From contig CAJYNG010000013.1 in assembly GCA_913775725.1 (NCBI GenBank), forward strand, positions 62,001 to 126,000: 64,000 bases of DNA. The letters run 5' to 3'. Below the pieces are notes generated by a model, which saw nothing but the letters and a program-made list of their open reading frames with translations, was not told the origin of the DNA and did not search any database. The translations under genes and the position numbers were made by a program. Shown here in pieces: positions 1 to 64,000 of this stretch; the stretch's first letter is position 1, and every line of letters begins with the position of its first letter. The stretch is from an uncultured Stenotrophomonas sp. (GTDB lineage Bacteria > Pseudomonadota > Gammaproteobacteria > Xanthomonadales > Xanthomonadaceae).

Positions 1-866
1 CGCAGCACGAAGCGGCCATCCGGCGACACCGAGAAGCCCATGAAGATGCCGGCCGCGCCGATCGCGCGGGTGATGCCGTCCAGGCTGACTTCCACCGGCT
101 GTGTGGTGGCGTAGTAGTCGAACTGGCGCGCATCGGCCTCGTTCTTCAGCAGATCCTGGTAGGTACGGATCGACACCACGCCGCCGCCCTGGCTGGTCTG
201 CTGCACGGCCGGGCCGGTCGGAATGCCGTCGGCGGCCGGGGCCGCACCGAGCTTGGCCGGGCGGGTGAAAACCACCAGTCCGCGGCTGTCCGGCAGCCAC
301 TGGTAGCCACTGCCGATCACCGTGTTCAGGCCGGCGACCAGACGACGGGCGCTGCCGCCGGCCACGTCCACCAGCCACAGTTCATTGGCGCCACTGGCGG
401 CGTCGACCTGGTTGAAGGCCAGCCACTTCTGGTCCGGCGACCACATCACGCTGGCGATCGACAGCTTGGCTGGCAGGCCGCTGATCTGCCGTTCCTTGCC
501 GTCGGCCACGTTCATCAGCCACAGCTTCTCGCCGAAGCTGAAGCGGCTGTCGGAGAACGTGCGCGGGTTGATGCGCAGGCCGGCCAGCTTCAGTTCCGGC
601 TGCGCCACCACCTGGATCGAAGGCAGCGACGGCATCTGCATCATCGCGGCCACGTCGCGGCGTGGCGACAGGTACAACGAGGGCGCACGGGGTGCGTCCA
701 CCACCGCCTGCAGCGCGGCCGAGGGCAGTTCGTAGCCGTTGACGCCCTGGGCCTGTGCGGCCGCGGGCTGCGGCGCTGCCGCCCAGGCCAGCGGGGCCAC
801 CGCCAGCAGTCCCATCGACAGGACCAGGCCGGTCCAGCGCCGTGTGCGGCGCGCGTGCATGCTCAT
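1..866 (-). CDS. S9-family serine peptidase, N-terminal part
   Basis: Only the first 288 or so residues are in the window; the gene runs off the left edge. The protein begins with a basic stretch and a hydrophobic segment ending in AWAA, so it is probably exported. What follows reads like the beta-propeller of a prolyl-oligopeptidase-type enzyme, with propeller repeats such as WSPDQKWLAFN and VSPDGRFVL. The catalytic alpha/beta-hydrolase domain would lie outside. Start chosen at 866, with AGGTGG just upstream; an in-frame ATG at 860 is equally possible. The layout resembles the glutamyl-endopeptidase-like S9 branch, but the subfamily is an inference. Confidence 0.75.
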   Translation of the reverse strand, partial: MSMHARRTRRWTGLVLSMGLLAVAPLAWAAAPQPAAAQAQGVNGYELPSAALQAVVDAPRAPSLYLSPRRDVAAMMQMPSLPSIQVVAQPELKLAGLRINPRTFSDSRFSFGEKLWLMNVADGKERQISGLPAKLSIASVMWSPDQKWLAFNQVDAASGANELWLVDVAGGSARRLVAGLNTVIGSGYQWLPDSRGLVVFTRPAKLGAAPAADGIPTGPAVQQTSQGGGVVSIRTYQDLLKNEADARQFDYYATTQPVEVSLDGITRAIGAAGIFMGFSVSPDGRFVL

Positions 867-969
867 CGTTCCACCTGTGTGATGCGTGAAAACACCGACC
901 TTAACAGGCCGTGCACGCCCGCCCATCTGCCGATGGTTGGGTCATCCGGATGTCATGCCGGGGCCGCGA

Positions 970-975
970 TATAAT
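970..975 (+). promoter_or_regulatory. -10 box of the ahcY promoter
   Basis: A perfect TATAAT stands about 16 bases before the first conserved base of the SAH riboswitch, which puts the start of transcription near 982. No good -35 hexamer is seen at 16-18 bp spacing. Confidence 0.6.
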
Positions 976-990
976 GGGGGTTCTCCCCTG

Positions 991-1064
991 CCGAGGGGCG
1001 CTGCGACCGGATCCCATGAGGCCCGGCCAGGCTCGGTGAGGTGGCTTTGTAACAACGGCGCCCG
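991..1064 (+). promoter_or_regulatory. SAH riboswitch
   Basis: The leader of ahcY carries the conserved blocks of the S-adenosylhomocysteine riboswitch: CCGAGG and GCGCTGCGACC at 991-1008, GCCAGGCTCGG at 1025-1035, and CAACGGCGCCC at 1053-1063. CCGAG pairs with CTCGG and GGGCGC with GCGCCC. This class is known upstream of ahcY in beta- and gamma-proteobacteria and turns expression on when SAH accumulates. The ahcY start lies about 43 nt downstream. Confidence 0.93.
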
Positions 1065-1106
1065 GCTAGATGCGAGCACCCGCTCGTCCACAACCGGAGC
1101 ACACGA

Positions 1107-2552
<1,446 letters not shown>

Positions 2553-2559
2553 TCGTGCC

Positions 2560-2598
2560 GGGGTCAGATCCCTTTCCGCAGGGAAGGGCTCTGACCCC
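2560..2598. repeat. GGGTC palindrome, copy 1
   Basis: Inverted repeat with arms GGGGTCAGA(T)CCCTT and AAGGG(C)TCTGACCCC directly after the ahcY stop. It is the first of eight related hairpins in the window and may help end the ahcY transcript. Confidence 0.8.
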
Positions 2599-2615
2599 CG
2601 CAACGGATGCACAAG

Positions 2616-2641
2616 GAACGGGCGCCTTCGGGCGCCCGTTC
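2616..2641 (+). terminator. ahcY terminator
   Basis: An 11-bp GC-rich stem, GAACGGGCGCC / GGCGCCCGTTC, is closed by a TTCG tetraloop. The T-run after it is poor, so termination may be partly Rho-assisted. Confidence 0.65.
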
Positions 2642-2720
2642 TGCGTTGGCGTGCCGCCGCGCATCCACCCGCAGTAGCCTCGGTCAAGGCACCGCGTTCC
2701 ACACACGCTACGATGCGTCC

Positions 2721-3194
2721 ATGACCCCGGCCATCAACCTGCTCAAGCGCGAGAAGATCGCCCACACCGTGCGCAGCTACGTGCACGACGCCCACGCCGA
2801 ATCGTATGGCGGCGAAGCCGTCGACAAGCTCGGCCTCGATCCGGCCCAGGTGTTCAAGACCCTGCTGGCCAGCACCGAGGCACACGAACTGCTGGTGGCG
2901 ATCGTGCCGGTGGCCGGCCAGCTGGACCTGAAGGCACTGGCCGAAGCCGCAGGTTGCAAGAAGTGCGAGATGGCCGCCGCTGACGCTGCACAGCGCGCCA
3001 CTGGCTATCTGGTGGGAGGTATCAGCCCGCTGGGGCAGAAAAAGCGCCTGCGCACCTTCCTGGACGCCAGCGCCGAAGCGTTGCCCAGCCTGCATGTCAG
3101 CGCCGGTCGCCGCGGCCTGGAAGTGGAACTGGCACCGGCCGACCTGCTGCGCCTGACAACCGGCCACTACGCTGCCATCGGCAAGTCACGCTGA
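2721..3194 (+). CDS. ybaK: YbaK-type Cys-tRNA(Pro)/Cys-tRNA(Cys) deacylase
   Basis: A 157-aa single-domain protein of the YbaK/EbsC trans-editing family, which hydrolyses tRNAs mischarged by prolyl-tRNA synthetase. The conserved lysine lies in VFKTLL, and the family signatures GGISPLGQKKRL and CKKCEM are present. The start at 2721 gives the usual length; the upstream in-frame extension has no family similarity. The stop TGA overlaps the ATG of the next gene, so the two are probably translated together. Confidence 0.92.
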   Translation: MTPAINLLKREKIAHTVRSYVHDAHAESYGGEAVDKLGLDPAQVFKTLLASTEAHELLVAIVPVAGQLDLKALAEAAGCKKCEMAAADAAQRATGYLVGGISPLGQKKRLRTFLDASAEALPSLHVSAGRRGLEVELAPADLLRLTTGHYAAIGKSR

Positions 3195-3697
3195 TGCGCT
3201 GGCCGTGGTCTGCAGCGCCGATACCCCAGCTCGACGATGCACAGGCCGATGTGCTGCTGCAGGACCTGCTGTCGCACGACGCAACGCGCATCACCGATGC
3301 CGCCCGAACCGTCGCACGACTGTTCAGTGCCTCATCGTTGGACGCGTTGAGCGCGCATGTGGACCTGATCGAACAGCGCTGCCAGGGCATCGCCCTTGGC
3401 GGCATGCTGATCAGCAATCAGGCCCACCTCAAGGCGGCCCTGCAACGGCTGCGATACTGGCAGGCGCGCGAAGGCTGCCTGTGCGCGCTCTACCCTTCCT
3501 ATGTGTTCTTCAGCCCCGAGCCGCTGCTGGAACAAGGTCACGTGCAGCTGCGTGCACAGGGCGAAGCGGAGGACGGCTGGGGCGAATGCTACCGGCTGAC
3601 GTGCACCTGCTGCGCGCGGCAATGGAGCGCGACCGAGCGCGAGTACCACTATCGCTGGTGGGAGTGGAAGGCCGAGCCCGCCCTGCAGATGCCCTAG
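3194..3697 (+). CDS. Hypothetical protein, Cys/Trp-rich C-terminus
   Basis: 167 aa, not recognised. No signal peptide or membrane segment. The first two thirds are alpha-helical-looking. The last 40 residues hold a cysteine cluster (CYRLTCTCCARQW) followed by an aromatic run (YHYRWWEWK), which could form a small zinc or folding knuckle. It overlaps ybaK by one base (TGATG), which suggests translational coupling. Its 3' end overlaps the convergent TonB-like gene by 4 bp. Confidence 0.8.
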   Translation: MRWPWSAAPIPQLDDAQADVLLQDLLSHDATRITDAARTVARLFSASSLDALSAHVDLIEQRCQGIALGGMLISNQAHLKAALQRLRYWQAREGCLCALYPSYVFFSPEPLLEQGHVQLRAQGEAEDGWGECYRLTCTCCARQWSATEREYHYRWWEWKAEPALQMP

Positions 3698-4326
3698 TTG
3701 AGCTTGAACGTGACCGTGCCGCGTATCAGGCTCATGCCTGGCGCCTTGCCTGCCGCTTCACGCTCATAGCGCCAGTCACGCGCGTGCTTGAGCGCCGCCG
3801 CATCGAGCAGTGGGTACCCACTGGATCGCGACAGGATGATCGCCTGGGTCTTGCCCTGTGCATCCAGCAGCAGCATCAGCTCGACGCCACCCTGCTGGGC
3901 CTCGCGCATGGCGGCCGCAGGATACGTCGGGACAGACGAAAGTCGCCGCTGGTGCCAGCCTCCTTCCCGGGCAATCAACGGCGTGCTGGAAGAGAGTGGG
4001 CAACGCGCAGGCATCTGCAGGTCGAAGCCCGCAGCCCCTTGCGAAGGCCGGGTGGTGGCTGGCGCACCACAGGCGATCGCCGACACGCTCTGGAGCAACG
4101 ACTGCTGACGCGAAAGCGCAGCTGCGTCATCCGCTTCCACATGGAACGTGCAGCGCCCCGACGTTGCCTGCGCCTGCAGTGAACCCACGCCCGCGTCGCG
4201 GATCTGCGTCACATCGGACAGGGCCCCACAGGCAGCGCCTGCATCGTACTTTGCTGCCGAGCTTTCACTTGCGGCCAGCAGACCTGCGGCGACCCATGCA
4301 AACGGCATCCAGCTGCGAACATTCAT
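3694..4326 (-). CDS. Periplasmic TonB C-terminal-domain protein
   Basis: 210 aa with a cleavable-looking signal peptide (hydrophobic residues 8-20, then ESSAA). The C-terminal half, roughly residues 125-210, has the TonB fold pattern: YPAAAMREAQQGGVELMLLLDAQG, then SSGYPLLDAAALKHARDWRY. There is no N-terminal transmembrane anchor or proline-rich linker, so this is not a classical TonB. It is more likely one of the stand-alone energy-transducer-like proteins common in Xanthomonadaceae. Four cysteines in the middle could form disulfides. Function unknown. Confidence 0.75.
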   Translation of the reverse strand: MNVRSWMPFAWVAAGLLAASESSAAKYDAGAACGALSDVTQIRDAGVGSLQAQATSGRCTFHVEADDAAALSRQQSLLQSVSAIACGAPATTRPSQGAAGFDLQMPARCPLSSSTPLIAREGGWHQRRLSSVPTYPAAAMREAQQGGVELMLLLDAQGKTQAIILSRSSGYPLLDAAALKHARDWRYEREAAGKAPGMSLIRGTVTFKLN

Positions 4327-4417
4327 CCCTGTGCTTCCTGCGTTGATTCACCGCCATGGTAGCGCCCCGCTGCAATCCTCCCTGTTCACATGCCGACTGT
4401 CCGGCCACAGCGTGGGC

Positions 4418-4975
4418 TCACGGCCGCCAGTTGGCGTTGTTCTCCCAGAACTCCACCGAGCGCCGGTAGGCCTCCCGGTCCAGCGGCACACCCGAACCGC
4501 CTTCCTCCACGCCCAGCGCATTGCGCATCATGGTGATCGGCGCCATCGGTACCTCTTCCGGCTCGGCGGTATAGATGCAGCCGACGATGCCCCAGTCGGC
4601 CTCGATCGGTGAACCTTCCTTCGCCAGCTGCCCGGCGCTGTACAGGATCACCACCAGGTAGTTCGCACGCGGTGATTCCACGCCCTCGAACCAGCGCACC
4701 AGCACCGGCAGTTCCTCGCGGTTGCGTGCCTCGTAACCACTGCGCAGCAGATGGCGGTTGGCCTCGGTGACCGGCACCGTCAGGCAGCGCGTGCTGGTCC
4801 AGTTCTCGTAGACGAACAGCTTGCAGAACGGGGCGTAGCCGTCGAGCACCTTCAGCGGCGCATGCGCATTGAGGTGTGCCTCGAACTGCTCGGCAGTGCA
4901 GTCCTGGATGGTATTGCCGCGCGGCACGCGCGGGAACAGGCGGGGACGGGCGAAATCGGTCAGGACGATGGACAT
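4418..4975 (-). CDS. DUF3228 family protein
   Basis: 185 aa, cytosolic, matching the DUF3228 family in length and sequence style, with motifs such as FCKLFVYENWTSTRCLTVPVT and WGIVGCIYTAEPEEVPMAPITMMRNALG. The biochemical role of the family is unknown. It is a single-gene unit between convergent and divergent neighbours, with no obvious partner. Confidence 0.8.
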   Translation of the reverse strand: MSIVLTDFARPRLFPRVPRGNTIQDCTAEQFEAHLNAHAPLKVLDGYAPFCKLFVYENWTSTRCLTVPVTEANRHLLRSGYEARNREELPVLVRWFEGVESPRANYLVVILYSAGQLAKEGSPIEADWGIVGCIYTAEPEEVPMAPITMMRNALGVEEGGSGVPLDREAYRRSVEFWENNANWRP

Positions 4976-5111
4976 GGCAGGGCGTGATCAGGGGTTCCAC
5001 CGCACAGGGTAACCGCCCCGGAGGCAGGCCGGGCCGGATGCCGATGGTCACTGGCGCCCGTGTCCGGATTGCAGCACGCTGCGGGCGCCCTATTACAAGG
5101 ATTGCCGGCTC

Positions 5112-6629
5112 ATGGATGCAGCACGCGCGTTGCCCCGTTCCGCCCGCCGTCGGCGGTGGCCGATCGTCCTGGCCATCCTCCTGCTGGCGCCGGCAGTGCT
5201 GTTCGCCGCCGCTCTGCTCTGGCCGCTATCGGCACCGCCGTTGCCCGAGCCGGGCAACAGCCGCGTGATCGTCAACGCGCGGGTAGTGGACGTCGTCCAC
5301 GGGCAGGTCAGCGAACCGACCACGGTAACGGTGCGCAACGGCACGATCGCTGCCCTTGGTGAAGACCCGCAGGACACCGCATTGCCGGTGCTCGATGCCG
5401 GTGGCCGGTGGCTGCTGCCCGGTTTCTGGGACATGCACACCCATGCACTGCAGCTGTCACCGCAGCTGCAGTTCCCGTTGATGCTGGCCAACGGCATCAC
5501 CGGCACCCGCGACATGATGGACTGCCCGCAGGCCACCGATCCGCTGATCGCCTGCGTGGCCGACAAGCGCCGCTGGACCGCACAGGCCATTGCCGGGCAA
5601 CAGGTCGCACCGCGTTTCGTGCAGATCGCCAGCTTCTACTTCGAGGATCCATCACTCTCGCCAGACGCCGCCGCCGAACGCGCACGCACCTACGCTGCAC
5701 GCGGCATCGATGCGTTGAAGGTCTACAACCGGCTGCGTGCGGACACCTACCAGCGGCTGGCCACCGAGGCGCAGCAGCTGCGTCGCCCGCTGGTCGGCCA
5801 CCTGCCCAGGGCCGTGCCTCTGGAAAGCGCGTTGCAGGCGGGGCAGCGCAGCTTCGAACACGCCCATCTGTTCGTGCGGCATTGCTTCGAAAACGCAGCC
5901 GCCTGGCGTGGCGGCACCCTCGACGGCGAAGACCCGACCGCGCTGGCCGAGCGGATGGTCAGTGGATACCAGCCCGCGCTCTGCAACGAAGCATTCGGCC
6001 TGATGCAGGCCAGCGGTGCCGTGTTTGTGCCGACCCACGTCACCCGCGAAGAAGATGCACGCGCACGCGACCCCGCCTTCATCAACGACCCGCGACTGGC
6101 CTATCTGGACCCGCTCTCACGCTGGGCGTGGCGTGATGACCTGCAGGCCACCGTGGCGCGCTATCCCGGCCGACGCGGCGAAGACGCACTGAAGACCTAC
6201 TTCGAGCATGGCCTGGCGCTCACCGGTGCGGCGCATCGTGCCGGCGTCAACGTGCTGGTCGGCACCGATACCGGGTTGGGCGGCTTGCGCTACCACGATG
6301 AACTGCAGTGGCTGCGGCAAGCCGGCCTGAGCCAGGCCGACGTGCTGCGCGCAGCCACGCTGCAGGCCGCGCGTCATCTGCAGCTGCAGGCATCGCATGG
6401 CAGCGTCGAGGTCGGCAACGCCGCAGACCTGGTGCTGCTTGATGGCAATCCGCTACACGACACCGCCAATACCCGCCGCGTGCATGCGGTGCTGCTGGCC
6501 GGCCATCTCTACGACCGCCCGCGCCTGGATATGTTGCTGGTGTATGCGCGTTCCCAGGCGCGTTCTCCAGCAGTGATGGCACGCCTGCTGTGGGGCTTCG
6601 TCACCAGCCCGGTCAGTGCCGAGCTGTAA
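5112..6629 (+). CDS. Membrane-anchored amidohydrolase
   Basis: 505 aa. A basic N-terminus (RSARRRRW) precedes one transmembrane helix at about residues 16-41, so the enzyme is probably held on the periplasmic face. The rest is an amidohydrolase TIM barrel: the metal-binding HxH in DMHTH near residue 108, a lysine in DALKVYNRL that may be the carbamylated metal bridge, HLPR and EHAH as further ligands, and VGTDTGLGG near residue 384. The C-terminal GNAADLVLLDGNPL is typical of imidazolonepropionase-like amidohydrolases. The substrate cannot be told. It converges with the LytTR regulator, 6 bp apart. Confidence 0.85.
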   Translation: MDAARALPRSARRRRWPIVLAILLLAPAVLFAAALLWPLSAPPLPEPGNSRVIVNARVVDVVHGQVSEPTTVTVRNGTIAALGEDPQDTALPVLDAGGRWLLPGFWDMHTHALQLSPQLQFPLMLANGITGTRDMMDCPQATDPLIACVADKRRWTAQAIAGQQVAPRFVQIASFYFEDPSLSPDAAAERARTYAARGIDALKVYNRLRADTYQRLATEAQQLRRPLVGHLPRAVPLESALQAGQRSFEHAHLFVRHCFENAAAWRGGTLDGEDPTALAERMVSGYQPALCNEAFGLMQASGAVFVPTHVTREEDARARDPAFINDPRLAYLDPLSRWAWRDDLQATVARYPGRRGEDALKTYFEHGLALTGAAHRAGVNVLVGTDTGLGGLRYHDELQWLRQAGLSQADVLRAATLQAARHLQLQASHGSVEVGNAADLVLLDGNPLHDTANTRRVHAVLLAGHLYDRPRLDMLLVYARSQARSPAVMARLLWGFVTSPVSAEL

Positions 6630-6635
6630 CGGCAG

Positions 6636-7367
6636 CTACAACGCCATCCGCTCGCGCAGTTCACGTGCCTGCCGCCGCGACACTTCCACCTCGCTGCCGT
6701 CATCCAGCGTCAGGTCGTAGCCGTCTGCGATGCTGGGCGTCACGCCACGAATGCGGCGCAGGTTGACCAGGGTGTTGCGGTTGGCACGGAAGAACAGATC
6801 CTGCGGCAGGCGTGTTTCCAGCGCACTCAGGCTGCGGGTCAGCAAGGCGTTCTGGTCGCGGAACCACAGCCGGGTGTAGTTGCCATCCACCACCAGCCGG
6901 CGGATCTCGGAGACCGCCACGAACCAGCAACGATCGCCCTCGCGCACGAACACCTGGTCCTGCCCCCCCAGCGTGCCACGCGACTCCGGCGCCCCGGCCG
7001 AAGCCACGTCGCGCTGGCGCGCCCGCTCCAGTGCCTCAAGCAGCCGCGGCGCTTCCACCGGCTTCACCAGATAGTCCAGCGCGTTGGCCTGGAACGCACG
7101 CACCGCATAGGTGTCGTAGGCGGTGACGAACACCACCGCCGGCACTGTCTCCAGACCGTCCAGTACATCGAAGCCGCTGCCGGAGGGCATCTGCACATCC
7201 AGCAGCACCAGGTCCGGCGCCAGTGTGGCGATGGCCTCGCGTGCAGCGGGCACATCGTCGGCCTCGCCCACGCACTGCACCCACGGCAGCGCCGACAACA
7301 GCGTGCGCAGCTCCTGCCGCGCCAGCCGCGCATCATCAACGATCAACACACGCAGCATGGCACTCAT
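6636..7367 (-). CDS. LytTR-family response regulator
   Basis: 243 aa. An N-terminal receiver domain has the acidic pocket DD at residues 11-12, the phospho-acceptor Asp57 in LLDVQM, and KPVEAPRLLEAL near the end. A C-terminal LytTR DNA-binding domain (about residues 140-240) includes FFRANRNTLVNLRRI. It overlaps the upstream kinase by 4 bp (ATGA), so the pair is translated together. By family it binds direct repeats upstream of its target promoters; the target is not evident here. Confidence 0.92.
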   Translation of the reverse strand: MSAMLRVLIVDDARLARQELRTLLSALPWVQCVGEADDVPAAREAIATLAPDLVLLDVQMPSGSGFDVLDGLETVPAVVFVTAYDTYAVRAFQANALDYLVKPVEAPRLLEALERARQRDVASAGAPESRGTLGGQDQVFVREGDRCWFVAVSEIRRLVVDGNYTRLWFRDQNALLTRSLSALETRLPQDLFFRANRNTLVNLRRIRGVTPSIADGYDLTLDDGSEVEVSRRQARELRERMAL

Positions 7368-8413
7368 TGTGGAATCTCCAGCAGGGCCTGCATGCGATCG
7401 CCGACCGGCTGCAAGGTGAAGCGCCCACGCGAACCCAGCTGCGCACGCAGGTAGGCCAGGCCGACGCCATGCCCGTGGGTGGGCTCGCTGGCGCCGCCCA
7501 GCGGGTTGTCCACCTGCAGGCGCAGCACATCGTCGTCCAATGTCGCCCGAATCTCCATCCGGCCACCGCCGGGGCGGCTGGCGATACCGTGCTTGATCGC
7601 ATTTTCCACCAGCAACTGCAGCGCCATCGCCGGCAACTGTGCCTGCATGGCTTCGGCGGCGATGTGCTGGCCAACCTGAAGACGATGCTCGAAGTGGATC
7701 GCCTCGATGGCCAGGTAATCGTCGACCACCGCCAGTTCCTCGGCCAGCGTGACCTGCTCGCTGCGGTTATGCGCCAGCGCCTGGCGCAGCGTACGCGACA
7801 GGCGGGTGACCATGTCGCGGGCCCGCTCGGGGTCTTCCAGGATCAACGCACGCAGGTTGTTCAGCGCATTGAACATGAAGTGCGGGTTGAGCCGCGCACG
7901 CAGCGCATCGCGCTCCAGGGCGCTGCGTTCGGCCTCGGCGCGCAGCCGGGCCAGCTCACTGTGGCGTGCCCGCCGCAAGCCGTGCAGGCCTGCCCACAGG
8001 CCCGTCCACATCAGCAGGAACAGCGCGGTGTTCATCCAATACACCAGCAGCGAAGACCACTGGTAATCCGCATGGCCGCCAGGCAGTTGCACCCAACCCA
8101 AGGCCAGCGCCGGCAGCAGCAACGCGGCAGTCACCGCCTGTGCGACGCTGGCCCCGAGCACCACACCGGCGGCCAGTTTCAGCACCAGGCTGGCCAGGGT
8201 GCCCTCCCACCAGCGCTGGCGGAGGGCAACCATGCGCAGCGCGCCACTGCACAACCACAAACAGGCGGCCACGCTGACGGTGATCAACACGATGCCACTG
8301 AACATCACGCCGCCGCCGATCCGCATGCCGGCCCACAGTCCGTACATCGCATAGCCGGCCCATGCCAGCGCGTTGAGCATCCAGAAGCGGCGGGATGGGG
8401 TGGTGGCGTCCAT
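7364..8413 (-). CDS. LytS/YehU-like sensor histidine kinase
   Basis: 349 aa from the ATG at 8413. An in-frame TTG at 8446 has no ribosome site, whereas CGAGAG precedes 8413. Four to five hydrophobic segments fill residues 10-145. A short coiled coil (residues 150-172) leads into the His_kinase domain with the H-box LNPHFMFNALNN (His178), and the ATPase domain ends with GHGVGLAYLRAQLGSRG. It is the partner of the LytTR regulator, with which it overlaps. The membrane part resembles no ligand domain I can name. Confidence 0.9.
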   Translation of the reverse strand: MDATTPSRRFWMLNALAWAGYAMYGLWAGMRIGGGVMFSGIVLITVSVAACLWLCSGALRMVALRQRWWEGTLASLVLKLAAGVVLGASVAQAVTAALLLPALALGWVQLPGGHADYQWSSLLVYWMNTALFLLMWTGLWAGLHGLRRARHSELARLRAEAERSALERDALRARLNPHFMFNALNNLRALILEDPERARDMVTRLSRTLRQALAHNRSEQVTLAEELAVVDDYLAIEAIHFEHRLQVGQHIAAEAMQAQLPAMALQLLVENAIKHGIASRPGGGRMEIRATLDDDVLRLQVDNPLGGASEPTHGHGVGLAYLRAQLGSRGRFTLQPVGDRMQALLEIPQ

Positions 8414-8449
8414 GCGGGCTCTCGGCGGTGGCAGGAGGGCGGACAACGG

Positions 8450-9376
8450 TCAGGGGTGCGCGGCCAGGAAATGCCGCAGTTGCTCCTGCAGCCAGCGCGG
8501 ATCATCCCACATCAGGAAATGGAAACCCTGCGCGCTCATCACGATCTGCACGCCCTGCAATTTCGCGTACTGCGCCTGGAACACGGCGCGGGTGCTGTCC
8601 TCGGTGCCACCCATCGGCTGGTAACCGGCCCAGCTGCCCAGCACCAGCGTCGGCACGCTGATCGAAGCGATGCTGTCGCGCAGGTCGGTGGTCATCACCC
8701 CATGCATGGCATCGGCCGTGGTCTGGCGGTCGCTGGCTTCGCCCCAGCGCCCCAGTTCGGCCTGGCGCTGCGGATCGCGGGTCATGCCCGGCAGGCCCGC
8801 CTTCAACTGCGCCTGCCATTGCGCGGCGTCCGCGGCCAGCATGCCCGTGCGCAGCTGGTCGGCCATTGGCCGCACGCTGTCCGCCGTGGCACTCGGGTCG
8901 CGCGCCGCCGGCAGGAACGGCAGTGCATCGACCACGACCAATGCGCTGACCGCCGTCGGCTCGGCCTGCGCCATCTGCAGGCCAAGCAGACCACCCAGGC
9001 TGTGGCCGATCACCACCACCGGGCCCAGGTGCTGGTCATGCAGGTAGGCCAGCAGCTGCCCGCGCATCGCCGGCAGGAACTCGGCCGGGCGCGGATCAGC
9101 GGCTGCGGCACCGGCAAAACCGGGCAGCTGCACCAGGTGGCACTGCACATCCTTCAATGTCAGGCAGGTCTCGCGCCAGACCTCGGCGCTGCTGTTCAAG
9201 CCGGGGATCATCAGCAGCGGGCGGCCCTTGCCGACCACCTCGACCTGCACCTTGCCCGCAGCCGGGGCGCCGGCGGCATGCGCCGAGCCGGAGCCGAGTA
9301 CAGCCATCGCCATGCCGATCATGGCCAGCCGGGCCAGGGCCTTCATTGCGTACCAGAGTGCCAGGAAGATCTTCAT
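8450..9376 (-). CDS. Secreted alpha/beta hydrolase
   Basis: 308 aa from the ATG at 9376, chosen because AAGGAG sits 7 nt upstream; an ATG at 9391 is the alternative. A signal peptide ends near AHAAG. The fold is alpha/beta hydrolase: oxyanion region LMIPGLNSSAEVW, nucleophile elbow GHSLGG, and a catalytic His in GFHFLMWDDP. Lipase, esterase or peptidase activity is possible; the sequence does not decide. It lies just upstream of the sensor kinase on the same strand, so it may be co-transcribed with the two-component genes. Confidence 0.85.
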   Translation of the reverse strand: MKIFLALWYAMKALARLAMIGMAMAVLGSGSAHAAGAPAAGKVQVEVVGKGRPLLMIPGLNSSAEVWRETCLTLKDVQCHLVQLPGFAGAAAADPRPAEFLPAMRGQLLAYLHDQHLGPVVVIGHSLGGLLGLQMAQAEPTAVSALVVVDALPFLPAARDPSATADSVRPMADQLRTGMLAADAAQWQAQLKAGLPGMTRDPQRQAELGRWGEASDRQTTADAMHGVMTTDLRDSIASISVPTLVLGSWAGYQPMGGTEDSTRAVFQAQYAKLQGVQIVMSAQGFHFLMWDDPRWLQEQLRHFLAAHP

Positions 9377-9579
9377 CGTCAGCTCCTTCATCGGGTGGGT
9401 GTTGCCGGGATGGGAACAGCCTGCCGCCAGGCCAGTGCCCCCGGTTGCGATTTCGGAGCAACGGCCGGACACCGGGGCGAACGGTCGCGTGCCCCGGATG
9501 GCCTGCCCTCACGCAGCCGTCAAACATCCATCTTGATGAAGCGATATACTGACCCGCACCCGCCGCCGCCGCCCGTGCC

Positions 9580-10407
9580 ATGACTGCCATCAGCTTCGAG
9601 TTCTATCCGCCCAAGACCGACGAACAGCGCAGCCAGCTGGACCGCGCCGCGGCCAAGCTGAAGGACTACGATCCCCAATACGTGTCGTGCACCTTCGGTG
9701 CCGGCGGCTCGACCCTGAGCTATACCTCCGAGACCGTGCGCCACCTCAACCAGCACCACGGTTTCGATGCGGCGCCGCACCTGTCGTGCGTGGGCGGCAC
9801 CCGCCAGGAGATCCGCGAGCTGCTCAAGCTGTACCGCGCCATCGGTTGCCGCCGCCTGGTCGCGCTGCGCGGCGACCTGCCGTCGGGCATGGGCTTTCCC
9901 GGCGACATGCGCTATGCCGCCGAACTGATCGACTTCATCCGCGCCGAGCACGGCGATGCGTTCCATATCGAAGTGGGCGCGTACCCCGAAACGCATCCGC
10001 AGGCCTCCGACGCACTGACCGACCTGAAGCACTTCAAGGCCAAGATCGATGCCGGCGCCGATGCGGCGATCACCCAGTACTTCTTCAACCCGGACGCGTA
10101 CTTCCATTTTGTCGACGAAGTACGGCGGCTGGGCGTGCAGGTACCGATCACCCCGGGCATCATGCCGATCGCCAACTTCAGCCAGCTGCGCCGCTTCTCC
10201 GAACAGTGTGGTGCGGAGATTCCGCGCTGGATCAGCCGCAAGATGCAGGCCTATGGCGATGATGCGGAGTCGGTGCGTGCATTCGGCACTGAAGTGGTGG
10301 CCCGGCTGTGCCAGCGCCTGATCGAAGGTGGCGCACCCGGCCTGCACTTCTACACCTTGAACTTGGCCAAGCCGACCACCTCGGTGCTGAAGCTGCTGCA
10401 GGGCTGA
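9580..10407 (+). CDS. metF: 5,10-methylenetetrahydrofolate reductase
   Basis: Reduces 5,10-methylene-THF to 5-methyl-THF for methionine synthesis, using FAD. 275 aa, normal for bacterial MetF. Visible signatures are the catalytic Glu in SFEFYPPKT, CTFGAGGS, LRGDLPSG for FAD/folate binding, and ITQYFFNPDAYFHFVD. The start at 9580 has no clear Shine-Dalgarno sequence. A TATACT at 9545-9550 may be the -10, and a CATC-TT-GATG dyad at 9529-9538 lies upstream. It belongs to the same methyl cycle as ahcY, though the two are 7 kb apart. Confidence 0.97.
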   Translation: MTAISFEFYPPKTDEQRSQLDRAAAKLKDYDPQYVSCTFGAGGSTLSYTSETVRHLNQHHGFDAAPHLSCVGGTRQEIRELLKLYRAIGCRRLVALRGDLPSGMGFPGDMRYAAELIDFIRAEHGDAFHIEVGAYPETHPQASDALTDLKHFKAKIDAGADAAITQYFFNPDAYFHFVDEVRRLGVQVPITPGIMPIANFSQLRRFSEQCGAEIPRWISRKMQAYGDDAESVRAFGTEVVARLCQRLIEGGAPGLHFYTLNLAKPTTSVLKLLQG

Positions 10408-10447
10408 GCGCACGACGCGCAAGCGTGATCGGCGCTACCCTGCGGGG

Positions 10448-11038
10448 ATGATCCGGCTTTCCTTCCTGCTGTTGCTGTTGCTGCTGCCGCTGTGCGTGCT
10501 GTCGAGCGTCGCCCACGCACAGTCCACGCGCCTGAACCGCTGTACCGATGCCCAGGGCCAGAGCGTGTATACCGACCGTCCCTGCGACAGCCTGGGTGCG
10601 CAGTCGCGGCTGCCGCCGCCTGCGCCCGCCGGCAATACCCTGCAGCGCGACACCCTGGGGGCTCGCTGCCCGCGGCGGCTGAGCGAACTGGTGGATGCGC
10701 TGCGTACTGGCATCCTCAGCAACGACGTGAACCGGCTGTCCTCGCTGTACCTGTGGGGCGCGGTCTCCGATGCGGGCGCGCAGCGCATCCTCGGCCAGCT
10801 GGAATCGTTGGCGCGGCGGCCATTGGTGGACGTGGTGCCGGTGTATCCCTCGCAGGCGCTGCCGCAATCGCAGGATGAGGGTCAGAGCCCTGCGGCGCAG
10901 GGATCCGACCCTGTGGCCTCTGTGGCGCGCCATCCGGTCGGCCTGCGCCTGGAGCAGACGTTGCCGGGCAGCGCATCGCGCGCTTCGACGGTGCTGGGGT
11001 TGCGGCGGCAGTACGGGTGTTTCTGGATCACGTTGTGA
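10448..11038 (+). CDS. Secreted DUF4124-like protein carrying an in-frame repeat
   Basis: 196 aa with a strongly hydrophobic signal peptide ending at AHA-QS. The segment after it (NRCTDAQGQSVYTDRPC) has the pattern of DUF4124, a short envelope domain with an invariant cysteine pair. The remainder is helical and unrecognised. Residues about 144-155 (DEGQSPAAQGSD) are encoded by a GGGTC palindrome, so that stretch is probably a recent insertion tolerated in a loop. Role unknown. Confidence 0.75.
   Translation: MIRLSFLLLLLLLPLCVLSSVAHAQSTRLNRCTDAQGQSVYTDRPCDSLGAQSRLPPPAPAGNTLQRDTLGARCPRRLSELVDALRTGILSNDVNRLSSLYLWGAVSDAGAQRILGQLESLARRPLVDVVPVYPSQALPQSQDEGQSPAAQGSDPVASVARHPVGLRLEQTLPGSASRASTVLGLRRQYGCFWITL
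10879..10911. repeat. GGGTC palindrome inside a coding sequence, copy 2
   Basis: GGGTCAGAGCCCTGC / GCAGGGATCCGACCC, 33 bp (11 codons), read through in frame by the gene at 10448. It closely matches copy 4 at 11096-11130. Confidence 0.85.
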
Positions 11039-11044
11039 TCGGGA

Positions 11045-11082
11045 GGGTCGGATCCCTTTCCAGCGGAAAGGGCTCTGACCCC
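11045..11082. repeat. GGGTC palindrome, copy 3
   Basis: GGGTCGGATCCCTTTCC / GGAAAGGGCTCTGACCC, immediately after the stop codon of the gene at 10448. It may act as a transcription stop between convergent genes. Confidence 0.8.
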
Positions 11083-11095
11083 GGATTGCCGAGAT

Positions 11096-11130
11096 GGGGT
11101 CAGAGCCCTGCTGCGCAGGGATCCGACCCC
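11096..11130. repeat. GGGTC palindrome, copy 4
   Basis: GGGGTCAGAGCCCTGC / GCAGGGATCCGACCCC, 14 bp after copy 3 and just beyond the stop of the convergent Nudix gene. Confidence 0.8.
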
Positions 11131-11140
11131 GCGTGTGGGT

Positions 11141-12097
11141 TCACGCCGGCCACAGCGCGCGAATGGCGGCGATGCCCTGCCCACCATGGCGACGCGCCTC
11201 ACTGATGTGGCCACTGCCCATGCCACCCAGCGCGTAGATCGGCAGTGACACCTGCGCACGCAGCTCGGCGAAGGCATCCCAGCCCAGCGGCACGGCGTCG
11301 GGATGGCTGGCCGTGGCCTGCACCGGACCCAGCACGGCGAAGTCGCAGCCCAACTGCTGTGCGGCCTGCAGCTGCTGCAGGTCATGGCAGGACGCGGCCA
11401 CCAGCTGGCCTTCGGGCAGCGGACGCTGCGACAGCTCCAGCAGCTGTTCGCTACCCAGATGCACGCCCACGCCCAATGCGCGTGCCAGCTCGATATCGCG
11501 GTTGAGCAGCCACTGCACCCCGCTGCGACGATGCGCGCGCACGGCCTGTTCGACCATCGCCTGCCGCTGCGGATGCGCCGTCGGCAAGCGCAGCTGGATG
11601 CGCTGCTGGCCCGCGGCCACCGCGCGCTGCAGCTGTTCATGCCAATGCTGCATGCCGCCCTCATCATCGGTCGGCGCCGGGGTGATCAGGTAGCTGTCAG
11701 GCTGGCGCAGGGCGGCCACCACGGGCAGGTCTGCCGGTGGCATTGAATAGCGGCCCAGCTTGTCCGGCGCCACCCAGGTGATCGCCTGCCCTTCACGGCC
11801 GCGGGGGGTTCCCTTCCAGCTGCGCACGTGGCGCACCTCCAGGGTCAGATGCTTGTCCGGATAGCGCTGCGGCACGTCCATCAGCCATTCGCCGACATCG
11901 GCCTCGATGCCCAGTTCCTCGCGCAGCTCACGCACCAGCGCCTGTTCGGAGGTCTCGCCGGATTCGCGTTTGCCGCCGGGGAATTCCCACAGGCCGGCCA
12001 TGTCTCGGTTCTCGGTACGGCGGTTGAGCAGCACGCGGCCACGGGCGTCGGTGATGACAGCGGCCACAACGTGGATCGATCGGGTGGGAGAAGGCAT
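11141..12097 (-). CDS. Nudix hydrolase fused to a thiamine-phosphate-synthase-like domain
   Basis: 318 aa from the ATG at 12097. The N-terminal half (residues 8-130) is a MutT-type Nudix domain with the box GGKRESGETSEQALVRELRE, expected to hydrolyse oxidised dGTP or related nucleotides. The C-terminal half (about 145-318) is ThiE-like: QLRLPTAHP, LNRDIELA, GVHLGSEQL, VLGPVQATASHP and ALGGMGSGHI. The fusion is known in proteobacteria; whether the ThiE part is active is uncertain. It follows secA, as mutT does in enteric bacteria. A longer reading frame upstream of 12097 has no family similarity. Confidence 0.9.
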   Translation of the reverse strand: MPSPTRSIHVVAAVITDARGRVLLNRRTENRDMAGLWEFPGGKRESGETSEQALVRELREELGIEADVGEWLMDVPQRYPDKHLTLEVRHVRSWKGTPRGREGQAITWVAPDKLGRYSMPPADLPVVAALRQPDSYLITPAPTDDEGGMQHWHEQLQRAVAAGQQRIQLRLPTAHPQRQAMVEQAVRAHRRSGVQWLLNRDIELARALGVGVHLGSEQLLELSQRPLPEGQLVAASCHDLQQLQAAQQLGCDFAVLGPVQATASHPDAVPLGWDAFAELRAQVSLPIYALGGMGSGHISEARRHGGQGIAAIRALWPA

Positions 12098-12173
12098 GGG
12101 GGAAGAATGCCCAGAACAGGGCGACCGGCGCAATCTCGGATCCGGCCGGATCAGCCCTGCGAAACAGCCGCCA

Positions 12174-12206
12174 TAAAAGAAGAGCCCCGCTTTCGCGGGG
12201 CTCTTC
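12174..12206 (-). terminator. secA terminator
   Basis: A 12-bp stem, GAAGAGCCCCGC / GCGGGGCTCTTC, with a 4-nt loop. On the minus strand it is followed by TTTTAT. It lies 5 nt beyond the secA stop codon and closes that transcript. Confidence 0.9.
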
Positions 12207-12210
12207 GGGG

Positions 12211-14943
12211 TCAGCTCAGCTGGCCGTGGCAGTGCTTGTACTTCTTGCCACTGCCGCACGGGCATGGATCGTTGCGGCCGATCTTCGGCTCGTCGCGCTG
12301 CACCTGTGCGATGCCCTGCTGGGCAGCCTGCACCTGCGCGGCTTCCTCGTCGGCGCTGTAGCCGCCCACGTCCTGGTGCTGGAACTGCGACTGGCTCAGG
12401 CGGGCTTCGGCCTGCTGGCGTTCGGCCGCTTCCAGCGCCTGCACTTCCTCGTCGCTGCGGATGCGCACGCGCGACAGCAGGGTCACCACTTCGCGCTTGA
12501 CGTTCTCCAGCATGTCCGAGAACAGTTCGAAGGCTTCCTTCTTGTACTCCTGCTTCGGCTGCTTCTGCGCGTAACCACGCAGGTAGATGCCCTGGCGCAG
12601 GTAATCCATGCGGGCCAGGTGCTCCTTCCAGCTCTGGTCCAGCACGGTCAGCATCACGTGCTTCTCCAGCGCGCGCATGGTCTCTTCGCCCACGCCGGCT
12701 TCCTTCTCGGCGAAGTGCTGGTTGACGCGTTCCTGCACCTTGGCGGCAATCGCCTCAGCGTCCAGTTCCTCGTGTTCCTTGACCAGGTCGGTCAGCGACA
12801 TCTGCAGGCCGAAGTCCGACTCCAGGGTCGCTTCCAGGCCACGCAGGTCCCACTGCTCGTCGATCGAATTCGGCGGCACGAAGCGGGCTACCACGTCGAA
12901 GATCACGTCGTCGCGGATGCCGTCGACGTTGTCCTTCACCGACTCGGCGTCCAGCAGTTCGTCGCGCTGGGCGTAGATCACCTTGCGCTGGTCGTTGTTG
13001 ACGTCGTCGAAGTCCAGCAGGTTCTTGCGGATGTCGAAGTTGTGGGCCTCGACCTTGCGCTGCGCCTTCTCGATCTGGCGGCTGACCAGACGGTCTTCGA
13101 TGACGTCGTCTTCCTTCATGCCCATCATGCGCATGGCCTTCTGCACCCAGTCGGAGGCGAAGATGCGCATCAGGTTGTCTTCCAGCGACAGGTAGAAGCG
13201 GGACGAACCCGGGTCACCCTGGCGGCCCGAACGGCCACGCAGCTGGTTGTCGATACGGCGCGACTCATGGCGTTCGGTACCGACGATGTGCAGGCCGCCG
13301 GCAGCCTTGACGGCCTCGTGGCGCTTCTGCCATTCGGCCTTGACCGCGGCCTTCTGCTCGTCGGTGGCACCTTCGCCCAGCTCGTGGATTTCCGCTTCCA
13401 GCGAGCCGCCCAGCACGATGTCGGTACCACGGCCGGCCATGTTGGTGGCAATGGTCACGGCCGCCGGACGGCCGGCATTGGCGACGATGGTCGCTTCGCG
13501 GTCATGCTGCTTGGCGTTGAGCACTTCGTGCTTCACGCCCGCCTTGCGCAGGTGCTCGGACAGCATTTCCGAGGTTTCGATCGAGGTGGTACCCACCAGC
13601 ACCGGCTGGCCACGCTTGGCGCACTCTTCGATGTCGGCCAGCACCGCATTGAACTTGCCCTTGCGGTTGAGGAACACCTGGTCCGGGCTGTCCTTGCGGA
13701 TGGTCGGGCGGTTGGTCGGAATCACCACCACTTCCAGGCCGTAGATGCTCTGGAACTCGAATGCTTCGGTATCGGCCGTACCGGTCATGCCGGACAGCTT
13801 CTTGTACATGCGGAACAGGTTCTGGAAGGTGATGCTCGCCAGCGTCTGGTTCTCGCGCTGGACCGGCACGCCTTCCTTCGCTTCCACCGCCTGGTGCAGG
13901 CCATCGGACCAGCGACGGCCGGACAGGGTGCGGCCGGTGAACTCATCGACGATGACCACTTCGCCGTCGCGCACGATGTAGTCCACGTCACGCTGGTAGA
14001 TGGCGTGCGCGCGCAGGGCGGCGTTGAGGTGGTGGACCACGGTCAGGTTCTGCGGCGCGTACAGGCCTTCGGTCTCGCCGTCGAGGATGCCGGCTTCCAC
14101 CAGCAGCTGCTCGGCGTGCTCCATGCCCGCTTCGGACAGGTGCACCTGCTTGCCCTTCTCGTCGACCCAGAAGTCGCCCTCGCCGTCTTCCGCTTCCTGC
14201 TTGACCAGGTTCGGCACGACGCGGTTGACGCGGATGTACAGCTCCGGGGAATCATCGGCCGGGCCGGAGATGATCAGCGGGGTACGCGCTTCGTCGATCA
14301 GGATGGAGTCGACTTCGTCGACGATGGCGTAGTGCAGGCCGCGCTGGTAGCGGTCGGCCTTGGACAGCGCCATGTTGTCGCGCAGGTAGTCGAAACCGAA
14401 TTCGTTGTTGGTGCCGTAGGTGATGTCCGAGGCGTAGGCTTCGCGCTTGTCGCTGTGCGGCATGCCCGGGTAGACCACGCCCACGCTCAGGCCCAGCCAG
14501 TTGTACAGCTTGCCCATCTGCGCGGCGTCGCGGCGCGCCAGGTAGTCGTTCACGGTGACCACGTGCACGCCCTTGCCTTCCAGCGCGTTGAGGTACACCG
14601 GCAGGGTCGCCACCAGGGTCTTGCCTTCACCGGTGCGCATTTCTGCGATCTTGCCCAGGTGAAGCACCATGCCGCCGATCAGCTGCACGTCGTAGTGGCG
14701 CATGCCCAGCACGCGGCGACCGGCCTCGCGGCAGACCGCGAACGCTTCCGGCAGCACCTTGTCCAGGGCTTCACCATCGGCGATGCGCTGCTTGAACTCC
14801 GGCGTCTTGGCCTGAAGCTGCTCGTCGGAAAGCTTCTCGATCTCCGGCTCCAGCGCATTGATCTTGGCGACGATGCGGTTGAGCTGGCGCAGCTGTCGTT
14901 CGTTACGACTGCCAAATACGCGGGTAAGCAGGCTGTTGATCAT
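12211..14943 (-). CDS. secA: Preprotein translocase ATPase SecA
   Basis: ATP-driven motor of the Sec translocon. 910 aa from the ATG at 14943 ([16 protein letters not shown]), the usual SecA N-terminus and length; the frame stays open another 48 codons upstream without similarity. Walker A-type [14 protein letters not shown] near residue 103, [19 protein letters not shown] (DEAD motor), and helicase motif VI region [13 protein letters not shown]. The C-terminal zinc knuckle [17 protein letters not shown] binds SecB and phospholipid. It is transcribed separately from the M23 gene behind it. No secM-like regulator is seen. Confidence 0.98.
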
Positions 14944-15004
14944 TGAAGGAACCGGGTTGGATGGACACGACGCCCGGCCTCCCCCTTGGGATCCGTCCGC
15001 CGCA

Positions 15005-15031
15005 AACGAAACAGGGCGCCTGGCGCCCTGT
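15005..15031 (-). terminator. Hairpin between the M23 peptidase gene and secA
   Basis: ACAGGGCGCC / GGCGCCCTGT is a 10-bp stem with a 1-nt centre, followed on the minus strand by TTTCGTTT. It could end the M23 transcript. If transcription of secA starts near the TACAAT at 15046-15051, it would instead be a leader hairpin of secA. Confidence 0.5.
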
Positions 15032-15045
15032 CGATGGCAACACCC

Positions 15046-15051
15046 ATTGTA
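15046..15051 (-). promoter_or_regulatory. Possible -10 box for secA
   Basis: TACAAT on the minus strand, 5 of 6 bases matching the -10 consensus. The best -35-like hexamer, TTGAAA at 15073-15078, is 21 bp away, which is too far for a strong promoter, so this is a weak proposal. Confidence 0.35.
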
Positions 15052-15090
15052 GCTTGGGACGGGCGGCAGGGGTTTCAACCCTTGCACGAT

Positions 15091-15130
15091 GGGGTCAGAG
15101 CCCTTCCGCGTTGCGGAAGGGATCCGACCC
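15091..15130. repeat. GGGTC palindrome, copy 5
   Basis: GGGGTCAGAGCCCTTCCGC / GCGGAAGGGATCCGACCC, directly downstream of the M23 peptidase stop codon. Confidence 0.85.
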
Positions 15131-15135
15131 GGGAA

Positions 15136-16092
15136 TCAGCCGCGACTGACGCGGCCGACCGGCGTGTTGCCGCCGTCGCCGAGGAACTTGCGCGGGTTGA
15201 CCACGTTGCCGTTCTCCCACACCTCGAAGTGCACGTGTGCGCCGGTCGAACGACCGGTGGAACCGGCCTTGGCCACTTCCTGCCCGGCACGGACCAGGTC
15301 GCCGACCTTCACCACCAGGCGCGAATTGTGCGCGTAGCGGGTGACGTAGCCGTTACCGTGGTCGACGTCGACCACGTTGCCGTAGCCGCCCTTCACGCCG
15401 GAGAAGCTGACCACGCCTTCGGCCACGGCCATCACCGGGTCACCGACCTTGGCGTGGAAGTCCATGCCCTTGTGGGTGGCGGCACCGCGGCCGAACGGGT
15501 CGGCACGGGTGCCGAAGCCGGAGGTCACATAGCTGTTGCGGATCGGCATGCGCGAGGGCACGGCGTTCTGCTGCAGCTGGTGGTCGAACATCAGCGATTC
15601 CATCACCGACAACTGGCGGCCTGAAGCAGCGAAGCGCTGCTCCAGCACCTGTAAGTCGGCGTTGACGTCCTTGACCGGGATGTCGCTGGTCGGGCCGCCG
15701 GCGTCGCCATCACCGAGACCGGGGGTCTCGTTGAAGTCGAACTCGCCGTCTTCCAGCTTGCCCATCTGGGTCAGCCGTTCGCCGAGGGCGTTGAGGCGGG
15801 TGGCCTGGGCCTGCAGCTCGCCGAGGCGGGCCGCCAGCGCGTTGACCTGGGTCTGCGCATCGCGCTTGACCTTGGCCAGCTCCGCATCCTGGCGCTCGAC
15901 CTTGGCCTGCAGCCGGGAATCATTCAGCGCGCTGGCGCCAATGCCGCCAGCAAGGCCGATAATGCAGCCTACCCCGAGCACGCTGCCCAGCAGGGCGCGG
16001 GGGCGGTCCTCGAAATAGAACCGCAAACGCGCGATGGGCGACGATTTGGCCTGTCCTTCACGCGTTTTGATTACGATCTTTTTGAATGCCAT
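15136..16092 (-). CDS. M23-family murein endopeptidase
   Basis: 318 aa. A transmembrane helix spans about residues 34-54, followed by a coiled coil at about 58-110. The C-terminal LytM/M23 metallopeptidase domain (about 185-300) has the zinc ligands HKGMDF and HVHFEV, so an active cell-wall-cleaving enzyme anchored in the inner membrane is expected. M23 enzymes act in cell-wall growth or separation, which fits its place between secA and the division cluster. It diverges from dciA with 12 bp between the start codons. Confidence 0.9.
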   Translation of the reverse strand: MAFKKIVIKTREGQAKSSPIARLRFYFEDRPRALLGSVLGVGCIIGLAGGIGASALNDSRLQAKVERQDAELAKVKRDAQTQVNALAARLGELQAQATRLNALGERLTQMGKLEDGEFDFNETPGLGDGDAGGPTSDIPVKDVNADLQVLEQRFAASGRQLSVMESLMFDHQLQQNAVPSRMPIRNSYVTSGFGTRADPFGRGAATHKGMDFHAKVGDPVMAVAEGVVSFSGVKGGYGNVVDVDHGNGYVTRYAHNSRLVVKVGDLVRAGQEVAKAGSTGRSTGAHVHFEVWENGNVVNPRKFLGDGGNTPVGRVSRG

Positions 16093-16104
16093 CAGTGAGT
16101 TTTC

Positions 16105-16554
16105 ATGTCTGAGCCGAAATCCAGCGTTCGCCCCGCGTCAGTGCCGAAGCCGGCGCTGGATGCGGTGATGGCGGACAAAAGCGGGAACCCGCTGCGGCGT
16201 GCCTTGTGGCTCGACGCGCTGGACCGTCAGTTGCGCCCCCAGTTGCCGCCACCTCTGCGCAGCCGTTGCCGGCTGGCCAATGTGGACGGGGAACACCTCG
16301 TTTTTCTCGTCGAGTCCCCGGTCTGGCATGCCAAGTTGCGGCTTGCCGAAGCCCAGTTGCTCGACGCGGCCCGTTCCATCGGGCTGAAGGCCACCAGGGT
16401 GACCATCAAGACTGCGTCTCCCACTCCCACGCGCTCCCCAGCGCTCGACAACCGGAATGGACCCCACGCAGTTTCAGCCGCCACGCACAAAGGGCTACGC
16501 GACGCCTTGGCTTGCCTGCAGGACGTTCCTTCGAAGCCGAAGAAGCGGTCCTGA
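16105..16554 (+). CDS. dciA: DciA-like helicase loader (DUF721)
   Basis: 149 aa. Residues about 28-105 match the DUF721/DciA fold: LWLDALDRQLRPQLPPPLRSRCRLANVDGEHLVFLVESPVWHAKLR in sense, with the conserved W and LR near the end. DciA loads the replicative helicase DnaB in bacteria that lack DnaC. The C-terminal 45 residues look disordered and basic. The position beside secA and lpxC is the known conserved neighbourhood of this family in gamma-proteobacteria. Confidence 0.8.
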   Translation: MSEPKSSVRPASVPKPALDAVMADKSGNPLRRALWLDALDRQLRPQLPPPLRSRCRLANVDGEHLVFLVESPVWHAKLRLAEAQLLDAARSIGLKATRVTIKTASPTPTRSPALDNRNGPHAVSAATHKGLRDALACLQDVPSKPKKRS

Positions 16555-16689
16555 CGACAACGGAGCATCCGGCTCCGCTCCCCGTCGCGCGTGTCACCAC
16601 GGCGTGAAACATTTCGGGGGCCGGGTCGCATCCTAGCTGCCATCCGGGGGCCTGTCGTTAGATTGTTGTTAAAACTGCGTTAAATTCAG

Positions 16690-16812
16690 GCTTCCGATCC
16701 AACAGGTTCACAAAACCGTGATCTCGAACCGGCCTTCACGCGCGTCAAGCATGCTGAATGCGCCGAACACGCCTGAAACGACAACGCCGCCCTGGAAGGC
16801 GGCGTTTTTGTC
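16690..16812 (+). ncRNA. Candidate small RNA
   Basis: The 282-bp gap between dciA and lpxC has an AT-rich promoter-like patch (TTAGAT at 16658-16663, 16 bp, TTAAAT at 16680-16685). About 115 bp later it ends in a strong plus-strand terminator with a T-run. No open frame of note lies between them. This is the layout of an independent small RNA of about 120 nt. An alternative is a long 3' end of dciA. Confidence 0.35.
16783..16809. terminator. Terminator at the end of the lpxC and dciA units
   Basis: AACGCCGCC / GGCGGCGTT, a 9-bp stem with a 6-nt loop. The plus strand reads TTTTT at the end. The minus strand reads GTTGTCGTTTC, so it may serve both directions. Confidence 0.85.
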
Positions 16813-16836
16813 TTTCAATTCAACAGCCTACAGAAA

Positions 16837-17748
16837 TCAGGCGTAGGCCGGAGTGGCGTATTCCACCGGGTCCGGCGTCGCCGGCGAGTCGAAGCTGACC
16901 CATTCCCAGGCAGTGGCGTCGGCCATCAGCGCCCGCACCAGCTTGTTGTTGAGGGCGTGACCGGACTTGAAGCCTTCGTAGGCACCCAGCACCTGGCCAC
17001 CGGCCAGATAGAGGTCGCCGATCGCATCGAGGATCTTGTGGCGCACGAATTCGTCGGCGTAGCGCAGGCCGTCTTCGTTGAGCACGCGGAACTCGTCCAG
17101 CACGATGGCGTTGTCCATCGAACCGCCCAGGCCCAGATTGCGCTCGCGCATGTATTCCAGGTCGCGCATGAAACCGAAGGTGCGCGCGCGGGAGATTTCC
17201 TTGGTGTAGGCCAGCGTCGAGAACTCGATTTCCTGGCGCGACTGCTTGGCCGGGATCATCGGATGATCGAACTGGATGGTGAAGCCCAGCTTGTAGCCCT
17301 CGTACGGGGTGAAGCGGGCCACCTTGTCGCCCTCGGTCACTTCCACGGTCTTCAGCACGCGGATGAAGCGCTTGGGCGCCTCCTGTTCCACGATGCCTGC
17401 CGACTGCAGCAGGAACACGAACGGGCCGGCCGAACCGTCCATGATCGGCAGCTCGGCCGAGGACAGTTCGACGATGATGTTGTCCACACCCAGGCCGGCC
17501 AGCGCCGACATCAGGTGTTCGACGGTCTGGATCTTGGCGTCGTTGCAGGTCAGGCCGGTGCACAGGGTCACTTCGGTGACCAGCTCGGCCTTGGCCGGCA
17601 CTTCCACCACCGGGTCCAGGTCCACGCGGCGGAACACGATGCCATGGTTGACCGGTGCCGGGCGCAGGGTCATGTAGACCTTGTCACCGCTGTGCAGGCC
17701 AACGCCGGTGGCGCGGATCGTGTTCTTGAGGGTGCGTTGCTGGATCAT
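16837..17748 (-). CDS. lpxC: UDP-3-O-acyl-N-acetylglucosamine deacetylase
   Basis: Zinc amidase that makes the first committed step of lipid A synthesis. 303 aa, standard length. The zinc site is visible as TVEHLMSAL (His79 in Escherichia coli numbering) and [17 protein letters not shown] (second His and Asp). [10 protein letters not shown] near the N-terminus and [19 protein letters not shown] are family signatures. It is the last gene of the dcw block, 193 bp beyond ftsZ, with a TCTAAT -10-like sequence at 17772-17777 that may give it its own promoter. Confidence 0.98.
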
Positions 17749-17941
17749 GGGGGATGGACCGGAAGTGACGCATTAGATTAACACGCACGGTCCCCTACCC
17801 CGACTGAAACGCCGGCAGGACACACCGGCGCGCCGGCAGGACGCGCGTGAAGCAGGGCGGCCGGGCCCATCCTGGCCCGGCGCCCGCGTTTTCAGGACAT
17901 GGTGGCGCAACCCGGGGAGGACAAGCCCCGGGCAGCCCCGC

Positions 17942-19177
<1,236 letters not shown>

Positions 19178-19347
19178 GTCCGTGTCCTCGTTGTATCCGC
19201 TTTGGCGGGCATGGGCATTCGGGCGTCCTGCCGTCCTGCTGCATGCCGACGTTGCGGCTGTGTGGGTTGTGTGTTGCCGGTGTTGCGTTGTGATGCGGGT
19301 ACTGCGGGTGTTGCGCCCTGGCGATGCCGGGGGTTACGGGTTCCGCG

Positions 19348-20583
19348 TCAGAACTCGCCGCGGAACCAGGTCTTGAGTTTCTTGAACATGCTTCCAGCAC
19401 GCCCGGTCGGCAGCGACGGCCGGCGCGGGTGCTCGATCTGGCTGCCCATCAGCAGCAGGCCCACGCCGGTGGCATGCACCGGGTTGCCGACCACTTCGCC
19501 CAGGCCGGTGACGTGCTGCGGGATGCCCACGCGCACCGGCATCTGCAGCATTTCCTCGGCCAGTTCGACCACGCCTTCCATCTTCGAAGCGCCACCGGTC
19601 AGCACCATGCCGGCGCGTACCAGTTCCTCGAAGCCGGAGCGGCGCAGTTCGGCCTGCACCATCTCGAAGATTTCCTCGTAGCGGCCCTGCACGGCCTGCG
19701 CCAGCGAGTGGCGCGGCATGCGGCGCGGCGGACGGTCGCCCACCGACGGCACCTGGATGCTTTCCTCGGCGGTGGCCAGCTGGGCCAGGGCGCAGGCGTA
19801 ACGCACCTTGATCTGCTCGGCTTCCGGGGTCGGCGTGCGCAGCATGTGCGCGATGTCATTGGTGACGTGGTCGCCAGCGATCGGCAGCGAAGCCGTGTGG
19901 CAGATCGCGCCCTGCACGAACACCGCGATGTCGGTGGTGCCGGCGCCCATGTCGACCAGCACCACGCCCAGCTCGCGCTCGTCGGCGGTCAGCACTGCCA
20001 CGCTGGAGGCCAGCGAGGACAGCACCAGATCGTCCACCTGCAGGCCGCAGCGCTGCACGCACTTGCTGATGTTGGCCGCGGCCGACTGCGCGCACACCAC
20101 CAGATGGGCGTGCACTTCCAGGCGCACGCCGGTCATGCCGACCGGGTTGCGGATGCCTTCCTGCGAATCATCCAGCACGTACTCGCGCGGGATCGCGTGC
20201 AGGATCTTCTGGTCAGCCGGGATCGCCACGGCCTTGGCCGCATCGAGGACGCGATCCAGGTCGCCCCAGGTCACTTCCCCGTCGCGGATCGGCACGATGC
20301 CGGGCGAGTTCTTGCACTGCACGTGGTTGCCGGAGATCGAGGCGTACACCGAGCGGATCTCGCAGCCGGCCATCAGCTCGGCTTCTTCCACCGCGCGCTG
20401 GATCGACTGCACGGTCGATTCGATGTCCACCACCACGCCGCGCTTCAAACCGCGCGACTCGTGCGAGCCGATGCCGATCACTTCGATCGGGTTGCCCGGC
20501 GAATACTCGCCCACCAGCGCCACCACCTTGGAGGTGCCGATGTCCAGGCCAACGATCAGCGATTTGTCACCCTTGCGATTCAT
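19348..20583 (-). CDS. ftsA: Cell division protein FtsA
   Basis: Actin-like ATPase that ties FtsZ to the membrane. 411 aa. Phosphate-1 loop VGLDIGTSKVVALVGE at residues 11-26, phosphate-2 VVLVDMGAGTTDIAVF, and adenosine motif VLTGGASKMEGV. The C-terminal amphipathic membrane helix is MFKKLKTWFRGEF. Its start overlaps the end of ftsQ by 4 bp. Confidence 0.98.
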   Translation of the reverse strand: MNRKGDKSLIVGLDIGTSKVVALVGEYSPGNPIEVIGIGSHESRGLKRGVVVDIESTVQSIQRAVEEAELMAGCEIRSVYASISGNHVQCKNSPGIVPIRDGEVTWGDLDRVLDAAKAVAIPADQKILHAIPREYVLDDSQEGIRNPVGMTGVRLEVHAHLVVCAQSAAANISKCVQRCGLQVDDLVLSSLASSVAVLTADERELGVVLVDMGAGTTDIAVFVQGAICHTASLPIAGDHVTNDIAHMLRTPTPEAEQIKVRYACALAQLATAEESIQVPSVGDRPPRRMPRHSLAQAVQGRYEEIFEMVQAELRRSGFEELVRAGMVLTGGASKMEGVVELAEEMLQMPVRVGIPQHVTGLGEVVGNPVHATGVGLLLMGSQIEHPRRPSLPTGRAGSMFKKLKTWFRGEF

Positions 20584-21329
20584 GTCCTTTCCTGCGTCCT
20601 GCTGGCCGGGGTCGCCGGCGTTTTCGCCGGCGTGGCCGGGGTACCCCAGCTCAGCGTGAAACCATTGGTGTAACGGAGGTCGGCGCGCTCGATCGGCGCG
20701 TCCTGACGGTTGAGCTGCGGCAGCACCTTGACGAAGCGCTGCATGCGCGAACGCGCGTCGTCACGGCCCACCACCACTTCAGTGCCATTGCTCAGCACCA
20801 GCGACCAGCTGCCGCGCGCATCCATCGTCACCCGGCGCACGTCGACGCCGGCCGGTGCGAACAATGCACGCGAGTCGCTGTACAGCTTCATCACTTCTTC
20901 GGTCTGGCTGTCCGGGCCGTCCAGTTCGGGCAGCGCCAGGTCGGCCAGCTTCTTCGGTGTGGGGAACAACTTGCCCTGCTCGGAGACCAGGCGGTCGTTG
21001 CCCCAGCGCGCGAACGGCTTGTGCTCGACCAGGGTCACTTCCAGCACATCCGGCCACTGCTTGCGCACCTGCGCGCTTTCCACCCATGGCAGCTGTTCCA
21101 GTGCGTCCTGCGCGTCCTGCAGCTTGACCGCGAAGAAACCCGCGTGCGCATACGGCAGCAGCACCTGCTGCAGCTGCTCGGCCGGCACCCGCTTGAACTC
21201 ACCATGCACGCGCAGCTTCGCCAGCGGCCAGCGTTCGGCGCCGACCCAGCCATTGACCACGGCCACCACCGGCAGTGCAACCACCGACAGCGCCAACAGC
21301 CAGACGAAGATGCGCAGCACCGCGTTCAT
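20580..21329 (-). CDS. ftsQ: Cell division protein FtsQ
   Basis: Bitopic divisome protein linking early and late division proteins. 249 aa from the ATG at 21329, which overlaps the ddl stop (ATGA); the frame is open upstream but without similarity. One transmembrane helix at about residues 4-27, a POTRA domain starting at [19 protein letters not shown], then the beta domain. The tail is rich in T-P-A repeats. Confidence 0.96.
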
Positions 21330-22288
21330 GCGTGCGAGGCCTCCAGGGTCTGTTCCAGCACGCGCCACACCAGCTCTTCGAAGCTGATGCCGGCCTGGCC
21401 TGCGGCCTTGGGCACCAGCGAATGGCTGGTCATGCCCGGCGCGGTGTTCACTTCCAGCAGGAAGAAGCGGCCGCTGCTGCGATCGCGCATCACGTCCACG
21501 CGACCCCAGCCACGGCAACCAGCGGCACGGAATGCGGCCAGCGCGATGCGCCGGATTTCTTCTTCGTCGTCACCGTCCAGGCCCGGGCACAGGTACTGGG
21601 TGTCTTCGGCAATGTACTTGGCGTTGTAGTCGTACCACTGGCCCTTGGGCACGATGCGGATCGACGGCAGCGCGACGTCGCCGAGGATGGCCACGGTCAG
21701 TTCGTCGCCGACCACCATCTGCTCCATCAGCAGCTGGCCGTCGTAGCGCGCGGCCAGCGCCACGGCCTCATCCAGACCAGCATCATCGGTCACCCGGCTG
21801 ATACCCACGCTGGAGCCTTCATTGGCCGGCTTCACCACCACCGGCAGGCCCAGTTCTGCCGCCAGCGCATGTACGTTCGACGCGTCGACCTTCCTGTACT
21901 GCGGGGTCGGCAGGCCCAACGACAGCCACACCTGCTTGGTGCGGATCTTGTCCATGCTCAGCGCCGAACCCAACACGTCCGAGCCGGTGTACGGCACGCC
22001 GAAGGCGTCCATCAGGCCCTGCACGATGCCGTCCTCACCGCCACCGTTGTGGCCGTGCAGGATGTTGAACACAAGGTCGATGCCGCCGGCGGCGAGCGCC
22101 TTGGCCAGCGCCGGGATGCCGTCCACAGCGAACGCATCGACGCCGCGTGACTGCAGGGCTTCGAGCACGTTGCGGCCGGAATCCAGCGACACCTCGCGTT
22201 CGCTGGAACTGCCGCCGAGCAGTACGGCGACGCGACCGAACACAGCCGGGTCGGTCACGCGCAGCGGCGGGAAGGTCAGCGTGCTCAC
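21326..22288 (-). CDS. ddl: D-alanine--D-alanine ligase
   Basis: ATP-grasp ligase that makes the D-Ala-D-Ala dipeptide for peptidoglycan precursors. 320 aa. N-terminal [20 protein letters not shown]-binding loop [16 protein letters not shown], and metal/catalytic end [19 protein letters not shown]. It overlaps murC upstream and ftsQ downstream by 4 bp each. The position corresponds to ddlB of enteric bacteria. Confidence 0.98.
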
Positions 22289-23721
22289 GCCTCGCCCTCC
22301 CCCTTGAAGCCTTCCACCGCGATGTGGGTGGCCACGGCGCCAATATCGCCCGCCCCCATCATCAGCAGCAGATCACCGTCCTGCAGCACGTCCGGCAGCA
22401 CGCTGGCCAGTTCGGCAGCCTTGCCCACCACCACCGGCTCGCTGCGGCCACGCGCACGGATGGCGCGCGCCAGCGCGTGCGAGTCGGCACCGGCAATCGG
22501 CTCTTCACCGGCCGGGTAGACCTCGCTCAGCACCAGTGCGTCGACGCTGGACAGCACCGCGGCGAACTTGTCGAACTGGTCGCGGGTACGGCTGTAGCGG
22601 TGCGGCTGGAAAGCCACCACCAGGCGCTTGTCGGCCCAGCCACCGCGGGCGGCGGCGAACACGGCTTCCAGCTCGCTCGGGTGATGACCGTAGTCGTCGA
22701 TGATGCGCACCTTGGCACCGCTGGCGGTGGTCACTTCGCCCAGATCGTTGAAGCGACGGCCGACACCGGCAAAGGCTTCCAGCGCGCGTGCGATCGCATC
22801 CGGCGCCACGCCCAGCTGCCAGCCCACCGCAGCGGCGGCCAGCGCGTTCAGCACGTTGTGCTTGCCGGGCAGCGCCAGCACCACTTCCTGGCTGGTGCCC
22901 TGTGGCAGGCGCAGGGTGAAGCGCATGCGCGAACCTTCCTGCACCACGTTCTCCGCGCGCACGTCGGCCTGCGGGCTCATGCCGTAGCTCATCACGTGGC
23001 GCGGGGTCTTGGCGGCCAGTGCAGCCACCTCCGGGTCATCGATGCACAGCACCGCCAGGCCGTAGAACGGCAGGCGTTGCAGGAACTCGGCGAACGCGGC
23101 CTGCACACGGGCGAAGTCGTTGCCGTAGTTCTCCAGATGATCGGCATCGATGTTGGTGATGATCGACATCAGCGGGTTCAGGCGCAGGAAGCTGCCATCG
23201 CTTTCGTCGGCCTCGGCCACCAGCCACTGCCCGCCGCCCAGCTTGGCGTTGGCGCCGGCAGCCAGCAGCTGGCCACCGATCACGAACGTCGGGTCCAGGC
23301 CACCTTCGCTCAGCACCGCAGCGGTGAGGCTGGTGGTGGTGGTCTTGCCATGGGTACCGGCCACGGCGATGCCACGGCGGAAACGCATCAGCTCGGCCAG
23401 CATCGCTGCGCGCGGCATGATCGGAATGCGCTGGCTGCGCGCTTCCATCAGTTCCGGGTTGTCTTCGCGGATGGCGCTGGAGACCACCACGCAGTCGGTG
23501 CCCAGCACGTTGGCCGCCGAGTGGCCGCGCATGATGCGCGCACCCAGGCTGGCCAGGCGGCGGGTCGCCACGTTGTCGGCGTTGTCCGAGCCGGACACTT
23601 CATAGCCCAGCGTCAGCATCACTTCGGCGATACCGCTCATGCCGGTGCCGCCGATGCCGACGAAATGCACGCGCGGGAATGCGCGCACCAGGTCGTTGGT
23701 GTCGTGCAGGCGGCGGATCAT
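22285..23721 (-). CDS. murC: UDP-N-acetylmuramate--L-alanine ligase
   Basis: Adds L-Ala to UDP-MurNAc, the first amino-acid step of the stem peptide. 478 aa from the ATG at 23721, preceded by GAGG at good spacing. This gives the family length; an ATG at 23754 would add 11 residues. [15 protein letters not shown] (UDP binding), [11 protein letters not shown] (ATP P-loop) and DDYGHHPSE are present. It lies 40 bp after murG. Confidence 0.98.
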
Positions 23722-23761
23722 GCGCGGCCTCGCGCAGGGCAGGCGCGGTGGCATGCCTTCT

Positions 23762-24850
23762 TCATACAGCTTCCTCAAGAATGATATCGGCGATGCGCTC
23801 GGCGGCATCGACCTTGGCCAAGGCACGCGCGGCTTGCGCCATCTGCATGCGGCGGGCGGGATTTTCGGACAGATCGCGCAGCAGTGCGGCAATGCCGTCG
23901 GCCAGCGTTCCGTCCTGCTTCAGCAAAACCGCCGCGCCACGCTCGACCAGGAACTCCGCATTGCGGGTCTGGTGATCGTCGACGGCAGCGGGGAATGGCA
24001 CCAGCACGCTGCCGACACCGACCGCGCACAGCTCGGCCAGCGTGGACGCACCGGAACGGCACACGACCAGATCGGCCCAGGCGAAGGCTTCGGCCATGTT
24101 CGCGATGAACGGGGTGATTTCAGCCTGCACGCCGGCCTTGGCATACGCCTCGACTGCTTCGGCATGCATCTTCTCGCCGCTCTGGTGGCGCACCTGCACC
24201 GGCACGCTCGTGCCCAGCGCAGCAATCGCCTGCGGCACGCCGGTATTGAGCGCACGTGCACCCTGGCTGCCACCCACCACCAGCACGCGCAGCGGGCCGT
24301 GGCGGTCGGCGAAGCGCTGTTCCGGCGGTGCGATGGCGGCGATTTCCGCACGCACCGGATTGCCGACGAACTCCTCGCGCGCGGCGAAGGTGCCCGGGAA
24401 ACCAGTCAGCAGGCGGCGCGCATAGCGCGACAGGATGCGGTTGGTCATGCCGGGCGCGCGATTCTGTTCGTGCACCAGCAGCGGCAGGCCATGCAGGCGC
24501 GTGGCCATGCCACCGGGGCCAGAGGCGAAACCACCGAAGGCGACCACCGCACGCGGCTGGCGCTTGCGGATGATCATGCCGGCCGCGCGCAGCGCGCGCA
24601 TCAGCCGCCACGGCGCGCCCAGCAGGGCCAGCTTGCCCTTGCCGCGCAGGCCGGTGATGGCCAGCGTGTCGATCGGAATGTCGTGCTGCGGCACCAGACG
24701 GGTTTCCATCGCACCGTCGGCGCCCATCCAGGTGACCGGCACGCCGCGCTCGCGCAGCACGCGGGCCACGGCCAGACCGGGGAAGATATGCCCGCCGGTA
24801 CCACCGGCCAGGATCATCACCGGGCGCACGTTATCGGTGGCTGCGTTCAT
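23762..24850 (-). CDS. murG: Undecaprenyl-PP-MurNAc-pentapeptide GlcNAc transferase
   Basis: Membrane-associated glycosyltransferase that turns lipid I into lipid II. 362 aa. Glycine loops [18 protein letters not shown] at the N-terminus and [12 protein letters not shown] mid-protein, and the UDP-GlcNAc-binding [12 protein letters not shown] near residue 265. It overlaps ftsW by 4 bp. Confidence 0.98.
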
Positions 24851-26172
24851 GACAGCCTCCCGAAGGTTGGTTCGATGCGCGACTGCAGGCGGCTGGTGCC
24901 GCGTGCTGCGGCCGGGGCCGCTGCGGTGGCTGCTGCCGGCTCGGCACTCATCGGTACACTGGTCGATGCCGGCGCGACCGGCTCAACCATCGGCTCGGCA
25001 GCGGCGTCTTCGGCGCCGCCGATGCGCACCGCCTGGCGGCGCTCGGCGCGCTTGAGTTCATAGGACACGCGCAGCAGCAGGCCCATCGCCACGCAGGTCA
25101 TCAGCACCGACGAACCGCCGGAGGAGATCAGCGGCAGGGTCAGGCCCTTGGTCGGCAGGATGCCCAGGTTCACGCCGATCGAGACGAAGGTCTGCATGCT
25201 GATCCACAGGCCGATGCCGAAGGCGATGTAGCCGGAGAAGTGTCGCTTCATTTCCACGCAGCGCATGCCCAGCCAGAAGGTGCGGCCGACCAGCAGCGCG
25301 TACAGGGCCACGATCACGCAGGTGCCCAGGAAGCCGAATTCCTCGGCGGTGACCGAGAAGATGAAGTCGGTATGCGCTTCGGGCAGGTAGTACAGCTTCT
25401 GCACCGAGTTGCCCAGGCCAACGCCGGTCCATTCACCACGGCCCACTGCCATCAGCGCGTTCGACAGCTGGTAGCCGTCACCCTGCTGGTCGGCCCACGG
25501 GTCCAGGAAGGAGGTGATGCGGCGCATGCGGTACGGCTCGATGATCGCCAGCGCGCTCATGCCGACCAGGCCGATGATCACCGGCATCGACATGCGCGGC
25601 ATGTTCACCCCGCCCAGCACCAGCATGCCGGCGGTGATCGCCAGTAGCAGGGTCGACGAACCGAAGTCCGGCTGCAGCAGCAGCAGCACCACCAGCGCAC
25701 CGGCCACGCCCAGCGGCTTGAGCATCGCCGGCCAGGTCGCATTGACCTCGTCGCGGAAACGCACCAGGTAGCTCGACAGCCAGACGATGTACAGCACCTT
25801 CACCGCTTCAACCGTCTGGAACTTGGAGATGCCCAGGTTGATCCAGCGGCGCGCACCGTTGACCGTGCTGCCCAGGCCCGGCGTGAACACCGCCAGCAGC
25901 AGCACGAAGCAGCCCAGCAGCAGCATCTGGTTGTACTGCTCGATGGACTTCAGCTCGGTGCGGGCGGCGATGACCGCCAGCACGATACCCACCGCCAGGA
26001 AGATCAGGTGGCGGTTGAGGTAGTAGAACGGGCTGCTCATCAAGGCGATCGAGCTGGACGCCACCATCACCACGCCGACACCGGTGAGCGCGATGATCGC
26101 GCCCAGCAGCCACTTGTCGTAGCTGCCTTCGATGGCTTCAAGGCGTGTTGCCTGGCGGGACAGGTCGTTCAT
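24847..26172 (-). CDS. ftsW: SEDS glycosyltransferase FtsW
   Basis: Septal peptidoglycan polymerase working with FtsI. 441 aa with about ten transmembrane helices. Family motifs include [19 protein letters not shown], the catalytic-loop region [20 protein letters not shown], and [16 protein letters not shown]. The tail of about 60 residues after the last helix is long, Ala/Pro-rich and probably cytoplasmic and disordered. murD, which often stands between mraY and ftsW, is missing here. Confidence 0.98.
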
Positions 26173-26173
26173 C

Positions 26174-27259
26174 TCAGCGCACCTTCAACGTGGCCAGGCC
26201 GATCAGCACGAGCACGACGGAGATGATCCAGAAGCGCACGATCACGCGCGGCTCCGGCCAGCCCTTCAGTTCGAAATGGTGGTGGATCGGCGCCATGCGG
26301 AACACGCGCTTGCCGGTCAGCTTGAACGAAGCGACCTGGATCATCACCGACAGCGTTTCGATGACGAACACGCCGCCCATGATCACCAGCACCAGTTCCT
26401 GGCGGGTGATCACCGCGATCGTGCCCAGTACCGCGCCCAGCGCCAGTGCACCGATGTCGCCCATGAAGACCATGGCCGGATAGGTGTTGAACCACAGGAA
26501 GCCCAGGCCTGCACCGGCGATGGCCGCGCAGATGATGACCAGCTCGCCGGCGCCCGGGATCTGCGGGATCTGCAGGTAGTTGGCGAACACCACGTTGCCC
26601 GAGGCATAGGCGAACACCCCCAGCGCGCAGGCCACCAGCACGGTCGGCATGATCGCCAGGCCGTCCAGGCCGTCGGTCAGGTTCACCGCGTTGGAGAAGC
26701 CGACGATCCAGAAGTAGGCGATGGCCACGAAGCCGATGCCCGCCAGCGGCAGCGCGATCGACTTGAACATCGGGATGTAGAAGGTCAGCGCTGCCGGCAC
26801 GTCGGCCGTGTAGAACAGGAACAGGCCAGCGGCCAGGCCGAAGATCGACTGCAGCAGGTACTTCCAGCGCGACTTCAGGCCGTTCGGGTCGCGGCGGACG
26901 ATCTTGATCCAGTCGTCATACCAGCCGATGGCGCCGAAGCACAGCATCACCGCCAGCACCAGCCACACGTAGCGGTTACGCAGGTCGGCCCACATCAGCA
27001 CCGACAGGGTGATGGTGAGCAGGATCAGCGAACCGCCCATGGTCGGCGTACCGGCCTTGGAGAAATGGGTCTGCGGACCGTCCTTGCGGATCGGCTGGCC
27101 GCCCTTGAACTGGGCAAGCTTGCGGATCATCGCCGGGCCAAGCCACAGCGACAGGAACAGGGCCGTCAGCGCGGCAAGGATGGCGCGGAACGTCTGGTAG
27201 TTGAACAGCCCGAACAGGCTCTCCAACTGCTGCAACCATCGAGCCAGTTCATACAACAT
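26174..27259 (-). CDS. mraY: Phospho-MurNAc-pentapeptide transferase
   Basis: Makes lipid I on the inner face of the membrane. 361 aa from the ATG at 27259, the standard length; the frame extends 20 codons upstream without similarity. Ten membrane helices. Signatures are the first Asp pair in [22 protein letters not shown], and the final [13 protein letters not shown]. It overlaps murF by 11 bp and is one base from ftsW. Confidence 0.98.
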
Positions 27260-28643
27260 GCGGGGATTCCTCTCCTTGCGCCAGCAGCGCTTTGACAATC
27301 GTGTCCATGGCGCTGCCACGGGAACCCTTGACCAGGCAGCGCACGCCGGCGTGCAGCTCGTCCTTCAGCGCCTGCGACAGCGCGTCATGGGTGGCGAAAT
27401 GACGGCCGCCTTCGCCGAAGGCGGTGGCGGCAGCGGCGCTGAGCGCTCCCAACGCATACAGGCGCTTGAGGCCAGCGGCGCGCGCGCGGAGCCCCGCCTG
27501 CGCGTGCAGCGCTTCAGCGTCCGGCCCCAGCTCGCGCATGTCGCCCAGCACCAGCCAGCCCTCTTCCGGGGCTGCGGCCAGGGCATCGATGGCCGCAGCC
27601 AAGGAGCCGGGATTGGCGTTGTAGCTGTCATCCACCAGTACCGCGCCGTTGCGCAGCTGATGGGCAATCTGGCGGCCCGGCACCGGCTGCGCTTCGGCCA
27701 GGCCGGCGGCAATCAGCGCCAGATCGACACCGGCGGCCAGCGCCAGGCTGGCAGCGGCCAGCGCATTGCTGACGTTGTGGCGACCCGGCAGGCCGAGTAC
27801 CACGCGGGCTTCGCCGGCCGGCGAAACCAGGGTGAACTGGCTGCCCTGCGCACCGGCGCGGATGTCGCGCGCGGTGATGTCCGCCGTATGTTCCAGGCCA
27901 TAGCGCAGTACGCGGCAACGCGGCGGAGTGCCGACGAAATGCTGTTCGAACCAGCGGCCGTAGGCATCGTCGGCGTTGATCACCGCCACACCATCGGCCG
28001 GCAGCGCGGCATAGATCGCGCCCTTGGTCACCGCCACGCCGAGCAGGCTGCCCATGCGTTCCAGGTGCGCCGGGGCGATGTTGTTGACCAGCGCATAGCG
28101 CGGGCGGGCGATATCGGTCAGGTAGGCGATGTCACCCGGCTTGCCCGCGCCCATCTCGTAGACGGCGTAGTCGGCATCTTCCGGCGCATCAATCACCGCC
28201 AGCGGCAGGCCGATCTCGTTGTTGCGGTTGCCCGGGTTGGCGTAGACCACCTTGTGCGCGTGCCGGGCCACCTGCTGCAGGATCGACAGCAGCAGGCTCT
28301 TCACGCTGGTCTTGCCGTTGCTGCCGGTGATCGCGAACACCTCGGTGCCGCGGTCACGCTGCATGCCGGTGGCGATCTTCGCCAGCGCCAGTTCGCTGTC
28401 GGCCACCAGCACCTGCGGCAGTTCGATCGGCAGCAGGCGCTCGACCAGCAGCGCGCTGGCACCGCGCGCCTGCGCGTCGGCGGCGAAGTCATGGCCGTCG
28501 AAACGCTCGCCGCGCAGCGCCACGTACAGGCTGCCCGGGCCGAGATTGCGGGTGTCATGGCTGACCGCATCGATGGCCACGTCGTCACCGTGGATCTCGC
28601 CGCCGGCCCAGTGTGCGATCAGCGAAAGCAGGGTGCGCTTCAT
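27249..28643 (-). CDS. murF: UDP-MurNAc-tripeptide--D-Ala-D-Ala ligase
   Basis: Adds the D-Ala-D-Ala dipeptide to complete the pentapeptide. 464 aa. ATP loop [15 protein letters not shown] near residue 107, [14 protein letters not shown], and [15 protein letters not shown] in the C-terminal domain. It overlaps murE by 4 bp. Confidence 0.98.
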
Positions 28644-30148
28644 GCGATGCCCTCCCCGGCCTGCGAGCTCAGAACACCGGCCTTGGCAGCCAACGCAGCG
28701 GCGGCCACTTCGGTGTCGTCGAAGTCATGGCGCACGCCATTCACTTCCTGGTACGGCTCGTGACCCTTGCCAGCAATCAGGATGATGTCGCCGGCACCGG
28801 CACGCTTCACCGCCAGGCCGATCGCACGCGCGCGGCTGCGCTGCACGGTCACGGCCGAGGCATCGGTGAAGCCGGCCAGGATGTCGGCCACGATCACATC
28901 ACCATCTTCGCCACGCGGGTTGTCGTCGGTAACGATGACCTGGTTGGCCAGGCGCTCGGCGATGGCCGCCATCTGCGGACGCTTGCCGGTATCGCGCTCG
29001 CCACCGCAACCAAACACGCAGAACAGCGCGCCGTGCAGGTGCCCGTGCAGGCTGTCCAGCGCCTGTTCCAGCGCGTCCGGGGTGTGTGCGTAATCGACCA
29101 CCACGGTCGGCAGGCCGTCTTCGCCGCCCAGGCGGTTCATGCGGCCACGGATCGGCTGCAGCGCCGACAGCACTTCGGCGATGCGCGGCAGCGGCTGGCC
29201 CTGCGCGTGCAGGGTGCCGGCCACGGCCAGCAGGTTGTCCACGTTGAAGCGGCCCAGCAGCGGCGACTGTACCGCCGCGCGCTGGCCGTCGATGACCAGT
29301 TCGAAGGCGATGCCGCGGCCGTCCAGCTGCAGCGCTTCGGCGCGCACGCTGGCGTCGGTGGCACCGCGCGAGCTCAGGCCGATCGGCTGTACGCCCGCCG
29401 GCAGGCCGGCGAACAGCTGGCGGCCGAACGCGTCGTCAAGGTTGATCACCGCGGCCTTCAGGCCCGGACGATGGAACAGCCGCGCCTTGGCCGCGCCGTA
29501 GCTGGCCATGTCGCCGTGGTAGTCCAGATGGTCGCGGGTGAGATTGGTGAACACCGCCACGTCGTAGTGCACGGCATCCACGCGGCCCTGGTCCAGCGCG
29601 TGCGAGCTGACTTCCATCGCCACCGCGCGCGCACCGGCGTCGCGCAGCTGCGCCAGCAGCGCATGCATCTGCAGCACCAGCGGCGTGGTGAAGCCGGTCG
29701 GTTCAACCGAACCATAAAGTCCGGCGCCCAACGTGCCGATACTGCCACTGGGCGTTCCGAGCAGGTGCCATGCCTGGGCCAGCAGCTGCACGGTGGAGGT
29801 CTTGCCGTTGGTGCCGGTCACGCCCACCATCGCCATCGCCCGCGACGGTGCGCCATGGAACTGGTCGGCCATCGCCCCCATGCGCGCGCGCAAGCCCGGC
29901 ACGGCGATCGCATCGCCTGGTGCCGGCAGTTCGGCAGGTGCCGGCGGTTCGAACAGGATGACACCGGCGCCAGCCGCACGGGCCTGCTCGACAAAGCCCA
30001 GGCCATGCGCGCCGAAACCGGCGATGGCGACGAAGGCGTTGCCGGGGCGCACGGCGCGGCTGTCCAGCACCAGACCGGTCAGAACGGGGTCGTGCCCTGC
30101 AAGGGCAACGTCCGGAAGCAACTGCGAAAGCAACATCGAAGGACTCAT
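28640..30148 (-). CDS. murE: UDP-MurNAc-dipeptide--meso-diaminopimelate ligase
   Basis: Adds the third residue of the stem peptide. 502 aa. ATP loop [14 protein letters not shown]. The DNPRGED motif is the meso-diaminopimelate-binding signature, so a DAP-type cell wall is predicted, as expected for a gram-negative. It overlaps ftsI and murF by 4 bp on either side. Confidence 0.98.
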
Positions 30149-31989
30149 TGCGTGCCTCCCGTAGCGGGCGGCGTCTGGGCTTGCGCGCTCGGCAGCGCAG
30201 CATCGAATTCAGCAGCGGCATCGACCGGCAGCGCGGCTTCGGCCGGCGGCGCGGGCAGGATCGATGCAGAATGGCCGACCTTGCCCGACTGCTGTGCAGC
30301 CAGCCACGACTGCAGGTCGTCCAGCGGCACGTCCATCAAGCGCAGGGTGCCTTCCATCACGTTGTGGTAGACCGGCGCTGACACCAGGCCACCGTAGAAC
30401 TTGCCGGCCTGTGGGTCGTTGATGACGATGACGGTGGCGAAGCGCGGGTTGGTGGCCGGCACCACGCCGGCGAACAGCGCGTTGTAGTGGCCGCGCTCGT
30501 AGCCGCCGGGGCCAGCTTTTCGCGCGGTACCGGTCTTGCCGGCCACGCGATAGCCCAGCACCGCCGCCTGCTTGGCACCGCCCTGGGTCACCACGGTTTC
30601 CATCATCGCCACTACCTGCTTGGCGACGTTCTCGTCGATGATCTGCTGGCCTTCGTTACGCTGGCCCTTGACGAAGGTCGGCGCGATCAGCTTGCCGCCA
30701 TTGGCCAACGCCGAGTAGGCGGTGGCGATCTGCAGCGGCGTCACGTTCAGGCCGTAGCCATAGGACATGGTGGTCTTGGTGGTGCCCGACCAGCGTGCCG
30801 GGCGCAGCACCACGCCACCGGACTCACCCGGGAAACCGCTGTGCGGTACCGAGCCGTAACCGAAGCGGCGCACGCCGTCGTAGAACACCTGGTCCGGCAT
30901 CTTCGCCGCAACCTTGGCCGCGCCCACGTTCGAACTGCGGGTGATCACGCCGGTCACGTTCAACACGCCGTTGTTGCGCGGCACGTCGCGGATGGTGAAA
31001 CGGCCCAGGGTCATGTAACCCGGGTTGGTATCGATGATGGTGTCCTTGGTCACCGCACCGGCCTGCAGCGCGGTGGCGATGGTCAGCGGCTTCATCGTCG
31101 AACCCGGCTCGACCAGGTCGGTCACCGCACGGTTGCGGCGGGTGTCCGGAGCCGCACCACCCACCGAGTTCGGGTTGTAGGTCGGCAGGTTGACCATGGC
31201 CAGGATCTCGCCGGTGGTCACATCCATGATCACCATCGAACCGCCGGCCGCCTTGTTGGCCACCAGCGCGTTGCGCAGTTCCTTGAACGCCAGGTACTGG
31301 ATGCGGCGATCGATGCTGAGGGTCAGGTCCTTGCCCGGTTCGGCGGCGCGCAGCAGATCGCTTTCGACGGTCTCGCCCTTGCGGTTGCGGATCACCCGCT
31401 TGGCACCTGCCTTGCCACGCAGCCACTCGTCGAACGCCAGCTCCAGACCTTCCTGGCCGCGGTCGTCGATGTTGGTGAAGCCCAGCACGTGCGCCATCGC
31501 TTCGCCCTGCGGGTAGAAGCGGCGGAACTCGCGCTGCGCGGCCACACCCGGAATCTTCAGCGCGACCACTTTTTCTGCCTCGTCCGGATTGATCCGGCGA
31601 CGCAGGTACATGAATTCCTTGTCCGACTTCTGCGACAGGCGGCTGCTCAGCTCATCCACCGACATGCCGACCGCCTGGGCCAGCTCCGGGATGCGCTCGG
31701 GCGAACGCAGCAGATCCTGCGGGTTGACCCAGATCGAGGCCACCGGGGTGGACACCGCCAGCGGCTCGCCGTTGCGGTCGGTGATCATGCCGCGCGAGGT
31801 CTTGATCGGCAGCTCGCGCAGGTAGCGGGCCTCGCCCTGGCGCTGGTAGAAGTCGCTGTTGATGATCTGCACATACGCCGCGCGACCGACCAGCGACACC
31901 GAGCACAGGCCGAGCGCCAACGCGACCCAGCGCAGGCGCTGGCGCAGGTTGAAGGCGTTGCGCGGGCGGTTGCGGCCGGTCTTGCTCAT
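30145..31989 (-). CDS. ftsI: Septal transpeptidase FtsI (PBP3)
   Basis: Class B penicillin-binding protein that cross-links septal peptidoglycan. 614 aa. One transmembrane anchor at about residues 19-40, the pedestal domain, then the transpeptidase: active-site serine in [14 protein letters not shown] (SxxK), the SSN motif in [12 protein letters not shown], and KTGTARK. The C-terminal 50 residues are Ala/Pro-rich. Beta-lactams of the aztreonam type target this enzyme. Confidence 0.98.
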
Positions 31990-32249
31990 GGCCGCACCAC
32001 CACGATGTCGGCGGCCTCGGGGAACTTCATGCCGAGCTTCTCGCGGGCGATGCGATCGACACGGTTGGCTTCGGCCAGGGTCGCCTGCTCCAGCTGCAGG
32101 CGGCCGAATTCCAGATTGATGTCATCGCGCTTGCGCTCGGCGCGCGACAGCTCGATGAACGTCTGCCGGTGACGGTGACGCACGAACACGACGCCGATCG
32201 CCGAGGCCACGGTGGAAGCCAGCAGGATGATCAGCAGCAGCCGGCTCAT
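31986..32249 (-). CDS. ftsL: Cell division protein FtsL
   Basis: Small bitopic divisome protein that recruits FtsB and activates FtsWI. 87 aa, with one transmembrane helix at about residues 3-23 followed by a leucine-rich coiled coil ([20 protein letters not shown]). [19 protein letters not shown] is the typical C-terminus. It overlaps rsmH and ftsI by 4 bp. Confidence 0.96.
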
Positions 32250-33232
32250 GCATCGGCCTCCCGCTTCTGGGCCACGCGCAGCACGGCGCTGCGGGCGCGC
32301 GGGTTGGCGGCCAGCTCTTCGTCGGTGGCCTTGATGGCACCGCCGATCAGGTCCAGCGTCGGCACGAACGCGACCGCCTCGGGCAGGCGGCGGTTGGCCG
32401 GCGGTGCCTTGGCCAGGCGGTTCATGTACTGCTTGACGATGCGGTCTTCCAGCGAGTGGAAGCTGATCACCGCCAGGCGGCCACCGGGCTTGAGCCGTTC
32501 CACCGCCGCATCAAGCCCGGCTTCCAGATCGGCCAGCTCGCGGTTGATGTGGATGCGGATGGCCTGGAAGCTGCGCGTGGCCGGGTGGATCTTGTCCTTG
32601 CCACGCGGCATCACCGAGGCGATCAGCTCGGCCAGTTCGGCGGTGCGGGTGAACGGCTGCTTCTCACGGCGGGCCACAATGGCGCGGGCGATGCGACGGC
32701 TCTGCCGCTCTTCGCCGTAGGTCCACAGCACGTCGGCGATCTCGCGGTCTTCAACGCGGTTGATCCACTGCGCAGCGCTTTCGCCGCTGTCCGGGTCCAT
32801 GCGCATGTCCAGCGGGCCGTCCTTGCCGAAGCTGAAGCCACGTTCGGCCACGTCCAGCTGCGGCGACGACACGCCCAGGTCGAACAGCACGCCGTCCAGG
32901 CCTTCGGCCGTCGCATCCCACTGCAGCAGCTGGGCGAAGCTGCCACGGAAGATGGACACGCGCGGATCCGGCGCGAAATCGCGCTCGGCTACGGCGATGG
33001 CTTCCGGATCCTTGTCCATGACCAGCAAGCGCCCCTCGGGACCGAGCTGGGTGAGCACGCCACGTGCATGACCGCCACGACCGAACGTGCCATCCAGATA
33101 ACGTCCGTTTTCGATCACCCTCAGGCCTTCAAGGACCTGGGTGTACAGGACCGGCAGGTGCACCGCCGGCGACTGCGACACCGGAAGGTGACCGGCCTGC
33201 GCTTCTGGGCGCATCCGGGCACCCCGGCTCAC
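32246..33232 (-). CDS. rsmH: 16S rRNA m4C1402 methyltransferase
   Basis: SAM-dependent N4-methylation of cytidine 1402 of 16S rRNA; RsmI, also in this window, methylates the ribose of the same base. SAM-binding [16 protein letters not shown], then [19 protein letters not shown]. The start is taken as the GTG at 33232, whose GTGA overlaps the mraZ stop as in the rest of the cluster (328 aa). An ATG at 33214 is the alternative. Confidence 0.96.
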
Positions 33233-33675
33233 AACTTCAGGTCGAGCAACCCATCACCCAGATCCTCGTCAGACAATGTCTGCTGGATCAGGGCCCGATG
33301 CGCCTGCTCGCTCCACAATTCGAACTTGTCGCCCATACCGAGCAATACCGCCTTCTTCTCAATGCCCACCGCACCGCGGTGGCTGGCGGGGATGCTGATG
33401 CGACCGTTGCCGTCCAGCTCCAGATGGGCGGCCGAGCCGACCAGCTTCTGCTGCAACAGGCGCACGACGCGCTGGGTGTTGGGCTTGGACATCACGTCGT
33501 CGCGGACCCGCTCCCATTCCGACTCTGCATACAGCCACAGGCAGCCGGCTTCGAACGGGTTGTAGGTCAGCACGAGACGGTTGTTGCTGGCGCGCGCGAC
33601 GAGGTCGCGGTAAGCGGTGGGAACCGCCATGCGCCCTTTATCGTCAACTGTGATGGCCGTCTCGCCCTGGAACAC
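33229..33675 (-). CDS. mraZ: Transcriptional regulator MraZ
   Basis: AbrB-fold DNA-binding protein that represses the dcw operon. 148 aa if translation starts at the GTG at 33675 ([19 protein letters not shown]), the family start and length; GATAGGTG lies upstream. Two SpoVT-AbrB repeats are visible: residues about 5-50 ([15 protein letters not shown]) and about 77-125 ([14 protein letters not shown]). The open frame upstream of 33675 overlaps the promoter and is not coding. Its own binding sites appear at 33713-33757. Confidence 0.95.
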
Positions 33676-33712
33676 GACGCGTGCACCTATCCTTCGCCCG
33701 GTGAAACATTGA

Positions 33713-33757
33713 ACCACGAAAACCCACAAAACACCCGGATTTCCCTCTGATGCCCAC
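33713..33757 (-). promoter_or_regulatory. MraZ operator: TGGG boxes at 10-bp steps
   Basis: On the minus strand five boxes fall exactly 10 bp apart: TGGG (33756-33753), AGGG (33746-33743), GGGT (33736-33733, shifted by one), TGGG (33726-33723), TGGT (33716-33713). Spaced TGGG repeats are the known MraZ target. They begin at the promoter -10 and continue into the leader, a position suited to autorepression. Confidence 0.75.
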
Positions 33758-33783
33758 CTTAGCAGCGGCCGAAGGGTTGTCAA
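33756..33783 (-). promoter_or_regulatory. dcw (mraZ) promoter
   Basis: A perfect -35 TTGACA (33783-33778), a 16-bp spacer and TAAGGT as -10 (33761-33756) on the minus strand. It is the only strong promoter seen upstream of the cluster. Confidence 0.7.
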
Positions 33784-33853
33784 CAACTTTTCAGCGGGGA
33801 AATCGCCAGCCACATCAATGGCTTGCAACAACCTTTAGAGAATTGTTCAAGGC

Positions 33854-33862
33854 TTATCCACA
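33854..33862 (+). other. DnaA box
   Basis: A perfect TTATCCACA in the intergenic region between mraZ and the NRDE gene. A single box does not make an origin; it could let DnaA influence the division-cluster promoter about 75 bp away. Confidence 0.4.
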
Positions 33863-33998
33863 AGTTGCTGATCCGTCTCAATTTTTGAGATTGAACGGAA
33901 GTTCAGGGCTGTGGACAGCGCGTGAAACATCGGCCGCGCATTCATCAAAAACGGGCCGGAAGCGGCGCCAGACTGCGCAAACCGTGCACAATGAGGCC

Positions 33999-34787
33999 AT
34001 GTGCCTGCTCGCTCTTGGCTGGATGCACCACCCGCGCTGGCGGGTGGTGATGACCGGCAACCGTGATGAGTTCCACGCCCGCCCGACGGCGGCGCTGGCC
34101 CCCTGGCAAGATGAGACCTCCGTCATCGGGGGCCGCGACCTGCGCTCCGGCGGTGGCTGGGCCGGCGTCGGTGCCGGCGGCCGCATGGCCGTGGTCACCA
34201 ATGTCCGCGATCCGCTGGCCGCACAGACCGGTCCTTCACGGGGCGCGCTGGTGGCCGACTTCCTGCGCGGCCGCGATCCGGCCGCCGTGCATATCGACCG
34301 ACTGGCAACGGTGGCCGGCGCCTACGCGCCATTCAACCTGTTGCTGGCCGACGGCCACAGCCTGGAGTTCCTGGGCAACCACCCCGCCGAGCGGCAGAGC
34401 CTGGGCCCGGGCGTGCATGGCATGTCCAACGGCGCGCTGGATGCGCCCTGGCCGAAGACCCGACGGCTGATGGCGGCCCTTGAAGCCTGGCTGCAGGAAG
34501 ACGGGGTCAGATCCCTTTCGCAGAGCGAAAGGGATCTGACCCCAGACCTGGCCCCGCTCTGGGAAGCCCTGGCCGACGAACATCGCCCCGCCGACAGCGA
34601 CCTGCCCGATACCGGCATCGGCATGGAGCGCGAACGCTGGCTCAGCCCCGCCTTCATCCGTGGCGACGATTACGGCACCCGCGCCAGCACCGTGCTGCTG
34701 ATTGACGCGAACGGCCACGGCGAAATCCATGAGCGTCGCTTTGGACCGCAAGGCGTACCCAGCGGACAGAGTCACGTCATTTTCTGA
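33999..34787 (+). CDS. NRDE (TANGO2-like) family protein
   Basis: 262 aa from the ATG at 33999. The second residue is Cys (MCLLALGW), the conserved N-terminal nucleophile position of the Ntn-like NRDE family, followed by the family signature GNRDEFHARPT. GGRDLRSGGGWAGV and TNVRDP are further family blocks. The biochemical role is unsettled. Residues about 168-181 (EDGVRSLSQSERDL) are encoded by a GGGTC palindrome inserted in frame. The longer upstream frame to 33750 overlaps the mraZ promoter and is rejected. Confidence 0.9.
   Translation: MCLLALGWMHHPRWRVVMTGNRDEFHARPTAALAPWQDETSVIGGRDLRSGGGWAGVGAGGRMAVVTNVRDPLAAQTGPSRGALVADFLRGRDPAAVHIDRLATVAGAYAPFNLLLADGHSLEFLGNHPAERQSLGPGVHGMSNGALDAPWPKTRRLMAALEAWLQEDGVRSLSQSERDLTPDLAPLWEALADEHRPADSDLPDTGIGMERERWLSPAFIRGDDYGTRASTVLLIDANGHGEIHERRFGPQGVPSGQSHVIF
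34503..34543. repeat. GGGTC palindrome inside a coding sequence, copy 6
   Basis: GGGGTCAGATCCCTTTCGC / GCGAAAGGGATCTGACCCC, a perfect hairpin read through in frame by the NRDE gene. Confidence 0.9.
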
Positions 34788-35027
34788 CCCGGTAGTGCCG
34801 GCGTGTCGTGTTCTCCATCAAATGGGCCGTCGACGGGACAGACCAAACGCGTCATTCAGCTTCAGGGCGCGACCAATACCCGCCTCTGCCACAAGGGCTA
34901 CAGCACCACAGACACCCCGCTGTGCCCTTTTCGCCTTCGGCACTGTGTCTATAAATGTCGCCCCCAGCCTCCCAAGGTGGTCCTGCCCGGCGCCCTGCCG
35001 CGCGATCCACACCCACAAGGAGGCCCC

Positions 35028-35507
35028 ATGCGCCGCATCCTCATCCTGCTCGCCACCCACGTACTCACCCTCGGCCTTGGCTTCGGCCTGGGCGTGTATT
35101 TCCTGCCCATCCTGATCGCCCCCGACGATCCGCCGGTCGAGCAGGTACAGACCGCGATGGCCGACGCTACTTACCGCACCACCTTCCGTCGCGACCTCAA
35201 AGGCAGTGACGCGGTGCATTGGGCCGAAGGCGAGGTCAGCGTCAGCGCCCGCCAGGTCGCCTTCGACGGCAAGATGGGCCCTGGCCCGGACTACAAGGTC
35301 TACCTGGTCCACGACTTCGTCGACAACAACGCCGACTTCCTGAAGATCAAGGACAAGGCCCAGCGCATCGGCGAGGTCAAGACCTTCAACCGCTTCCTGG
35401 TGGATGTGCCGGCCAACGTGGACGTGGATGAGTTCACCACCGTGGTGGTGTGGTGCGAGCGCTTCTCGCAGTTCATTTCCGCCGGGCAGTACCGGAGGCC
35501 GGGCTGA
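35028..35507 (+). CDS. DM13-domain protein
   Basis: 159 aa from the ATG at 35028, with AAGGAGG just upstream. One N-terminal membrane helix (residues 4-27) anchors a DM13 domain: HWAEGEVSVS, DYKVYLVHDF, and the conserved cysteine in VVVWCERFSQFISAGQYR. DM13 resembles cytochrome/DOMON-linked electron-transfer modules; the function of the bacterial stand-alone form is unknown. A TATAAA at 34950-34955 may be the -10, though no matching -35 is seen. The 240-bp gap before it holds no gene. Confidence 0.85.
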   Translation: MRRILILLATHVLTLGLGFGLGVYFLPILIAPDDPPVEQVQTAMADATYRTTFRRDLKGSDAVHWAEGEVSVSARQVAFDGKMGPGPDYKVYLVHDFVDNNADFLKIKDKAQRIGEVKTFNRFLVDVPANVDVDEFTTVVVWCERFSQFISAGQYRRPG

Positions 35508-35526
35508 GGCCGGCAGGTGATTCCGG

Positions 35527-35576
35527 GTGCCGGCCAACGGCCGGCACTACCTGGTAGATCCACGCCATGCGTGGAT
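35527..35576. repeat. SMAG palindrome pair
   Basis: Two GTAG-headed palindromes face each other: GTGCCGGCC/GGCCGGCAC ending in CTACC, and GTAGATCCACGC/GCGTGGAT. They stand between the DM13 gene and the 3' end of rnpB and may form its terminator. Confidence 0.85.
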
Positions 35577-35589
35577 GGAATGAAGGGGC

Positions 35590-35940
35590 GGAGCCGGCCG
35601 ATAAGCCGGGTTCTGTCGTGGACAGTCATTCCTCTAGGCGTTACGTCGCCGCAACGCTCAAGCAACCTACCCGGATCCAACGCGGGCCGCGCCAATGGAT
35701 CCCTATTTGGTCTTGCTCCAGGTGGGGTTTGCCGTACCGGTCTGTTGCCAGACTCGCGGTGCGCTCTTACCGCACCATTTCACCCTTACCGGCCTTCCGA
35801 AGAAGACGTAGGCGGTATCTTTCTGTTGCACTTTCCGTCGGCTTGCGCCGCCCAGGCGTTACCTGGCACCTTGCCCTATGGAGCCCGGACTTTCCTCGGC
35901 ACCCCCGAAGGGATGACGCGACTGTCTGGCCGACTCCGCC
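35590..35940 (-). ncRNA. rnpB: RNase P RNA
   Basis: Catalytic RNA of RNase P, which matures tRNA 5' ends. The minus strand starts with GGCGGAGTCGGCCAGACAGT and ends with CAGAACCCGGCTTATCGGCC, the universal 5' and 3' sequences of bacterial type-A RNase P RNA. The 3' TTATCGGCCGGCTCCGCC can pair with the 5' end to form P1. Length about 350 nt. Ends are estimated from the conserved sequence. Confidence 0.95.
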
Positions 35941-35946
35941 GCGCGC

Positions 35947-35952
35947 ATTCTA
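35947..35952 (-). promoter_or_regulatory. -10 box of rnpB
   Basis: TAGAAT on the minus strand, 6-7 nt before the expected 5' end of rnpB. No clear -35 hexamer. Confidence 0.55.
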
Positions 35953-36001
35953 CCGCACGTGGACCTGCCCTGCCGGGTTGATTACGGCACGCGATTCATT
36001 C

Positions 36002-36090
36002 ATCCACGCATGGCGTGGATCTACTACGCCTCGGGCATTCCTCATCCACGCATGGCGTGGATCTGCAGTAGAGCCACGCCATGCGTGGCT
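36002..36090. repeat. Three SMAG palindromes
   Basis: Three copies of the CCACGCCATGCGTGG palindrome: 36002-36024 (minus orientation, ending GATCTAC), 36044-36062, and 36068-36090 (GTAGAGCCACGCC...). They fill the space between rnpB and the end of rsmI. Confidence 0.85.
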
Positions 36091-36101
36091 GCGGCTATCC
36101 A

Positions 36102-36920
36102 TCAACTTCCGTACAACGCCTTGCGCGGCGCGCCGGTCAGCTCGGCCGCCAGCTTCGCCGCGGTCGACGGCGGCAGATGCTCGCTCAGCTTGGCGTAGAC
36201 GCGGCGGCCATGCGCCAGCTGCGCTTCCTCATCGTCGCCGGCACCCTGCACCATCACCACGAACTCGCCCTTGCGCTGGTTCTCGTCAGCTTCCACCTTC
36301 GCCAACAGGCCGGCCAGGTCACCATCGAGCACGGTCTCGAACAGCTTGGTCAACTCACGCGCCAGCACCGCCGGGCGTTCGCCGCCGAAGATCGCCGCCA
36401 TGTCCGCCAGCGACTCGGCGATGCGATGCGAGGATTCGTAGAACACCATCGTGCGTACTTCACCGGCCAGCGCCTGCAGGCGATCGCGGCGGCCGCTGGC
36501 CTTGGCCGGCAGGAAACCCTCGAAGCTGAAGCGGTCACTGGGCAGGCCGGCCACGCTCAACGCGGCGATGGCGGCACAGGCGCCGGGAATCGGGCTGACC
36601 TTGATGCCGGCCGCACGCGCGGCACGCACCAGGCGGAAACCGGGGTCACTGACCAACGGGGTGCCGGCATCGCTGACCAGCGCCAGCGATTCACCGGCCT
36701 GCAGCCGCGAGACCAGGCGCTGGGCCAGGGCCTCTTCATTGTGTTCGTGCAGGGCCACCAGCGGCTGCTGGATGCCGAAATGGGACAGCAGCTGGCCACT
36801 GCGGCGGGTATCTTCGGCACAGATGGCCGCTACCGACCGCAGCACCTCCTGCGCGCGCGGGCTCAGATCGGCCAGGTTGCCGATCGGGGTGGCGACGACG
36901 TACAGGGTTGGGACACTCAT
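36102..36920 (-). CDS. rsmI: 16S rRNA 2'-O-ribose C1402 methyltransferase
   Basis: 272 aa from the ATG at 36920. N-terminal LYVVATPIGNLADLSPRA and CAEDTRRSGQLLSHFGI are the family signatures, and SDAGTPLVSDPG and PIPGACAAIAALS belong to the SAM site of tetrapyrrole-methylase-fold enzymes. With RsmH it methylates C1402 of 16S rRNA. It diverges from lpoA, a conserved arrangement (rsmI / lpoA-yraN) in gamma-proteobacteria. The frame remains open far upstream, antisense to lpoA, and that part is not coding. Confidence 0.97.
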   Translation of the reverse strand: MSVPTLYVVATPIGNLADLSPRAQEVLRSVAAICAEDTRRSGQLLSHFGIQQPLVALHEHNEEALAQRLVSRLQAGESLALVSDAGTPLVSDPGFRLVRAARAAGIKVSPIPGACAAIAALSVAGLPSDRFSFEGFLPAKASGRRDRLQALAGEVRTMVFYESSHRIAESLADMAAIFGGERPAVLARELTKLFETVLDGDLAGLLAKVEADENQRKGEFVVMVQGAGDDEEAQLAHGRRVYAKLSEHLPPSTAAKLAAELTGAPRKALYGS

Positions 36921-37001
36921 TTCAGCGGTACTCACGGGGCAAGGGTAGAATCGTAGCGTGTACCCGGCCAAGGCCGCTGCCCTCATCGCATGGACCCGAT
37001 C

Positions 37002-38723
37002 ATGAACAAGCCCGCCGCACGGATCTCCGCCCTGTCGCTGTCGCTGATGCTGCTGGCCGGTTGCGCCACCACCAGCCTGACCAGCGCGCCCGAATCGCCG
37101 GCCCAGAGCCAGGCGCTGGCGCTGATCGAACAGGGCAAGCCGCGCGATGCCGCGCTGCAACTGGAAGGCCTGGCCGCCACCCTGCGCGGTGGTGCCCGCA
37201 GCAATGCACTGGCCGATGCAGCCTGGGCCTGGCACCTGGCCGGCGACAGCGCCCGCGCGCGCAGCCTGCTCGGCCAGCTCACCGCCCGCCAGCTGTCTGG
37301 CCCCAGCCTGCAACGCTACCAGCTGACCGGCGCCGAACTGGCACTGGCCGACAAGCAGCCGGCGCAGGCACTGGCACTGCTGAAGGACACTGGCGACAAC
37401 GTGCTGCCGGCGCTGCGCACGCGCTGGTACCTGGCCCGTGCCAATGCCCTGCAGGGCACCGGTGACAGCTTCGGCGCCGCCGCCGAGCGCGCCCGCGCCC
37501 ATGCCGGCCTGACCGGCAGCGCGCGCAGCGAGAACCAGGCCGCCATCGCCGGCCTGCTCGGCACCCTCGACGATGCCAGCCTGCGCAGCCGTGCCGCTGC
37601 GCTGCCGGCCAACGACCCGCTGTACAACTTCGCCGGCCGTGCGCTGATCGCGCGCGGCTTGCCGCTGCCGCGCCCGTTCGACCGCGATGGCGCCGCCCAG
37701 TTCGACACCAGCAAGCGCCCGCCGGCGATGAGCGACGGTTACCGCCCGCCGGCCAAGCTGGCCGTACTGCTGCCGCTCAGCGGCCGCCTGGCCACCGCCG
37801 CGCAGCCGGTGCGCGATGGCCTGCTGAGCGCCTACTACGGTGAAAGCCGCCGCCGCCCGGACATCAACTTCTTCGACACCGCCGGCACCCCGGCTGGTGC
37901 CCTCGCCGCCTACGACAAGGCCGTCGCCTCCGGTGCCGACTTCGTGGTCGGCCCGCTGGGCCGCGACGAAGTGGACGCCGTGTACGGCCGCCAGCAGCTG
38001 CAGGTGCCGGTGCTCGCGCTGAACCGCGGCAAGGACGCACCGCCGGCCGGCAGCGCCGGTTTCTCGCTGGCACCGGAAGACGACGGTATCGTCGCCGCCG
38101 AATACCTGCGTGGCCGCGAGCGCAACCGCGCACTGGTCATCAGCAGCAATGACGACACCGGCCGCCGTTCCGCCGCCGCCTTCGCCCAGCGCTTCGCCCA
38201 GCGCGGCGGTCAGGTGGTGGCCACGGTCAATGTCAGCGAAGCCGTCGGCGATGTCGGCGCGCAGGTGCGCAATGCCGGTCAGGTCGACGCCGTGTTCCTC
38301 GCCGTGCGTGCACCGCAGGCCCGACTGCTGGCGCCGCAACTGGCGCTGGCCGGTGCCGGTGGCGCGACCCGCGTCGGCACCTCGCAGCTGACCGTCGGCA
38401 GCGGCAAGGCGGAAGAAGATGTGGCGCTGGACGGCATCGTCTACCCGAACGAAGCCTGGAATGTGCGCAGCGTGTCCGGCCTGCCGTCGGCCAGCCAGGT
38501 GGCCAGCGCGCTGCCGAGCGCCCGCGGCGCCGCCGGCCGCCTGTTCGCCTTCGGCGCCGATGCCTGGAAGATCACCGCCTATCTGGACAAGCTGTCCAAC
38601 GAAGGCGGCCTGGACGGCGCCACCGGCACCCTGTTCCTGGACAGCAACGGCAACATCCTGCGCCAGCCGGCCTGGTCCACCTTCAATGGCGGCCGGCCGA
38701 TGCCGATCGTCGGTGGTCGCTGA
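37002..38723 (+). CDS. lpoA: LpoA-like penicillin-binding-protein activator lipoprotein
   Basis: 573 aa from the ATG at 37002; an ATG at 36990 adds four residues. The signal peptide ends in the lipobox LLAGC, so it is an outer-membrane lipoprotein. An N-terminal TPR-like helical domain (about residues 30-225) is followed by a periplasmic-binding-protein fold (about 240-570: [29 protein letters not shown] in sense). In enteric bacteria LpoA reaches through the peptidoglycan to activate PBP1a. Neighbours rsmI and yraN support the assignment. Confidence 0.9.
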
Positions 38724-39081
38724 GCGCAGCCAACGGGGCTCGGCGGTGGAAGCCGCCGCCGAGCAGCATCTGCAACAGGCCGGACTGCAGCCGCGTGCGC
38801 GCAACGTGCGTTATCGCGGCGGTGAACTGGACCTGGTGATGGACGACGCCGGCACCGTGGTGTTCGTGGAAGTGCGTTACCGCGCGCGATCCGATTTCGG
38901 TGGCGGTGCGGCCTCGGTGGATGTGCGCAAGTGTCGACGCGTAGCGCATGCCGCGTTGCTGTACCTGCAGGACCATCCCGCGCTGGCCGATGCGCCCTGC
39001 CGTTTTGATGTGGTGGAAGCCACGGGTGAACCGCCGCAGTTGAACTGGCTGCGCGATGCGTTCCGGCTGGATGATTGCTGA
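38713..39081 (+). CDS. yraN: YraN/UPF0102 family nuclease-like protein
   Basis: 122 aa. Start taken as the GTG at 38713, overlapping the lpoA stop; an in-frame ATG at 38686 is possible. The restriction-endonuclease-like core is intact: [17 protein letters not shown] (E-x-K/R type active site) and [13 protein letters not shown]. The role of the family is not settled. The gene order rsmI / lpoA-yraN is conserved. Confidence 0.93.
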
Positions 39082-39093
39082 TGTGTACCGTCC

Positions 39094-39157
39094 GCTCTGG
39101 TAGAGGCCGACCTTGGTCGGCGCTTCCGTGCCAACCAAGGTTGGCACCTACCAGAGC
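39094..39157. repeat. SMAG palindrome pair (TTGGT type)
   Basis: GCTCTGGTAGAGGCCGACC ... GGTTGGCACCTACCAGAGC: two GTAG palindromes in opposite orientation enclosed by a 10-bp inverted repeat. Confidence 0.85.
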
Positions 39158-39191
39158 GCAGCCTGGCCGGCACTACCATGGTGCGTGACTG

Positions 39192-39836
39192 ATGCCTTCG
39201 ATCATCACCCATGCTGCTGTGCCGCTGGCGCTGTGGTGCGCCGCGGATCGTGGCCGCATTCCTGCGTGGTTGCTCGCTGCGGGTTTGGTCGCGGCGATGC
39301 TGCCCGATGCCGATGTACTGGCCTTTGCCCTGCACATTCCCTATGCCGATGCGTTCGGCCATCGCGGTGCCAGCCATTCGTTGTTGTTTGCCGGGGTGTT
39401 GGCGGTGTTGGCCGCAGTGTGGGCGTTCTTTGGTAGCGGCCGGCCTTGGTCGGCACCACACAGCTCCGGTAGTCGCCGACCTTGGTCGGCGGTTTCGTGC
39501 CAACCAAGGTTGGCACCTACCAAGCGAGGGCCAACGTTGGCGTCCACCGTACAGGCGGCGGTGTTCGTCTTCATCTGCGCCGCCAGCCATCCCCTGCTGG
39601 ACGCAATGACCTCCGGTGGCCTCGGCGTTGCCCTCGCCTGGCCGTGGAGCGAACAGCGCTTCTTCGCCCCGTGGCGGCCGATCCGCGTTTCACCGTTTGC
39701 GCCGCAGTTTTTCAGCGCGCGCGGTATCGCCACCCTGCTCTCTGAACTGCGCTGGGTGTGGCTGCCGCTGGCCGGCGCCGTTGTTGCCTGGAAACTGATC
39801 CAACCCGCCCCTGCTGTCCCGCGAGATCCGTCATGA
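39192..39836 (+). CDS. DUF457/YdjM-type membrane metal-dependent hydrolase, with a repeat insertion
   Basis: 214 aa. The family motif THAAVPLALW at the N-terminus, PDADVLAF, GHRGASHSLLF and ASHPLLDAMTSGG hold the conserved His and Asp residues of the YdjM/DUF457 family. About four membrane helices. Between helices, residues about 81-111 are encoded by a double SMAG palindrome and are rich in R, P, S and W; this stretch is surely not ancestral. The stop overlaps the next gene (ATGA), so the pair is coupled. Confidence 0.85.
   Translation: MPSIITHAAVPLALWCAADRGRIPAWLLAAGLVAAMLPDADVLAFALHIPYADAFGHRGASHSLLFAGVLAVLAAVWAFFGSGRPWSAPHSSGSRRPWSAVSCQPRLAPTKRGPTLASTVQAAVFVFICAASHPLLDAMTSGGLGVALAWPWSEQRFFAPWRPIRVSPFAPQFFSARGIATLLSELRWVWLPLAGAVVAWKLIQPAPAVPRDPS
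39430..39523. repeat. SMAG palindromes inside a coding sequence
   Basis: GGTAGCGGCCGGCCTTGGTC, GGTAGTCGCCGACCTTGGTC and the reverse copy GTGCCAACCAAGGTTGGCAC ending CTACC, about 94 bp in all, read in frame by the DUF457 gene. Confidence 0.9.
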
Positions 39837-41218
39837 GTACTGCACTGCCCGCTGCCCTGGTTGCCGAACTGTCTGCCCTGCTGGGCGTGGAGGGCTGGCG
39901 CACGGATGACAACGCACTGGAGGCGAACGCGCAGGACAATTCCTGGCGCCGCCAGCGACCGGCGGCAGTCGCCCTACCGGCCAGCATCGAGCAAGTGCAG
40001 GCGCTGGTGCGCGCGTGCCGTGCGCATGGCGTGGCACTGGTCGCGCGCGGCGCGGGCACCGGCACCACCGGCGCGGCGGTACCGCAGCCGGGCAGCATCG
40101 TGCTGTCGTTCACCCGTATGGACCGCATCGTGGAGATACGTGCCGGTGATCGCTGCGCCGTGGTGCAACCGGGCGTGCTCAATGGAACGCTTCAGCAGGC
40201 GCTGGCACCGCACGGTCTGTTCTGGGCGCCGGACCCGTCCAGCGCGGAGATCTGCAGCGTGGGTGGCAACCTGGCCTGCAATGCCGGCGGCCCGCGTGCA
40301 GTGAAGTACGGCACCAGCCGCGACAACGTGCTCGGCCTGGTGGCGGTCACTGGCACCGGCGAAGTGATCCGCTGCGGCGGCGCTTACACCAAGGATGCCA
40401 CCGGCTACGACCTGACCCACCTGCTGGTGGGCAGCGAAGGCACGCTGGCACTAATCGTGGAGGCCACCCTCAAGCTCACCCCGCTGCCGGTCAGCCAGGC
40501 CGGTCTACGCGTGCTGTACCGCGACGCCGATGCGGCGGCGGCAGCGGTATCTCGCCTGATGTCGCAGCCGGTGGTTCCCACGCGCCTGGAATTCATGGAT
40601 GCACGCAGCCTGGAGCTGTTGCGCCTCAATGGTGCTGACGTACCCGAGGCAGGCGCCATGCTGCTGGTCGAAGCCGATGGCGACCACGACACCCTGCCCT
40701 ACCTGCTGCAGGCGCTGGCCAGCGCCGCCGAAGGCGACGGCATGATCGAACTGGACGTGGCGATGGAAGGCCGCGCGCGCGACCAGCTGTGGGCCGCACG
40801 CAAGGCCTTGTCGCCCGCACTGCGTACCGTCGCGCCCGGCAAGATCAATGAAGACGTGGTGGTACCGGTGTCGCGCATTCCGGAGCTGGTGGCCGGCGTG
40901 CAGGCGCTGGCACGCGAGTACGCACTGACCATCGTCACCTTCGGTCATGCCGGCAACGGCAACCTGCACGTCAACATCCTCTACCACCCGGACGACGCAG
41001 ACGAGAACGCACGCGCGCATGCCGCGCTGCCGAAGATCTTCGAACTGACGTTGGCGTTGGGCGGCACGCTGTCTGGCGAACACGGCATTGGCTTGGCCAA
41101 GCGCGATTTCATGGCGCAGGCATTTACCCCGGCCACGCTCGCCACGATGCGCGCGATCAAGGCCGCGCTGGACCCGGATGGGATTCTCAACCCAGGCAAA
41201 GTGCTGCCACCTGGCTGA
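39833..41218 (+). CDS. FAD-linked oxidase (GlcD / D-2-hydroxyacid dehydrogenase family)
   Basis: 461 aa from the ATG at 39833, overlapping the previous stop. N-terminal FAD_binding_4 domain: VALVARGAGTGTTGAAVP for pyrophosphate binding, and SVGGNLACNAGGPRAVKYG. C-terminal FAD-oxidase domain: KINEDVVVPVSRIPELV, GHAGNGNLHVNI and SGEHGIGLAKRDFM, the metal and substrate ligands of glycolate / D-lactate / D-2-hydroxyglutarate dehydrogenases. The exact hydroxyacid cannot be told. No GlcE or GlcF partner is present, so a single-subunit enzyme is likely. Confidence 0.9.
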   Translation: MSTALPAALVAELSALLGVEGWRTDDNALEANAQDNSWRRQRPAAVALPASIEQVQALVRACRAHGVALVARGAGTGTTGAAVPQPGSIVLSFTRMDRIVEIRAGDRCAVVQPGVLNGTLQQALAPHGLFWAPDPSSAEICSVGGNLACNAGGPRAVKYGTSRDNVLGLVAVTGTGEVIRCGGAYTKDATGYDLTHLLVGSEGTLALIVEATLKLTPLPVSQAGLRVLYRDADAAAAAVSRLMSQPVVPTRLEFMDARSLELLRLNGADVPEAGAMLLVEADGDHDTLPYLLQALASAAEGDGMIELDVAMEGRARDQLWAARKALSPALRTVAPGKINEDVVVPVSRIPELVAGVQALAREYALTIVTFGHAGNGNLHVNILYHPDDADENARAHAALPKIFELTLALGGTLSGEHGIGLAKRDFMAQAFTPATLATMRAIKAALDPDGILNPGKVLPPG

Positions 41219-41275
41219 TATTTCACCGGGGTCCTGCACCAGCCTCGCTGGGGGCTGGTTCGGCCATAGTGCTAT

Positions 41276-41289
41276 TGCAAGTTGTTGCA
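41276..41289. promoter_or_regulatory. TGCAA-N4-TTGCA palindrome, site A
   Basis: Exact half-sites around GTTG, in the 264-bp gap between the FAD oxidase and the ABC-F gene. No -10-like hexamer at the 23-nt spacing seen at sites B-E. A second dyad, CGCTACA-CGC-TGTAGCG, lies at 41423-41439 closer to the ABC-F start. Confidence 0.45.
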
Positions 41290-41482
41290 GTGACTTTGGC
41301 TGACGGTCGTGGTTTGCTCGGCAGCTACCAGATTCGAAGTTGCGCCAGGGAATTCATGGATCGGGTTGCGCCAATGGCTCGGGCACTGAAGTCCTGACCA
41401 GAGCCTTATCGAAAACTGTACCGCTACACGCTGTAGCGAAGGATCAGGCCGTCAACGACCTGCTCGCTGGAGATCAAGCACC

Positions 41483-42904
41483 ATGTTGCGACTGGATGAT
41501 ATAGAGCTTCATTTCAACGGCCGCCCGCTTTTCAGCGGCGTGGACCTGCGCCTGCCTGCCGGCGCGCGCGTCGCCCTGATCGGCAACAACGGCACCGGCA
41601 AGAGCAGCCTGCTGCGTATGCTGGCTGGACAGGTCATGCCCAGCGCAGGCGAGATCCGCTGGCGCGACGATGCATCGGTTGCCTATGTACCGCAACACGT
41701 GCTGGACGGATCGGCGCGCAGCGGCGGCGAACAGATGCGCCATACTCTCGCGCGTGCGCTGGATTCAGCACCGGACGTGCTGCTGCTGGACGAGCCCAGC
41801 AACCATCTGGACCGCAGTGCGCGGCGCTCGCTGCTGGCCCGGCTGCGCCAGTACCACGGCACCCTGCTGATCGCCTCACATGACACCGCGTTGATCGATG
41901 CGCTGTGCGACACGCTCTGGCATATCCACAACCAGCACATCGAGGTCTTCCAGGGCCGTTACCACGACCATCAGGTAGAACTGCAGCGCCGGCGCGACGC
42001 GCTGGATCGCACCGCGCGCGATCTCGACCGCGCACAGTCGCAGGCGCATGACGCACTGATGCGCGAACAGGAGCGCGCCGCCTCCTCACGCAAGCGTGGC
42101 GCAGTGAAGGTGGAGCAGCGCAAATGGGGCACGGTGCGTTCGGCCACCAAACTGGAGCGCGGCAACACCACCGCCGGACAGAAACGCCAGCAGATCCGTG
42201 AGGTACAGGAGGACATCGCCGAGCGCCGCCGGCAGCTGCAGCGCGACGAGGTCATCGAGCCGCGCTTCCAGCTTCCCGCGGGCTGGCGCCGGGAGGGCGT
42301 GGTGGTGCAGGTCACCGATGGCGCATGCGGCTACGATGCTCCCCTGATCGTTCAGCAGCTGCAGGTGCGCCTGGAGGTGGGCGACTGCCTGCTGGTGACC
42401 GGCGACAATGGCAGCGGCAAATCCACCTTCGCCCGCGCATTGCAGGGTGCCACCGATGTCCAGCGTGAGGGCGACTGGCTGCTGCCGGCGGCGGAGCAGG
42501 TCGCGCTGATCGACCAGCACTACGACGCACTGCCGGGCGCGCTGACGCCGGTGCAGGCGATGGCCGCATGCCAACCCCAATGGACCCCCTCCGAATGCCG
42601 CCTGCATCTGGCCGACTTCCTGTTCCGTGGCGAGGCTCCAGCGCATACGACCATCGGCCAGCTGTCAGGGGGCGAACGCGCACGCCTGGCGATGGCCCTG
42701 ATGGCGGCCCACCCGCCCACCCTGCTGATACTGGACGAACCCACCAACAACCTGGACATGAGCCTTCGTGCCCATCTGCTGCAGGTCCTGCACGCCTACC
42801 CGGGCACCCTGGTGATGATTTCCCACGATGAGGGCTTCATCCAGTCACTGCAGCCTACCCAGCGGTTGAACCTGCCCACCAGCGACGGCGCCGTCGTACG
42901 CTGA
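41483..42904 (+). CDS. ABC-F family ATPase
   Basis: 473 aa, short for the family, no membrane segments. First ATPase: Walker A GNNGTGKSS, Walker B VLLLDEPSNHLD. Second ATPase: GDNGSGKST, signature QLSGGERARLAMALM, Walker B LLILDEPTNNLD. The first signature reads GSARSGGEQ rather than LSGGQ. The linker (about residues 165-255) is helical and very basic (SSRKRGAVKVEQRKWG). ABC-F proteins act on ribosomes as translation factors or antibiotic-protection proteins; which applies here is open. It stands alone, upstream of the autotransporter. Confidence 0.88.
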   Translation: MLRLDDIELHFNGRPLFSGVDLRLPAGARVALIGNNGTGKSSLLRMLAGQVMPSAGEIRWRDDASVAYVPQHVLDGSARSGGEQMRHTLARALDSAPDVLLLDEPSNHLDRSARRSLLARLRQYHGTLLIASHDTALIDALCDTLWHIHNQHIEVFQGRYHDHQVELQRRRDALDRTARDLDRAQSQAHDALMREQERAASSRKRGAVKVEQRKWGTVRSATKLERGNTTAGQKRQQIREVQEDIAERRRQLQRDEVIEPRFQLPAGWRREGVVVQVTDGACGYDAPLIVQQLQVRLEVGDCLLVTGDNGSGKSTFARALQGATDVQREGDWLLPAAEQVALIDQHYDALPGALTPVQAMAACQPQWTPSECRLHLADFLFRGEAPAHTTIGQLSGGERARLAMALMAAHPPTLLILDEPTNNLDMSLRAHLLQVLHAYPGTLVMISHDEGFIQSLQPTQRLNLPTSDGAVVR

Positions 42905-42940
42905 ACCCTCAAGCAACGCAGGAGGCCGATCACGACGCTT

Positions 42941-42954
42941 TGCAACAAGTTGCA
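42941..42954 (+). promoter_or_regulatory. TGCAA-N4-TTGCA palindrome, site B (autotransporter)
   Basis: TGCAA-CAAG-TTGCA. Exactly 23 nt downstream is AACAAT (42978-42983), a likely -10. The site would be centred near -42 of an autotransporter transcript with a leader of about 130 nt. Confidence 0.6.
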
Positions 42955-43116
42955 TGGGCCCCCGCTCCTTGAGCCGGAACAATTTGAGTCGAAATGGACA
43001 TGCCCGGGCGTCTTTGGCATAGCATCGCCGACAGGCCAAGCTCCCCGGAAGAGAGGGATGACGGCCCATGACGCGGCTGTCCATACCAGACACATTCGTC
43101 CGATCAGGAGTGATCC

Positions 43117-45504
43117 ATGCGCCGTCATTCTGCACGTCCCCAGTGCCTCCTCATGCGCCCCCTCACCCAGTGCCTGCTGTTGGCCCTGGCGGCTCTTCCC
43201 GCAACATCCGTGCTGGCCCGTGACCTTGACGGCCAATCGGCCACCGTGCGTGAAGGCAGCACCGTCGAAGCCTGGAATCTCATCAACGGCTCACGCCTGA
43301 GTGTGGACGGCGGTCGTACGGAGACAATCACCAGCACGGACTCCCAGGTAACGCTGAACAACGGCCGTGTACAAGCGCTCGTCGATGGCAGGGGTGCCAG
43401 CATCGTGCTGCGGGGCAGTTCAACGCTGGATATGACCAACAGCACGCTGCATGACGGCAATGTGGTGGTCAGCGATCTGTCCAGTGCACGCATCACGGGA
43501 AGCACTGTGCGCTCGGTGGGGGCCAACGCCAGGTTCAGCGTCGGCATCTATCTCGACAAGTCCCCCAGCCAACCCGATGCCAACAGCACCGTCATCGTCG
43601 ACGCTTCGTTCGTACGCGCCGAAGCATCACCGGGTGCGGCAATGCTCAGCAATGGCCACGCAGTGCGCCTGCAGCAGGGCACCGCCATCCTGCAGAATGG
43701 CACTCGGGTGGAAGGCGCGAATTCGGGCGTACTACTGTTGGGTGGCACCATCCCGTCCGTACTCGGGCAGCCCATCACCCTGCGCGTGGACAACGCACAG
43801 GTCGCCTCGGACAGTGGGGCCGCCATCTGGGTAGCACCGCGCAGGTCGGTGCGCTACGACATCACCGTCGCCAACGGCTCCCAGCTCTCCGGCGGCGATG
43901 GCCATCTGTTGCTGGTGCGCCCCGATGGCAGTGCAACGGGCGAAGCCGAGGTCCACTTCACGGTGGATGACGCACGCCTTGCCGGCGATATCACCTTCGA
44001 CGCCGACCGCGTTACCGGCAGCCTGGATGTAGTGCTGCGCAACAAGGCGCAGATCGACGGCCGTTTCGCCAACGTCACCACCGCCAGCATCGACAGCGAC
44101 GCCACCTGGCTGATGACCGGCGACAGCACTGTCGGCCATCTCACCCTGGGCGCGGGCGGTACCGTGGCGCTGGGCAATGGCAGCAGCTTCAACACCCTCA
44201 GCCTGGATGCGTTCACCGGCAATGGCGGCACGCTGCTGTTCAACACCCAGCTGGGTGACGACACCTCGCTGACCGACACGCTGGTGATTGCTGGCGATGC
44301 CAATGGCCAAGCCAACGTGCGCGTGCTCAACGCCGGCGGTGCCGGTGCCAAGACCGATCGTGGCATCGAGCTGATCGATATCGGCGGCGCGTCCAACGCG
44401 CAGTTCGATCTGGTCGGCCGTGCGGTGGGTGGGCAGTACGAATACTTCCTGGTGAAGGACGCCAACGGCAACTGGTACCTGCGTTCGGAGCTGGCAACCA
44501 CGCCGGACCCGTGCCTGGCTGACCCATCGCTGCCGCAGTGCAAGCCGATCATTGATCCGGTTGACCCCATTGATCCGATCAACCCGATCCCGGTGCTACG
44601 CCCGGAAGCTGGCGCCTACCTGGCCAACCAGTTCGCGCTGGACCAGATGCTGCGCCACAGCTACCGCGACCGCCAGGGCGGCGCCGCTGCGGTGGATGGC
44701 ATCCGTGGCTGGGCTCGTGTTGACGCTACCCAGAGCAAGCTGGGTGCGGTGGATGACCAGCTCGACCTGCGCGTGGACCGCTCGCGCCTGCAGCTGGGTG
44801 CGGACATCGGCGTGTTCGATGACGGCCGTGGCCGCGTCGGCGTGATGGGCACCGCCGCACGCAGCAGCGCCACCTCGCGTTCGGACGTGACCGGCTTCAG
44901 TGCACGCGGCAAGGTGGAAGGTGGCGCGCTGGGCGTGTACGGCAACTGGGCCAATGATGCGATGTACGTGGATGCCAGCGTGCAGCGCGGCCAGTTCCGC
45001 AACCGCGTGCAGGGCGATGGCCTGGCCGAGGAACGTTACGACTCGGACATCTGGCAGTCGTCGCTGGAAGCCGGTTACCGCTTCGACATCGGCCAGATTG
45101 GCAACACTGCGCTGAGCCTGCAGCCGGAACTGCAGCTGGTCTACACCGATGCCAAGACCGACGCGCATACCGAGACCAACGGCACGGTGGTGCGTGCGCA
45201 GGGCAACAGCGGTCTGTCCGGTCGTGCCGGCCTGCGCCTGCAGGGTGAATCGCGCTCGGCTGCGGGGGCCTCGGTCAGCCCATATCTGGCGGCCAACTGG
45301 TACCGCGATGGCGCCGGAAATGGCATCGCCTTTGACGACGAAGTGTTGAAGGCCGGCATTCCGCGCAACCGTTATGAACTGAGTGCAGGTGCGCGTGTGG
45401 AATTCCGTTCCGGTTTCAGTGCATGGGGCGGGTTTGGGGTGATGCGTGGTGATAGTGGATACCGTGAAGCGACCGGCAATCTGTCTGTGGCCTACAGCTG
45501 GTAA
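43117..45504 (+). CDS. Type Va autotransporter adhesin
   Basis: 795 aa. AGGAG 6 nt upstream fixes the start. A long basic signal peptide ends near VLA-RDL. Residues about 36-460 form a pertactin-like beta-helix passenger with many short T/S/N-rich strands and no protease triad. A proline-rich linker with DPVDPIDPINPIPV (about residues 463-497) leads to the C-terminal autotransporter beta-barrel (about 530-795), which ends in the outer-membrane signature NLSVAYSW. An adhesin or biofilm role is inferred. A strong terminator follows. Confidence 0.93.
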   Translation: MRRHSARPQCLLMRPLTQCLLLALAALPATSVLARDLDGQSATVREGSTVEAWNLINGSRLSVDGGRTETITSTDSQVTLNNGRVQALVDGRGASIVLRGSSTLDMTNSTLHDGNVVVSDLSSARITGSTVRSVGANARFSVGIYLDKSPSQPDANSTVIVDASFVRAEASPGAAMLSNGHAVRLQQGTAILQNGTRVEGANSGVLLLGGTIPSVLGQPITLRVDNAQVASDSGAAIWVAPRRSVRYDITVANGSQLSGGDGHLLLVRPDGSATGEAEVHFTVDDARLAGDITFDADRVTGSLDVVLRNKAQIDGRFANVTTASIDSDATWLMTGDSTVGHLTLGAGGTVALGNGSSFNTLSLDAFTGNGGTLLFNTQLGDDTSLTDTLVIAGDANGQANVRVLNAGGAGAKTDRGIELIDIGGASNAQFDLVGRAVGGQYEYFLVKDANGNWYLRSELATTPDPCLADPSLPQCKPIIDPVDPIDPINPIPVLRPEAGAYLANQFALDQMLRHSYRDRQGGAAAVDGIRGWARVDATQSKLGAVDDQLDLRVDRSRLQLGADIGVFDDGRGRVGVMGTAARSSATSRSDVTGFSARGKVEGGALGVYGNWANDAMYVDASVQRGQFRNRVQGDGLAEERYDSDIWQSSLEAGYRFDIGQIGNTALSLQPELQLVYTDAKTDAHTETNGTVVRAQGNSGLSGRAGLRLQGESRSAAGASVSPYLAANWYRDGAGNGIAFDDEVLKAGIPRNRYELSAGARVEFRSGFSAWGGFGVMRGDSGYREATGNLSVAYSW

Positions 45505-45512
45505 TGGAAATA

Positions 45513-45547
45513 GAACGGCGCCGACATCTCCGGCGCCGTTCTGCTTT
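45513..45547 (+). terminator. Autotransporter terminator
   Basis: GAACGGCGCCG / CGGCGCCGTTC, an 11-bp stem with a 7-nt loop, then TGCTTT. It begins 8 nt after the stop codon. Confidence 0.8.
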
Positions 45548-45641
45548 CTGTAGAGCCGAGCCATGCTCGGCTGCTCTCCGATCAGATTGCGAAAAGCGCC
45601 GCGCTTCGCGCGGTAAGCCGAGCATGGGCTCGGCTCTACAG
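45548..45641. repeat. Composite SMAG element
   Basis: CTGTAGAGCCGAGCCATGC at the left end and GCATGGGCTCGGCTCTACAG at the right face each other. Between them are about 40 bp including GCGAAAAGCGCCGCGCTTCG. The same composite recurs at 45680-45772. Confidence 0.88.
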
Positions 45642-45679
45642 GGGGACTTCTGCGCGACCTCCATTGCACGATGCGCCTT

Positions 45680-45772
45680 CTGTAGAGCCGAGCCATGCTC
45701 GGCTGCTGTCCGACCATGCTGCGAAAAGCGCCGCGCTTCGCGCGGTAAGCCGAGCATGGTTCGGCTCTACAA
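45680..45772. repeat. Composite SMAG element
   Basis: Second copy of the same composite, nearly identical to 45548-45641 including the central GCGAAAAGCGCCGCGCTTCG. Confidence 0.88.
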
Positions 45773-45917
45773 GGACACTGTGCGAATGCTGACGCAATCG
45801 CCTCACTCTGCATGACGATCTTTCGCGCGCATGCAGATTGCAACAAACTTGAATTTGAAACTTTTCTCATTGGTACAGCGGCACCTACGTGCGCATCATG
45901 TGTGCGCCACCGACAAC

Positions 45918-46133
45918 GGGTGGCACGGGCTTGCAATCCCGTTTGGTAACTACGTTGTTTACGCTTGTCTGTCGGCGTCGCTCATCCATCGGGCGGCGTC
46001 GGCAGACATTCTGTCCGCTCGTACATGGCGGGCGGTGTGTGGGGGCCTCGTGCCCGCCGGCGTTTCGCGTAGTTACCACCGGTATTGCAACCACGCACCG
46101 TCCGCCACCCTCGCTGTTAAGCGGGGTGGCCCC
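45918..46133 (+). ncRNA. Structured RNA-like leader, unknown class
   Basis: Nested inverted repeats form one compact fold: GGGTGGC (45918-45924) with GCCACCC (46104-46110); TTGCAAT (45931-45937) with ATTGCAA (46084-46090); GGTAACTACG (45945-45954) with CGTAGTTACC (46068-46077). The enclosed space holds a 16-bp stem (45966-45981 with 45993-46008) and GGCGGGC/GCCCGCC (46027-46033 with 46052-46058). The 16-bp stem is complete only if three G-U pairs are allowed on the plus strand, which favours RNA over DNA. Two small hairpins (46112-46133) precede the ATG at 46159. Confidence 0.55.
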
Positions 46134-46158
46134 TTGCTTCGTACACAAGGACGCCGCC

Positions 46159-46564
46159 ATGACCACGTCGCACTATCCCCACCTGTTTGCCACCTTGGGC
46201 GAGGCCGCCACGCGCCTGCCCGACGATCTGGCGCGCACGCTGGAAAGCACCTTCGCCGCACTGCAGGAAGGCGAAGCACCCGGCACCATCACGCTGCTGC
46301 ACTGCCTGCAGCACATCCGCCAGGGCGACGCCGCCGATGGGCTGGCCCGGCAAAGGCCGCACGCTGGGGCAGCGGCTGGCACTGGCGCGCATCGACCGCG
46401 CCAATGCCGGGCTGACGTTTCTGTTGGAGTTGCTGCACGCTACAGAACGCGTGCGCGTGGATGGCGAGGTCAGCCAGCAGGTAGGCGATGACGCGCGCGA
46501 GGGGTTGCTGCTGGCGTGCCGCGGGCCGGCCGAGTATGTGGATGTGCAGTTGCACGCGGCCTAG
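46159..46564 (+). pseudogene. Small helical protein, interrupted by a +1 frameshift
   Basis: The ATG at 46159 opens a frame with MTTSHYPHLFATLGEAATRL that runs sensibly to about 46350 (...DAADGLAR). From there the coherent protein continues one base later in the next frame (KGRTLGQRLALARIDRAN ... AEYVDVQLHAA) to the stop at 46562-46564. Together they would make about 134 aa, mostly helical, with no signal peptide. One extra C in the CCCGGCAAAGG region explains the break. It may be a decayed gene, a sequencing error or programmed frameshifting. Family not recognised. Confidence 0.6.
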
Positions 46565-46570
46565 CGGCTT

Positions 46571-46645
46571 CTGTAGAGCCGAGCCCATGCTCGGCTTGCC
46601 CGGAACCTGACCGAAGAGCAGCCGAGCGTGGGCTCGGCTCTACAG
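46571..46645. repeat. SMAG palindrome pair
   Basis: CTGTAGAGCCGAGCCCATGC and GCGTGGGCTCGGCTCTACAG facing each other between the frameshifted gene and the end of the minor pilin gene. Confidence 0.88.
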
Positions 46646-46659
46646 GGCCGTACCGGCTT

Positions 46660-47169
46660 TCAATCGTAGGCGGCGGTGACCACGATCTCGGTGGAGATAT
46701 TGCCGGCGTTGATACCACTGGTGTTGGGAATGAAGTAGCCCGCCCGCAGCGGATAAGAGGCCGTCGCACCAGAGACAGCCACCGGAATATCAGTGTCGCC
46801 CTTCTTCAGGTAGGTGTTACCGGTCGCGCCGGCCAGCAGCGCCACCGTCACACCCGTTGCTGGCGTGGTGGCAGCGGTGTTCTTCCAGCGCTGCGGGTCG
46901 CCGTCGGCGGCCGTGCCATCGAAGGACAAGCGCGCGCGGCTGACGCCCACGCAGCCGGTAAAGTTCAGTGCACCAGCCTTCACACTGTTGGCGGCACCTG
47001 GCGTCATCTCATCGGCCTTCACCGGATCCAGTGCAATGGTGGGCGCTGCCAGCGTGCAGGTGCCCGGCAGCACACGGCCGCTGATGGTGAGAGTGGCCTG
47101 GGCGCCTGCGGTCGACGCGATCAGGCACAGCATCGGCACCGCGATCACCTGAAGAAGGGAACGGGACAT
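46660..47169 (-). CDS. Minor fimbrial subunit
   Basis: 169 aa from the ATG at 47169 (AGGAG upstream). Signal peptide ending TAGA-QA. Pilin-type immunoglobulin fold with one cysteine pair (GTCTLAAP and FTGCVGVS) and the C-terminal beta-strand pattern IVVTAAYD that donates into the neighbouring subunit. It is the last gene of the minus-strand fimbrial unit; its start overlaps the usher 3' end region closely, so the two are co-transcribed. Confidence 0.88.
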   Translation of the reverse strand: MSRSLLQVIAVPMLCLIASTAGAQATLTISGRVLPGTCTLAAPTIALDPVKADEMTPGAANSVKAGALNFTGCVGVSRARLSFDGTAADGDPQRWKNTAATTPATGVTVALLAGATGNTYLKKGDTDIPVAVSGATASYPLRAGYFIPNTSGINAGNISTEIVVTAAYD

Positions 47170-47207
47170 GGTTGAACTCCTGTGAACGATGAAAGGAAAG
47201 ACAAAAC

Positions 47208-49790
47208 TCATGGGGCGGTGCTCTCTTCCTGCTCCGGCGTGCCCACCTGCAGGCTCTCCGGTAGTAGCGGCTGCGGCACGCACACCGCCTGGCTCCACGA
47301 CAGCCCGTAGGCGTCAGGCGCATCGGGCATGCGGTAATCGATGCGGCAGCGGTGAGCGCCGTCGGGGTCCACGATCAGCGTGCCCCTGTCGCGCGCACCG
47401 CGCAGCTGGATGACACCGCCCTGCCCGACCGCGCCGGCCGGTGTGCCGTCCTCGGTCTGCACCACTGCGGCAAACGGCAGCGGCTGGCCGAGTGCGTCGG
47501 TGGCATCGATGAACAGGGTGCGCTCGCGGCGCACCTCGAACGGCACGCGCACGATGCCACCGGCGGTCGGCGCCACGCGCTGCGAGGTGCGCAGCAGCTC
47601 CACCTCCAGCGGCAGCCCGCTGGGGTCCAGGTCGATGCTGTTCCAGCGGTAGGGGCTGATATGCGGCAGCAGCGCGTAGCCGTTGCCGGCCACCTTGATG
47701 CCCGCGCCACTGCCTACGCGCGCACCCTGCGCGCCGGGCGCCTGTACCAGCGCGAAGCCCTCGCCCACCGGCGGCCCGAAGTTGATGCCGCCGCCATGCA
47801 GCACCACGCTGCCCGAGGCACCGGCGGTGACGCTGCGGTAGTTGCCCGCGCGGCTGTAGCCCAGGTTCGCGTTGAGCTGGCTGCCCTGCCAGGCCGCGTA
47901 AGCGCTACTGCTGCGCGCGCCGTCGTCGCCCTGGCTGGCCGACAGGCTGTAGCTCAGCGCACGCTGCTCGCCCACGCTGCCGCTCAGGCCGGCCTGCAGC
48001 TGTTGCCCGCGGTCGCTCTGGCTGAGCTGGGTGCTGGCGCGCGGTGCGTTGCTGCTGCGCCCCAGCGGCACGCTCAGGGTGAAGGCGTAGCGGGTGTCCT
48101 GGCGGCCATCACCGGTGCGGTAGCGCAGCGCGGACAGCCCGTAGTTGGCGCGCCGGAAGCTGCTCTGGAAGCCTACCTGGACATCGTTCTGGCCGCGCGT
48201 GCTGTCCCAGTAGGCCACGTGGCCGCCGCTGAGGTACAGATTGCTGCGTTCGCCCACGCGCTGGGAGAAATTGAGCTGGTAGCGCTGCCGGGCGCGCCGC
48301 GCGTAGCCCCAGTCGTCGCTGCGGGCGCGCGCCACGTCGCCCAGGCTGAGGTAGCCGCGCGTGCTGTAGCGGTAGGCGGCCAGGCCGACATTGGTGCCGG
48401 TGCTGGCCACGTAGCGTTGGTAGTTGAGCCGGAAGCTGTTGCCTGTGACGCTGTTGCGGTCATGCAGGCGCGCCTGCGAATGGGTGATGTCCGCGCCGAA
48501 CGCGCCCACTGCGGTGTTGATCGCCGCACCGGCCAGCACGGCCTGGTAGCCCTGCCCCAGCTGGGCGCCGCCCAGCACGGTGAGCCGGTTGCTCAGGCCG
48601 CGCACATAGGTGGCCTCGCCGAAGCGCACCGGGTCGAGCCGGCCGCTGCTGTCGCGCACCGCGCCGGCGGTGAACGCAAACCGCGAAGCCCCGGCGCGCA
48701 GCGCCTGCGGCACTGCCGAGAAGTTCACGGTGAAGCGCTGCACGCGGCCATCGGGCTCGGTGACGGTCACCTCCAGGTCGCCGCCGAAGTTGGTCGGGTA
48801 CAGGTCCTCGATCGCGAACGGCCCGGGCGCCACGTTGCTCTCGTGGATGAGGTTGCCGTTCTGGCGGATCGCCACCACCGCGTTGCCCTCGGCGATGCCA
48901 CGCACCACCGGCGCATAGCCACGCAGCGAGTCGGGCAGCATGCGCTCGTCGCTGGCCAGGCGCACGCCGGTGAAGGCCACGCTCTCGAACAGCTCGCCGC
49001 CGGTATTGCCTTGGCCCAGCAGTAGCTGGCTGTTCCATGCGGCAATGTCGCGCTGCACGTGGCTGCTGATCACCTCGTGATGGGTGCCGTAGCTGCCGTG
49101 GGTGAGTGAGGATCGGTGCCGCAGGCGCCATGGCCCGATGTTGAATCCGGTGCGCAGGCCCAGGTAGCTGCTGTCGCGGCCTTGGCCGCGCTGGTGGTTG
49201 GCGCTGTAGTCGATGAAGGCGGCGGTGATGCCATCGTCGCGTTGTGCCGGTGCCACGTAACCGCGCGCCACGCTGGCCAGGGCCGCCTGCGGCAGGCCGA
49301 TGGCCAGTTCCAGCGCGCCGCTGTCGAAGGTGACCGTGGCGCCCTCGATCATCGCGGGCAGGTCCACGCAGGCTGCGCTGTCTGCCTCCACGGCCTCCAG
49401 CAGCGCCGCCTTCAACGGCAGCGTGCGGATCAGCGCGGCGGGCAGACACGGGGTGGCGATATGCGGATCTGCCGAGGCCCGGAAGCGGATATCGCGGCTG
49501 GACTGGTATACCCCGTTGACCTTCACGTCCACCGCGTAGTCGCCTGGCGGCAGCGGGTTGCCGTTGGCGTAGCGGCGCATGTCGATGGCGTCACCGCCGA
49601 TCAGGAAACCTTCACTGAACTCGACCGCTGGCGTGGGCGCCGCGCGGGCGAATGCGCCGAGGGACAGCATCAACGCGGTGGTGATGCCTCGGGAGAGCGC
49701 GGACGTTGCGACGGTGGCGTGGGCTGAAGTGGGGGACACGATGCGTGCAATCGCCGTGGGGGCGACGATTGATCGGAGAGGGGTGAGCAT
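47208..49790 (-). CDS. Fimbrial outer-membrane usher
   Basis: FimD/PapC-type usher, 860 aa if started at the ATG at 49790. N-terminal domain FSEGFLIGGDAIDMRRY, a 24-strand beta-barrel with PGPFAIEDLYPTNFGGDLEVTV in the plug region, and a C-terminal domain with GTLIVDPDGAHRCRIDY. The start is uncertain: a likely -10 (TACCAT) overlaps this ATG, in which case the in-frame GTG at 49739 (843 aa, 34-residue signal peptide) would be used. Its chaperone is on the other strand at 51678. Confidence 0.93.
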   Translation of the reverse strand: MLTPLRSIVAPTAIARIVSPTSAHATVATSALSRGITTALMLSLGAFARAAPTPAVEFSEGFLIGGDAIDMRRYANGNPLPPGDYAVDVKVNGVYQSSRDIRFRASADPHIATPCLPAALIRTLPLKAALLEAVEADSAACVDLPAMIEGATVTFDSGALELAIGLPQAALASVARGYVAPAQRDDGITAAFIDYSANHQRGQGRDSSYLGLRTGFNIGPWRLRHRSSLTHGSYGTHHEVISSHVQRDIAAWNSQLLLGQGNTGGELFESVAFTGVRLASDERMLPDSLRGYAPVVRGIAEGNAVVAIRQNGNLIHESNVAPGPFAIEDLYPTNFGGDLEVTVTEPDGRVQRFTVNFSAVPQALRAGASRFAFTAGAVRDSSGRLDPVRFGEATYVRGLSNRLTVLGGAQLGQGYQAVLAGAAINTAVGAFGADITHSQARLHDRNSVTGNSFRLNYQRYVASTGTNVGLAAYRYSTRGYLSLGDVARARSDDWGYARRARQRYQLNFSQRVGERSNLYLSGGHVAYWDSTRGQNDVQVGFQSSFRRANYGLSALRYRTGDGRQDTRYAFTLSVPLGRSSNAPRASTQLSQSDRGQQLQAGLSGSVGEQRALSYSLSASQGDDGARSSSAYAAWQGSQLNANLGYSRAGNYRSVTAGASGSVVLHGGGINFGPPVGEGFALVQAPGAQGARVGSGAGIKVAGNGYALLPHISPYRWNSIDLDPSGLPLEVELLRTSQRVAPTAGGIVRVPFEVRRERTLFIDATDALGQPLPFAAVVQTEDGTPAGAVGQGGVIQLRGARDRGTLIVDPDGAHRCRIDYRMPDAPDAYGLSWSQAVCVPQPLLPESLQVGTPEQEESTAP

Positions 49791-49817
49791 GGTAGGAACG
49801 AATGGAACTACACCCCA

Positions 49818-49831
49818 TGCAATAACTTGCA
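49818..49831 (-). promoter_or_regulatory. TGCAA-N4-TTGCA palindrome, site C (usher)
   Basis: TGCAA-TAAC-TTGCA on the plus strand. Reading on the minus strand, TACCAT (49794-49789) follows after exactly 23 nt. It gives the usher-minor pilin unit its own promoter, separate from the adhesin gene. Confidence 0.55.
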
Positions 49832-49906
49832 GATTGCAGTGCAGCACTGCGATGTCTGCATTGCGGCTTAGTTGCGCTTCAGCAACGCGCCGCCCATGCA
49901 GGGCAG

Positions 49907-50896
49907 TTATCGGTAGTCGGCGACGAGCACCGCTTCGCCGGTGATCACGCCAGTTACCAGCGGGCCGGCCGTGCGGTGGTAGCGCGCCTCGAACGGAATG
50001 GCCTGCTGGCCCTTGGCGGAAAATCCGTACGACCACGCCTGGCCCAGCTGCAGCGGCAGGCCGCCACGCAGCAGCTGCACCTGCACGCCGCCGGCGGTGG
50101 AACCCGCGCCGGGCGCCAGATCGCTGCCGGTATTGCCCGGCTGGTTGGCGTCGGTCAGGGTGAGGGTGACATCCACATTGGCCATCGGGCAATTCATGGC
50201 CACATCGAAAGTAGACGGCTTGGCGGTGCTGTCGGCCACGGCCATGTCATTGGCCACTACGTCGTCGAGCGTGTGGGTGGCGTTGGCGAGGGTGCAGGTG
50301 ACCGGGGCAACGTTCAACTCCAGCGTGAAGGTGTGGCGGAAGGGATTGGCGGAGTTTCCCTCGGGCCATACGTCTACCGTACCAAGGAAGGTGCGGGGCA
50401 CGCTTTCCATCGCGCCGCCACGGAAGAAAACGCGTATCTGTACGTAGTGCCCCATGCTGGTCGTTGCGCTCAGCACAGGACCCGGGTTTCGATTCAGCTG
50501 GCCATTTCTCAGTGGTATGCGCACGCCTGTTGTGTTTGTGCGGCCAATGCCATGCACGAAGGCCACCAGAGGCGAGCGCGGCCCGAAACTGTAGCCCGGC
50601 ACCGTTGCCCCATCCACGGTGACGTCGCGCTCATAGGTCAAGCCGGTAAGCTGCATGTTGACCAGGAACGCGGTCTGCCCTGCTGGACATTCATAGGTGT
50701 CTGGCAGCGACACACCCGTTCCTGAATATTGTGCGCCGGGCCGGTCCAGGTTGGGCATGTTCCTGACAAGTTGTGAATCGTGATCAGTCAGTTGAAGACG
50801 TGTGCACGCGCTCGCACTCCCCACGCCCAGTGCAGTCAGCATGACTGCACAGACGACGATGGCGACACGTGGGCGCGGGGGGATCAGGCATCGCAT
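49907..50896 (-). CDS. Two-domain fimbrial tip adhesin
   Basis: 329 aa, AAGGAA upstream. Signal peptide ending ASA-CT. Residues about 30-190 form an N-terminal receptor-binding-like domain with one distant cysteine pair. The C-terminal half (about 195-329) is a pilin domain with the cysteine pair VTCTLANA / MNCPMANV and the ending GEAVLVADYR. This two-domain layout is typical of tip adhesins such as FimH; the receptor is unknown. It stands just before the usher gene but has its own upstream palindrome. Confidence 0.85.
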   Translation of the reverse strand: MRCLIPPRPRVAIVVCAVMLTALGVGSASACTRLQLTDHDSQLVRNMPNLDRPGAQYSGTGVSLPDTYECPAGQTAFLVNMQLTGLTYERDVTVDGATVPGYSFGPRSPLVAFVHGIGRTNTTGVRIPLRNGQLNRNPGPVLSATTSMGHYVQIRVFFRGGAMESVPRTFLGTVDVWPEGNSANPFRHTFTLELNVAPVTCTLANATHTLDDVVANDMAVADSTAKPSTFDVAMNCPMANVDVTLTLTDANQPGNTGSDLAPGAGSTAGGVQVQLLRGGLPLQLGQAWSYGFSAKGQQAIPFEARYHRTAGPLVTGVITGEAVLVADYR

Positions 50897-50958
50897 GGCG
50901 ATTCCTTCATAAGCAGGTCACGGGTGCGCAGTCTATGTGGCACGCCCGGCCTCTCCCA

Positions 50959-50972
50959 TGCAACTAGTTGCA
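50959..50972 (-). promoter_or_regulatory. TGCAA-N4-TTGCA palindrome, site D (adhesin)
   Basis: TGCAA-CTAG-TTGCA, a perfect 14-bp palindrome. On the minus strand TAGACT (50935-50930) follows after exactly 23 nt, and the adhesin start lies about 27 nt beyond the expected transcript start. Confidence 0.6.
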
Positions 50973-50996
50973 AACACGACAACGCCCGCCTGGCTT

Positions 50997-51010
50997 TGCA
51001 AGTTATTGCA
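50997..51010 (+). promoter_or_regulatory. TGCAA-N4-TTGCA palindrome, site E (major pilin)
   Basis: TGCAA-GTTA-TTGCA. On the plus strand CACACT (51034-51039) follows after exactly 23 nt; the pilin start is about 56 nt beyond the expected transcript start. Sites D and E lie 24 bp apart between the divergent genes. Confidence 0.6.
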
Positions 51011-51101
51011 TTCCCCCTACGTTACCGCCTCCGCACACTGGCGCCACTGTCCGTGCCGATTGCGCCGGGCACTGTCCTGTCACAACTTCCGGGAACCCAC
51101 C

Positions 51102-51614
51102 ATGACCACCAACATCCGCCTGCTGTCCCTCGCCCTGCTCACCGCTGCCGCCCCGTCGGCGTTTGCCGAAAAGCTGGAAATCACCGGTGAGCTGCTCAAC
51201 TCCACCTGCGCCGTGCAGTCCACCGGCGGTGCCATCACCGTGCCGATGGGCAAGGTCGACCTGGCCTCGGTCAATGCCGACGTGCGCGCCGGCCAGAAGA
51301 ACTTCGCCATCGCACTGGACTGCACCGGTTCGGGCACCGCGCAGGACGTGGGCGTGCGCTTCGGCGGCACCCCCGATGGCAGCACCGGCAACCTGGCGCT
51401 GACCGCCACCTCCACCGCCAGCAACGTGGGCGTGGCCCTGTACGATGCCGCCGGTAACCAGCAGAAGATTGGTGAAGATCCCACCGTGTGGGTGACCATC
51501 GCTGCCGGCGGCAGCGGCCAGCTGGACTACAGCGCGTGGTACGCCTCGCCGGGCAAGAACGCCCAGGCCGGCACCGCCAATGCATCCGGCGATTTCGTGG
51601 TGCTCTACAAGTAA
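51102..51614 (+). CDS. Major fimbrial subunit
   Basis: 170 aa from the ATG at 51102. Signal peptide ending AFA-EK. Classical pilin: ITGELLNSTCAV, the second cysteine in ALDCTGSG, and the C-terminal donor strand ASGDFVVLYK. As first gene of the plus-strand unit and followed by a hairpin that could limit read-through, it is the likely shaft protein. The frame is open upstream to 50937 but that part spans the promoter. Confidence 0.92.
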   Translation: MTTNIRLLSLALLTAAAPSAFAEKLEITGELLNSTCAVQSTGGAITVPMGKVDLASVNADVRAGQKNFAIALDCTGSGTAQDVGVRFGGTPDGSTGNLALTATSTASNVGVALYDAAGNQQKIGEDPTVWVTIAAGGSGQLDYSAWYASPGKNAQAGTANASGDFVVLYK

Positions 51615-51625
51615 GTACCGCCCGC

Positions 51626-51660
51626 GTGGGCCGCGGCGCACTGTCGCGGCCCACCGTTAT
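51626..51660 (+). terminator. Hairpin between pilin and chaperone genes
   Basis: GTGGGCCGCG / CGCGGCCCAC, a 10-bp stem with a 9-nt loop, then CGTTATTCTT. The T-run is broken, so partial termination is likely. This would give more pilin than chaperone transcript. Confidence 0.6.
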
Positions 51661-51677
51661 TCTTCCAGAGGTGTTCC

Positions 51678-52412
51678 ATGACTTCCCGTGCATCGACATG
51701 GGCGTTGCCGTCGGCGCTCGCGCTGGCCGCGACGCTGTGCGCCGCGCCCGCATCGGCGGCCGTCACCATCCAGGGCACGCGCGTGATCCACGACGCCAGC
51801 CAGGGCCGCGACACCACGGTGAAAGCCAGCAACAGTGGCGATGCGGTGGCCATGACCCAGGTGTGGATCGACGATGGCGACAGCCGCGCCCGCCCCGAGC
51901 ACGTGGTGGTGCCGTTCCGGCTGACCCCGGCCGAGCCGCGCCTGTTGCAACCCAAGCAGGGCCAGGCGTATCGCATCACCTACGCACCGCGCCCGTCCGA
52001 GGCGCCGTTGCCGGGCGACCGCGAGTCGCTGTTCTATTTCAACCTGTTGGATATTCCGCCCAAGCCCAGTGATGCGGCCGGCAAGAACCTGCTGCAGTTT
52101 GCGGTGCGCACGCGCATCAAGCTGTTCTATCGCCCCGCCGGGCTGCCGGGCAATGCACGCGACGCGGCGGCCACCCTGCAATGGTCTGCCGATGGTGATG
52201 CCCTGCAGGTACGCAACCCGAGCGCGTACCACGTCTCGTTGAGTTCATTGACGCTGGCCGATGGCCGCAGCGTAGACGTGGACATGATCGCGCCGGGGGC
52301 ACAGGTGCGCTATGCGCTGCCGGAAGGTGCAGCGATGCCAGCAACGGTGGCGTTCAAATGGCTGGATGATTACGGCACGCCCAGTGAGGCCGAGGCGCGC
52401 GTTGATCGGTAA
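51678..52412 (+). CDS. Periplasmic fimbrial chaperone
   Basis: PapD-like chaperone, 244 aa, signal peptide ending ASA-AV. Two Ig domains. The first holds the pilin-binding strand (LTPAEPRLLQPKQGQAYRI) and the family signature SLFYFNLLDIPPKP. The lysine in RTRIKLFYRP corresponds to the pilin-carboxylate anchor. It serves the subunits on both strands. Confidence 0.95.
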   Translation: MTSRASTWALPSALALAATLCAAPASAAVTIQGTRVIHDASQGRDTTVKASNSGDAVAMTQVWIDDGDSRARPEHVVVPFRLTPAEPRLLQPKQGQAYRITYAPRPSEAPLPGDRESLFYFNLLDIPPKPSDAAGKNLLQFAVRTRIKLFYRPAGLPGNARDAAATLQWSADGDALQVRNPSAYHVSLSSLTLADGRSVDVDMIAPGAQVRYALPEGAAMPATVAFKWLDDYGTPSEAEARVDR

Positions 52413-52439
52413 AGGTAGATCGGGCTTCCGCAGTGCACC

Positions 52440-52453
52440 GGCAATGACTTGCA
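52440..52453. promoter_or_regulatory. Imperfect TGCAA-N4-TTGCA site F
   Basis: GGCAA-TGAC-TTGCA, one base off the palindrome, between the chaperone and the hybrid kinase. No -10-like hexamer at the 23-nt spacing, so its role is doubtful. Confidence 0.3.
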
Positions 52454-52511
52454 CTAAGGGTGGCATACGCGTCACGCTGCAGGCCACAGCCTCACAACGC
52501 AGGTTCGCACC

Positions 52512-55505
52512 ATGGCGTCACCCTTGGGCTCCGTGCTTGCCACCCTGCAAGGCTTGCAGCGCCGGCTGCTGTTCGGCGGCGGTGCCATCTTGACCCTGCT
52601 TCTGCTGGCCGCCGGCTGCGCGGCGTTGTGGCTGCGGCTGGAAACGGTGCACCTCAACGAGCGCGAAGCGCTGCAGCGCGGCCAGCAGACGGTGGATCGC
52701 TACATTGGCGAGCGCAGGCGGGCCTACGTGGCCAGCTTGAACACCAACGCCACGCTGTGGGCCACCCAGCAGACCGCACTGGTGGCCGGTGGCCTGCCTG
52801 TTGCGGCCCGCTTCTCAGCACAGGATGGCCAGGCCGGTGTGGTGGCACCCGGCGCCCTGTCGGTCCCCTGGCTGGCGTTGTCCCCGCGCGAGGGCCGTCT
52901 TCCACCACAGGCGGAGGCGGCGTACCTGGGCATGGTGCAGACCTATTCGGCGTACATGGCCGCCACCGTAGCGGCGCAGGATTCGCCCACCTCCTTGATC
53001 TCCTTCGCCTTCGAACCGGAAGGGCGCCTGTTTGCGATCGCCGGGCTGCATGATGAAGCGCAGCTGCTGCAACTCATGAAGGTGCAGACCCGTGAACAGG
53101 CACTGGCCGCGCTGGCACAGACCGCCGATGCCGGCTGGCGGTCGGCGGGTGCGGACTCCGAGCTTCAACTGGATAGCGGCCAGCTGCGCGCCTACTTCGG
53201 CCGCAATCCGTTCACCGGCGAGGATGCACTGGTCACCCAGATGCGCCTGCGCAGCAATGGCGCGCCCTTCATCAACCGGCTGACCTTTGAACCGCTTCAA
53301 AGCCTGCGCGAGCGGTTGGAGGAGGCCAGCCCGGGGATGTGGGTGGTGCTGGACCGGCAGGGAAACGATGTTCTGCGCAGCGCTGCAGACGCTGCGATTT
53401 CCGGGCCTGCGCTACGCGCCGCGCCATCGCCCCGGCCTACGCTATTGGCACTGCCTGCCGGCCGTGCCTTCGTGATGTCCGCACCCTTGCAGGGCATCGA
53501 CTGGACGCTGCTGCGGCTCTACCGCTGGACTGATATCTGGACGGCGCAGCAGACCTATCTGCTCGGCGGTGGGCTGGCCCTGACCGCCCTGCTGGCCGCA
53601 CTGTGGACGCTGTTGCTGCTGGTGGACCGGCGCGTGCTGCGGCCGGCGCTGGAAGAAGCCGCACGGGTGCATGAAAGCGAAGCGTTGAGCCGCACGTTGA
53701 TCGAAACGTCGCCGGTCGGCCTGTGCCTGCTCGACCAGCAGAGCGGGCAGTTGATCCTGCACAACCAGGCACTGGAGCAGCTGATCGGTGACACCACCGG
53801 CAACCTGTTGGACGCGCTGGTCGGCCGCCTGGTGCAACGCGTTGACGGCCAGGTACACGGGCAGCGGTTCGAGGCGCCGTCCGCAGATGAGCACGGCCCA
53901 TCGCGCTATCTGCAATCCATCGTGGCCGCCGCGCGCTACCAGCGGCGGGCGATCTGGGTCTGCGCGGTGACCGATGTGACCGCACAGACCGAAACCCAGC
54001 AGCGTCTGCTGGATGCACGGCGGCATGCCGAACGGGCCCAGCACGATGCCGAGGCCGCGGACCAGGCCAAGACCGCCTTCGTGGCAATGATCAGCCATGA
54101 AATACGCACCCCTTTGAGCGGCGTGCTCGGCCACCTTGAACTGCTTGCCCGCCAGACCATGCCGGCGGCGGCACATACGCATGTCACGCGCGCGCGCAGC
54201 GCGGCCGATGTGCTGCAGGGGCTGGTCAACGACACCCTGGATCTTTCCCGCATCGAAGCCGGGCTGATGACGCTGGAGCCGGCGCCTTTCGATCCGCGTT
54301 CGCTGCTGCAGCAGACGGCGACACTGTTCGAGCCACAGGCCACCGCGAAGGGCCTGCGCCTGGAGCTGCACACCGGCGATGCGCTGGGACCGGCCTACGT
54401 GGCCGACGCAGGTCGCTTGGCGCAGGTGATCAACAACCTGGCGGGCAATGCGGTGAAGTTCACGGCATCGGGAACGGTGGCGGTCAGCGTTGATGCCTTG
54501 GTGCGGCCCGATGGCAGCGAGTGGCTGCACGTGGAAGTGCGCGATACCGGCCCGGGCATCGATGCCGAAGCACAGGCCGTGTTGTTCAAGCCGTTCGTGC
54601 AGGTCGGTGCCGGCTCGGCTCGGCAGCACGGCGGCAGCGGCCTGGGGCTGGCCTTGTGCCAGCGTTTCGCCGAACTGCTCGGCGGCACCCTTGGCGTGCG
54701 CAGCACCCCGGGTACCGGCAGCGTTTTCCACCTGGACATTCCGGCACGCCGGACCACCGCCGTGGCAGGCACGCCACCACGGCTGGTGCCTGTCGAGCAC
54801 GTGCATCCGTCGGGCGGTCACGCGTTGTTGGTGGATGACAGCGTGATCAGCCGCGACGTGACGCTGGGGCAGCTGCATGCGCTGGGTTGGCAGGTCACCC
54901 TCGCGGCCGACGGCGAGGAGGCGTGGCAACGCTGGCGCGAAGGCCGGTTCGACATCGTGCTGACTGATCTGAACATGCCGCGCCTGGACGGATACGGGCT
55001 GGCCCGGAAACTGCGTGCGGATGACCCCTCCATCCCCATCGTCGCACTCACCGCCAATGCGATGCCCGAGGACGCGCAGCGCGTACGCGAGGCCGGCATG
55101 TCCACGCTGCTGCTGAAGCCGCTCGACCTGCCGTCGCTGCAGGCCGCGTTGCATGGATTCGACCTCGATCGCTCGGCACAGGCGCCATTACCTCCGGTGG
55201 TGAGCGCGGCGGTTCAGCGGCAGATGCGCGAGGCGTTCCTGCAGACCGCGCACCGCGACTACGCGGCGCTGACCCAGGCGCTGGACAGTGCCGATGCACC
55301 GGCCATGATCGATCAGCTGCACAGCTTCGCCGGCGCGCTGGTATTTCTGGGAGAGGCCCAGGCAGCGCGCAGCTGCCAACAGGCCGAACAGGCCCTGCGC
55401 AGCACCGGCGCGACAGATGCGACATCGAAGGCGATGGTCATTGAGGCCATCGCGTTGATCGCGGCTAGCATCGAACGTCAGGTTGCCGCGCAGCAGCAGG
55501 CATGA
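52512..55505 (+). CDS. Unorthodox hybrid sensor histidine kinase
   Basis: 997 aa. Two membrane helices (about residues 18-42 and 355-378) bracket a periplasmic sensor region of about 310 residues that I do not recognise. Then come a PAS-like stretch (about 395-490), HisKA with His529 in MISHEIRTPLSG, HATPase with N, D and G boxes (DTGPGID, GGSGLGLALC), a receiver domain with Asp819 in LTDLNMP, and an HPt domain with His937 in QLHSFAGAL. The layout resembles RcsC/BvgS/RocS kinases. No response regulator with a DNA-binding domain is nearby. It is 99 bp after the chaperone. Confidence 0.93.
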   Translation: MASPLGSVLATLQGLQRRLLFGGGAILTLLLLAAGCAALWLRLETVHLNEREALQRGQQTVDRYIGERRRAYVASLNTNATLWATQQTALVAGGLPVAARFSAQDGQAGVVAPGALSVPWLALSPREGRLPPQAEAAYLGMVQTYSAYMAATVAAQDSPTSLISFAFEPEGRLFAIAGLHDEAQLLQLMKVQTREQALAALAQTADAGWRSAGADSELQLDSGQLRAYFGRNPFTGEDALVTQMRLRSNGAPFINRLTFEPLQSLRERLEEASPGMWVVLDRQGNDVLRSAADAAISGPALRAAPSPRPTLLALPAGRAFVMSAPLQGIDWTLLRLYRWTDIWTAQQTYLLGGGLALTALLAALWTLLLLVDRRVLRPALEEAARVHESEALSRTLIETSPVGLCLLDQQSGQLILHNQALEQLIGDTTGNLLDALVGRLVQRVDGQVHGQRFEAPSADEHGPSRYLQSIVAAARYQRRAIWVCAVTDVTAQTETQQRLLDARRHAERAQHDAEAADQAKTAFVAMISHEIRTPLSGVLGHLELLARQTMPAAAHTHVTRARSAADVLQGLVNDTLDLSRIEAGLMTLEPAPFDPRSLLQQTATLFEPQATAKGLRLELHTGDALGPAYVADAGRLAQVINNLAGNAVKFTASGTVAVSVDALVRPDGSEWLHVEVRDTGPGIDAEAQAVLFKPFVQVGAGSARQHGGSGLGLALCQRFAELLGGTLGVRSTPGTGSVFHLDIPARRTTAVAGTPPRLVPVEHVHPSGGHALLVDDSVISRDVTLGQLHALGWQVTLAADGEEAWQRWREGRFDIVLTDLNMPRLDGYGLARKLRADDPSIPIVALTANAMPEDAQRVREAGMSTLLLKPLDLPSLQAALHGFDLDRSAQAPLPPVVSAAVQRQMREAFLQTAHRDYAALTQALDSADAPAMIDQLHSFAGALVFLGEAQAARSCQQAEQALRSTGATDATSKAMVIEAIALIAASIERQVAAQQQA

Positions 55506-55514
55506 CCTGCGTGC

Positions 55515-56480
55515 TCAGCCGGCGAAGTGCTCGTACCCGCTCGGGCCGTCGTGGCCTTCGGTGTGCACGCCCTGCCCTTCCATGATGCGGCCGATGCGGG
55601 TGATCGGCAGATCCAGCGATTCGGCAACGAAGTGCAACGCGTCGCGCTGGTCGGCGGCAGCGGTGAAGCACAGCTCGTAATCGTCGCCGCCGTGCAGCGC
55701 GCACTCACGTGCAGCATCGCGGCCCAGCAGTTCGCGCAGCGCCGCTGACATCGGCAACGCATCGGCATCGACTTCGGCGCGCACGCCGCTGCGTGCCGCG
55801 ATGTGGCCAAGGTCGGCCAGCAACCCATCGGAGATATCCACGGCGGCATGCGCGAACGCACGCAGGCGCAGGCCGAGGGTGACGCGCGGCGTGGGACGCA
55901 GCAGACGCAGGCGCAGGGTTTCGTAGTCGGCCAGCAGCGTGGCGGCGGTGACGTTCAGTGCACCCTGCTGCCATAGCCGCAGCGCACCGGCAGCGTCGCC
56001 GAGGGTGCCGCTGACCCAGATGTCATCACCAATCTGTGCGCGATCACGACGCAGCGCCTGGCCACGTGAGACCTGCCCCATCGCGGTAACCGACAACGAC
56101 AGCGGGCCACGTGTGGTGTCGCCACCAATCAGCGCAATGTCGTGCTGGTCGGCCAGTGCGAAGAAACCGTCGGCGAAGGCCTCGATCCAGTCTCCGCTGG
56201 CTTCCGGCAACGACAGCGCCAGCGTGCACCACGCCGGGCGCGCGCCCATCGCGGCGAGGTCGGACAGGTTGACGGCCAGCGTCTTCCAGCCGATATCGAA
56301 CGCCGGCGTTTCGGCCGGGAAGTGCACGCCGCTGTTGAGCGTATCGGCGGTGACCACCAGCTGTTCGTTCGGGCGCGGCTGCAGCAGTGCAGCGTCATCG
56401 CCGATGCCGAGCACGATGTCGTCGCGCTCGACGGTGCGGGCGCGGATGCGGTCGATAAGGGCGAATTCAGCCAGGGACAT
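55515..56480 (-). CDS. thiL: Thiamine-monophosphate kinase
   Basis: Phosphorylates thiamine monophosphate to the active diphosphate. 321 aa from the ATG at 56480 (GGAG upstream). LGIGDDAALLQ, SGVHF, WKTLAVNLSDLAAMGARP, GGDTTRGPLSLSVTAMG and AVDISDGLLADLGHI are the AIR-synthase-fold signatures. It follows nusB after 251 bp filled with repeats, the usual order ribH-nusB-thiL. Confidence 0.97.
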   Translation of the reverse strand: MSLAEFALIDRIRARTVERDDIVLGIGDDAALLQPRPNEQLVVTADTLNSGVHFPAETPAFDIGWKTLAVNLSDLAAMGARPAWCTLALSLPEASGDWIEAFADGFFALADQHDIALIGGDTTRGPLSLSVTAMGQVSRGQALRRDRAQIGDDIWVSGTLGDAAGALRLWQQGALNVTAATLLADYETLRLRLLRPTPRVTLGLRLRAFAHAAVDISDGLLADLGHIAARSGVRAEVDADALPMSAALRELLGRDAARECALHGGDDYELCFTAAADQRDALHFVAESLDLPITRIGRIMEGQGVHTEGHDGPSGYEHFAG

Positions 56481-56564
56481 GAGGTGCTCCGGCGGGTTGC
56501 ATGGATGGGCGGCGGGCGCGGATGCGGATGCGGGCGGATGATGCCGGTTGGGTGGAACCGGCTG

Positions 56565-56692
56565 GGTAGAGTCGACTGCTAGTCGACTGCTCTCCCGTCC
56601 GACATCAAGACCGCTGTTCGAAAGGCGGTCGACTAACAGTCGCCCCCACCAAAGCAGGATCCCAACCGTGCCAACCAAGGTTGGCATCTACC
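56565..56692. repeat. SMAG-type palindromes
   Basis: GGTAGAGTCGACTGCTAGTC starts the stretch, with its partner GGTCGACTAACAGTCGCCCC further on. The end is GTGCCAACCAAGGTTGGCAT-CTACC. The variants differ in arm sequence but keep GTAG heads. They fill the gap between nusB and thiL. Confidence 0.75.
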
Positions 56693-56731
56693 CGGAAGCG
56701 TCCAGACCCGCCCAAGGCGGGCACAGGTGGG

Positions 56732-57211
56732 TCAGTGGCCCGATTCGACCTTGCGCCATTCCACGGCGGCACGATCCAGCACGCCGTTGACGTAGGTGTG
56801 GCCGTGTTCGGAACCGAAGCGCTTGGCCGATTCGATGGCTTCGTTGATCACTACGCGGTACGGCACATCCAGACGGTAGCGCAGCTCGTAGGCGGCCAGG
56901 CGCAGCACCGCGCGTTCGATCGCGTCCACTTCTTCGATGCCACGGTCCAGGTACGGGCCGAGCGCTTCGTCGATGTCGCGGCGGTTGTCGAGCACGCCGT
57001 GCAGCAGCGCCTCGAAGTACGCCAGGTCGGCGATTTCGCGGGCCTGCTCGTGGGCGAACTGGGCGATCAGCGACTGTGCGTTGCCGCCGGAGATCTGCCA
57101 GGCGTAGATGGCCTGCACGGCACGACGGCGGGCGCGCGAGCGCAGCACCGGATCGACGCCATCGCGGCGGACGGGTTTACCGGAGGGCTTGCCCTGGGTG
57201 TTCTTGTTCAT
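56732..57211 (-). CDS. nusB: Transcription antitermination factor NusB
   Basis: 159 aa. RNA-binding, all-helical protein acting with NusE (S10) in rRNA antitermination. [39 protein letters not shown] and [20 protein letters not shown] are the family blocks. An N-terminal extension of about 25 basic residues precedes the core. It overlaps ribH by 4 bp. Confidence 0.97.
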
Positions 57212-57675
57212 GGCAGCTGCTCCAGAAGATTGACCATTTCCAATGCGGCGAGTGCGACTTCCTCGCCCTTGTTGCCGTGGCTGCCGCCTGCGCGGGCCTC
57301 GGCGTCTTCAACGCGTTCCACCGCCAGCACGCCGTTCAGCACCGGCACGCCGAAGTCCAGCTGCACGCGCATCAGGCCTTCGGCGCAGCGGTCGGCCACG
57401 TGTTCGTAGTGGCGGGTATCGCCACGGATCACGCAGCCCAGGGTGAGGATGGCGGCGTGTTCATGGGCGGCGGCCAGGCGCGCGGCCACCAGCGGCAGCT
57501 CCCAGGCACCCGGCACGCGGATCACGTCGATGTTGGCTTCGGTGATGCCGTTGCCGGCCAGGCTCTGGCGGGCGCCAGCGACCAGCGTGTCGGTGATGCG
57601 GGCGTTCCAGCGGCTGGCCAGGATGGCGAAGCGCGCCGATTCGGGAGTGCGAAGATCGCCTTCGAAGTGGCTCAT
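57208..57675 (-). CDS. ribH: 6,7-dimethyl-8-ribityllumazine synthase
   Basis: Penultimate step of riboflavin synthesis. 155 aa. [55 protein letters not shown] (catalytic His) and [10 protein letters not shown] are complete. It overlaps nusB by 4 bp and follows ribBA after about 200 bp containing a SMAG element. Confidence 0.98.
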
Positions 57676-57759
57676 ATGCGGCTTGGGGGACTCGATAAGG
57701 GGGTAATTCTAGCGTGGATGGGCCCCGGCCGTGGTTGGCGGGGGCCTTGAGGGGGCCTA

Positions 57760-57850
57760 CTGTAGAGCCGAGCCATGCTCGGCTGCTCTGTGCCGCCGGA
57801 CTGGATACCCCCGCGCTGCGCGCGTAAGCCGAGCATGGCTCGGCTCTACA
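57760..57850. repeat. Composite SMAG element
   Basis: CTGTAGAGCCGAGCCATGC and GCATGGCTCGGCTCTACAAG facing each other, about 90 bp, between ribBA and ribH. Same type as the copies at 45548 and 45680. Confidence 0.88.
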
Positions 57851-57876
57851 AGGGTGTCATGGCCGGGGCGCGGGCC

Positions 57877-58977
57877 TCAGCAGCCCACCGTCTCCACCAC
57901 TTCCAGGCCGTACCCGGCCAGGCCGATCTGGCGGCGCGGGGTGCCCAGCACGCGCAGCTTGCCCAGGCCCAGGTCGGACAGGATCTGCGCGCCGGCACCG
58001 TTGCGGCGCCACTGGCTCACGTCCTTGTCCTTGCCCGGCACCACCGGCGCCGGCTGCTGGCGCAGGCGGGCCAGCAGGGCCTCGCCATCACGCGGGGCCT
58101 GCAGCACCACCATCACGCCACTGCCTTCGGCATCGATGGCCCGCAGGGCATCGGTGGCGGCCACGCCGAAATCATCACGCCGCCAGTGCAGCAGGTCGGC
58201 CAGCGGGTTTTCCACCTGTACCCGCACCAGGGTGGGGGTGTCGGCATCCGGCGTGCCACGGACCAGGGCGAAATGCAGGTCGTGGGCGATGCGGTCGCGG
58301 TAGGTCACCAGCTTGAACGGGCCGAACTCGGTGTCGATGTCGCGCTCGTCCACGCGCTCGACCGTCTTTTCGGTGGCCAGGCGGTAGGCGATCAGGTCGG
58401 CGATGGAACCCATCTTCAGGCCGTGCTCGCGGGCGAACACTTCCAGCTCCGGGCGGCGCGCCATGCTGCCATCCGGGTTCAGGATTTCCACCAGCACGCC
58501 GGCCGGTTCCAGCCCGGCCAGCATGGCCATGTCCACGGCGGCTTCGGTGTGGCCGGCGCGGGTCAGCACGCCACCCGGCTGGGCGATCAGCGGGAAGATG
58601 TGACCCGGCTGGTGCAGGTCCGACGGCTTGGCGTTGGGCTTCACCGCGGTGCGGATGGTGTGGGCACGGTCATGCGCCGAAATACCGGTGGTGACGCCCT
58701 CGGCAGCTTCGATGCTGACGGTGAAATTGGTCTGGAACTGGGCGGTGTTGGCCTGCACCATCGGCGCCAGGCCGAGATCGGCGGCGCGGGTACGGTTCAG
58801 TGGCAGGCACACCAGGCCACGGCCATGAGTAACCATGAAGTTGATGTCGCTGGCCTTCACCAGCTCGGCGGCCATGATCAGGTCGCCTTCGTTCTCGCGG
58901 TCCTCGTCATCGACGATGACCACCATGCGGCCCAGGCGGATGTCTTCCAGGATGTCCGGAATCGGGGCGAAATTCAT
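57877..58977 (-). CDS. ribB: 3,4-dihydroxy-2-butanone 4-phosphate synthase with degenerate GTP cyclohydrolase II domain
   Basis: 366 aa. The N-terminal 200 residues are a complete DHBP synthase: DDEDRENEGDLIMAAE, THGRGLVCLPL, RAGHTEAAVDMAMLAGLEPAG. The C-terminal part aligns with GTP cyclohydrolase II but lacks the zinc-binding cysteine cluster: where C-x-x-GD...C-x-C is expected it reads VENPLADLLHWRRDDFG. So only the DHBP activity is predicted, and a separate ribA should exist elsewhere. It overlaps ribE by 4 bp. Confidence 0.93.
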   Translation of the reverse strand: MNFAPIPDILEDIRLGRMVVIVDDEDRENEGDLIMAAELVKASDINFMVTHGRGLVCLPLNRTRAADLGLAPMVQANTAQFQTNFTVSIEAAEGVTTGISAHDRAHTIRTAVKPNAKPSDLHQPGHIFPLIAQPGGVLTRAGHTEAAVDMAMLAGLEPAGVLVEILNPDGSMARRPELEVFAREHGLKMGSIADLIAYRLATEKTVERVDERDIDTEFGPFKLVTYRDRIAHDLHFALVRGTPDADTPTLVRVQVENPLADLLHWRRDDFGVAATDALRAIDAEGSGVMVVLQAPRDGEALLARLRQQPAPVVPGKDKDVSQWRRNGAGAQILSDLGLGKLRVLGTPRRQIGLAGYGLEVVETVGC

Positions 58978-59600
58978 GCGACATCTCCCTGTGGGTGCTG
59001 ACCGTTGGCCGGCACACTGATCAGCCGCTCCACATATCGGGCGACCAGATCGATTTCAAGATTGACCGCGCTGCCCACGCCTGTAGCGGAGAACGCGGTG
59101 TTGGCGACGGTATGCGGAATGAGGGCGACTTCGAAGCCTTCATCGTCCACTTCGTTGACGGTGAGGCTGACGCCGTCCACGCAGATCGAGCCCTTCTTGG
59201 CGATGTAGCGGCGCAGCGCAGCCGGCGCGGCGAAACGCCAGCGCTGGGCGCGCGCATCTTCGTGGATGGACAGCACCTGGCCCAAGCCATCGACGTGGCC
59301 GCTGACCAGATGGCCGCCCAGGCGGTCGGTCGGGCGCATGGCGCGCTCCAGGTTGATGACCGCCCCTTCGCCCAGCTGGCCCAGCGTGGTCAGGCCCAGG
59401 GTCTCGGTGGAGGCATCGGCCTGGAAGCTGCTGGCGTCGAACGCGATGACGGTGAGGCAGACGCCGTTGATGGCAATACTCTCGCCCATCTGCACGTGGT
59501 CGAACGGCAGATTTCCGACATTGAAGGTGAAGCGGACATCGCCGCCGATGGATTCGCGTGCGGCAAGACGGCCGACGCCTTCGATGATTCCAGTAAACAA
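58974..59600 (-). CDS. ribE: Riboflavin synthase alpha chain
   Basis: Last step: dismutates two lumazines to riboflavin. 208 aa. Start is the TTG at 59600, preceded by GGAG at 8 nt, giving the universal N-terminus M-FTGIIEGVGRL. Two repeats of the fold are seen: GESIAINGVCLTV and KGSICVDGVSLTVNEV. Called ribE here (ribC in some naming). It is the first gene behind the FMN riboswitch and probably heads ribE-ribB-ribH-nusB-thiL. Confidence 0.97.
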   Translation of the reverse strand: MFTGIIEGVGRLAARESIGGDVRFTFNVGNLPFDHVQMGESIAINGVCLTVIAFDASSFQADASTETLGLTTLGQLGEGAVINLERAMRPTDRLGGHLVSGHVDGLGQVLSIHEDARAQRWRFAAPAALRRYIAKKGSICVDGVSLTVNEVDDEGFEVALIPHTVANTAFSATGVGSAVNLEIDLVARYVERLISVPANGQHPQGDVA

Positions 59601-59626
59601 GAAACGTTCTCCGCGAAAAGTGAGCG

Positions 59627-59652
59627 AAAAACGCCGCAAGGCAAACAGGCGC
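59627..59652 (-). terminator. Possible attenuator in the ribE leader
   Basis: On the minus strand GCGCC ... GGCGT is followed by TTTTTC, after another hairpin CAGGGC/GCCCTG (59671-59656). Such a stem after the aptamer would suit transcriptional control, but the stem is only 5 bp. Confidence 0.35.
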
Positions 59653-59677
59653 ACGCAGGGCATGAGCCCTGTGGCAC

Positions 59678-59817
59678 CGTCTTCTTTCATCCGGACTATG
59701 ACCGTCGGCTCCGGCATTGGACCGGATCTGCTGACCCCCGGCCGTGGGCCGGGGCGCTCGCGGGCTCGTGCTTGCGCACCTACCGCCGGTGGGGAATTGC
59801 ACCCCGCCCTGAAGACG
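59678..59817 (-). promoter_or_regulatory. FMN riboswitch (RFN element)
   Basis: The minus strand carries TCAGGGCGGGGTGCAATTCC, CCCACCGGCGGT and, at the end, AGTCCGGATGAAAGAAGA, the conserved core of the FMN riboswitch. Helix P1 is CGTCTTC (59817-59811) with GAAGACG (59684-59678). It lies 77 nt before the ribE start and should shut the gene off when FMN is plentiful. Confidence 0.95.
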
Positions 59818-59866
59818 TTTGTGTACCGGCGAACCGGCCCCGGTAGTGTACCAGCCTGGGCTGAAC

Positions 59867-59905
59867 GGGGTCGGAGCCCTTTCCGCAGGAAAGGGCTCCG
59901 ACCCC
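59867..59905. repeat. GGGTC palindrome, copy 7
   Basis: GGGGTCGGAGCCCTTTCC / GGAAAGGGCTCCGACCCC, perfect arms, just upstream of the FMN riboswitch. Confidence 0.9.
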
Positions 59906-59917
59906 ATGGCAGCACAG

Positions 59918-59957
59918 GAGTCAGAGCCGTTTTCCTGCGGGAAACGGATCCGACCCC
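59918..59957. repeat. GGGTC palindrome, copy 8
   Basis: GGAGTCAGAGCCGTTTTCC / GGGAAACGGATCCGACCCC, a diverged copy 13 bp after copy 7. Confidence 0.8.
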
Positions 59958-60099
59958 GACCACGCCAGCCCCAGCCTGTGACGGCCGTCTCTCGCATTTT
60001 GTAAAACTTTCATTAAAATTCCTCACCGGACGACATGAGGTCGCCACGGGCCGCCCGGAGGGCGGGTCCGCCAATGGACTGAAATTCACAGGAATTCCC

Positions 60100-60726
60100 A
60101 TGCGCAAGATCCTGATCGTGGCCGCCCTGCTGGCCGCTGCCCCGTTCTCGGCCTCCGCCGACGCCCTGAGTTACACCTACGTTGAAGGCGGCTGGACGCA
60201 GGTCAAGACCAACGACGACCTGCTGGATGACCCGAAGGTCGACGGCGGCTACCTGCGCGGTTCGGTCGCGCTGGCCGAACAGGTCTACGTGTTCGGCGGC
60301 TGGACCTACGCCAGCAAGTCGTACAACTACGACTACGGCTCCTACAAGCTGAAGCTGAACCAGCCGGAGCTGGGCATCGGCTACCACATGCCGTGGACCG
60401 ACCGCGTCGACTTCACCGCTGACGCCGCCTGGGTCCGCCAGCAGGCCGAAATCACCGTCAACTCCGATTTCTACGAAGGCCGCCTGCGCAACAAGGACCA
60501 CACCAACCTTGGCCGCGTCACCGTGGGCCTGCGTGGCAAGCCGTCGCGCATGACCGAAGCCTGGGTCAAGACCGGCTACATGGATGGCGGCAACCACTTC
60601 AAGGGCACCTGGGTCGGTACCCTGGGTGGACAGATCAACTTCACCAAGACCTGGGGCCTGGTGGGCGAGATCTCCGGCTACCGCGATGTCACCCAGTACT
60701 CGGCCGGCGTGCGCGCCAGCTTCTGA
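60100..60726 (+). CDS. Ax21-like outer-membrane beta-barrel protein
   Basis: 208 aa from the ATG at 60100 (AGGA upstream). Signal peptide ending SASA-DA, then alternating strands: ALSYTYVEGGWTQVKTND, LRGSVALAEQVYVFGGW, and the terminal aromatic YSAGVRASF of outer-membrane barrels. SYxYVEGGxT and VFGGW patterns match the Ax21 family of Xanthomonas and Stenotrophomonas, once reported as a quorum factor and now regarded as an outer-membrane protein. TAAAAT at 60014-60019 may be its -10. A strong terminator follows. Confidence 0.82.
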   Translation: MRKILIVAALLAAAPFSASADALSYTYVEGGWTQVKTNDDLLDDPKVDGGYLRGSVALAEQVYVFGGWTYASKSYNYDYGSYKLKLNQPELGIGYHMPWTDRVDFTADAAWVRQQAEITVNSDFYEGRLRNKDHTNLGRVTVGLRGKPSRMTEAWVKTGYMDGGNHFKGTWVGTLGGQINFTKTWGLVGEISGYRDVTQYSAGVRASF

Positions 60727-60755
60727 TCCAACGATCGCTCCTCGTCGTGCGATCG

Positions 60756-60784
60756 AACGGGCCCCGCAAGGGGCCCGTTTTTTT
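60756..60784 (+). terminator. Terminator of the Ax21-like gene
   Basis: AACGGGCCCC / GGGGCCCGTT with a GCAA tetraloop and seven T: a textbook intrinsic terminator. Confidence 0.95.
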
Positions 60785-60878
60785 GGCCGGGGTACACCGC
60801 CATGTGACCTCTGGTCGCCATCGAAAGTAGCGCTGGATGCGCTAGGCTTGCGCGCCTCTGGAACAGGAAAACACCGTC

Positions 60879-61763
60879 ATGAAGACCCCCACCCGTACCC
60901 TTCTGGCCAGCATGCTGCTGTGCGCCCCGCTGCTTGCCAGCGCGGCACCGGCCCAGCTGACGCCCGAGCAGGCCTTCGACCTGTACGCACGCGTGCTGCT
61001 GGAAGACGACGCGGCCGCCACGCGCACGCTCAACGACGCACTGAAGCCGGCGTTCGAGGGCCAGGACGCCGTGACCCCGACCCCGGGTGCACTGGCCAAG
61101 GCCTTGGCCGAACCCTGGCAGACGGTACTGGCCAGCACCGGCGCCAAGGTGGACGCTGCGGCAACCGAAGCGCTGTATGCCAAGGCCCTGCGTGATTCGA
61201 AGTGCCGCGCGACCAAGAGCGTGGTCGAAGACAACGAATACGTTGAAGACCAGAAACTGGCGCGGGTCACCTACAGCTGCCAGCTGCCCGACCTGGGCAA
61301 GGTGCGCCCGCTGTTCGCCGCCAGCCTGGCCGCCGATGCCAGCCCGGCCTCGCGCAAGCAGTTCACCGATGCCTACACCCAGGCACTGCAGAGTGGCGCG
61401 CGCGTGCCGGTCAGCGCCACCTTCACCCTTTACCCGGCCAAGGACAACGGCTATTGGTACAGCGGCAATTTCGATGACCTGGTGGGCACCGTAGCCGGTG
61501 CACTGGCCCCGTTCGAGGACTGGATGCAGGACGTGCAGGCCGCCAGCGCACCGAAGGTAACCGGCGTACCGGGCTGCGACCTGCTGCTGCAGCAGCATCG
61601 CGCCTGCGTGGCGAAGATCGCGCCGGACCAGATCAGCGGCGTGGATGCGATGGCCGAGGAACTGAAGGCCAAGGCGCAGGTGCAGTCGGCCGAAGCGATG
61701 ACGCAGGAGTGCAAGGCACTGCGCCCGATCGCCGAGATGATGTGGACCGACGAATGCGCCTGA
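60879..61763 (+). CDS. Secreted protein of unknown function, paralogue 1 of 3
   Basis: 294 aa, AGGAA upstream, signal peptide ending LASA-AP. After it comes LTPEQAFDLYARVLLEDDAAA, a motif shared with the next two genes. A cysteine pair, SKCRAT ... YSCQLPDL (about residues 109 and 133), is also shared. The C-terminal 80 residues are unique and hold three more cysteines. Not recognised as a known family. First gene of a tight three-gene unit: the next start follows one base after its stop. Confidence 0.85.
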   Translation: MKTPTRTLLASMLLCAPLLASAAPAQLTPEQAFDLYARVLLEDDAAATRTLNDALKPAFEGQDAVTPTPGALAKALAEPWQTVLASTGAKVDAAATEALYAKALRDSKCRATKSVVEDNEYVEDQKLARVTYSCQLPDLGKVRPLFAASLAADASPASRKQFTDAYTQALQSGARVPVSATFTLYPAKDNGYWYSGNFDDLVGTVAGALAPFEDWMQDVQAASAPKVTGVPGCDLLLQQHRACVAKIAPDQISGVDAMAEELKAKAQVQSAEAMTQECKALRPIAEMMWTDECA

Positions 61764-61764
61764 C

Positions 61765-62388
61765 GTGGCGTCACTGAAGTACACGGGGCTGGCAGCACTG
61801 TTGCTGGCCCCGGTGGCGGCCCACGCCAGCACCGATCCCGCCGTGCAGGTGTTCGACCTGTACGCGCAGGTGATCGTGCACGGAGACCCGGCCGCGCAGG
61901 CAACGCTGGCGCGTTACCTGCCGGGCGAGCAGGGACCGGCGATGGCAACCGCGCTGGCCACCATGAGCCATCTGGACCAGGCCCCCGAGCTGGCCGATTG
62001 GCCGCAGGCCGCCGCAGCAGTGCGCACGCGGCAGCAATCGGTACATTGCAGCACCGACAGCGTGCGCTACCTACAGGCCGGGATTGCCAACGTCTCCTTT
62101 CGTTGCCGCCTGCCGGATCTGAGCGCATTGCTGCAGGTGTATCGACAGCATCCGGTGCCGTTCAATGGACCACACCCACCGCAGATGGCGATACCGCTGG
62201 CCACCGCGTATACACGGATGATCGCCGTGGCACCGGATCGCGAGAGAGTCGTCAGTGTGTCGTTCCAGCGCGACCATGACGGCGACGCCTGGCGCATCGG
62301 CAACCCGACGCCGCTGTTGAGCGCAGTTGCCGATGCCTTCCTGCCATTCTTTGAATGGAATGAACACCTGCTCGACGAGACCCGATGA
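61765..62388 (+). CDS. Secreted protein of unknown function, paralogue 2 of 3
   Basis: 207 aa. Start is the GTG at 61765, right after the stop of paralogue 1. Signal peptide ending AHA-ST, then AVQVFDLYAQVIVHGDPAAQ and the cysteine pair VHCSTD ... FRCRLPDL, matching its neighbours. The C-terminus (FLPFFEWNEHLLDE) parallels APFEDWMQD of paralogue 1. Function unknown. The stop overlaps paralogue 3 by 4 bp. Confidence 0.82.
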   Translation: MASLKYTGLAALLLAPVAAHASTDPAVQVFDLYAQVIVHGDPAAQATLARYLPGEQGPAMATALATMSHLDQAPELADWPQAAAAVRTRQQSVHCSTDSVRYLQAGIANVSFRCRLPDLSALLQVYRQHPVPFNGPHPPQMAIPLATAYTRMIAVAPDRERVVSVSFQRDHDGDAWRIGNPTPLLSAVADAFLPFFEWNEHLLDETR

Positions 62389-62984
62389 TGCCGCGCCTGC
62401 TGTTTTTCCTGCTGTGGATTGCTTCGACCGCCTCTGCGCAGACACCCGTAGCGACACCGGAGCAGAGCTTCGACCTGTTTGCGCGATTCATGCTGGAAGG
62501 AGATGCCGACGCCGAGGCACGGGTGGCTGCATTGACCGGCATGCCAGTACGCAGCGAACGCTGGGAAGATGCGGTCGACAGGATGGTGGTCGGCGATGCG
62601 CCGGTGGACGACGCGCGCACGCGGGTGGGTCGAGAGCTTTCGCGCCAGGTGGCGCTGGCACTGCGGCAAACCCAATGCCGCAGCACGGGCAGCGAACGCC
62701 AGGATGGTGACGATCTGCAGATCGCCATCGTTGCTTACACCTGCCAGGTTCCCGACTACGCGGCGGTAAAGGAAAGGATGCCAGACGACGGGGTTCGCGA
62801 GCCGAGAGATGAGGATGCGCTGGCAGGTGTCAACGAAGCGATCGCCATGCTGCAGCGCGCTCCCAAGCGTGCCTATACGGGCAGCGTAACCCTGGCACGC
62901 GAGGGCGAAAATGATGTCTGGGCGCTGCAGGACATGCCGCCGCTGCACCAGTGGATCCAGCTGCTGCTGGCGTTGCCGGAGTAG
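62385..62984 (+). CDS. Secreted protein of unknown function, paralogue 3 of 3
   Basis: 199 aa, starting with ATGATG that overlaps the previous stop. Signal peptide ending ASA-QT, then ATPEQSFDLFARFMLEGDADA and the cysteine pair TQCRST ... YTCQVPDY. The ending PPLHQWIQLLLALPE matches the placement of the aromatic C-terminal helix in the other two. Together the three genes look like tandem duplications that have diverged. Convergent with ribD, 33 bp apart. Confidence 0.85.
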   Translation: MMPRLLFFLLWIASTASAQTPVATPEQSFDLFARFMLEGDADAEARVAALTGMPVRSERWEDAVDRMVVGDAPVDDARTRVGRELSRQVALALRQTQCRSTGSERQDGDDLQIAIVAYTCQVPDYAAVKERMPDDGVREPRDEDALAGVNEAIAMLQRAPKRAYTGSVTLAREGENDVWALQDMPPLHQWIQLLLALPE

Positions 62985-63017
62985 AAGCCCCGGCATGCAG
63001 GAAGCGCAGGAATCGTA

Positions 63018-64000
63018 TCAGGGCCGCAGCAACAGCCGGATGTCCTCACCCACCTGCCGCTGATCCACCACGCGCAGCCTGCGCTGCTGGTCCATGGCAT
63101 CGATGCCGAGGCCGGCCAGCAGCGGGCGTCCGTTGTCGCCCAGCAGCGTGGGCGCCTGATAGAGCAGAAGCTCATCGACCCAGCCATCGCGCAGCAGCGC
63201 ACCGGCCAGCGTCGCGCCGGCTTCGGTATGCACTTCGTTGATGCCACGTTCGGCCAGCAGTGCCAGTACCGCGCCAAGATCCAACCTGCCACCACTGCCC
63301 GGCACGCTGGTAAATTCGGCGTCGGCCGCATCCGGTGCGCTTACTGCTGCGCCATGCAGGTACAACGTCGGCGCCCCACCCTCGCGCACACGGCTGCATT
63401 CCAGCGAGCGCAGGCGTGAATCAAGCACCACGCGCAGCGGCGGCATCACCTCGGTATCGGCCAGGCGCACGGTCAGCATCGGGTCGTCGGCAATCACGGT
63501 ATCGGCGCCGGTCAGGATCGCACCCGCACGTGCCCGCCAGTGCTGCACGTCTTCGCGCGCAGCCGGGCCGGTGATCCACTTGGAGCTGCCGTCGGCCATC
63601 GCGGTACGGCCATCGAGGCTGGCGGCCAGCTTCACCCGCAGCCATGGTCGATTGCGCTCCACGCGTGACAGGAAGCCCTTGTTGAGCTCACGCGCCTGCG
63701 TCGCCATCAGCCCTTCGGCGACCTCGATGCCGGCATTGCGCAGTAGATCGAAGCCACCGCCATCGACCTTGGGGAACGGATCGCGCATCGCTGCGACCAC
63801 ACGCGACACGCCCGCGTCGATCAGTGCCAGCGCGCACGGTGGCGTAAGCCCATAGTGCGCGCAGGGTTCCAGCGTGACGTAGGCGGTGGCACCGCGTGCT
63901 TCGCTGCCGGCCTCGCGCAGCGCGAACACTTCGGCATGCGGGCCGCCCGCGCGTTGGTGCCAGCCCTGCCCGACCACGCGTTCGCCATGGGCGATCACGC
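63018..64000 (-). CDS. ribD: Bifunctional deaminase/reductase RibD, C-terminal part
   Basis: Second and third steps of riboflavin synthesis. About 327 residues lie in the window; the N-terminus (some 30-40 residues) is beyond the right edge, since the sequence starts within the family's VIxHGERVVGQGWH block. Deaminase zinc site: HAEVFAL and EPCAHYGLTPPC. Reductase domain: KLAASLDGRTAMADGSSKWITGP and EAGATLAGALLRDGWVDEL. It is on the same strand as ribE but 3.4 kb away and is not behind the FMN riboswitch. Confidence 0.96.
   Translation of the reverse strand, partial: VIAHGERVVGQGWHQRAGGPHAEVFALREAGSEARGATAYVTLEPCAHYGLTPPCALALIDAGVSRVVAAMRDPFPKVDGGGFDLLRNAGIEVAEGLMATQARELNKGFLSRVERNRPWLRVKLAASLDGRTAMADGSSKWITGPAAREDVQHWRARAGAILTGADTVIADDPMLTVRLADTEVMPPLRVVLDSRLRSLECSRVREGGAPTLYLHGAAVSAPDAADAEFTSVPGSGGRLDLGAVLALLAERGINEVHTEAGATLAGALLRDGWVDELLLYQAPTLLGDNGRPLLAGLGIDAMDQQRRLRVVDQRQVGEDIRLLLRP

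Follow-up and report, generated by a model that had tools for sequence, protein, structure and literature searches.

Here we report that the palindrome TGCAA-N4-TTGCA recurs at a fixed distance from -10-like hexamers upstream of autotransporter and fimbrial genes in Stenotrophomonas genomes. We consider it probable (roughly 70%) that this palindrome is the operator of an activator of surface-adhesion genes across the genus, most likely a NarL/FixJ-type response regulator (RR) of the RcsB/FimZ/BvgA sort. Under the proposed mechanism, an activator dimer would occupy two inverted heptads, 14 bp in all (consensus TTTGCAACTAATTGCATGG), that lie just upstream of a weak -35 element (TGGnnn), followed by 17 bp and a -10 element of the form nAnACT, which would center the operator at about -42; at some CS1- and DUF1120-type fimbrial promoters a second dimer would bind 22 bp further upstream, at about -64. 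Chaperone-usher fimbriae and autotransporters would thereby be switched on, and the leading candidates for the activator in the same genome would be an RR coupled to a hybrid kinase and an orphan RR with the same kind of site at its own promoter. For Stenotrophomonas, a hospital opportunist, this provides a precise operator together with the geometry of its promoters, the adhesion genes listed under it and a pair of named candidate regulators, and the regulon is thus open to direct testing.

The palindrome in the window and in its genome

The window is the whole stretch of DNA analyzed, 64,000 nucleotides from an uncultured Stenotrophomonas sp. In the complete assembly (28 contigs, 4,559,886 bases), the exact palindrome occurs 7 times, versus once for a reversed control, and 5 of the 7 sites lie in the adhesion cluster of the window, inside a 9.7-kb stretch (post hoc binomial, 9e-13). 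With at most one mismatch, the window holds six sites, whereas its shuffles contain 2.20 on average and only 1 of 100 reached six. Genome-wide, one mismatch allowed gives 74 sites versus 61 for the control, thus the signal is carried by the exact motif. The first-pass annotation had located the six window sites correctly, five exact and one with a single mismatch.

The autotransporter gene (43117..45504, plus strand; AC_1, Pertactin, and Autotransporter beta-domain matches in Pfam and NCBIfam) is preceded by the putative operator TGCAACAAGTTGCA (42941..42954, plus strand), followed by the -35-like TGGGCC (42955-42960), a 17-nt spacer, and the -10-like AACAAT (42978-42983); a site of the same geometry precedes the orthologous gene in loci L054 and L104. 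On the minus strand, the outer membrane usher gene (47208..49739, likely GTG start at 49739; Pfam for the open reading frame (ORF) 47208-50192, and NCBIfam) follows the candidate operator TGCAAGTTATTGCA (49818..49831) with the hexamer TACCAT (49794-49789), and the candidate gene of the fimbrial tip adhesin (49907..50896, C-terminal Fimbrial domain in Pfam) follows TGCAACTAGTTGCA (50959..50972) with TAGACT (50935-50930), both sites being the same in L054. The major fimbrial subunit gene (51102..51614, plus strand; Pfam for the ORF 50937-51614, and NCBIfam) is preceded by a second copy of TGCAAGTTATTGCA (50997..51010, plus strand) with CACACT (51034-51039), a site shared by L054 with CAAACT, and is followed by a PapD-like fimbrial chaperone gene (51678..52412, plus strand; Pfam). 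At these four promoters, the 23-nt spacing and the hexamers are as first described, that is, NANNNT stands at +23 and the palindrome adjoins a weak -35 element. The placement near -42 is counted back from the predicted -10 hexamer. A minor fimbrial subunit is encoded at 46660..47169 (minus strand; the longer ORF 46660-47298 matches Pfam Fimbrial at 1.2e-05; FimG-like below the NCBIfam cut-off). The 212-aa ORF was considered as a regulator gene between the autotransporter and usher genes and rejected, being that of the minor pilin.

Two of the six sites, those at 41276 and 52440, lack NANNNT at +23 and are unsupported as -42 sites. The exact palindrome at 41276..41289, between glcD-like and ABC-F genes, was rejected as a fifth promoter, having no -10-like hexamer at +23 in either direction; the surrounding region has a full-length match in L054 only. 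The one-mismatch site GGCAATGACTTGCA (52440..52453, plus strand) stands before a gene for a hybrid histidine kinase of PAS-HisKA-HATPase-REC-Hpt architecture (52512..55505, plus strand; Pfam). It was rejected as the promoter site of this gene, since it has CTGCAG at +23, which is not -10-like, and genome G005 keeps one half-site with the other degenerate. In genome G026, the hexamer of an exact palindrome close to the kinase gene lies on the opposite side, facing a 460-aa ORF without a Pfam match. It is possible that the window kinase acts upstream of the candidate regulator.

The other two exact sites of the genome are two copies of TGCAATCGATTGCA, 8.7 kb apart on a different contig, a pair that is present in many genomes of the genus. 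We set this pair aside as apparently belonging to a different system. Sites of this TCGA form were excluded from the counts of +23 spacing, tandem sites, C7 RR orthologues (see below) and base composition, and retained in the 91-genome co-occurrence counts, among the 30 out-of-genus sites and in one row (r31) of the individual sites read with their neighboring genes. The genes near the pair appear LacI-like by eye.

Promoter geometry across the genus

In 12 Stenotrophomonas genomes, picked for having sites, NANNNT stands at +23 in 45 of 62 exact non-TCGA sites, compared with a mean of 3.9 and a maximum of 14 at 73 other spacings; in a larger fetched set, the count is 45 of 68 non-redundant sites (mean 4.4 and maximum 12 at other spacings). 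The binomial for this enrichment, with related sites counted separately, is 4e-35. As a negative control, 30 exact sites from outside the genus were read (7 of them of the TCGA form), and one has NANNNT at +23. Upstream of homologues of the window's adhesin genes are 31 of the 45 fitting sites, while the remaining 14 do not precede adhesin homologues or have an undetermined downstream gene; the homologues behind the 31 sites include autotransporters of other loci (L110 and L118). The random scatter in coding DNA that the first-pass annotation had named as evidence against its proposal did not occur, with most exact sites of the genome in the cluster and most of those in the 12 genomes in promoter geometry. 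That the palindromes are chance occurrences or functionless repeats is highly improbable: the one-mismatch count in the genome is near background and the out-of-genus sites resemble chance, but the exact sites gather at adhesin genes at a fixed spacing and recur at autotransporters of other loci, which already contradicts this explanation for exact -42-type sites. The promoter sequences support these sites as a predicted shared operator, of activator type, of the autotransporter, usher, tip adhesin and major pilin genes.

The 50 promoters selected for an exact palindrome plus NANNNT display a 14-bp inverted-heptad form with an AT-rich center, and the +23 spacing puts the site next to a -35 element with a 17-bp spacer, as for the proximal site of a BvgA/RcsB-type operator. 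Among nine rows with tandem pairs of sites 22 bp apart, seven have the proximal copy, the partner of the exact site, followed by 23 nt and TANNNT (the row from L031 reads TAACGT), and six of these seven promoters are fimbrial, located before DUF1120 genes (four) or operons with a Fimbrial_CS1 gene (two). In genome G013, the exact palindrome of the CS1 locus (L048:3394) shows neither -10 nor tandem geometry. No upstream tandem copy was found at the four window promoters, where 3-5 of 10 bases match.

The class II geometry of an activator site centered at -41.5 is typical of the CRP/FNR family, in which CRP recognizes TGTGA-N6-TCACA and FNR recognizes TTGAT-N4-ATCAA, and the BvgA regulon of Bordetella includes fimbriae and the autotransporter pertactin. 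A CRP/FNR-family protein binding at -41.5, as the first-pass annotation had guessed, would account for the 5-4-5 layout and the position near -42, but TGCAA/TTGCA correspond to the half-site of neither protein (TGTGA and TTGAT); against it are also the 22-bp tandem copies, the RcsB/FimZ-like regulator genes with a site in their own promoters, and the finding of no such domain in the scanned part of the proteins near the sites. We therefore regard it as unlikely, and of the proposed single CRP/FNR-like activator we retain one activator-type operator common to four promoters. According to an account of BvgA (PMC7250471), its 14-bp site consists of two inverted heptads with the half-site TAAGAAA, as in the primary fha site TAAGAAATTTCCTA, and dimers bind every 22 bp, the proximal one adjoining a poor -35 element. 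The Stenotrophomonas operator resembles that of the BvgAS-controlled fha, fim3, and ptx promoters in its inverted heptads, in the 22-bp tandems of seven promoters, and in the proximal site by the -35 element, and differs in its half-site TGCAACT. The four window sites also differ in being single. By this comparison, the layout appears to be that of BvgA rather than that of CRP/FNR.

Candidate regulators

Two RcsB/FimZ-like RRs of REC-GerE architecture (Pfam) are encoded in the same genome outside the window: the C8 RR (contig C8, 492435-493061), which has a cognate hybrid kinase, and the C7 RR (contig C7, 50983-51660), an orphan with a degenerate receiver. None of the 13 RR matches in the genome lies on the window's contig, in agreement, as far as RRs are concerned, with the earlier statement that the regulator gene is outside the window. 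The promoter of the C7 RR gene carries a one-mismatch -42-type site, TGCAANNNNTTGGA-23-nAnnnT, in 17 of 17 orthologues read, one half of which reads TTGGA in all 17, while no site with up to two mismatches was found in the 3.6-kb locus surrounding the C8 RR gene. In other genomes, RR genes are located at most 65 bp from a site (G012), at 3.3 kb (G038), or at 4.4-4.6 kb (G001, G013, G014, and G040), and that of G038 carries a one-mismatch -42-type site; in G022, exact sites stand 329 and 366 bp upstream of an RR ORF, and both lack -10 geometry. The RRs on contigs C11, C10, and C28 were rejected as candidates, having no sites with up to one mismatch in their loci (L067, L069, and L070). Taken together, half-sites unlike those of CRP/FNR, the operator layout, and the linked regulator genes favor a NarL/FixJ-type RR.

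FimZ activates fimbrial genes in enterobacteria, where the RcsB box differs from the present palindrome. The C7 and C8 RRs share the REC-GerE architecture of RcsB and FimZ, and RcsB is the closest PDB match of both; their best NCBIfam models are FimZ for the C7 RR (79.7 bits; equivalog cut-off, 271) and RcsB for the C8 RR (60.4 bits; cut-off, 235), and both fall below the equivalog cut-off of every NCBIfam model listed. The C8 RR has the acidic pocket D-D, the phospho-acceptor D, and the switch K. The C7 RR retains the latter two but, unlike RcsB/FimZ, is without one or both acidic-pocket residues, the pair being A-P in its own clade or D-P. SMF-1 fimbriae and the BfmAK biofilm two-component system are known from Stenotrophomonas maltophilia, a species of the same genus, and the available part of that source describes no operator or regulon of the present kind (PMC11089167). 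Among the papers listed by literature searches, the titles and opening lines of abstracts likewise gave no account of the palindrome or of a regulator of these genes.

Across 91 genomes, more than two hits of a 16-base pattern are present in 52 of 57 with a C7- or C8-type RR versus 12 of 34 without, relatedness being uncorrected, and all 14 zero-hit genomes are without both RR types; phylogeny and genome size are confounders here. The 12 genomes, which include G018, G022, G044, and G066, imply that another protein reads the operator there or that the association with the RRs is indirect. We judge it rather unlikely, if somewhat less so than a CRP/FNR-family protein, that a different DNA-binding protein (e.g., of the AraC/GlxA, TetR, or LacI type) reads the site, with the RR genes as mere targets. 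In its favor are the sites in genomes without both RR types and a -42-type site upstream of an AraC/GlxA-type regulator gene in G018 and G022. Against it, this gene was seen with the site in these two genomes only, to which the search was limited; direct repeats are the usual targets of AraC-type proteins, and repressors of the LacI type bind across the promoter itself, whereas the palindrome stops immediately upstream of the -35 element, an activator position.

We tentatively suggest, as a scenario with clearly less than even odds, that the operator is fixed genus-wide while the reader protein is exchanged. Most species would use a canonical RcsB/FimZ-like RR and a few would use other RRs, whereas the S. 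maltophilia group would have a self-activating orphan RR with a degenerate receiver, switching adhesins on without ordinary phosphorylation. The system may also exemplify an operator that is conserved while its regulator turns over. The C7 and C8 RRs have the same recognition helix, TVSTQK; the STQK helix is also found in another RR in G022, and some C7 orthologues have SSQK.

Palindrome and promoter geometry

Exact copies of the palindrome TGCAA-N4-TTGCA are present at positions 41276, 42941, 49818, 50959 and 50997 of the window, and a one-mismatch copy at 52440, as the first-pass annotation had listed. Their neighbourhood comprises an ABC-F gene, an autotransporter gene (43117-45504), minus-strand genes for the minor pilin, usher and tip adhesin, plus-strand genes for the major pilin and chaperone, and a gene for a hybrid histidine kinase (52512-55505). 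The two named relatives matched by the usher query were [Pseudomonas] hibiscicola ATCC 19867 and Stenotrophomonas pavanii. Between the autotransporter and minor pilin genes, a small gene apparently runs in two overlapping frames (46160-46564), resembling a frameshift; a similar stretch precedes the kinase gene at another locus, L062. At 45545-45775 and 46573-46645, an inverted repeat, GTAGAGCCGAGC...GCTCGGCTCTAC, recurs several times; the copies are probably known Stenotrophomonas REP-type elements.

In the 28 contigs of the own genome, seven exact copies are present, five of them those of the window, versus a single copy of the reversed pattern; with one mismatch allowed, 74 sites are found versus 61 for the control, thus the signal resides in the exact motif. 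The remaining two exact sites share the sequence TGCAATCGATTGCA and form a pair seen in many genomes of the genus, spaced 8.7 kb apart on contig C22 (228433 and 237136; loci L006 and L007) and found also at L065. This form with the central TCGA was excluded from the spacing counts. With its central CG, and with nearby genes that by eye resemble LacI genes, it may represent a LacI-type operator pair.

At the promoters of the autotransporter, usher, tip adhesin, and major pilin genes, a weak -35-like hexamer (TGGGCC, TGGGGT, TGGGAG, and TTCCCC) lies directly 3' of the palindrome, followed by 17 nt and then by AACAAT, TACCAT, TAGACT or CACACT, which confirms the common 23-nt spacing to these -10 hexamers proposed earlier. 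A palindrome match was found in 38 of 41 genomes of the genus. The spacing was assessed for all 62 exact non-TCGA sites in 12 of these 41 genomes, which were picked for having sites and not at random, with related sites left uncollapsed; the hexamer NANNNT follows after 23 nt in one direction at 45 sites, versus a mean of 3.9 and a maximum of 14 for 73 other spacings. A larger collection of loci, picked partly on account of clustering, gave 45 fitting sites among 68 non-redundant ones (elsewhere, mean 4.4 and maximum 12). In other genera of the family, used as a negative control, NANNNT stands at this distance from 1 of the 30 exact sites read, seven of the 30 being of the TCGA form. The flanks at 50 promoters, preselected for the palindrome and NANNNT, read TTTGCAAC-W-W-N-TTGCATGG, and their -10 hexamer is mostly nAnACT. 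Among the 17 non-fitting sites of the 62, eight of the 12 inspected lie within ORFs that span 100 codons or more and whose GC3 exceeds 0.7.

We put at about 0.95 the probability that the palindrome genuinely serves as an operator through which adhesion genes are activated. Of the earlier proposal of a single activator, possibly CRP/FNR-like, the shared operator at the adhesion genes is retained; a CRP/FNR-type protein would fit the layout and position of the sites but has no specific support beyond these, and is an improbable reader of the palindrome.

Genes behind the sites and tandem copies

Listing the genes behind the palindrome in whole genomes bore out its association with adhesion: of the 45 sites that fit in the 12 genomes, 31 precede a gene homologous to the autotransporter, usher, tip, pilin or chaperone gene of the window. 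Among these genes are autotransporters encoded elsewhere (L110, L118) and, in genome G035, a separate homologue of the tip adhesin (L234). The other 14 are not before such homologues, or the gene was not determined. Fitting sites in other genomes precede CS1-like and DUF1120 fimbrial genes and, in G022, a type IV pilin gene. Targets that are not obviously adhesins include an AraC/GlxA-type gene in G018 and G022 and a DUF805 gene in G038.

Second copies, matching at least 8 of 10 bases, were searched for at 106 non-redundant sites. The commonest offsets were 10, 22, and 37 (8, 8, and 6 cases, against a mean of 0.45 per offset), with offset 10 inflated by half-site self-overlap and offsets 37-38 containing neighbouring divergent promoters, the window's included. 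In seven of the nine rows at offset 22, the exact palindrome is distal and the proximal copy lies 22 bp downstream, with TANNNT after a further 23 nt; the other rows comprise one of the seven (L055) read in the opposite direction and a G022 site. Four of the seven tandem promoters are followed by DUF1120 genes and two by operons containing a Fimbrial_CS1 gene; at the seventh (L123), Pfam gave no match for the first gene. Neither the -10 nor the tandem geometry is seen at the exact site of the G013 CS1 locus. In PMC7250471, BvgA dimers are placed one per 22 bp, the proximal one abutting the -35 element, and the strong BvgA site is TAAGAAATTTCCTA. The 22-bp tandem copies at the seven Stenotrophomonas promoters resemble this arrangement; the window's four promoters, each of which was inspected, show no upstream tandem copy.

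Candidate response regulators

The activator is probably a response regulator of the NarL/FixJ type. The own genome has 13 matches to such a REC-GerE regulator, all elsewhere than in the window, in agreement with the first-pass annotation, which had placed the regulator gene outside it. Two stand out, an orphan regulator on contig C7 (50983-51660) and one on contig C8 (492435-493061), and there is a somewhat better than even chance that one of them is the activator in this genome. RcsB is the closest solved structure for both, and they share the recognition helix TVSTQK, which varies in some orthologues and is common to another regulator of G022. No kinase was noticed adjoining the C7 regulator. 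In this protein (L079:10984-11661) and its orthologues, A-P or D-P replaces the D-D of the acidic pocket, and the phospho-acceptor D and the K are kept. C7 promoters were read in 17 of the 42 C7-containing genomes; in 17 of 18 matches (60-100% identity), TGCAANNNNTTGGA stands in the promoter 23 nt before a hexamer that carries A2 and T6, most bases in between diverging among the 17, and the promoter of the 18th match (38%, G026) is without such a site. The C8 regulator gene overlaps a HisKA-HATPase-REC-Hpt kinase gene by four bases, and its locus contains no site.

Among 91 genomes of the genus, the C8-type regulator is found in 53 and the C7-type in 42. Matches to the 16-base pattern, counted with the TCGA pair included and relatedness ignored, average 4.3 per genome with either type (n=57) versus 1.8 without (n=34), and all 14 zero-match genomes lack both. 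More than two matches occur in 52 of the 57 versus 12 of the 34 genomes, the latter meaning that the link between regulator and site is not exclusive. Beyond the genus, matches turned up in 37 of 143 genomes, mostly one per genome, with six in G123. In G018 and G022, where both regulator types are absent, the AraC/GlxA-type regulator gene (L188:8433-9503 and L063:9960-11030) has an exact site before it, with TAGCCT after the 23-nt interval.

REC-GerE regulators are also encoded near sites in other genomes. In G001, G013, G014, and G040, one lies at a distance of 4.4-4.6 kb from a site, with a hybrid kinase beside it according to Pfam (G013, G040) or BLAST (G014). The G022 regulator is convergent with a BvgS-like kinase, and its ORF has exact sites 329 and 366 bp ahead of it, both lacking the -10 geometry. 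In G012, the regulator is at most 65 bp from a site between it and the usher gene, and a kinase-like gene adjoins. The G038 regulator, 3.3 kb from a site, is itself preceded by TCCAAGTAGTTGCA-23-CAAGGT.
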